Positions 1 to 23,733 of a stretch of DNA of 23,733 nt are shown here, piece after piece. The notes below the pieces were generated by a model that was not told the DNA's origin, ran no database searches, and was given only the letters and a program-made list of their open reading frames with translations. The DNA is from a virus, in the IMG/VR virus record IMGVR_UViG_3300044818_000005, positions 1 to 23,733 of that record. One strand, given 5' to 3'. The translations under genes were made by a program, and so were the position numbers. Numbering within the stretch: the first letter of the stretch is position 1; each line of letters starts with the position of its first letter.

Positions 1-2
1 AC

Positions 3-863
3 GACTTCCTTGTGCTGGCCGGCTTCGAGCCCCTGCCCAACTGGTGTCATGACGTGAAGTACCGCGGTATGAATACGCTGGAGGTCTACCGGCTGTTACA
101 GGAAGACCCAAGCGAAAGCGGCGGCGCCTCTGGTGGCAGTGGTGGGGGCGATCCTATGGACGACTTGCGCCAGCCTGGGGAATCTGAACCGGAGAAATCC
201 CAAGCCGAGGTCAAGCAGGAAATCAAGGCCAACATCACGTCGGCAGCCGTTGCAGCCAAGATGAAAGGTGACCAAGCTGCGGGATCTATTCCGGCCGACG
301 TGCAAGTGTTTCTCGACAGCCTGCTAAAGCCGAAACTGCCGATGGCAGCGCATCTGCGCAAGTTCTTCAACGCCATCGACAAATCCAACTACAGTTGGCA
401 AAAACTCAACCGTCGGTTCCATCCGATGCTGATGCCCGGCTTGCAGGGCAAGAAGCTGGGCCATATCGCGTTCGCCTTCGACATGTCGAGTTCGGTCAGT
501 GATAAGGACATTCAGCGCTACGTCAGTGAGCTGATGGGGGTAGTGCGTAACCTCAAACCAGAAAAGATAACACTGGTGCAGTTCACCTGTGAGATCAAGT
601 CCGTTACCCGGCTCAAGACCGTTCGCGAGCTGGCAGCACTGGAATTGCGCGGGCGTGGCGGTACCGACATCGAACCGCTGATGGAATGGGCCAAGCTCAA
701 CAAACCAACGGCGCTCTGCGTCTTCACGGATGGTGAATACTCACATCCTTCCTTCAACCCCGGGTGCCCAGTCATGTGGCTGATCCACGGATATTCCAAG
801 GACATGTTCCACTGCGATTTCGGTACCACCATCAGGTTCGACGTTAATGATGATCCCTTTTGA
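3..863 (+). CDS. VWA-like (DUF2201-type) protein, 5' end outside window
   Basis: The frame is open to the left edge, so the true start lies upstream; the GTG at 12 is probably internal. The C-terminal ~135 residues look like a von Willebrand A domain with metal-ion-dependent adhesion site (MIDAS): D-M-S-S-S (D157, S159, S161 counting from the GTG), G-G-T-D (T218) and T-D-G-E (D240). The preceding part, with an NYSWQKLNRRF stretch and a Gly/Ser-rich linker near residues 35-50, matches the layout I know for DUF2201, whose N-terminal half is a predicted metallopeptidase and would lie outside this window. Such proteins usually partner a MoxR-type AAA+ ATPase, which would be expected just upstream. 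The substrate in a phage is unknown. The stop overlaps the helicase start by 17 bp, suggesting co-translation. Confidence 0.75.
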   Translation, partial: DFLVLAGFEPLPNWCHDVKYRGMNTLEVYRLLQEDPSESGGASGGSGGGDPMDDLRQPGESEPEKSQAEVKQEIKANITSAAVAAKMKGDQAAGSIPADVQVFLDSLLKPKLPMAAHLRKFFNAIDKSNYSWQKLNRRFHPMLMPGLQGKKLGHIAFAFDMSSSVSDKDIQRYVSELMGVVRNLKPEKITLVQFTCEIKSVTRLKTVRELAALELRGRGGTDIEPLMEWAKLNKPTALCVFTDGEYSHPSFNPGCPVMWLIHGYSKDMFHCDFGTTIRFDVNDDPF

Positions 864-2097
864 TCTGACTCCCAGTCAGGAGCGGGGCTACGACAAGTTC
901 CTCTCCTTTTACCTTGACCCCAACCAGACGGTGATGGTGCTCAAGGGCTACAGCGGTACCGGTAAAACGACCCTCGTTCGCCGGTTTCTGGCTGACCTTC
1001 CTCAGATGGATGCCATGGCCCGTCTCTGTGCCCCTGAGTACGTGCCTCCGCACATTGTCTTGTCCGCAACGACCAACCAAGCGGCTGAGGCATTTGCCTT
1101 GGCCATCGGCTACGGTCATGAGGTCAAGACCGTTCACACTGCTTGCGAATTGCGTCTGGTCACCGACTACAAAACCAAGGAAAAATACCTCACCGAGTAC
1201 GGTGACGGGTTGGAAAACTCACTGCTGATTGTCGATGAGGCCAGCTTTATCGACGATAAGCTGCTGGCAAAGATCCTCAAGCAAACCAAGCGCTGCAAGA
1301 TCGTCTTTATCGGTGATCCGGCACAACTCACCCCCATCGAAAGCGACCTCATGCCTGCGTTCGAAATGAATGCCTGTGAGGTAGAGCTGACCGATCTGGT
1401 CCGCTTCGAGGGTGGTGTGTTGCAAACGCTCATGGGTAACCTGCGTGCTGCGGTAATGGAGGGCAATTGGTCTAAATTCCCACTCACCCCGGGCGTTATC
1501 GACCGGCTGAGTCAAGACGAGTTCAACGCTGAAGCTTATCGTCTGTTTACCAAAGAGCCGAACAAGCAGGTGAAGATCCTGGCTTACACCAACAACTGTG
1601 TCACCCAGTACAACAACTTCCTGTCAAAGAAGGTGCTGGGCACCACAGTGCCGCAACCGGGCCAGCGTATGCTGGTCAACGAGGCGGTACAGAACAACGG
1701 TAGCAAGTGCAGCGCGAACGAAGAGGTCACCCTCGAAGAAGTGGAGCTATGCAAAGAGTATGGCGTGGAAGGTTACCGAATCCTCTTGCGAGGCAAAGGC
1801 AGCTTCTATTTCATGCCCAAGCACCGTGGGCAGAAGGATAAGGCACACGCTGAGGCTGTCCGTGAGGACGATTACAGCGCGATGAAGATCATCCTCGACA
1901 CTTGGATTGATCTGCGCCCATCCTTCGCCCAAACCGTCAACAAGTCCCAGGGTTCGACCTATGACATCGTCATGATAGACCTGAACGACATTTGTTCCAA
2001 ATGCCGGACACTGGAGCAGCTTGCCCGCATCTTGTATGTGGCACTGAGCCGGGGCCGGAGCCGAATCATCATGACTGGAGATTTACGGAGGAAATAA
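847..2097 (+). CDS. SF1B DNA helicase, Dda/RecD2-like
   Basis: 416 aa. An ATP-dependent 5'-3' DNA helicase is predicted, acting at the phage fork or in recombination. Motifs in order: Q-motif-like LTPSQERGYDKF (7-18), Walker A GYSGTGKTT (34-42), Walker B LLIVDEAS (126-133), motif III GDPAQLTPI (156-164), a UvrD-C-type TVNKSQGSTYD block and the motif VI region LYVALSRGRSRI at the extreme C-terminus. Length and motif spacing suit the T4 Dda/RecD2 group. Two tandem ATGs (847 and 850) are possible starts; the Shine-Dalgarno AGG at 834-836 is weak, so translation may depend on coupling to the upstream gene, which it overlaps by 17 bp. It ends as TAATG with the next gene. Confidence 0.9.
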   Translation: MMIPFDLTPSQERGYDKFLSFYLDPNQTVMVLKGYSGTGKTTLVRRFLADLPQMDAMARLCAPEYVPPHIVLSATTNQAAEAFALAIGYGHEVKTVHTACELRLVTDYKTKEKYLTEYGDGLENSLLIVDEASFIDDKLLAKILKQTKRCKIVFIGDPAQLTPIESDLMPAFEMNACEVELTDLVRFEGGVLQTLMGNLRAAVMEGNWSKFPLTPGVIDRLSQDEFNAEAYRLFTKEPNKQVKILAYTNNCVTQYNNFLSKKVLGTTVPQPGQRMLVNEAVQNNGSKCSANEEVTLEEVELCKEYGVEGYRILLRGKGSFYFMPKHRGQKDKAHAEAVREDDYSAMKIILDTWIDLRPSFAQTVNKSQGSTYDIVMIDLNDICSKCRTLEQLARILYVALSRGRSRIIMTGDLRRK

Positions 2098-2621
2098 TGG
2101 ATCGTCGAGCCAAAGCGCAGTTCAAAGTGAAAGTTCGTGACGCATTGCTGGCATATGTTTACGCGCCAGTTGATGAGCGCCACAAGCGACAGCTTGCCGA
2201 GATAATTGCGGAGAACGACGCTTTGGTCGGCATCCAATATTTCGGATTCATGTACCGCAGCAAGTTTCACACGCAATCGCGGTATGCGAGGCCACCTCAG
2301 AACATCCCCAAGCTGTTTGACAGCCTTAAACCGGCAATGGACAAGATTCTGTCCGAACAGCTATTGATTGAGCGTGAGGAACGTCCACTGGTGGCCGGCT
2401 ACATTCAGAAGTGGTTGAACTCGTCGGACAATGCTGAAGTTCTCTTTCAACGTCTACCGACGGCACTACGTGTACCGTTCCAGCAAGTTCTGGCAACTGA
2501 AGGTCTACAACTGACTGATGTTGACATGGATGATGCTGCACACGAAATGGGCATCGGAGAAAAGTCGTTAGACGCTCTCAAGGTGCGTTTAATGACAAAC
2601 TTAATCCAAGGAGATAGCTAG
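2097..2621 (+). CDS. Hypothetical protein between helicase and polymerase
   Basis: 174 aa, not recognised. The frame is open further upstream, but the start at 2097 is favoured by a strong GGAGG (2087-2091) and a TAATG junction with the helicase stop. The protein is soluble and mostly charged-helical, with no membrane segment, no signal peptide and no nucleotide-binding motif. The N-terminus is basic (RRAKAQFKVKVR). The C-terminal ~40 residues are acidic then amphipathic. Its position, coupled on both sides (the stop overlaps the polymerase GTG by one base), suggests a replication accessory role such as helicase loader or polymerase partner, but this rests on context only. Confidence 0.7.
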   Translation: MDRRAKAQFKVKVRDALLAYVYAPVDERHKRQLAEIIAENDALVGIQYFGFMYRSKFHTQSRYARPPQNIPKLFDSLKPAMDKILSEQLLIEREERPLVAGYIQKWLNSSDNAEVLFQRLPTALRVPFQQVLATEGLQLTDVDMDDAAHEMGIGEKSLDALKVRLMTNLIQGDS

Positions 2622-5269
2622 TGCGCCATCATCTCTTCTTTCATAAGAACGGAAGCGGTCACTACCCGGTGGCCGTCCTGATGAAGCAATACACGTTCGA
2701 TCAGGCACTGATTCACAAACATTACGTTCAACCGCTGAAAGATCGAGGGATTCCACAGGAAGACTGCATTGCCTTCACCCTTTCGTATGAAACTGCGAAA
2801 AAAGTGTCGGCAGCGCAGGTAAAGTCGTATTCAGCGAACTTGCTAAAGGTGCTGGACCGTGCGCATGTGAAATACATCTACTGCACCGATGGCACCTACT
2901 TCAAATACCTCACCGGGCAGAAGAAAGCAGAGGTTCACCTCGGATATTCGTTGCCTTGTGCCATTCCTGGCTTCGAGCACATGCAAGTCGTGCTTGGCGT
3001 CAACTATCAGGTGCTGGTTTACGCACCTGACAAGAAGGCACACCTCGACCAAGGTCTGGACGCACTGTGCAGTGTGTACAAGGGTAACTACGTGCCGCCC
3101 GGGGATCAGATCATCCATTCGGAGTTCTATCCGAAGACAGCGAACGAAATCCGCAATGCTTTGATGGAACTGCACAAGTTCCCTCACTTGGCGATGGACA
3201 TTGAGGGCTACAGCCTTCGATTGGATGAATCCGGCATTGCGACCTTCGCATTGGCCTGGACGAAGCATGACTTCATCGCTTTTCCAGTCGATCTGAACGA
3301 TCTTGGCGCAAAGGACGCCGACGGCAACTATCACTACCGCAAGGACAACAAAGAGGTTCGTGAGATCCTCAAGGACTTCCTGCGGCAGTACATGGGCGGC
3401 AAACGTTTCCACAGTGCCACCTATGACGTGAAACACCTGATCTACAACCTCTGGATGCGTGATCCGCTCGATTACAAGAGCTGTCTGGAAGGTTTGGACA
3501 TCATGTGCCGTAATCTGGACTGCACGAAGGTACTGAGCTATCTGGCAGTCAATTCGTGTGCGGGAAACACCTTGGGTCTGAAGTATCAGTCACAGGAGTT
3601 CACCGGCAACTATGCACAGGACGATATCAAGGATATCCGAAAGATCGACCTGCCAAACCTGCTCCGTTACAACGGTGTGGACTGCATGGCGACGAACTAC
3701 ACCTTCGATAAGCATATGCCGACGGTTGTGGCCGACAATCAGCTTGAGTTGTACAACGGGCTGATGAAGGACTCCATGAAGCTGATCATCAACGTTGAGT
3801 TGGTTGGTCTGCCGATGTGCCCGAAGAAGGTCACCGAAACCAAGGAAAAACTGGAGAAGCTGCAAGAGCAATACTTGCTGACCATCCAGAATGATCCAAT
3901 GGTGGCGAAGCTCAACTATCTGCTGCAAGTCTCGGCGATGGAGACGGCTAATGCCAAACTGAAGACGAAACAGCATCCACTGGAGAAATTCAGCGACACG
4001 GTCTTCAATCCCGGGTCAAACCTGCAATTGCAACGTCTGTTGTACGAATTGCTCGATTTGCCGATCCTTGCCCGGACGCCTACCAAGGCACCGGCCACTG
4101 GTGGCAAAATCATCAAGCAATTGCTCGATCACGCCAAAGCAGCGCCGTATAAGGAGCTGTTGCAAGCATTGATCGACTATTCGGCGGTGACCAAGATTCT
4201 TCAGGCGTTTATGCCTGCATTCGAGAATGGAATCCTTAAAGCCGATGGCATGCGCTACATCCACGGTGTTTTCAACCTTGGCGGTACGGTATCAGGTAGA
4301 TTGTCCTCATCTGATCCAAACCTCCAGAATTTGCCAGCGGGGTCCGCATATGGTCAGTTGATTAAAGAAATGGTCATGGCACCGCTGGGTTGGTTGTTCT
4401 GTGGGGCAGACTTTAACAGTTTGGAGGATTATATCTCCGCGCTGACCACACGCGACCCAAACAAGCTAAAAGTGTACATCGACGGCTACGACGGTCACTG
4501 TTTGCGTGCCTATGCGTACTTCAAGGACCAAATGCCTGACATTGACCCATCTTCAGTCGATTCGATCAATAGCATCGCTAAAAAGTACAAACACCTTCGC
4601 CAAGAGTCGAAAGCTCCAACTTTCGCCTTAACTTACCAGGGCACCTTCGCAACACTGATGAAAAACCTTGGTTGGTCCGAAGAGAAGGCAAAACGTATCG
4701 AAGCGAACTTCCACAGCTTGTATAAGGCGTCCACCGAGTACATTCACGACCGTTTGGTGCAAGCCACCAAAGATGGTTACATCACCGTAGCGTTTGGTTT
4801 GCGTTTGCGCACGCCGATGCTCGGCCGGTCATATCTTGGCCTTGCCTGCACCCCTAAAGAGGTGGCGGCTGAAGGTCGTACCGCGGGCAACGCAATGGGC
4901 CAGTCTTACGGCCTGCTGAACAACCGTGCGGCTGCGGCATTCATGAAGCTGGTTTGGGTAAGTCCTTACCGTTACGACATCAAACCAGTGTGTTTAATAC
5001 ATGACTCCATATACTTGATCGTCAAGAACGATCCTGTCATCATTGCGTGGGTCAACAAGCATTTGACGCAGGAAATGGCATGGCAGGATCTACCTGAGCT
5101 GGAACATCCAACTGTGAAGATTGGTGCAGAGATGGACGTGCATTATCAGAACTGGGCGCAGCCTGTCACATTACCTGTCGATGCTGACGTTGAAACCATC
5201 AAACGTTTGTGCAAAGAAGGCAAAGCGAAGTATGACGAGCAAAACCTGCAAAAGTTGTCTGCTGCATAA
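2621..5269 (+). CDS. DNA polymerase I-like (family A) with 3'-5' exonuclease
   Basis: 882 aa, GTG start with AAGGAG upstream (2609-2613 region). Replicative or repair polymerase of the phage. Exonuclease motifs: Exo I D193-I-E195, Exo II D269 in HSATYD, Exo III Y350-N-G-V-D354. Polymerase motif A is D597-F-N-S-L-E602; motif B is R660-x3-K664-x3-F668-x3-Y672; motif C is H794-D795-S796. There is no 5'-3' exonuclease domain; the ~180 residues before Exo I are not recognised. Two deviations from the family consensus: motif B reads Y-Q-G where Y-G is usual, and motif C is HDS where HDE is usual. All catalytic aspartates are present, so activity is expected. The last 38 bp overlap an HNH-type gene. 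I give no gene symbol because phage naming varies. Confidence 0.95.
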   Translation: MRHHLFFHKNGSGHYPVAVLMKQYTFDQALIHKHYVQPLKDRGIPQEDCIAFTLSYETAKKVSAAQVKSYSANLLKVLDRAHVKYIYCTDGTYFKYLTGQKKAEVHLGYSLPCAIPGFEHMQVVLGVNYQVLVYAPDKKAHLDQGLDALCSVYKGNYVPPGDQIIHSEFYPKTANEIRNALMELHKFPHLAMDIEGYSLRLDESGIATFALAWTKHDFIAFPVDLNDLGAKDADGNYHYRKDNKEVREILKDFLRQYMGGKRFHSATYDVKHLIYNLWMRDPLDYKSCLEGLDIMCRNLDCTKVLSYLAVNSCAGNTLGLKYQSQEFTGNYAQDDIKDIRKIDLPNLLRYNGVDCMATNYTFDKHMPTVVADNQLELYNGLMKDSMKLIINVELVGLPMCPKKVTETKEKLEKLQEQYLLTIQNDPMVAKLNYLLQVSAMETANAKLKTKQHPLEKFSDTVFNPGSNLQLQRLLYELLDLPILARTPTKAPATGGKIIKQLLDHAKAAPYKELLQALIDYSAVTKILQAFMPAFENGILKADGMRYIHGVFNLGGTVSGRLSSSDPNLQNLPAGSAYGQLIKEMVMAPLGWLFCGADFNSLEDYISALTTRDPNKLKVYIDGYDGHCLRAYAYFKDQMPDIDPSSVDSINSIAKKYKHLRQESKAPTFALTYQGTFATLMKNLGWSEEKAKRIEANFHSLYKASTEYIHDRLVQATKDGYITVAFGLRLRTPMLGRSYLGLACTPKEVAAEGRTAGNAMGQSYGLLNNRAAAAFMKLVWVSPYRYDIKPVCLIHDSIYLIVKNDPVIIAWVNKHLTQEMAWQDLPELEHPTVKIGAEMDVHYQNWAQPVTLPVDADVETIKRLCKEGKAKYDEQNLQKLSAA

Positions 5270-5852
5270 GCCATACTGGGACTTCTCCCGTGCCCCTCGC
5301 AATTGTGATGGTCACGGGAATTTGTGCAAGCCTTGTGTAGTTATTAAAAACACACGGTATTGGCAAACCCCATATGGACGCATTAGTTACATCCGTAATA
5401 CGCAAAAGACCTCATCTAAAGCCAGAGGGCATGATTTGCCCACTTACACACAAAACGAGCTGTACGATTGGGCTGTAGCCAATAATCTGTTCGCTTTGTG
5501 TGATTCGTGGGAGGCCGCAGGCTTCCCTAAGCACTTAGCTCCATCAATTGACCGAAAAGATGTAAATATCGGGTATTCCTTCGAGAATATCCGTTTGGTT
5601 ACGTGGCAGGAGAATAATGACGCACAATACGCAGATCGTAAGACCTGCAAGGTAGTTACTCGCCAAAATCGCACAGTTCGTCAATTGAGCTTGTCTGGGG
5701 AGCTGATTGCAACGCATAAATCAATAGCGGCTGCTGCTCGTGCAACTGGAGCTGTCCGCACCAATATCAACTGCATGTGCTCGGGTACCAACTCAGCCAT
5801 CAAATCTGTAGGCGGCTTCCTATGGGAATACGCTGAAAAGGAAGCTGCATGA
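5232..5852 (+). CDS. HNH-type homing endonuclease-like protein with zinc ribbon and NUMOD1-like tail
   Basis: 206 aa from ATG 5232, inside the polymerase 3' end (38-bp overlap, different frame). The frame is open further upstream but only as polymerase shadow. The N-terminus has a zinc-ribbon pattern C6-x2-C9...C32-x2-C35. The central block PSIDRKDVNIGYSFENIRLV followed by TWQENN resembles the second half of HNH nucleases; the usual histidine before the D is not evident (S-I-D-R), so catalysis is unproven. The C-terminal ~50 residues (LSGELIATHKSIAAAARATG, then a GGFLWEY ending) look like a NUMOD1/IENR1 DNA-binding repeat typical of intron- or intergene-encoded homing endonucleases. It is probably a selfish element settled next to the polymerase gene. 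Confidence 0.8.
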   Translation: MTSKTCKSCLLHKPYWDFSRAPRNCDGHGNLCKPCVVIKNTRYWQTPYGRISYIRNTQKTSSKARGHDLPTYTQNELYDWAVANNLFALCDSWEAAGFPKHLAPSIDRKDVNIGYSFENIRLVTWQENNDAQYADRKTCKVVTRQNRTVRQLSLSGELIATHKSIAAAARATGAVRTNINCMCSGTNSAIKSVGGFLWEYAEKEAA

Positions 5853-5895
5853 TTGCTACTGCCTGGTTTTATTACGTTTATGTGAGGCCGTTCGT

Positions 5896-6012
5896 ATGAT
5901 CACAATCGTCAGCACCGAAAAGACGTGGGCGGCGAATGCCAACGGCCGTTACGGCAGGTGCTTCAAAGACACCATGTCTGACGGCTCAATTCGCTGGAGG
6001 TATTCACTTTGA
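5896..6012 (+). CDS. 38-aa hypothetical protein
   Basis: A very small gene: MITIVSTEKTWAANANGRYG followed by RCFKDTMSDGSIRWRYSL. GTGAGG (5882-5887) lies about 9 nt before the ATG. Its stop overlaps the TTG start of the next gene by 4 bp, and the GGAGG for that gene lies within its last codons. These junctions support translation, but there is no recognisable domain. It could instead be a leader that couples translation from the HNH gene into the small-gene cluster. Confidence 0.45.
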   Translation: MITIVSTEKTWAANANGRYGRCFKDTMSDGSIRWRYSL

Positions 6013-6221
6013 GTGCAATCCTCGGCTACAAGAGCGATGGAACTCCCATTCACCCAATCAAGTCCGGGATGATCACCACTGCGTGCGTCATCTCGTGCAT
6101 TAGCTGCGGATTTTATATCCGTGGCATGGGTGGCCCTATGTATGGCGCTAAATGCGTCCATTGCTTTGAAAAGGAGCAAACCAATGCAAGTAGTGATTCA
6201 AGTAATCCTGAACGTGCCTGA
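6009..6221 (+). CDS. 70-aa putative zinc-ribbon protein
   Basis: The TTG start is chosen because GGAGG (5996-6000) sits 8 nt upstream and the junction overlaps the preceding stop by 4 bp. It carries two C-x-x-C pairs (CISC and CVHC, about 17 residues apart), the layout of a small zinc ribbon. The C-terminal end is Ser/Asn-rich and overlaps the next gene by 38 bp. The function is unknown; tiny zinc proteins of this kind in phage early operons often bind nucleic acid or host enzymes, which is only a possibility here. Confidence 0.6.
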   Translation: MSAILGYKSDGTPIHPIKSGMITTACVISCISCGFYIRGMGGPMYGAKCVHCFEKEQTNASSDSSNPERA

Positions 6222-6351
6222 CAGTGCTGAAGGTCTAGATATCGGTGACGATTTTCAGACCACAGTGGAAGGGCTACTGACCGAAGCTATCGAGCAAGGA
6301 AAGTTTCCCGGCGCCGACAGTTGCACAGTCGTGTTCGAGGACATCGTATGA
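6184..6351 (+). CDS. 55-aa acidic hypothetical protein
   Basis: The start at 6184 is set by GGAG at 6173-6176; the longer open frame upstream is the shadow of the zinc-ribbon gene. The protein begins MQVVIQVILNVPD, is strongly acidic and ends SCTVVFEDIV. Its start and end resemble the 73-aa protein at 7099 (MQVRL..., ...AVVFDNV), suggesting two diverged copies in one operon. Its stop overlaps the dCTP deaminase start as ATGA. The function is unknown. Confidence 0.6.
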   Translation: MQVVIQVILNVPDSAEGLDIGDDFQTTVEGLLTEAIEQGKFPGADSCTVVFEDIV

Positions 6352-6860
6352 CGGTCGTCAATCGCAGTTACCTGCTGCATGCTGCGCCTATCGTTGACAT
6401 GCATGGCAAGAAGCTCACCGGCCCGGGAGGTACGTCTTATGGGTTGGGGGAAGCCGGCTACGACCTGCGCATTGCTCAGACCATCCACTTCAAACCAAGG
6501 CCAGAAATGTGCATTGATGTTGAGGCTCCGGATGGCACCCTACTGGATGCACAGTTCGGGCGCTTCACTTTGGCTTCAGCCATGGAAGAGTTCCGTATGC
6601 CGACGAACCTGCTCGGCATCGTTCACGATAAGTCCACTTGGGCTCGTCGCGGCCTGTCTGTGTTCAATACCGTGATCGAATGCGGGTGGAAAGGCTTTCT
6701 GACCCTTGAGCTGGTTTATCACGGGCAAGATGAGCTGATCATCCCGGCCGGCAGCGGCATTGCTCAGGTGGTGTTCCATGAAGTCAAAGAAGACGCCGAG
6801 TATCGCGGCAAGTACAACAACCAACCAAATCGGCCAGTAGGCCCAATCGCTTCGGAGTAA
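6348..6860 (+). CDS. dcd: dCTP deaminase
   Basis: 170 aa from ATG 6348 (ATGA overlap with the upstream stop); the nine codons further upstream lack support. It deaminates dCTP to dUTP, feeding dTMP synthesis, and some relatives also hydrolyse dUTP. Diagnostic features: G-E-A-G-Y-D-L-R near 34-41, the D-K-S-T-W-A-R-R-G-L block (94-103, equivalent to the KSSLAR substrate-binding loop), C-G-W-K-G-F-L-T-L-E121-L with the catalytic glutamate, and a C-terminal YRGKYNNQ motif typical of the dCTP deaminase/dUTPase family. Length is slightly below the ~190 aa of the bacterial enzyme. Whether it is mono- or bifunctional cannot be decided by eye. It sits in a cluster of tiny coupled genes downstream of the polymerase. 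Confidence 0.92.
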   Translation: MTVVNRSYLLHAAPIVDMHGKKLTGPGGTSYGLGEAGYDLRIAQTIHFKPRPEMCIDVEAPDGTLLDAQFGRFTLASAMEEFRMPTNLLGIVHDKSTWARRGLSVFNTVIECGWKGFLTLELVYHGQDELIIPAGSGIAQVVFHEVKEDAEYRGKYNNQPNRPVGPIASE

Positions 6861-6862
6861 AC

Positions 6863-7315
6863 ATGGCCAAATCTCTGCACGCACCCGGCAAATTCGGTAA
6901 CGCACCGGTCAACGGCCGGTATTTCTTCGTTCATCGTGCCAGCCGCTGCGTGCGGAGCTGGGACATGGACTCCCTGCCGGTACCCGGTAACTGGGAACAG
7001 GTTTCCCTAGAAGAATGGACAGCGTTCCGCAAGGGCACGCTGAAGATTCCCCTCAAGAAGCGTAAAGCGCTTCATGCCCTGCTATATAAGGAGGCTGTAT
7101 GCAAGTCCGACTCACCACCACCGTCGAAACCATCATCGACATCGACCCTAACAACAACCCAACCTTCGAAGAAGCGCGCCGCGAAATCTCCGGTCGGCTC
7201 GCAGAAAGTGAAGAAGCCGAAGCGTACACCGACGGCATCCAAAGCTGCCAAAGTAACGCCGTCGTCTTCGACAACGTCCGCACCCAAACCACGTCGCATT
7301 CGTTCGAGGAAGTGA
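6863..7315 (+). CDS. Hypothetical protein with basic Ser/Thr/Pro/Lys-rich tail overlapping the next gene
   Basis: 150 aa if translated to its stop. ATG 6863 has GGAG at 6854-6857. Residues 1-77 look like a normal small folded domain (NGRYFFVHRASRCVRSWDMD, then LEEWTAFRKGTL). From about residue 79 the protein becomes a low-complexity basic tail with SKPSSTST, SKKRAAKS and KVKKPKR runs. That tail is read from the same 217 bp as the gene at 7099, one frame apart. The strong Shine-Dalgarno of the 7099 gene lies at the domain/tail boundary. So the tail is either a genuine overprinted extension or tolerated run-on after loss of an earlier stop. The function is unknown. Confidence 0.55.
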   Translation: MAKSLHAPGKFGNAPVNGRYFFVHRASRCVRSWDMDSLPVPGNWEQVSLEEWTAFRKGTLKIPLKKRKALHALLYKEAVCKSDSPPPSKPSSTSTLTTTQPSKKRAAKSPVGSQKVKKPKRTPTASKAAKVTPSSSTTSAPKPRRIRSRK

Positions 7316-7320
7316 AATGA
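7099..7320 (+). CDS. 73-aa acidic hypothetical protein
   Basis: AAGGAGG (7088-7094), one of the best Shine-Dalgarno sequences in the window, lies 4 nt before ATG 7099. This frame has a strong preference for C in third codon positions, like neighbouring real genes, whereas the overlapping frame does not. The protein is acidic (EEARREISGRLAESEEAEAY) and resembles the 55-aa protein at 6184 at both ends. It overlaps almost entirely with the basic tail of the 6863 gene. Its stop overlaps the next ATG as ATGA. The function is unknown. Confidence 0.65.
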   Translation: MQVRLTTTVETIIDIDPNNNPTFEEARREISGRLAESEEAEAYTDGIQSCQSNAVVFDNVRTQTTSHSFEEVK

Positions 7321-7478
7321 GTGAGCCAGAAGAAGTCGCGCTGCGGATCAAAGAGCAGCACCCCGAATACTTCCCGCTCACCTCACGCCATCAGGCTGTT
7401 AGCATTGCTACCGGCCAGATGCCCGAAGAGAGCATCACCATTATCCAGGCGGTGGCCGACGCCCTGTTGGAGCTGTAA
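7317..7478 (+). CDS. 53-aa hypothetical protein
   Basis: ATG 7317 overlaps the preceding TGA (ATGA) with GAGGAAG just upstream. The protein starts MSEPEEVALRIKEQHPEYFP and is helical and acidic, ending ADALLEL. It ends 3 bp before the next ATG, whose Shine-Dalgarno GGAG lies in its last codons. The tight packing on both sides supports it as a real gene. No domain is recognised. Confidence 0.6.
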   Translation: MSEPEEVALRIKEQHPEYFPLTSRHQAVSIATGQMPEESITIIQAVADALLEL

Positions 7479-7481
7479 ACC

Positions 7482-8003
7482 ATGAAGGTAAGCATCCGCA
7501 AGACCGAAGAACTGCGCATTGAAGACGAAGCCTCTACTGAGTCCATCAATGTGACGCTGGTCGATGAATCACCCGGTGTTGGACGCCTAGTTGTTCAAGG
7601 TACTGGGCAGACCTCTGCCTGCTACTGGAACAACATGGGCAAGCTGTCTACGCGGGAATTCTTCCTCGCGGCAACCGATAAGTACATTGTTGGTTGTCTC
7701 GACCCGTTCGGCACCCTGTTCCGCAAGATTGAACCGAAAACACTGTCCTCTATTGTGATCGCAGACATCGAGAAGGCAGATACCACTGACGGCGAGCAAA
7801 AGCTCAGGCTGATTGCCAGAACTCGTGAATTCGACCCTATCTCGGACGTAAATGGCCTACATGCGCTGAATAGCGACCTGATGCTTGCCATCTACGGCCC
7901 AATGTGGACGAATCAGGTCAACGAACGCTTCCTCGGACAACATCCGCTGTATACCGGGTTGTTCACACGAATAGCTACGATTCGACAGGTTCTGCTTGGC
8001 TAA
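7482..8003 (+). CDS. 173-aa hypothetical phage protein
   Basis: ATG 7482 has GGAG at 7469-7472. It is a soluble mixed alpha/beta protein with a distinctive central block, ACYWNNMGKLSTREFFLAAT, followed by DKYIVGCL (about residues 46-73). There is no membrane segment, signal peptide or nucleotide-binding motif. I do not recognise the family with confidence; aromatic-rich cores like this occur in small conserved phage proteins of unknown role. It is the last gene before the holin leader, separated from the holin ATG by about 70 bp that holds a perfect inverted repeat. Confidence 0.75.
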   Translation: MKVSIRKTEELRIEDEASTESINVTLVDESPGVGRLVVQGTGQTSACYWNNMGKLSTREFFLAATDKYIVGCLDPFGTLFRKIEPKTLSSIVIADIEKADTTDGEQKLRLIARTREFDPISDVNGLHALNSDLMLAIYGPMWTNQVNERFLGQHPLYTGLFTRIATIRQVLLG

Positions 8004-8010
8004 GTGTATC

Positions 8011-8069
8011 TCTCCGGTCAGTTTGCCACTATTATGTGCGCTGGCCAGATTAAGGCCTCTGACCGGAGA
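8011..8069 (+). promoter_or_regulatory. Perfect 11-bp inverted repeat enclosing the holin leader and Shine-Dalgarno
   Basis: TCTCCGGTCAG at 8011-8021 is the exact reverse complement of CTGACCGGAGA at 8059-8069, with 37 nt between. The holin Shine-Dalgarno (CCGGAG, 8063-8068) is inside the right arm, 7 nt before ATG 8076. In an mRNA starting upstream, the arms could pair and hide the ribosome site. Alternatively the arms are operator half-sites: a TATTAT at 8030-8035 lies between them, though no good -35 is visible. A perfect palindrome CTGGCCAG (8041-8048) lies in the loop. Confidence 0.6.
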
Positions 8070-8075
8070 TTCGCT

Positions 8076-8405
8076 ATGCCATGGAAACACGATCCTACCG
8101 TATCCGGTACGATTTTCGCCGTAGTCCTCAGCTTGCTCTCTGGCTTCTTGTCCGTGGCTTCCGCCTTGGCCAAGGGCCAGAAATTCTCGCTGTTGTGGCT
8201 TTCTGCTCAACTCACCGGCGCTGTATTGGCCGGCTGGCTTGTTTGGGACATGTACCCAGTCATTGCCGACAGCGTACCGGGTTGGTTCACCCAACCAATT
8301 GCAACGTCGGTCGCTGCGCACTACGGGGGCAAACTCTTCTCGATTGTCGAGGGAGTGTTAGGAAAACGCTGGGGGGTGGATACACCACCTCCGGCTCAAC
8401 AGTAA
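8076..8405 (+). CDS. Holin, LydA-like
   Basis: 109 aa from ATG 8076; the longer upstream frame would translate through the inverted-repeat leader and has no Shine-Dalgarno. It forms the inner-membrane lesion that releases endolysin. Three hydrophobic stretches are visible: about residues 9-32 (SGTIFAVVLSLLSGFLSVAS), 38-62 (LLWLSAQLTGAVLAGWLVWD) and a weaker 70-90. A short basic link (AKGQKFS) separates the first two and a basic tail (GKRWG) ends the protein. This resembles the LydA/Phage_holin_3 class. Unusually, it is on the + strand, not beside the endolysin and spanins, which face it on the - strand. It is followed by an intrinsic terminator. Confidence 0.75.
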   Translation: MPWKHDPTVSGTIFAVVLSLLSGFLSVASALAKGQKFSLLWLSAQLTGAVLAGWLVWDMYPVIADSVPGWFTQPIATSVAAHYGGKLFSIVEGVLGKRWGVDTPPPAQQ

Positions 8406-8411
8406 CTACCA

Positions 8412-8435
8412 AGCCTCGCACTGCGGGGCTTTTTT
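8412..8435 (+). terminator. Rho-independent terminator after holin
   Basis: AGCCTCGC (8412-8419) and GCGGGGCT (8423-8430) form an 8-bp stem with one G-U pair and an ACT loop, followed by a run of six T. It begins 6 bp after the holin stop and ends 11 bp before the next ATG, so downstream genes need read-through or a promoter that is not apparent. Confidence 0.85.
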
Positions 8436-8446
8436 ACGGGTGCAAT

Positions 8447-8710
8447 ATGAGCAAATACCACACATTGGTGATTAAGGGCGATTTAGCCAATCACCCGCGC
8501 TTTGTGCAGATTGACGGTGTTGATTACGAAGTAACTACCTCGGCCGAGGGGCATTTGGCAGCCAAGTGCGAAATCTTGGAGCAGTTCACTAAAGCCCAGG
8601 CCGAAACAGAACTCTGGAAACCCACAGCGTCTGAGGAAACTTTCATGTCCGAGGCAGAAGAGGCTGTTAAACAGGCTCAAGAAGCGAAAGAAGGGGGTTA
8701 CCGTGACTGA
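8447..8710 (+). CDS. 87-aa hypothetical protein
   Basis: ATG 8447 lies directly behind the holin terminator with only a weak ribosome site (ACGGG). The N-terminal half is a small beta-rich unit (YHTLVIKGDLANHPRFVQID) and the C-terminal half is a charged helix rich in Glu/Ala (SEAEEAVKQAQEAKEGG), a likely coiled coil. It overlaps the next gene by 8 bp. No family is recognised. Confidence 0.6.
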   Translation: MSKYHTLVIKGDLANHPRFVQIDGVDYEVTTSAEGHLAAKCEILEQFTKAQAETELWKPTASEETFMSEAEEAVKQAQEAKEGGYRD

Positions 8711-8984
8711 CGTCAAACCAGTAAAAAGATACTTTACCGTGGTCTTCGAGATCACCAACGAAGAAAACTTCACCGGCATGTTTGCCGGCCCGTTCACCAA
8801 GTCATTGGCCGAAGATTCGGACATCATTGAAGGGGTAAAGGTAGTTTGCTGCGGTACTGGTGACACTATGACCGCTTATGACGCATTGACCGAAGAGCTG
8901 CAAACGCAAGGCATCAACACGGATGATGTGGTGCGGGATTACTGCGCAGAGATGGAATTCGATGGCGATGCTATTATTGGCTGA
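8703..8984 (+). CDS. 93-aa acidic hypothetical protein
   Basis: The GTG start is preceded by AAGGGGG about 5 nt upstream, within the end of the previous gene. The protein is acidic, with a beta-like N-terminus (KRYFTVVFEITNEENFTGMF) and no membrane or nucleotide-binding motif. It is the last gene of the rightward block, ending 14 bp before the convergent spanin gene. The function is unknown. Confidence 0.65.
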   Translation: MTDVKPVKRYFTVVFEITNEENFTGMFAGPFTKSLAEDSDIIEGVKVVCCGTGDTMTAYDALTEELQTQGINTDDVVRDYCAEMEFDGDAIIG

Positions 8985-8990
8985 AAAAGA

Positions 8991-9011
8991 AGCGGGGCCT
9001 ATTGGCCCCGT
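8991..9011. terminator. Bidirectional terminator between convergent operons
   Basis: CGGGGCC (8993-8999), loop TATT, GGCCCCG (9004-9010): a perfect 7-bp GC stem. Read leftward it is followed by TTCTTTTT, a good U-tract; read rightward the T-rich segment (TGCTTTA) is weaker. The stop codon of the Rz-like gene (8999-9001) lies inside the hairpin. Confidence 0.8.
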
Positions 9012-9505
9012 GCTTTATCGTACATCTGTTCTACGTTTAAGGCTCGTTTACGAGATTCGTCAAACGATCCCGCGAGTTCTTGTCGCTCTGTGCTACAGCT
9101 TGCAAGCAAGTCGGTGAGCACCATTGCGGCGCGGGTAACTGACGAAACTGTGCTGGAATTGCCGGAAGCATTACTGGTTCGCTGTAAACGTAGCTGGAGG
9201 GAAGAGATTTCCCCGTGCAGGCCGTTAAGAGCAGCATCAGCGTCAGATTTAACGCGCTGGCTTTCAGCCCGTTGTTTATCGTTGATTTCCAGTTGATTTG
9301 CGAGGTCATCGCGTAATCCCCGTTCTGTTTCACGTTGCTTAGTTTCGAATGCTGCCTTGGCCGTCGCTTCATCCGCATTGCGTGATTCCCAACGGGCTAG
9401 CCAGCCCTTGTCGTTATAGTCGATGCCTTGGGCGAATCCTAAGCCCAAAGCCCCGACGACGAGCACTATAGCAATCCAGTGCTCGCCGAGGAAGGCTTTG
9501 ATCAT
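8999..9505 (-). CDS. Inner-membrane spanin (Rz-like, DUF2514-type)
   Basis: 168 aa. N-terminal membrane anchor near residues 9-27 (HWIAIVLVVGALGLGFAQGI), then a long charged periplasmic helix rich in Ala/Glu/Arg, the layout of i-spanins that span the periplasm and fuse the two membranes in the last step of lysis. The overall pattern resembles DUF2514 phage proteins. It starts one codon-step after the endolysin stop (TAAATG) and contains the Rz1 gene in another frame. Its stop is within the bidirectional terminator hairpin. Family assignment rests on anchor plus coiled-coil architecture, the nested lipoprotein and lysis context. Confidence 0.8.
   Translation of the reverse strand: MIKAFLGEHWIAIVLVVGALGLGFAQGIDYNDKGWLARWESRNADEATAKAAFETKQRETERGLRDDLANQLEINDKQRAESQRVKSDADAALNGLHGEISSLQLRLQRTSNASGNSSTVSSVTRAAMVLTDLLASCSTERQELAGSFDESRKRALNVEQMYDKARGQ
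9037..9309 (-). CDS. Outer-membrane lipoprotein spanin (Rz1-like), nested in Rz
   Basis: 90 aa, entirely inside the Rz-like gene in another frame. ATG at 9309-9307 is preceded by GGGGA about 7 nt upstream; the frame is open further upstream without a better site. It has a signal sequence with a lipobox L-L-T-A-C (about residues 27-31), and the mature part is proline-containing (LPAIPAQFRQLPAPQW). This matches o-spanins, which are lipidated at the cysteine and held in the outer membrane to meet Rz. The nested arrangement is well known for lambda-like Rz/Rz1. Confidence 0.85.
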   Translation of the reverse strand: MTSQINWKSTINNGLKASALNLTLMLLLTACTGKSLPSSYVYSEPVMLPAIPAQFRQLPAPQWCSPTCLQAVAQSDKNSRDRLTNLVNEP

Positions 9506-10006
9506 TTAGACCCCCAATTCTGTGCGGGCATTTGCATAAGCGGTGGCCCATGTGTCTTTGTGCGGTTTGCCCGGGCGCCAGTTCTTCACGTAGGTAGCCC
9601 AGCCGGCTTCAGCGTCACCAATCTTGGGCAATTTGCCCATGTCGGTTAACAGCAACAGCCTTGCGAAACCAGCACCCAGAACATCATCGTGTTCCATGGC
9701 AGCCCAGACAGCGGCTGCGGTTGGTGCTACATCACGTACCGCACACAGACGTTTGGCCAGGGTAGCGGAGCTAGGGTGCTTCAGCACACCGGTTACACCT
9801 CCACCTTGCTCAAACTGCCAGAAGCTGGAAGCTGGACCTTCCGGTACCAACTTCCCGTCTTTCTTGATGATTTGACGTCGGGCAGTGAATTTAGTTTCCT
9901 GCCCTCCGATGGCCAACACTTCTAATTTGGATTCATTACTGCCGTATTTATCACCGAGGATCTCGACGGCGATGTTCAATGCTGCGTGTGCCAGTTTAAT
10001 GCTCAT
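9506..10006 (-). CDS. Endolysin, lysozyme/transglycosylase-like
   Basis: 166 aa with AGGGG before the ATG. It is predicted to cut peptidoglycan glycan strands. Likely catalytic Glu is E37 in A-I-G-G-Q-E-T-K-F, followed by GPASSFWQFEQGGGVTGVL, a Gly-rich substrate-groove stretch of lysozyme-like folds. There is no N-terminal signal-anchor and no separate cell-wall-binding domain, so release through the holin is expected. The position directly before the spanins in one operon supports the lysis role. I cannot assign a specific glycosidase family by eye; a virion-associated hydrolase is an alternative. Confidence 0.75.
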   Translation of the reverse strand: MSIKLAHAALNIAVEILGDKYGSNESKLEVLAIGGQETKFTARRQIIKKDGKLVPEGPASSFWQFEQGGGVTGVLKHPSSATLAKRLCAVRDVAPTAAAVWAAMEHDDVLGAGFARLLLLTDMGKLPKIGDAEAGWATYVKNWRPGKPHKDTWATAYANARTELGV

Positions 10007-10052
10007 GTGCTGCCCCTTAGAACCAGTGATTGATTAATACTGACGGCCGAAA

Positions 10053-12032
10053 TTAAAGTTCCGCGTTGGCCGTCCAAGCAGGGTTCCAATTATATCCACC
10101 ATTGGAGGATACCTGGCTAAATATCGAGAACCCAATAGTAAGGGGGTCACGAACATCGTATACAGCGACATTCGCACTACCGCCAACCGTATAAGTGAGT
10201 GTGGGGGCAACGCGCATTACGGTTGAAAAGGCGTACGGAGTTATATTAGCCGTACCAGTGGTGCTATAACCTCCCGTCACTGAGTTACCCGATTGGTAGT
10301 ACCGAGCACAAAGTATTTGTTCAAGCGCATGGCTGCGCCGTTCAAACGGTGTTGCTTCAGTTCCAATCTCCAGTTGAAGTTCAGACACGGCGATGGTCGC
10401 GCCAACCGTTAGTCCCCAGTTAGTAGCCGTAGATGCCGATAAGTAGTTTCCGGCCTGCCAAACATTCAAGGCCGCGGTTTGATACGTTGCACCATTTAAG
10501 GCTCCGATAATCACCGACAACCCAAGACCAGAAGTCTGCGGAATAACCGCAGCCGTTGGGATGGCGGGCACTTTCACGACAACCTTGGTTACCGTGTTGG
10601 CCACCGCTGCAAAGGTGGAGATATAGCTTTGAGACACAGTGCTATCGCTGACAGCAACCGTGTATGTGCCGGTAATGCTCGCCCGGAACAAGAACGAAAG
10701 CGCAACCGGCTGACCTTTCAGGTCATAGCAGTTGTACCCTTCGACACGCTGGGTGATACCGGTCCAATATTTATTGCCGGAATAGTCAGTCAAGGCAGTA
10801 TTGACAGTTTGGAGTACGCAGTTTTTAGTAATCGCCCCGTCCACAAGTGTACTTAAAGACTGGGTAAATGAACCTCCTGCGTTTGAGTTGGCCGCCATGT
10901 AACGGTCCGGGCCACCGTACCCACTAACACCACTGGCGAATGTAAATGCCGTACGTTGAGCCAAGCTAACAGCACCATTGATAATGCGGTTACGTCCCGG
11001 CACCAGTAACGCAGCACGAGCTGCGTCTGCTGTAATCGCGCCAGTACCGCCGTGGGCAATGTCAGTAACCGCAGTCTTATCCACCTTGGTCAGCAACAAA
11101 GCGTCATCTTGCGCTTTGGTGTACCGATCCGCGAACTTAGTGTCCGTGTCAGGCTTGTCCGCCTTAGTGGCCAGCAGTACGTCGCTTTCTGGCTTGGTGT
11201 ACACGTTGGATACCATGTCAGACAGCACTTTGCCTTGCTTAGCTGACAGCACCTTGGTAGCGTCGGTACTGGTCAAGCCATCAACGATGCTGGTCTTGTC
11301 GATCTTCAGATTCAACGCGTTCTGTTGCGCTGTGCTAACAGGTTTGGACGCATCCGGCGTGTTGTCTACGGAACCCAGCCCGACATCCACATTATTCAGC
11401 GTTACCGCGCCGGTCTTGCCCGCTACTGAACTAACTAGTTCAGTGTTGTCGATCTTGTAGAATGAATCATTGGCCAGGGTGAACATCAAGGTATCACCGA
11501 CACCGTATACAGTCCCATCGACGGTACCGCCCACAGTCACCTTCCACATGCTGGATGTGGTGGGATGAGTCGGGTACACGCCGCCTGACAGATCAATGCT
11601 TCCTCGGTCGGTAATTACTCCCACCAGTGAAGCAGCCGCCTCCTGCGCTTCATCTCGAGCCAGCTCAGCAGCTATTTTAGCGGCTACGGCCTGATCTTTA
11701 TTGACGGTCGAGGTATCCGCGCTGCTGACTGCGGTAGCTGCTGAAACTACTGCAGCGTCGGCCGAGATGCCAGCATTGGCTTCACTGTCCGTAGCCGAGG
11801 TAGCCGCAGCAGTTGCCAAGGCTTCCTTGGCCGTAGCGTTGTTAGACGCTGCCACCGCGACATCTTTAGCTGCTACAGTCACATCTTTGGCTTCCACAGC
11901 CGTTGTTGCCGCATTTACCGTGGCCAGCTCCGAAGCTTCGAAAGTGCTCTGCGTATTGCGGACTTCGTCGGCCAAGGCCAGATTCACCACCGCTAAGTTA
12001 TCAACGGCTGTCGCCAATTGTTCGTAGGACAT
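10053..12032 (-). CDS. Tail fibre protein
   Basis: 659 aa. Residues ~1-130 are an Ala-rich coiled coil (repeated TAVEAKDVTVAAKDVAVAA-type units). A beta-rich collar follows (SSMWKVTVGGTVDGTVYGVG). Fibre repeats come next: AGKTGAVTLNNVDVGLGSVD and two copies of Y-T-K-x2-x-D-x-L-L-x-T-K-x-D-K. Then comes a G-G-T-G-A-I-T-A-D-A-A-R-A-A-L block and a C-terminal receptor-binding-like module beginning RNRIINGAVSLAQR. The near-terminal FERRSHALEQILCARYYQ signature occurs in many phage and prophage fibres. It probably forms trimers and determines host range. No chaperone gene follows; the endolysin is next. Confidence 0.88.
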   Translation of the reverse strand: MSYEQLATAVDNLAVVNLALADEVRNTQSTFEASELATVNAATTAVEAKDVTVAAKDVAVAASNNATAKEALATAAATSATDSEANAGISADAAVVSAATAVSSADTSTVNKDQAVAAKIAAELARDEAQEAAASLVGVITDRGSIDLSGGVYPTHPTTSSMWKVTVGGTVDGTVYGVGDTLMFTLANDSFYKIDNTELVSSVAGKTGAVTLNNVDVGLGSVDNTPDASKPVSTAQQNALNLKIDKTSIVDGLTSTDATKVLSAKQGKVLSDMVSNVYTKPESDVLLATKADKPDTDTKFADRYTKAQDDALLLTKVDKTAVTDIAHGGTGAITADAARAALLVPGRNRIINGAVSLAQRTAFTFASGVSGYGGPDRYMAANSNAGGSFTQSLSTLVDGAITKNCVLQTVNTALTDYSGNKYWTGITQRVEGYNCYDLKGQPVALSFLFRASITGTYTVAVSDSTVSQSYISTFAAVANTVTKVVVKVPAIPTAAVIPQTSGLGLSVIIGALNGATYQTAALNVWQAGNYLSASTATNWGLTVGATIAVSELQLEIGTEATPFERRSHALEQILCARYYQSGNSVTGGYSTTGTANITPYAFSTVMRVAPTLTYTVGGSANVAVYDVRDPLTIGFSIFSQVSSNGGYNWNPAWTANAEL

Positions 12033-12059
12033 GCAACCCTCCGGGGGTCTAAAGTTGTA

Positions 12060-12093
12060 GCGGCTGAAACCAGCAAAATAAGGATTCAGCCGC
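12060..12093 (-). other. 9-bp stem-loop between SGNH gene and tail fibre
   Basis: GCGGCTGAA (12060-12068) pairs perfectly with TTCAGCCGC (12085-12093) around a 16-nt loop. On the - strand mRNA it lies between the SGNH stop and the fibre Shine-Dalgarno. No U-tract follows, so it is not a typical terminator; an mRNA-stability or processing element is possible. Confidence 0.5.
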
Positions 12094-12106
12094 GATTATA
12101 GCGTTG

Positions 12107-13483
12107 TTACGCGAAAATGATCTTGTGGCAGTCGACGGAACGGAATCGCACAGTAATGTTGGCGGCAACCCCTTGCCGAAGTACCACAGTGCCTCGCGTA
12201 CGCATGGAGTTCAATGTTACCCCTCCCGGTACCTTCAAAGGTGGTGTTTTCAACAAATACCCGGTATGTGCGAGTGAATCACCAATAAAGGCTGTTTCAC
12301 CCGAGGCCAAGCCGCCATCATCACACACAACAGTCACCGTGGACGAGGTATGTGCCAAACGCAAACCAAAGAAGATACTGGAGTGTCCAGTGTTACCAGC
12401 CGGCGCGTCATATTCGCAATAGGCTTCGATCACATCATCTGGGACCACGTTGGCCACGCCGACGTTGTTCTGCCACTCGACCGAGGGTGCAGAAGCTGTT
12501 GGCGTACCTGTAATCACCAACTTCTGCCAATTCTCGGAAATGCCGAATGAGTTGACGATAACTTCCTTGGAACACACGGTGGTAACACCATCGCAGTTCA
12601 AATGCTGAACCGTGTGGTTATCTGCCACTTCGCCGGTACAAGAGCCGGTCGATGCAGTAATCGTTCCTGCGGTACCGTTCGTGAGTGGGTTGGCATTGAG
12701 AATGCCGCCCGGGTTGTAGGTGGCGTTATAGCCTGCCGAAATGCTCACATAAGGTCGCAAATCGACCACAGGGAACAAGGTTGCCAGCAAACGGGCCAGT
12801 GCCTGCCCATGGCGAGTGCTTGCCTCTTGCCCTGGGTGAGTATGGTCCGGGAGAAATCCAGTGATGGCATAGCCCAGTGTCGAGGTAGTCAGCCAACCGT
12901 ATTGCGACAGATCACAAACAAACACGTTGCGCTTGAAGCGACGGCTGCGCTGCCAGTTGATACAGGCATGGTGTTCGGCCACTTGGTTGGCAGTGAATAC
13001 CGGAGCACCCGCAGCAGCCGCATCCGTTGGCGGAATGTCGGTCATCCAGATGACGATGATCCCGGCCTTCAAGATCCGGCGTTCGATCTCCTTCATGTTG
13101 GTGATGCTGTCGTTGGTAGGACTGCCGTTAGCAGTCATTACCGGCGCCGTTGCCGCCCGGTCGTTACGCGACATGAACAACACAACGAAGGTCACGTTGT
13201 TGGCCAGCCACGTCGCAATCGACGTGTCAATCCGACCCAGAATGTCATTGGTGGTACTCCCACCGATGGCACAGTTAGTGGCCACGGGGAAGTCAACCGA
13301 CTGCCGCATCAACGCTCGTGCGTGGTGAGCCCAACCATAAGAGTGCAGGCGCGTAGCCAAGGCGCTGGCCGATGAGTTGCGCTGGCCACGGCTGTCGCCT
13401 TCGATACCGCCAATCACGGAAAGCCGTGAGTAATACTTGTCGCCTTGCAGCCGGGTAATGCCCGGGACGTCTAAAAGACCCAT
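12107..13483 (-). CDS. SGNH/GDSL hydrolase on the tail
   Basis: 458 aa, ATG with AAGGA upstream. All four SGNH blocks are visible: block I G29-D30-S31-R with nucleophile S31, block II G75 in AIGGSTTND, block III N107 in F-M-S-R-N-D, and block V D213-H-T-H216. The N-terminal ~240 residues form the hydrolase. The rest is beta-rich (YVSISAGYNATYNPGG onward) and ends VRFRSVDCHKIIFA, probably a fibre or carbohydrate-binding module. Located between two fibre-type genes, it probably removes acetyl groups from host O-antigen, capsule or exopolysaccharide during adsorption. The family is secure from the motifs; substrate is inference. Confidence 0.88.
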   Translation of the reverse strand: MGLLDVPGITRLQGDKYYSRLSVIGGIEGDSRGQRNSSASALATRLHSYGWAHHARALMRQSVDFPVATNCAIGGSTTNDILGRIDTSIATWLANNVTFVVLFMSRNDRAATAPVMTANGSPTNDSITNMKEIERRILKAGIIVIWMTDIPPTDAAAAGAPVFTANQVAEHHACINWQRSRRFKRNVFVCDLSQYGWLTTSTLGYAITGFLPDHTHPGQEASTRHGQALARLLATLFPVVDLRPYVSISAGYNATYNPGGILNANPLTNGTAGTITASTGSCTGEVADNHTVQHLNCDGVTTVCSKEVIVNSFGISENWQKLVITGTPTASAPSVEWQNNVGVANVVPDDVIEAYCEYDAPAGNTGHSSIFFGLRLAHTSSTVTVVCDDGGLASGETAFIGDSLAHTGYLLKTPPLKVPGGVTLNSMRTRGTVVLRQGVAANITVRFRSVDCHKIIFA

Positions 13484-13494
13484 GGTGTTTTTCC

Positions 13495-14436
13495 TTAAAC
13501 AATCGTGATTTTAGGCATCGACATAATCGCGCCAGTGGCGTTACGCACGTAGGCCGTCTGTGTGATCAGCTTGGACGGGGGACCAGCGTAAGTGGCGTGC
13601 CAGGCATCCACAGCACCGGGAAAATCCGGGTTGACAATATCAGCCGTGAAAGTGCCAGCCACATCGTTAGGCCACTCGATAGTAGCGGAGAGCAAGGTGT
13701 CGTTTTCATCACGGACCACGTCCGACACCAGCCGGAAGTTCAGTGCCAGTGCCCAAGTCGGCAAGTTCTGCGCAGCAATGGCCTGAGCTGCGGCTTGGGC
13801 CTCCAATGCAGCATTCTTGGCTTCTATAGAGTCGATCTGGGTCAGGCCCACCGAAGCCAGAGCATCTACAGCAAAGGCTTCAGCCGAGTCCCGGGCCGCT
13901 TCTGCGTTGACTTCAGCCGCTTCAGCCTCATCTGCACCGACCTCTGCCCGGTTCATCAAGACCGTCACACGATCTTCGATACCGTCGAGAATGCCGACCT
14001 GTTCAGACGCATAGGCAGCCGAAGCTGCTGCACTGACTGCGGCAGCAGTTGCCGTGACCTTGGCGTCGATGATGATCTGCAGAGCCGTCTCATCCCACGG
14101 ACGGGACCATGTAGGCGTAGTGACAATCAAGTCTTCTACGCGCAGCACCTCAGAAGACTCAGTGACCATGAAGCGGAAGCGCAAACCAGCAGTGCAACCA
14201 TCAATGTCCGCAACTGCGCCCGGTTGATTCATCAACAGGTAATAAGTGGCGAAGCCCGCCATTAATTCGAGGGTTGCCTCACCTTGCGCGTCAGTTGTGC
14301 CATTAACGTCACCAACCACCTGAATACCGGTGTTGAGCGTCTCATCGAAGCTCGGTTTCCGCGTTGTAACGAGAAACGGCGCATCAACGACCGGAGTCCC
14401 GTCGGGATGCGAAAATTTGAACAAAACAGCAGTCAT
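13495..14436 (-). CDS. Tail protein with N-terminal beta domain and Ala/Glu coiled coil
   Basis: 313 aa, AGGAG before ATG. Residues 1-~110 form a beta-rich domain like an Ig- or transthyretin-type fold (SHPDGTPVVDAPFLVTTRKP, then DAQGEATLEL). Residues ~120-215 are an Ala/Glu-rich helix (AAAVSAAASAAYASEQVG, EAEAAEVNAEAARDSAEAF), a probable trimeric coiled coil. The C-terminal ~90 residues are again beta-rich. The architecture suits a baseplate-to-fibre connector. The next gene (SGNH) starts 11 bp after its stop, so they are likely partners. No precise family is named. Confidence 0.75.
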   Translation of the reverse strand: MTAVLFKFSHPDGTPVVDAPFLVTTRKPSFDETLNTGIQVVGDVNGTTDAQGEATLELMAGFATYYLLMNQPGAVADIDGCTAGLRFRFMVTESSEVLRVEDLIVTTPTWSRPWDETALQIIIDAKVTATAAAVSAAASAAYASEQVGILDGIEDRVTVLMNRAEVGADEAEAAEVNAEAARDSAEAFAVDALASVGLTQIDSIEAKNAALEAQAAAQAIAAQNLPTWALALNFRLVSDVVRDENDTLLSATIEWPNDVAGTFTADIVNPDFPGAVDAWHATYAGPPSKLITQTAYVRNATGAIMSMPKITIV

Positions 14437-14449
14437 TGGCTGTCTCCTA

Positions 14450-14475
14450 TAAAAAACCGCCCAATTCCGGGCGGT
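14450..14475 (-). terminator. Rho-independent terminator inside the tail operon
   Basis: Read leftward: ACCGCCC, loop GGAATT, GGGCGGT, then six T (14456-14451). It is a perfect 7-bp stem with a U-tract. It lies only 14 bp before the ATG of the downstream tail gene, so it would cut that transcript unless antitermination or partial read-through occurs. Confidence 0.85.
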
Positions 14476-14493
14476 GGTGCGAACTTTATCATT

Positions 14494-14516
14494 AATGGCG
14501 GATTACGTCCGCCATT
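14494..14516. other. 9-bp perfect stem-loop next to the tail-operon terminator
   Basis: AATGGCGGA (14494-14502) and TCCGCCATT (14508-14516) pair around a TTACG loop. No U-tract follows in either direction. Together with the terminator at 14450 it makes a tandem hairpin in the 87-bp gap between tail genes. Confidence 0.55.
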
Positions 14517-14523
14517 GCATGGG

Positions 14524-15405
14524 TTAGTTGTACGGAAAGATCAAACCAGCAGTGCTAATGACTAGTGCCACCGGGTAACGGTCAGTAGGTAAGTTCTGAA
14601 ACGATGCTGGTACTGTTTGGCCGGATACCGATGGATATGACTGTGTTGTCCCACCTGTAGCACCAAACATGAAGGTGATGCCCCCGGCGTACCCATATAC
14701 GCCTTCTGACCCACTGTAGGCTACGTAAGGGAAGGCGTTATTACCCCATAAGTCATTGATCGCAACACTGCGGGACCACGGCAAATAAGCAGCGTACTCA
14801 TCCCCACCAATCGCAATATCCACGCGAGAGTCCAATTTACAGGCGTATTGAGAACCTGCCTGCGCTTCACGTTGCACGTTGTAACCACCGGCGTAGCATG
14901 TGAGGTATCGGCCTTGTGCATCAGTTCCACCAGGGCCAGGGGCTTGAATGGCAGCTATCACATTGAGAGGTGGCTGCAACGAGTTAAACGTGATGCGTCC
15001 CGTCGTATCCCACGTCTTTAGGAAGGTTGACCCTGCAAGGGTGTCAGCCATCAAGTCGAAACAGTAAAACCGCGTGCTGGTACTGGCATTGGTGTAATAA
15101 AAGGTGATCGAACTGCCGGAAACGGAAGATCCCACCAGACAGCCTGAGCCAGTGATAAACACAATCGGCGAAATGGCGTTGTACACTGTGAAACCATAAA
15201 TCTGATCGCCAGCTCCCTGATCGCTTGTGGCCGTGGTCAGTGTCCAGTTGTCCCCTTGGTTTGGGTCCAATTGCGCCGACTTCAAGAATTTACGGGTCCA
15301 AGATTGCAGATACACCATGTAACCACTCTTGACCAAGCCATAGCTGATCAAGTTGGTGTCAAACAACAGCTCCCCGGTGTCCTTGTAAACCAGAAGGTTA
15401 GACAT
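14524..15405 (-). CDS. Beta-rich tail-tip-associated protein
   Basis: 293 aa from the ATG at 15405, which overlaps the upstream stop (TGATG); 25 further upstream codons lack support. It starts MSNLLVYKDTGELLFDTNLI. Halfway, K-T-W132-D-T-T-G-R-I-T-F and later APGPGG echo TWDSTGRLTV and IPGPGAG in the 100-aa protein just upstream, indicating a shared domain. The second half is rich in Gly/Ser/Tyr, as in extracellular beta structures. The likely role is a decoration or binding protein at the tail tip. It is followed by tandem hairpins. Confidence 0.7.
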   Translation of the reverse strand: MSNLLVYKDTGELLFDTNLISYGLVKSGYMVYLQSWTRKFLKSAQLDPNQGDNWTLTTATSDQGAGDQIYGFTVYNAISPIVFITGSGCLVGSSVSGSSITFYYTNASTSTRFYCFDLMADTLAGSTFLKTWDTTGRITFNSLQPPLNVIAAIQAPGPGGTDAQGRYLTCYAGGYNVQREAQAGSQYACKLDSRVDIAIGGDEYAAYLPWSRSVAINDLWGNNAFPYVAYSGSEGVYGYAGGITFMFGATGGTTQSYPSVSGQTVPASFQNLPTDRYPVALVISTAGLIFPYN

Positions 15406-15707
15406 CAGTAATACCCATAGAATATGCGGCAGTTCGCTGAGAAATAACCCCAGCCGTTGGTGGAGTATGAGTAGGCCCACGACAGGACACCACCACTCAG
15501 AGTGACCCCGGGCTTCTTACCTTTCTCCAACTGGAGATCCTGCAAGGGCACCACGATGAAGAACTGAACCTTACCCGCCCCAGGCCCGGGAATCGCAATA
15601 GAGCCGTTAACACCACCTGTGTCTACGGAACCCTGCATCTGGCTGATATGCATGGTCATATCAACAGTGAGGCGTCCTGTACTGTCCCATGTCTGTAAAC
15701 CAGCCAT
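15405..15707 (-). CDS. 100-aa beta-rich tail-associated protein
   Basis: It begins MAGLQTWDSTGRLTVDMTMH and is uncharged and beta-rich, ending in an aromatic stretch (WGYFSANCRIFYGYY). The start follows the stop of the fibre gene by 1 nt (TAA T ATG), and its own stop overlaps the next start. The T-W-D-S/T-T-G-R opening is shared with the middle of the downstream protein. Small proteins of this style follow protein-J-type genes in several siphoviruses. The function is unknown but tail-tip association is likely. Confidence 0.7.
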   Translation of the reverse strand: MAGLQTWDSTGRLTVDMTMHISQMQGSVDTGGVNGSIAIPGPGAGKVQFFIVVPLQDLQLEKGKKPGVTLSGGVLSWAYSYSTNGWGYFSANCRIFYGYY

Positions 15708-15708
15708 A

Positions 15709-16989
15709 TTAGATACTCAACGCAAAGGCTGTGACGCCGTTAGGGTGATAACCGAATACGCCGTTGCTCTGAATCAATAAACGCCCTGCGCCACCACGAC
15801 CGTTGACTTGGAAGTCTCCGTTGGCGGCAAGGGACCATCCGGTGGAGTTGTTTACATAGTTGTTGGATTGAGCTGCCCGTACCACCAAAGTATCCACTTC
15901 GATGTACTGCGCCTTCACCTTGCCATTGGCAACGACGAAAGATCCAGATTCATCACGAAGCTTGCTGAATGTCAACTTGTTGATCGCAGCATCGTCGATG
16001 TACACCACATCATTATCAATAATGAAGGGTTTGCGCTTATTGGTGCCGGTTCGGCCGATCCAGAAGCGATCCACATCGAATCCCGCTTCAACAGTAGTGC
16101 CATCGTTATAGATGCCAAAACCACCAATCAAACCATTGACATTGACTTGAGCCGTGTACAGAGCGCCTATGGCCACAACCTTGCCATCCACTACATCAAT
16201 CTGTGTTTGCATGGTTTGGGAGACTTGAGCCAAGTCTTCACCGAATTGTGTTTCCAAAGTGGTGAGTTGTTCCGCAAGTGCCTGCTGATCGTTCACGACA
16301 GCAGTGATCTGCGTCTGTACCGCAGCAATGTTGCCGTTTACCTCAGCCCACAGTGTGTTCACCGTCGAAACAAACGCTTCGTTCGCAGACGTACGCGCAA
16401 GTACCTCTTCTTGCACAAGTGCCCGAGTATCTTCGGAATATGCACCAACCACAGTGATCTGTGCTGCAAGCGCATCATCTTCACCTTGGCGATCCAATTG
16501 CTCCTGGGTGATGTTTAGATGGTTCAATTCGATACGGGCGATCTCAGCTTTCAACGCCGGGGCCAAAACACCGTTGTCAATCTGACCGGTCAGCTCTTCG
16601 ATCATTTCTTCGATGCGAGGCTTCGCATTTGCCCAAGCTGGGCCGATAAGCCGCGAAGGTGTGCCGTAAACGGAGTGAACGATAATCCAATAGTAGAACT
16701 TGGTCACAACACCGTATTCGATACGGTCGTAGAAGAAATTGCCGGATGCTGCGGCGACATGCACTGCTGCGCCATTGAAGTCATCCGAAAGACCGCGGTA
16801 AATCGTCGTATAGGCCACAGCTTCAGGAAAGGTGTCAGGCCACGTCCAAGTGACGTCAATACCGCCAAATGCAGGAACTGCGTGCAGCAATAGGTCAGAT
16901 GTGTTCGGATCTCCGGGCTTTGGGCCACCCCAACCCCCGGTACCACAAACATACTCACCGGATGCGGTGATGGAACAAACTTCGCTCAT
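15709..16989 (-). CDS. Tail tip / central fibre protein (J C-terminal-like, DUF1983-type)
   Basis: 426 aa, GGGGG upstream of ATG. Residues ~30-125 resemble a fibronectin-III domain (GIDVTWTWPDTFPEAVAYTT then YRGLSDDFNG). Residues ~130-270 form a heptad-like helix (ALAAQITVVGAYSEDTRALV; QTQITAVVNDQQALAEQLTT). Then NVNGLIGGFGIYNDGTTVEA, FDVDRFWIG and PFIIDNDVVYIDDAAINKLT match the DUF1983 central-straight-fibre region of lambda protein J. The large J N-terminus is absent, so this gene supplies only the distal part; the hub must be encoded elsewhere. It is the first gene of the leftward operon, directly beside the divergent control region. Confidence 0.85.
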   Translation of the reverse strand: MSEVCSITASGEYVCGTGGWGGPKPGDPNTSDLLLHAVPAFGGIDVTWTWPDTFPEAVAYTTIYRGLSDDFNGAAVHVAAASGNFFYDRIEYGVVTKFYYWIIVHSVYGTPSRLIGPAWANAKPRIEEMIEELTGQIDNGVLAPALKAEIARIELNHLNITQEQLDRQGEDDALAAQITVVGAYSEDTRALVQEEVLARTSANEAFVSTVNTLWAEVNGNIAAVQTQITAVVNDQQALAEQLTTLETQFGEDLAQVSQTMQTQIDVVDGKVVAIGALYTAQVNVNGLIGGFGIYNDGTTVEAGFDVDRFWIGRTGTNKRKPFIIDNDVVYIDDAAINKLTFSKLRDESGSFVVANGKVKAQYIEVDTLVVRAAQSNNYVNNSTGWSLAANGDFQVNGRGGAGRLLIQSNGVFGYHPNGVTAFALSI

Positions 16990-17176
16990 AAAGCCCCCTT
17001 AACATAAGTCAGCGGATTCTACACCCCTTTTCCCTAGCAAACACCAGCCGGTGTCCCACGCATACCTAGGATTCTACCGCGTAGACTCCGACGAGCAGTG
17101 AGCGTAGCGAGCCGCGCAAGTCGAGAGGCGGATGCGGTAGAATCCGACAACAAAAATACTTTTTAAAGGAATTTTC
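16990..17176. promoter_or_regulatory. Divergent intergenic region with repeated GTAGAATCC motif
   Basis: 187 bp between the leftward tail operon and the rightward GIY-YIG gene. GTAGAATCC occurs three times: on the - strand at 17014-17022 and 17069-17077, and on the + strand at 17137-17145. TAGAAT could serve as a -10 box or the motif as an operator, but no convincing -35 is visible. ACACC/GGTGT (17041-17054) forms a small hairpin. As the divergence point, it is the natural place for leftward late promoters. Confidence 0.5.
17069..17145. repeat. 12-bp perfect inverted repeat spanning 77 bp
   Basis: GGATTCTACCGC (17069-17080) is exactly complementary to GCGGTAGAATCC (17134-17145). Inside, CTCCGAC (17086-17092) can pair with GTCGAG (17120-17125) with one bulge, and the centre contains the GC-rich GAGCGTAGCGAGC. 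The whole could form a long bulged hairpin or cruciform. Candidates are an operator pair, a replication-origin structure or the relic of a small mobile element. Confidence 0.6.
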
Positions 17177-17557
17177 ATGAAACAGGGCTGGGTTTACATT
17201 TTACGTTTAGAAAATAACCGCCGGTATGTAGGTTGGACTGCTAATCCAAAAGACCGTTTACGTCAGCATTTTTACCGCCCACAGACTAAATGGGTTGCGG
17301 AGAATAAGCCGATTGAGGTAGCACATCAGTTCTATGGAAGCAAGAAAGATGAAAACATTGCTACTGTGCAGTTAGGGCTTGTGTTTGGTATCGCAAATGT
17401 GCGTGGTGGCTACTACAACGTAGCCGACATGCCTTATATGCAAGAACGTGTACCGAAACCGTCAAAACTGGTGATTGGTGATGAATTCTGGCTTGACGCC
17501 ATTTATGACGACAGATATCTTGCATCGCAGGTCAGCAGCAGAATCCATCACTTATAA
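17177..17557 (+). CDS. Free-standing GIY-YIG nuclease-like protein
   Basis: 126 aa, AAAGGA before the ATG. The N-terminus WVYILRLENNRRYVGWTANP then KDRLRQHF has the GIY-YIG layout: V-Y-I-L strand, Y-V-G-W-T as the YIG element, and an Arg (DRLRQH) on the following helix. A downstream catalytic Glu is not certain; E in KKDENIATV is a candidate. The gene is visibly more A+T-rich than its neighbours and is flanked by non-coding DNA and its own terminator. This fits a homing endonuclease inserted into the divergent control region. A structured, non-mobile nuclease role cannot be excluded. Confidence 0.75.
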   Translation: MKQGWVYILRLENNRRYVGWTANPKDRLRQHFYRPQTKWVAENKPIEVAHQFYGSKKDENIATVQLGLVFGIANVRGGYYNVADMPYMQERVPKPSKLVIGDEFWLDAIYDDRYLASQVSSRIHHL

Positions 17558-17580
17558 TTGGTTAAAAAGTGCTCAAGACC

Positions 17581-17608
17581 AAAAACCTCCATTTCTCTGG
17601 GGGTTTTT
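17581..17608. terminator. Rho-independent terminator after GIY-YIG gene
   Basis: AAAAACCTCC (17581-17590) pairs with GGGGGTTTTT (17599-17608) with one G-U pair, loop ATTTCTCT, followed by CTTTG. The A-tract on the left makes it potentially bidirectional. It begins 23 bp after the stop. Confidence 0.85.
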
Positions 17609-17612
17609 CTTT

Positions 17613-17861
17613 GTTTGTATGTTTTTTGTTCAATTCTCTGGTCACTCCCCACCATCGACGGACTCCGTGCTCGCGTCGGGTCCGCTGCGCGGCCCTAGCG
17701 GCACTGCACCGTCTCGGTGTGTCGTGCCCGGGTATGTGGTTGGGGGTGAGGTGACGTTGCTCCCTCCGGGAGCCTTTGCGATTGCTGAGGCAAATCGGGG
17801 AGGTGAGCCCCTCTTCTTATATATGTCCGTTTCGCTTGATCATTTTTTAATCAGGATTCCC
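17613..17861 (+). promoter_or_regulatory. Non-coding leader of the rightward replication operon
   Basis: The gap from 17558 to 17861 (304 bp) has no credible gene. After the terminator it turns GC-rich and holds a series of small hairpins: CACCG-TCT-CGGTG (17707-17719), GCTCCC-TCC-GGGAGC (17759-17773) and GGGG...CCCC (17797-17811). An AT-rich stretch follows (TTATATAT at 17817-17824) with a run of six T near 17844-17849, then AGGA before ATG 17862. An early promoter is expected here, but I see no clear -35/-10 pair. Confidence 0.45.
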
Positions 17862-18326
17862 ATGAACGTTCACACCGACTTTCCGAGTCTGGCTTCCCAC
17901 CTCGGCGATGCCGGTGCTGACCGACTCACATTTTTTACTCACAGGGATTATGTGCCCAGCACTAAGCGAGTTCGTATGCTGCACAACCCACTGATGCGCA
18001 AATTGTCCCGCCAGCCAACACTACGGTACAACCGCAAGGTGGAGGATGTACTTGTCGGGATCTGCCAGCTTGATTGGGGCTCCAATGGCGGCACACTGGT
18101 GCCATCGCGCCTGCTCGCCATTCTGGCTTCAGTAGAGAACATTTCCAGCGAACTGCTGGCAGATGTAATGAAGTTGTCCGACCGCCAAGCACGTCGCTAT
18201 GTAGCGGCCTGCAAACTGGCAATCATCCACATAGGTAAAGCACTGGTACCGCAGGATCTGGTTCGTAGAGAGCCAACCCTTGCGGAAATCCGTGCCCGCC
18301 TCAAAGCACAGAAGGAACACGCATGA
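17862..18326 (+). CDS. Putative DNA-binding protein (HTH-like), first gene of replication operon
   Basis: 154 aa from ATG 17862 (AGGA at 17853-17856); the longer open frame upstream runs through the hairpin leader and the GIY-YIG gene and is not credible. The C-terminal half, ISSELLADVMKLSDRQARRY then VAACKLAIIHI, reads like a winged-helix or helix-turn-helix unit. The N-terminus is unremarkable. As first gene of the replication operon it may be a regulator or origin-binding factor, which is inference. It overlaps the next gene as ATGA. Confidence 0.6.
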   Translation: MNVHTDFPSLASHLGDAGADRLTFFTHRDYVPSTKRVRMLHNPLMRKLSRQPTLRYNRKVEDVLVGICQLDWGSNGGTLVPSRLLAILASVENISSELLADVMKLSDRQARRYVAACKLAIIHIGKALVPQDLVRREPTLAEIRARLKAQKEHA

Positions 18327-18715
18327 CACAAACAGGAATTGTGCCGATTGAGTTGTTAGAGCAAGCGGCCAACAAATTAAGCAATATCGGACAGACTCAT
18401 CTGTCTGAGCCCCTATTCACCGCAATATTGGATGCGCGCCGGAAATTGGAAGGGACACGCAGCGACGACGAAGCACTGCAACTGGCAGAGGACTTTCCGG
18501 CTTATTGGAAACCTTTGCCTGAGCACTGGCGGGCCATCGACACCTACCGAGTGGATGACCTCTTCCCGTTGCCTTCCTCGCGCCTGTATCACGCACGCAA
18601 GAAGCTTCTGGTGCCTGGCTGTCGCACTGGTGGCAAATCCGTCTATCACGACCTCAAGGAAGCCCACCGCACCCTCGGGGCGTGGCTGGCCGAACAACCG
18701 GAGCATCAAGCATGA
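18323..18715 (+). CDS. Hypothetical protein, possible DNA-binding C-terminus
   Basis: 130 aa with ATGA junctions on both sides. The first half is helical and acidic. The second half (YRVDDLFPLPSSRLYHARKK then LLVPGCRTGGKSVYH) resembles the small winged-helix units seen in excisionase-like proteins, with helix-basic segment-Gly turn. The evidence is weak. Its tight coupling to the preceding protein suggests they act together. Confidence 0.6.
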   Translation: MTQTGIVPIELLEQAANKLSNIGQTHLSEPLFTAILDARRKLEGTRSDDEALQLAEDFPAYWKPLPEHWRAIDTYRVDDLFPLPSSRLYHARKKLLVPGCRTGGKSVYHDLKEAHRTLGAWLAEQPEHQA

Positions 18716-18924
18716 ATGTCCAACTGCATTTCAGTAATGGTCACGTCATTACCTTAAACGTGGTGCAAGCAATCGTGGGCAACACGACTTGCGTCTTATA
18801 CAAGGGCAAGACCTTTGCCTACGGCGGAATGCGCGGGCTGAGCTACGACACCATCGTCTATAACGAGGTCACTGCCCCGACTGACCTGTCGCACGCCGAG
18901 GTGATCAATGAAATTCACCAATAA
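18712..18924 (+). CDS. 70-aa hypothetical protein
   Basis: ATG 18712 overlaps the preceding stop (ATGA); the ten upstream codons are shadow. It is a small beta-rich protein (MNVQLHFSNGHVITLNVVQA, then YKGKTFAYGGMRGLSYDTIV) with no known motif. It overlaps the nuclease gene by 17 bp, and that gene's Shine-Dalgarno GAGG lies in its last codons. The function is unknown. Confidence 0.6.
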   Translation: MNVQLHFSNGHVITLNVVQAIVGNTTCVLYKGKTFAYGGMRGLSYDTIVYNEVTAPTDLSHAEVINEIHQ

Positions 18925-19891
18925 CACTGGTTTGTCGCTCTTCGCGCAGGTTTACCTCGCGCATGAGACGTATGACCGGGAAGAAGCCGGCCTGTCGGTC
19001 ACCACACTGCTGAAACCAGTGAAGCAAGTGATCTTGGCCCGTCGTGTACCGCCTGGGATGCTGTCTCAGGACGTTGCGGACATGATCCCAAGCAGTAACG
19101 GTACCGCGATCCATGACGCCTTCGAGGCAGCGTGGAAGTCGCCCAAGCTGGTCGATACCCTGATTGCTCTGGGTAATCCCCCCGGCGTGGCGCGCAAGGT
19201 CCGGGTCAATCCCTCAGCCGAGGAAGTTGCGGCCGGTGGCATCATTCCGGTGTACACCGAGATCCGTAGCGAGAAGACAGTGCTTGGCATCCGTGTAACC
19301 GGGAAGTTTGACTTCATCGGTGACGGTGCCGTTGAGGATTTGAAGAACACTTCGGTCTACAAGTACCTCATGGCCGACTTCGAGAACTACATCCTGCAAG
19401 GCAGCATGTATCGCTGGCTTAATCCAGAAAAGGTAACTAAAGACTGGATGAACCTCACATTCCAGTTCACCGACTGGAATGGCCGGGATCGCAACATGAA
19501 CCCGGACAATTACCCACCAGCGCGCATGCATACACGCAAACTGCAGCTTCTGTCACTCGAAGAGACTCAAGTCTACGTCGAAGGCAAGGTTCAGCAGCTC
19601 ATTGACCTTGAGCATGCGCCGGAAGAAGATATGCCTCCCTGCTCCGACAAGGATCTGTGGAGAAAGCCGGACACCTATCGTTATTTCGCCAAAGCGGAAA
19701 AAGCACACGAACCCGGTGCCCGATCTACCAAAAACTTTGACAACAAAGCTGATGCTGATCTTCACGTCGCCACAAAAGGTGGCGTCGTAGTCACCAAACG
19801 CGGCGGTGTCACGGGCTGCAAATATTGCGCGGCATTCCTTGCGTGCAAACAGAAAGACGCGCTCATTGCCTGCGGCGATCTGGTTCTGTAG
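18908..19891 (+). CDS. PD-(D/E)XK nuclease, RecB/Cas4/AddB-like with cysteine cluster
   Basis: 327 aa, GAGG at 18898-18901. Predicted DNA exonuclease of the RecB-nuclease superfamily. Visible residues: H69 in G-T-A-I-H-D-A-F, D135 in G-K-F-D-F-I-G-D, the DXK core D144-L-K146 in V-E-D-L-K-N-T, and Q164 in L-Q-G-S-M-Y (QxxxY motif). The C-terminus holds C304-x2-C307-x5-C313, the spacing of the 4Fe-4S-binding triplet in Cas4 and AddB. C245 could be the fourth ligand, although in those families the fourth cysteine lies N-terminal to the nuclease core. The likely role is end processing for recombination-dependent replication beside primase, Sak4-like and SSB genes. No CRISPR array or other cas gene is present. 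Confidence 0.82.
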   Translation: MKFTNNTGLSLFAQVYLAHETYDREEAGLSVTTLLKPVKQVILARRVPPGMLSQDVADMIPSSNGTAIHDAFEAAWKSPKLVDTLIALGNPPGVARKVRVNPSAEEVAAGGIIPVYTEIRSEKTVLGIRVTGKFDFIGDGAVEDLKNTSVYKYLMADFENYILQGSMYRWLNPEKVTKDWMNLTFQFTDWNGRDRNMNPDNYPPARMHTRKLQLLSLEETQVYVEGKVQQLIDLEHAPEEDMPPCSDKDLWRKPDTYRYFAKAEKAHEPGARSTKNFDNKADADLHVATKGGVVVTKRGGVTGCKYCAAFLACKQKDALIACGDLVL

Positions 19892-19909
19892 CCAAACACG
19901 GAGAAATCA

Positions 19910-22066
19910 ATGAAAGCTGTCGAAGACATGTCGTATAACCCTGAAGTGGAGGACGTAGTACGCATTCTGTGTGAAAAGACACAGAGTTCGAACCATCTGT
20001 TCTTCCGCGTGCTGACGACGTTCCACCTGTGCATGATTGCATCACAGATGCGGGTATTGATTCGCACCCACGACCGGGGTGACATCCCGGTCAACATGTA
20101 CGCGCTGAACCTCGCCACATCCGGTGCCGGTAAAGGCTTCTCGACGAACATTCTGGAAAAGGAGATAACCAACCAATTCCGCAGCCGTTTCCTCGAAAAC
20201 TTCCCGTTCACTGCTGAACCGAACCTCGAAAAGCTCGCGCTCAAGCGATCTTCCCGGGACTCGACGGAATACGACTTTGAAGTAGAGAAAATCAAGAAGG
20301 AGTTCGCCTCCCTTGGTCCTCTGGTTTATAGCTTCGACTCCGGTACCCCGGCTGCGGTAAAGCAGATGCGGCACAAGCTGTTGCTCGCAGATGCGGGCGC
20401 AGTAAACCTGATCATCGACGAAATCGGTTCCAACCTGTCGTCTAGTTCCGAAGTGCTCACAACACTGCTGGAATTGTTCGATATGGGGGGTATTCGTCAG
20501 AAGATCACCAAAGTGACTGCCGAGAACGTCCGTCACGAGGAAATCGACGGCAACACGCCGACGAACCTCATGATGTTCGGCACACCGTCGAAATTGCTCG
20601 ATGGTGGTAAGACGGAAGACGAGCTGATCTCATTGCTCGATACCGGCTACGCTCGCCGCTGTTTCTTCAGTTATGGCAAAGAAAGCACCCGCGATCTGTC
20701 GCTTTCGGCTGAAGAGATCTATGACCGGATGACGAACAAGGTTTCATCCACGTTCGTCGAGTCATTCAGTGAAAAACTGGGCTACTTGGCCGATTCGCAC
20801 AACATGGGTACCGTGTTGACGATGACAAAGGAAACCAGCTTGCTGGTGATCCAGTACAAGATCGACTGCGAGCGTTTGGCTGATTCCCTGCCCGAACACG
20901 AAGAACAACGCAAAGCGGAAATCTCTCACCGATATTTCAAAGCCTTGAAGGCTGCCGGTGCCTATGCGTTCATCGACGGCTCACCTGAGCTGACGGAAAC
21001 GCACTTCTACCAAGCAGTCCGACTGGCCGAAGAAAGCGGTAAGGCCTTCGAGCTTCTGCTGTCTCGTGAACGCCCTTACGTCAAGCTGGCGAACTATCTG
21101 GGCAACTGCGGCACGGAAGTGACCGAACCGGACCTGATGCAAGACTTGCCCTATTACAAGGGCAGTCAGGCAGCGCGTGCGGACATGGTCAAGATGGCAA
21201 TTGCCTGGGGCTACAAGAACAACGTCATCATCAAGAAGGCTTTCACCGACGGGATTGAGTTCCTGCGTGGTGAGAAGCTGAAGGTCACTGACCTGACCAA
21301 GATGGTGGTGTCGTATGCCCGTGGCGGTGCCGGTGAACACCCTGCGCACGGTTACGCAAACAAGACCGCACCATGGACTCAACTGGAACGTCTTGTCACA
21401 GGAACTGACCTGCACTGGCTTAATCACCATGTTCACGGTGGCCATCGCACCGAGGATACCTGTATCCCCGGTTTCAACATGATCGTGCTGGATATCGACG
21501 GGACAATGAACTTGTCTACGGCGAAGATGCTGATGAAAGATTATGCAGCGATCTACTACACGACCAAGCGTCACACTGAAGAAGAGAACCGGTTCCGTAT
21601 TGTTCTTCCGACGAACTACGTCCTGCAAATGGATGCGAAGGAATACAAGGAATTCATGAAGAACGTGCTGGAATCCCTGCCGTTCGAAGTGGATGAGTCT
21701 TGCACTCACCGGAGCAAGAAATGGATGTCTCACAACACCCATTTTGAGCAAACAGAGGGCGAGTTGTTCGATGTCCTCCCATTCATCCCAAAAACCAGTA
21801 AAAACGAAGAACGTCTTCAGCGACTGGGTTCCCAGCAGCAGATGGACAATCTCGAACGCTGGATCATCAACAACACGGGCGATGGCAACCGCAATGTCAT
21901 GTTGCACCGCTATGCCCGTCTGTTGATTGAAGCCGGGAAGAACTGGGCGGAAATCAAGGACTGCGTCACGTCTCTCAACGATAAGTTGGCAGACAAGTTG
22001 TCCGAAGCCGAAATCCTCGGCTCCATCATGGTCACTGTCGGCAAAGAGCTGGCAGCTCGCCCTTAA
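19910..22066 (+). CDS. Primase-helicase: N-terminal ATPase fused to C-terminal AEP-like primase
   Basis: 718 aa, GGAG at 19900-19903. The N-terminal half is a P-loop ATPase of DUF3987-like type: Walker A S71-G-A-G-K75-G-F-S, Walker B L-I-I-D170-E171, and a later G-Y-A-R-R-C segment as possible arginine finger. The C-terminal ~200 residues match an archaeo-eukaryotic primase core: motif I V-L-D528-I-D530, motif II T-T-K-R-H555 followed by ENRFRIVLP, and motif III E-V-D595. It would unwind DNA and lay down primers at the phage fork. The domain order (ATPase first, primase last) is opposite to the common primase-then-helicase fusions. Family names are from motif reading only. Confidence 0.82.
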   Translation: MKAVEDMSYNPEVEDVVRILCEKTQSSNHLFFRVLTTFHLCMIASQMRVLIRTHDRGDIPVNMYALNLATSGAGKGFSTNILEKEITNQFRSRFLENFPFTAEPNLEKLALKRSSRDSTEYDFEVEKIKKEFASLGPLVYSFDSGTPAAVKQMRHKLLLADAGAVNLIIDEIGSNLSSSSEVLTTLLELFDMGGIRQKITKVTAENVRHEEIDGNTPTNLMMFGTPSKLLDGGKTEDELISLLDTGYARRCFFSYGKESTRDLSLSAEEIYDRMTNKVSSTFVESFSEKLGYLADSHNMGTVLTMTKETSLLVIQYKIDCERLADSLPEHEEQRKAEISHRYFKALKAAGAYAFIDGSPELTETHFYQAVRLAEESGKAFELLLSRERPYVKLANYLGNCGTEVTEPDLMQDLPYYKGSQAARADMVKMAIAWGYKNNVIIKKAFTDGIEFLRGEKLKVTDLTKMVVSYARGGAGEHPAHGYANKTAPWTQLERLVTGTDLHWLNHHVHGGHRTEDTCIPGFNMIVLDIDGTMNLSTAKMLMKDYAAIYYTTKRHTEEENRFRIVLPTNYVLQMDAKEYKEFMKNVLESLPFEVDESCTHRSKKWMSHNTHFEQTEGELFDVLPFIPKTSKNEERLQRLGSQQQMDNLERWIINNTGDGNRNVMLHRYARLLIEAGKNWAEIKDCVTSLNDKLADKLSEAEILGSIMVTVGKELAARP

Positions 22067-22076
22067 CCTTCACACT

Positions 22077-22100
22077 GGCCCCGTCCCGGGGCTGTTGTGA
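22077..22100 (+). repeat. 24-bp direct repeat, copy 1, with GC hairpin
   Basis: It begins 11 bp after the primase stop and ends 20 bp before the Sak4-like ATG. It contains GCCCCG-TCC-CGGGGC (22078-22092), a perfect 6-bp stem with triloop, followed by TGTTGTGA. It is identical over 24 bp to 22839-22862. There is no U-tract, so it is not a classical terminator; more likely it is an mRNA-processing, stability or translation-control element. Confidence 0.85.
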
Positions 22101-22120
22101 TCTCTTTCAGGAGTATTTCA

Positions 22121-22834
22121 ATGAACGAACATTTGGCGCTTATTTGCGGCAAATCGGGCAGCGGTAAGTCTGCTTCCCTGCGCAATCTGCGCGATCCCGA
22201 ATCGGTTCTGTATTTGAACTGTGAAGCGGGCAAACGACTGCCTTTCCCGGCGAAGTTCACCCAGAAAACGGTAACCAACCCAAACCAAGTGAAAGAAGCT
22301 TTCGGTTGGGCCGAGAAGCAGGATCACATCAAGGTCATCATCGTTGACACCTTGACCTTCTGGCTTGATATGTACATCAGCCAGTACGTCCGCACCGCCG
22401 TTGATGGCCGTGCCGCGTGGGGTAACTTCGCGGAGTTCTTCCGCTCCACCATGCAGGCCGACGTGGCTAAGTCTTCCAAGAAGGTCATCTTCCTGGCTCA
22501 CGTCCTCGACGTGTACAACGAAACTGCCATGGTCATGGAAACCGCGATCCCTGTCGCCGGCTCCCTGAAGAACCAAGGCATCGAAGCCTACTTCTCCATG
22601 GTGCTCATGTGCCAGAAGATCAAGGTAGATGACCTTACTGAAGAAAGTGATCTGCTGAAGATTACCGACCGCGAGAAAGCCGTCGGCTTCAAGCACGTCT
22701 ACCAGACCCAGATCACCAAGGACACGATCAACACTCGTATTCGTGGCCCGATGATGCTCTGGGGTGACAACGAAACCTACATCGACAACGACATCCAGAT
22801 GGTCCTCGACCGTCTCGACTCCTACTATCAATAG
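22121..22834 (+). CDS. Sak4-like RecA-fold ATPase
   Basis: 237 aa from ATG 22121 with CAGGAG upstream; the eight earlier codons run through the leader. Walker A G10-K-S-G-S-G-K16-S17 lies at the very N-terminus; Walker B is V-I-I-V-D76-T. A compact RecA-like core without extra domains matches the Sak4 group (AAA_24-type), phage single-strand annealing proteins that act with a cognate SSB. The next gene is an SSB-like protein, exactly the expected partner, and a RecB-type nuclease is two genes upstream. A role in replication-linked recombination is therefore likely. Confidence 0.82.
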   Translation: MNEHLALICGKSGSGKSASLRNLRDPESVLYLNCEAGKRLPFPAKFTQKTVTNPNQVKEAFGWAEKQDHIKVIIVDTLTFWLDMYISQYVRTAVDGRAAWGNFAEFFRSTMQADVAKSSKKVIFLAHVLDVYNETAMVMETAIPVAGSLKNQGIEAYFSMVLMCQKIKVDDLTEESDLLKITDREKAVGFKHVYQTQITKDTINTRIRGPMMLWGDNETYIDNDIQMVLDRLDSYYQ

Positions 22835-22838
22835 CAGC

Positions 22839-22862
22839 GGCCCCGTCCCGGGGCTGTTGTGA
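22839..22862 (+). repeat. 24-bp direct repeat, copy 2, with GC hairpin
   Basis: Exact copy of 22077-22100, starting 5 bp after the Sak4-like stop and ending 30 bp before the SSB ATG. The hairpin stem is 22840-22845 with 22849-22854. The flanking sequences differ from copy 1 immediately on both sides, so the repeat unit is sharply bounded. Confidence 0.85.
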
Positions 22863-22892
22863 ATTTCCTTCTCATAATTTTGGAGCAACACC

Positions 22893-23669
22893 ATGAATCC
22901 TTTTGCCTCTACCGCTAACACCAGTAACGACAAGATCGAAGAAGACAGCGACCGCCTTGGCGGCAGCTTCGTCTGGGACTCCAACGCATACGAAGTCACC
23001 GTGCTGTCTGCCTATGCAGGCAAGTCGAAAGGTGGCGCCGGTTCCATGAACTTCGAAGTCCAAGGTCCGGACGGCCGCAAGTTCAAGTTCACCGAGTGGG
23101 TCACCTCGGGCGATGCCAAAGGCAACAAGCCGTACTACGAACGTGACGGCAAGAAGTCCTACCTGCCTGGCTTCAACAACGTGAACGCCATCGCGATGTT
23201 CTGCACCAAGAAAGAACTGAACGCGCTGACCTTCGAAACCAAAATCGTCAAGCTACGTAACTTCGATACCAAGACCGACGTTCCGACCGAAGTGCCAATG
23301 GCTGTCGAGCTGATCGGCAAGAAGTTCATCCTCGGTCTGCTGAAGGTCGAAGAAAACAAAACCAAAAAGGTAGGCAACGACTACCTGCCGGTTTGCGATG
23401 CAACTGGCGCACCGATCACCAAGTTCACCAACGAAATCGGCAAGATCTTCTACCCGGACAACAAGTGCACCATTGCTGAGCTGCGTGCAGCCAAGCAGTC
23501 GGGTTCCGCACCGGTTGCCGACTTCTACACCAAGTGGATCGAAGCCAATGCTGGCAAGGTCATCGACAAGGTCAAGAAGGAAGGTCTGGTCCCAGAAACT
23601 GGAGGTGCCGGCCCTGCTGGTACCCCAACCGACGCTACCGGCGCCGAAGTCGATTCGCTGTTCGACTGA
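22893..23669 (+). CDS. SSB-like single-stranded DNA-binding protein
   Basis: 258 aa, TTTTGGAG upstream of ATG. Residues ~25-160 are a beta-rich, Lys/Arg- and aromatic-containing domain consistent with an OB fold (WDSNAYEVTVLSAYAGKSKG, MNFEVQGPDGRKFKF). A linker rich in Gly/Pro/Thr/Ala follows, with an acidic tip ending D-S-L-F-D like the protein-docking tails of SSBs. It would coat ssDNA at the fork and load or stimulate the adjacent Sak4-like protein. It is longer than E. coli SSB (178 aa). Fold assignment is by composition, tail and context, without a diagnostic motif. Confidence 0.75.
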   Translation: MNPFASTANTSNDKIEEDSDRLGGSFVWDSNAYEVTVLSAYAGKSKGGAGSMNFEVQGPDGRKFKFTEWVTSGDAKGNKPYYERDGKKSYLPGFNNVNAIAMFCTKKELNALTFETKIVKLRNFDTKTDVPTEVPMAVELIGKKFILGLLKVEENKTKKVGNDYLPVCDATGAPITKFTNEIGKIFYPDNKCTIAELRAAKQSGSAPVADFYTKWIEANAGKVIDKVKKEGLVPETGGAGPAGTPTDATGAEVDSLFD

Positions 23670-23679
23670 ACACCACCAT

Positions 23680-23698
23680 GGGTCGGGTAACCGGCCCC
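23680..23698 (+). other. Intercistronic GC hairpin after SSB gene
   Basis: GGGTCGG (23680-23686), loop GTAA, CCGGCCC (23691-23697): a 7-bp stem with one T-G pair. It starts 10 bp after the SSB stop and lies directly before CTTTCAGGAG, the same Shine-Dalgarno context as follows repeat copy 1. It is analogous in position to the 24-bp repeats but different in sequence. Confidence 0.65.
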
Positions 23699-23713
23699 TT
23701 TCAGGAGCTGTCC

Positions 23714-23733
23714 ATGTCTGTATCTGCTGAACA
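23714..23733 (+). CDS. Start of next gene, truncated by window end
   Basis: ATG 23714 has TCAGGAG (23701-23707) at normal spacing; the codons read M-S-V-S-A-E before the edge. It continues the replication operon. Nothing can be said of its function. Confidence 0.6.

Follow-up and report, generated by a model that had tools for sequence, protein, structure and literature searches.

Two of the three hairpins that lie between the genes of a primase-Sak4-SSB operon in phage DNA prove, on comparison with relatives, to belong to a conserved RNA element of N4-like phages. This element, which we call the UCC element, starts with AG, continues with a hairpin whose stem has 6 G+C-rich pairs and whose loop is UCC, and finishes with the tail UUUUGYGAU. 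It appears to have been previously unlabelled; the LUZ7 long-read transcriptome or the Drc paper may already list sites as terminators. Selection for structure in the UCC element is strongly supported by compensatory changes at six stem pairs, a fixed loop and a strand bias.

RESULTS

Hairpins of the window and their gene context

The window, by which we mean the whole stretch of 23,733 nucleotides analysed, comes, by its closest matches, from a Pseudomonas phage of the N4-like family Schitoviridae, of which it is a fragment. The nearest record, phCDa, is 79% identical across 86% of the query (18.5-23.7 kb of the window), and further close records include the Pseudomonas phages 98PfluR60PP, Littlefix, LUZ7 and others. 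The exonuclease, primase, Sak4-like and SSB genes around the hairpins are all on the + strand. N4 has its middle genes read by a T7-like heterodimeric RNA polymerase II, and its late genes, which lie on the opposite strand, by a host RNA polymerase that the phage SSB activates (PMC4496689). An open reading frame at 5121-5852 of the window, between the DNA polymerase and later genes, resembles by eye a free-standing HNH-type endonuclease. The features discussed below are the following.

17755..17783, + strand: third UCC element of the window, GCTCCC-TCC-GGGAGC, in a divergent control region (triloop scan; covariance model E 4.5e-8, its sequence being in the model)
17817..17834, + strand: probable middle promoter TTATATATGTCCGTTTCG (sequence comparison; kept in LUZ7, phCDa and Littlefix)
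19910..22066, + strand: DNA primase gene, N4 gp43-like (phrog_2135, E 0)
22070..22100, + strand: hairpin 1, a UCC element in the primase-Sak4 gap (RNA fold; covariance-model match)
22077..22100, + strand: 24-nt unit, copy 1 (exact repeat)
22093..22102, + strand: conserved 3' flank of hairpin 1, UGUUGUGAUC, family consensus UUUUGYGAU (column counts)
22121..22834, + strand: Sak4-like ssDNA annealing protein gene, N4 gp44-like (phrog_124, E 2e-43)
22835..22859, + strand: hairpin 2, a UCC element in the Sak4-SSB gap (RNA fold; covariance-model match)
22839..22862, + strand: 24-nt unit, copy 2 (exact repeat)
22893..23669, + strand: single-strand DNA-binding protein (SSB) gene, N4 gp45-like (phrog_743, E 6e-61)
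23680..23697, + strand: hairpin 3, after the SSB stop, with a 7-bp stem and a GUAA (GNRA) tetraloop (RNA fold; relatives)

The initial annotation had placed a GC-rich hairpin between the stop codon and the next Shine-Dalgarno in each of the three gaps, and all three indeed fold stably as RNA: gap 1 at -21.2 kcal/mol (z -3.3, pairs 22070-22100), gap 2 at -21.4 kcal/mol (z -2.7, pairs 22835-22859) and gap 3 at -14.0 kcal/mol (z -1.9, pairs 23680-23697, loop GUAA). The reported identity of hairpins 1 and 2 over 24 bp is likewise borne out, the unit GGCCCCGTCCCGGGGCTGTTGTGA at 22077-22100 recurring at 22839-22862 with 100% identity, where chance would yield about 1e-6 exact 24-mer repeats in a window of this size. 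Hairpin 1 has the stem GCCCCG/CGGGGC, its UCC loop at 22084-22086 and an outer UCACA/UGUGA stem, whereas hairpin 2, which abuts the TAG stop at 22832-22834, is extended by CAGC; the two thus differ in structure. The covariance model matches hairpin 1 at 22074-22102 with 33.1 bits and E 1e-8, its own sequence being included in the model, and hairpin 2 at 22836-22864 with E 1e-6. Rfam at gathering score gave no match over the hairpins; two sub-threshold matches fell elsewhere.

Some of what had been said of the surrounding sequence has to be modified. The following sequence, described as kept, is CTTTCAGGAG after hairpins 1 and 3, but gap 2 has ATTTTGGAG. The absence of U-tracts is true only roughly, as the tails of hairpins 1 and 2 contain a short, broken U-run (UGUUGU), and a simple terminator scan flags hairpin 2 only among the window's hairpins. 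The argument that similar structures made by different sequences betray selection finds strong covariation in its favour, but hairpins 1 and 2 and hairpin 3 turn out to be two different elements.

Hairpin 3 is, by its loop and its relatives, an element separate from the UCC family that likewise covaries and folds as RNA, and its purpose is probably similar. In relatives, a 7-bp stem with a GNRA loop is kept past the SSB stop through compensatory changes: at this same place we find UGGGCAG-GCAA-CUGCCCA and GGGGCAG-GCAA-CUGCCCC, and also GGGUCGG-GUAA-CCGGCCC, with the 3' arm CCGACCC in phCDa. Such hairpins recall GNRA-loop 3' hairpins in being tetraloop stems after a stop codon, and in the distant L131 a GCAA hairpin is followed by a U-rich tail, whereas the window's hairpin 3 has no U-run.

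A family of UCC elements with covarying stems

In a triloop scan of the window, phCDa, Littlefix, LUZ7 and N4, TCC was the commonest loop everywhere except in N4, and perfect TCC hairpins of at least 6 bp were almost confined to the + strand. Sak4 relatives were drawn from viral contigs for gap comparison; in their primase-Sak4 gap nearly all triloop hairpins of at least 5 bp carry TCC while the stems are diverse, and a UCC hairpin occupies this same gap in many N4-like phages. The search of the genome and relatives for the 24-bp unit, proposed earlier, thus uncovered a wider family, although the exact duplicate itself is not conserved in relatives.

When intergenic sites were pooled, 45 non-redundant members remained, in which A and G precede the stem and T-T-T-T-G-Y-G-A-T follows it; position 7 of this 3' flank is G in 38 of the 45 and position 8 is A in 32. 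The check for compensatory changes across homologous gaps came out in favour of a conserved structure, with double changes at all six UCC stem pairs (80 cells in the covariation alignment) and covariation in hairpin 3 too. Members of this alignment were picked for perfect stems, and its 100% pairing is therefore by construction; a MAFFT alignment of mixed loop sizes, which was misaligned, was left out of the counts. In an unbiased test, sites were chosen on the TCC loop and 3' flank alone, and stem complementarity was then scored. The result was two-humped, with 41 of 101 + strand sites pairing at 5-6 of six positions, compared with 0 such sites on the - strand and a handful at most for nine other loops.

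The strand bias is equally pronounced across 1.7 Mb of N4-like phage DNA, a set that contains some overlapping loci and in which identical sites were counted once. Here, 88 intergenic perfect 6-bp UCC triloops lie on the early/middle (+) strand versus 4 on the other, and the other triloops tested reach at most 7 each, 'intergenic' being set in most loci by a simple ORF caller. The covariance model found 20 + strand sites with E <0.01 in the window, phCDa, Littlefix and LUZ7, many of which were in the model, and detected no copy in N4 itself. The late strand of the complete genomes held no strong UCC copy; the sole - strand match, in phCDa, proved to be a classical terminator with a poly-T run, located at a convergent end, and was rejected. 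Contigs picked solely by the 15-mer core scored >24 bits only where the element's flanks or this gene region were present, and many of these had also come up separately among the Sak4 relatives; other contigs contain the 15-mer core by itself, with scores of only 15-18 bits.

Imperfect stems with one non-Watson-Crick pair have G.U in 20 cases versus A.C in 5 (p 0.004; about one third of the sites may be background). This excess of G.U over A.C points to the sense RNA as the folded strand, not to a hairpin in template-strand DNA. The homologous gap of more distant phages shows varied loop sizes with UCC kept (TCC, CTCC, ATCC, TCCG, TTCCC), and the tail in these phages is the same as in UCC elements.

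Placement in the genomes

Among the 54 elements located between two + genes, 47 start 0-22 nt past the upstream stop, one of these overlapping the stop by a base, and the distance to the next start, with gene starts taken from a simple ORF caller, is broad. Where the polymerase II gene of phCDa, LUZ7 and Littlefix ends, a UCC element lies immediately 5' of a poly-T terminator. More widely, 23 of 72 non-redundant loci, a few of them perhaps by chance, have a TCC-containing hairpin no more than 160 nt past the stop of the polymerase II large subunit, and 15 of these 23 also have a poly-T run. The element precedes the poly-T in phCDa, LUZ7 and KPP21 types, and the classical terminator comes first in L172, L173, L177 and L200. 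UCC elements also occur after other middle genes.

Four divergent regions between tail-fibre and replication genes (window 17740-17850, LUZ7 35200-35350, phCDa 67560-67680, Littlefix 71560-71680) have a UCC hairpin just upstream of a conserved TTATATA...CCGTTTCG motif. This motif (TATATA...GTTTCG; in the window at 17817..17834, just downstream of the element at 17759) is probably the middle promoter, and the UCC hairpin of the divergent region looks like one arm of a larger, three-way paired structure.

Origin of the exact duplication

The exact duplication was rejected as a conserved feature because in the near relatives L063, L064 and L066 both stem and flank differ between the two gaps, gap 1 reading GCCCCGTCCCGGGGC-TTTTGTGATC and gap 2 reading GCCCCCTCCGTGGGC-TGTTGTGAAT. 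Both gaps of the window combine the gap-1 stem with the gap-2 tail. On this comparison, the 24-nt identity is best seen as recent homogenisation within the window's lineage, for which local gene conversion would be the simplest reading and parallel substitutions the alternative. Some relatives have extra DNA between Sak4 and SSB (L067 after 3097, L071 after 6708), and the UCC element stays beside SSB.

DISCUSSION

The reading that we favour, with somewhat less than even confidence, is that hairpins 1 and 2 serve the phage's T7-like RNA polymerase II as partial terminators, or attenuators. The UCC hairpin would form in the early/middle-strand transcript right past the stop codon, and the emerging hairpin with its U-rich tail would halt a fraction of the polymerase II molecules. 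This partial stop would leave Sak4, SSB and later genes lower relative to primase; elsewhere in the genome, UCC elements would end or insulate transcription units. The proposal is suggested by the tandem arrangement with terminators, whichever comes first, the position after stop codons, the U-rich tail, the folding as sense RNA and the restriction to the strand that the phage's own polymerases transcribe. RNA hairpins cause termination by the T7, T3 and SP6 polymerases (PMC11347151), which are related to N4 polymerase II. Like the intrinsic terminators of T7-like single-subunit polymerases, the UCC element combines a G+C-rich RNA hairpin with a U-rich stretch and stands in units read by a T7-like phage polymerase, often beside poly-T terminators. 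Unlike them, it has a conserved UCC loop and UGYGA tail, lies at intra-operon sites, and has a U-run that is broken and short, usually with 3-4 U among the 6 nt that follow the stem. This U-run argues against attenuation, as do the divergent-region element, which has no + gene ending just upstream, and N4, which has no copy detectable by the model. The T7 class II terminator (ATCTGTT, PMC9624206) was set aside as a model: some relatives have tails reading UCUGUGA, which match it in part, but this does not hold generally. For the UCC element we infer termination, polymerase II as the enzyme and the dose effect each from sequence, and the unequal protein doses proposed in the initial annotation would plausibly be set through termination or 3'-end formation.

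To our knowledge, ordinary terminators have no conserved loop sequence and no conserved downstream GYGA. The conserved loop and GYGA tail therefore set the element apart from typical terminators, and recognition by a sequence-reading protein may play a part. It is quite possible, though somewhat less likely than not, that the UCC element represents a new class of RNA signal found in many N4-like phages and only in early/middle-strand transcripts, whose UCC loop and UGYGA tail would be specifically read by the heterodimeric polymerase II or by a phage RNA-binding protein, such that the transcript is stopped or cut after chosen genes.

The main rival, which we regard as possible without being probable, dispenses with termination: the element would be bound or cut by a protein, from phage or host, that recognises the UCC loop together with the UGYGA tail, and would serve in processing middle transcripts, in protecting their 3' ends or in controlling their translation. 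Conservation of loop and tail sequence over varying stems speaks for such a site, and the position between stop codon and ribosome site suits processing. The T4 gene 43 translational operator may serve as an analogy, since it too is a conserved-loop hairpin upstream of a ribosome-binding site and its loop bases matter for binding of gp43 (PMC3014915). In contrast to that operator, UCC elements have many sites per genome and are tied to the upstream stop, not to one regulated gene. A binding or cleavage site does not predict that the element so often neighbours a classical terminator, on either side, and no candidate protein was found. The SSB alone is an unlikely reader, as sites lie far from its gene; autoregulation by SSB, which had been raised earlier, is disfavoured because UCC elements also follow the polymerase II gene and other middle genes and lie in the divergent region.

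A reading as a DNA promoter hairpin like those used by the N4 virion polymerase, which would give internal Sak4 and SSB transcripts, was considered first because of the TCC loop and now appears improbable. Two N4 hairpins (557-573 and 4546-4562), which are probably P2 and P3, have a TCC triloop (template GGA) in the same orientation as the UCC elements. Extrusion is favoured by a template loop with 5'G and 3'A (T-N-C in the non-template strand) and by a C:G closing pair (PMC4496689); the TCC loop agrees with the former, but the relatives show other loop sizes, and the window template reads GCCCCG-GGA-CGGGGC, without the C:G closing pair and without the -8G. Further, the purine that N4-type promoters have at +11 from the loop centre is T in 28 of the 45 UCC members, also in window hairpins 1 and 2. 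Unlike P1-P3, UCC elements have a 6-bp stem, lack a +1 purine, tolerate G.U and lie in middle operons, being found in the primase-Sak4-SSB region and from the polymerase II gene end onwards instead of in the early region, with many copies just upstream of a classical terminator. Moreover, phCDa, LUZ7 and Littlefix have separate probable early promoters, whose stems have 4-5 bp, whose loops read TTC or TAC and whose +11 base is a purine. Given the wobble bias, the variation in loop size, these distinct early promoters and the T at +11, UCC elements most likely act at the RNA level, outside the N4 promoter family.

The probable early promoters deserve a record of their own. Those of phCDa (29720, 29861, 31581) have TTC loops (template GAA) on 5-bp stems, and those of LUZ7 (3663-3707, 792) and Littlefix (33870, 34711, 39059), probably used by the virion polymerase, have TAC loops (template GTA), with a central pyrimidine where N4 needs a purine and a TGTAATGG-like start region.

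Least probable are spacer hairpins without sequence-specific function, stable stems that would shield upstream 3' ends or hinder ribosome run-on, which would fit the post-stop position and high stability but not the near-invariant UCC core, conserved tail and strong strand bias, since these need sequence-specific selection. A pseudoknot between the UCC loop and the GGA of a Shine-Dalgarno was set aside because some copies of the element have no ribosome site nearby.

If hairpins 1 and 2 are indeed attenuators, they would bear on the ratio of Sak4, SSB and primase, which matters for replication and, via SSB, for the switch to late transcription. Being short, with a defined loop, stem and tail and several copies per genome, the UCC element makes termination by polymerase II, or processing of middle mRNAs, directly testable. 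The UCC pattern should also be useful to annotators, as ordinary terminator finders tend to miss it.
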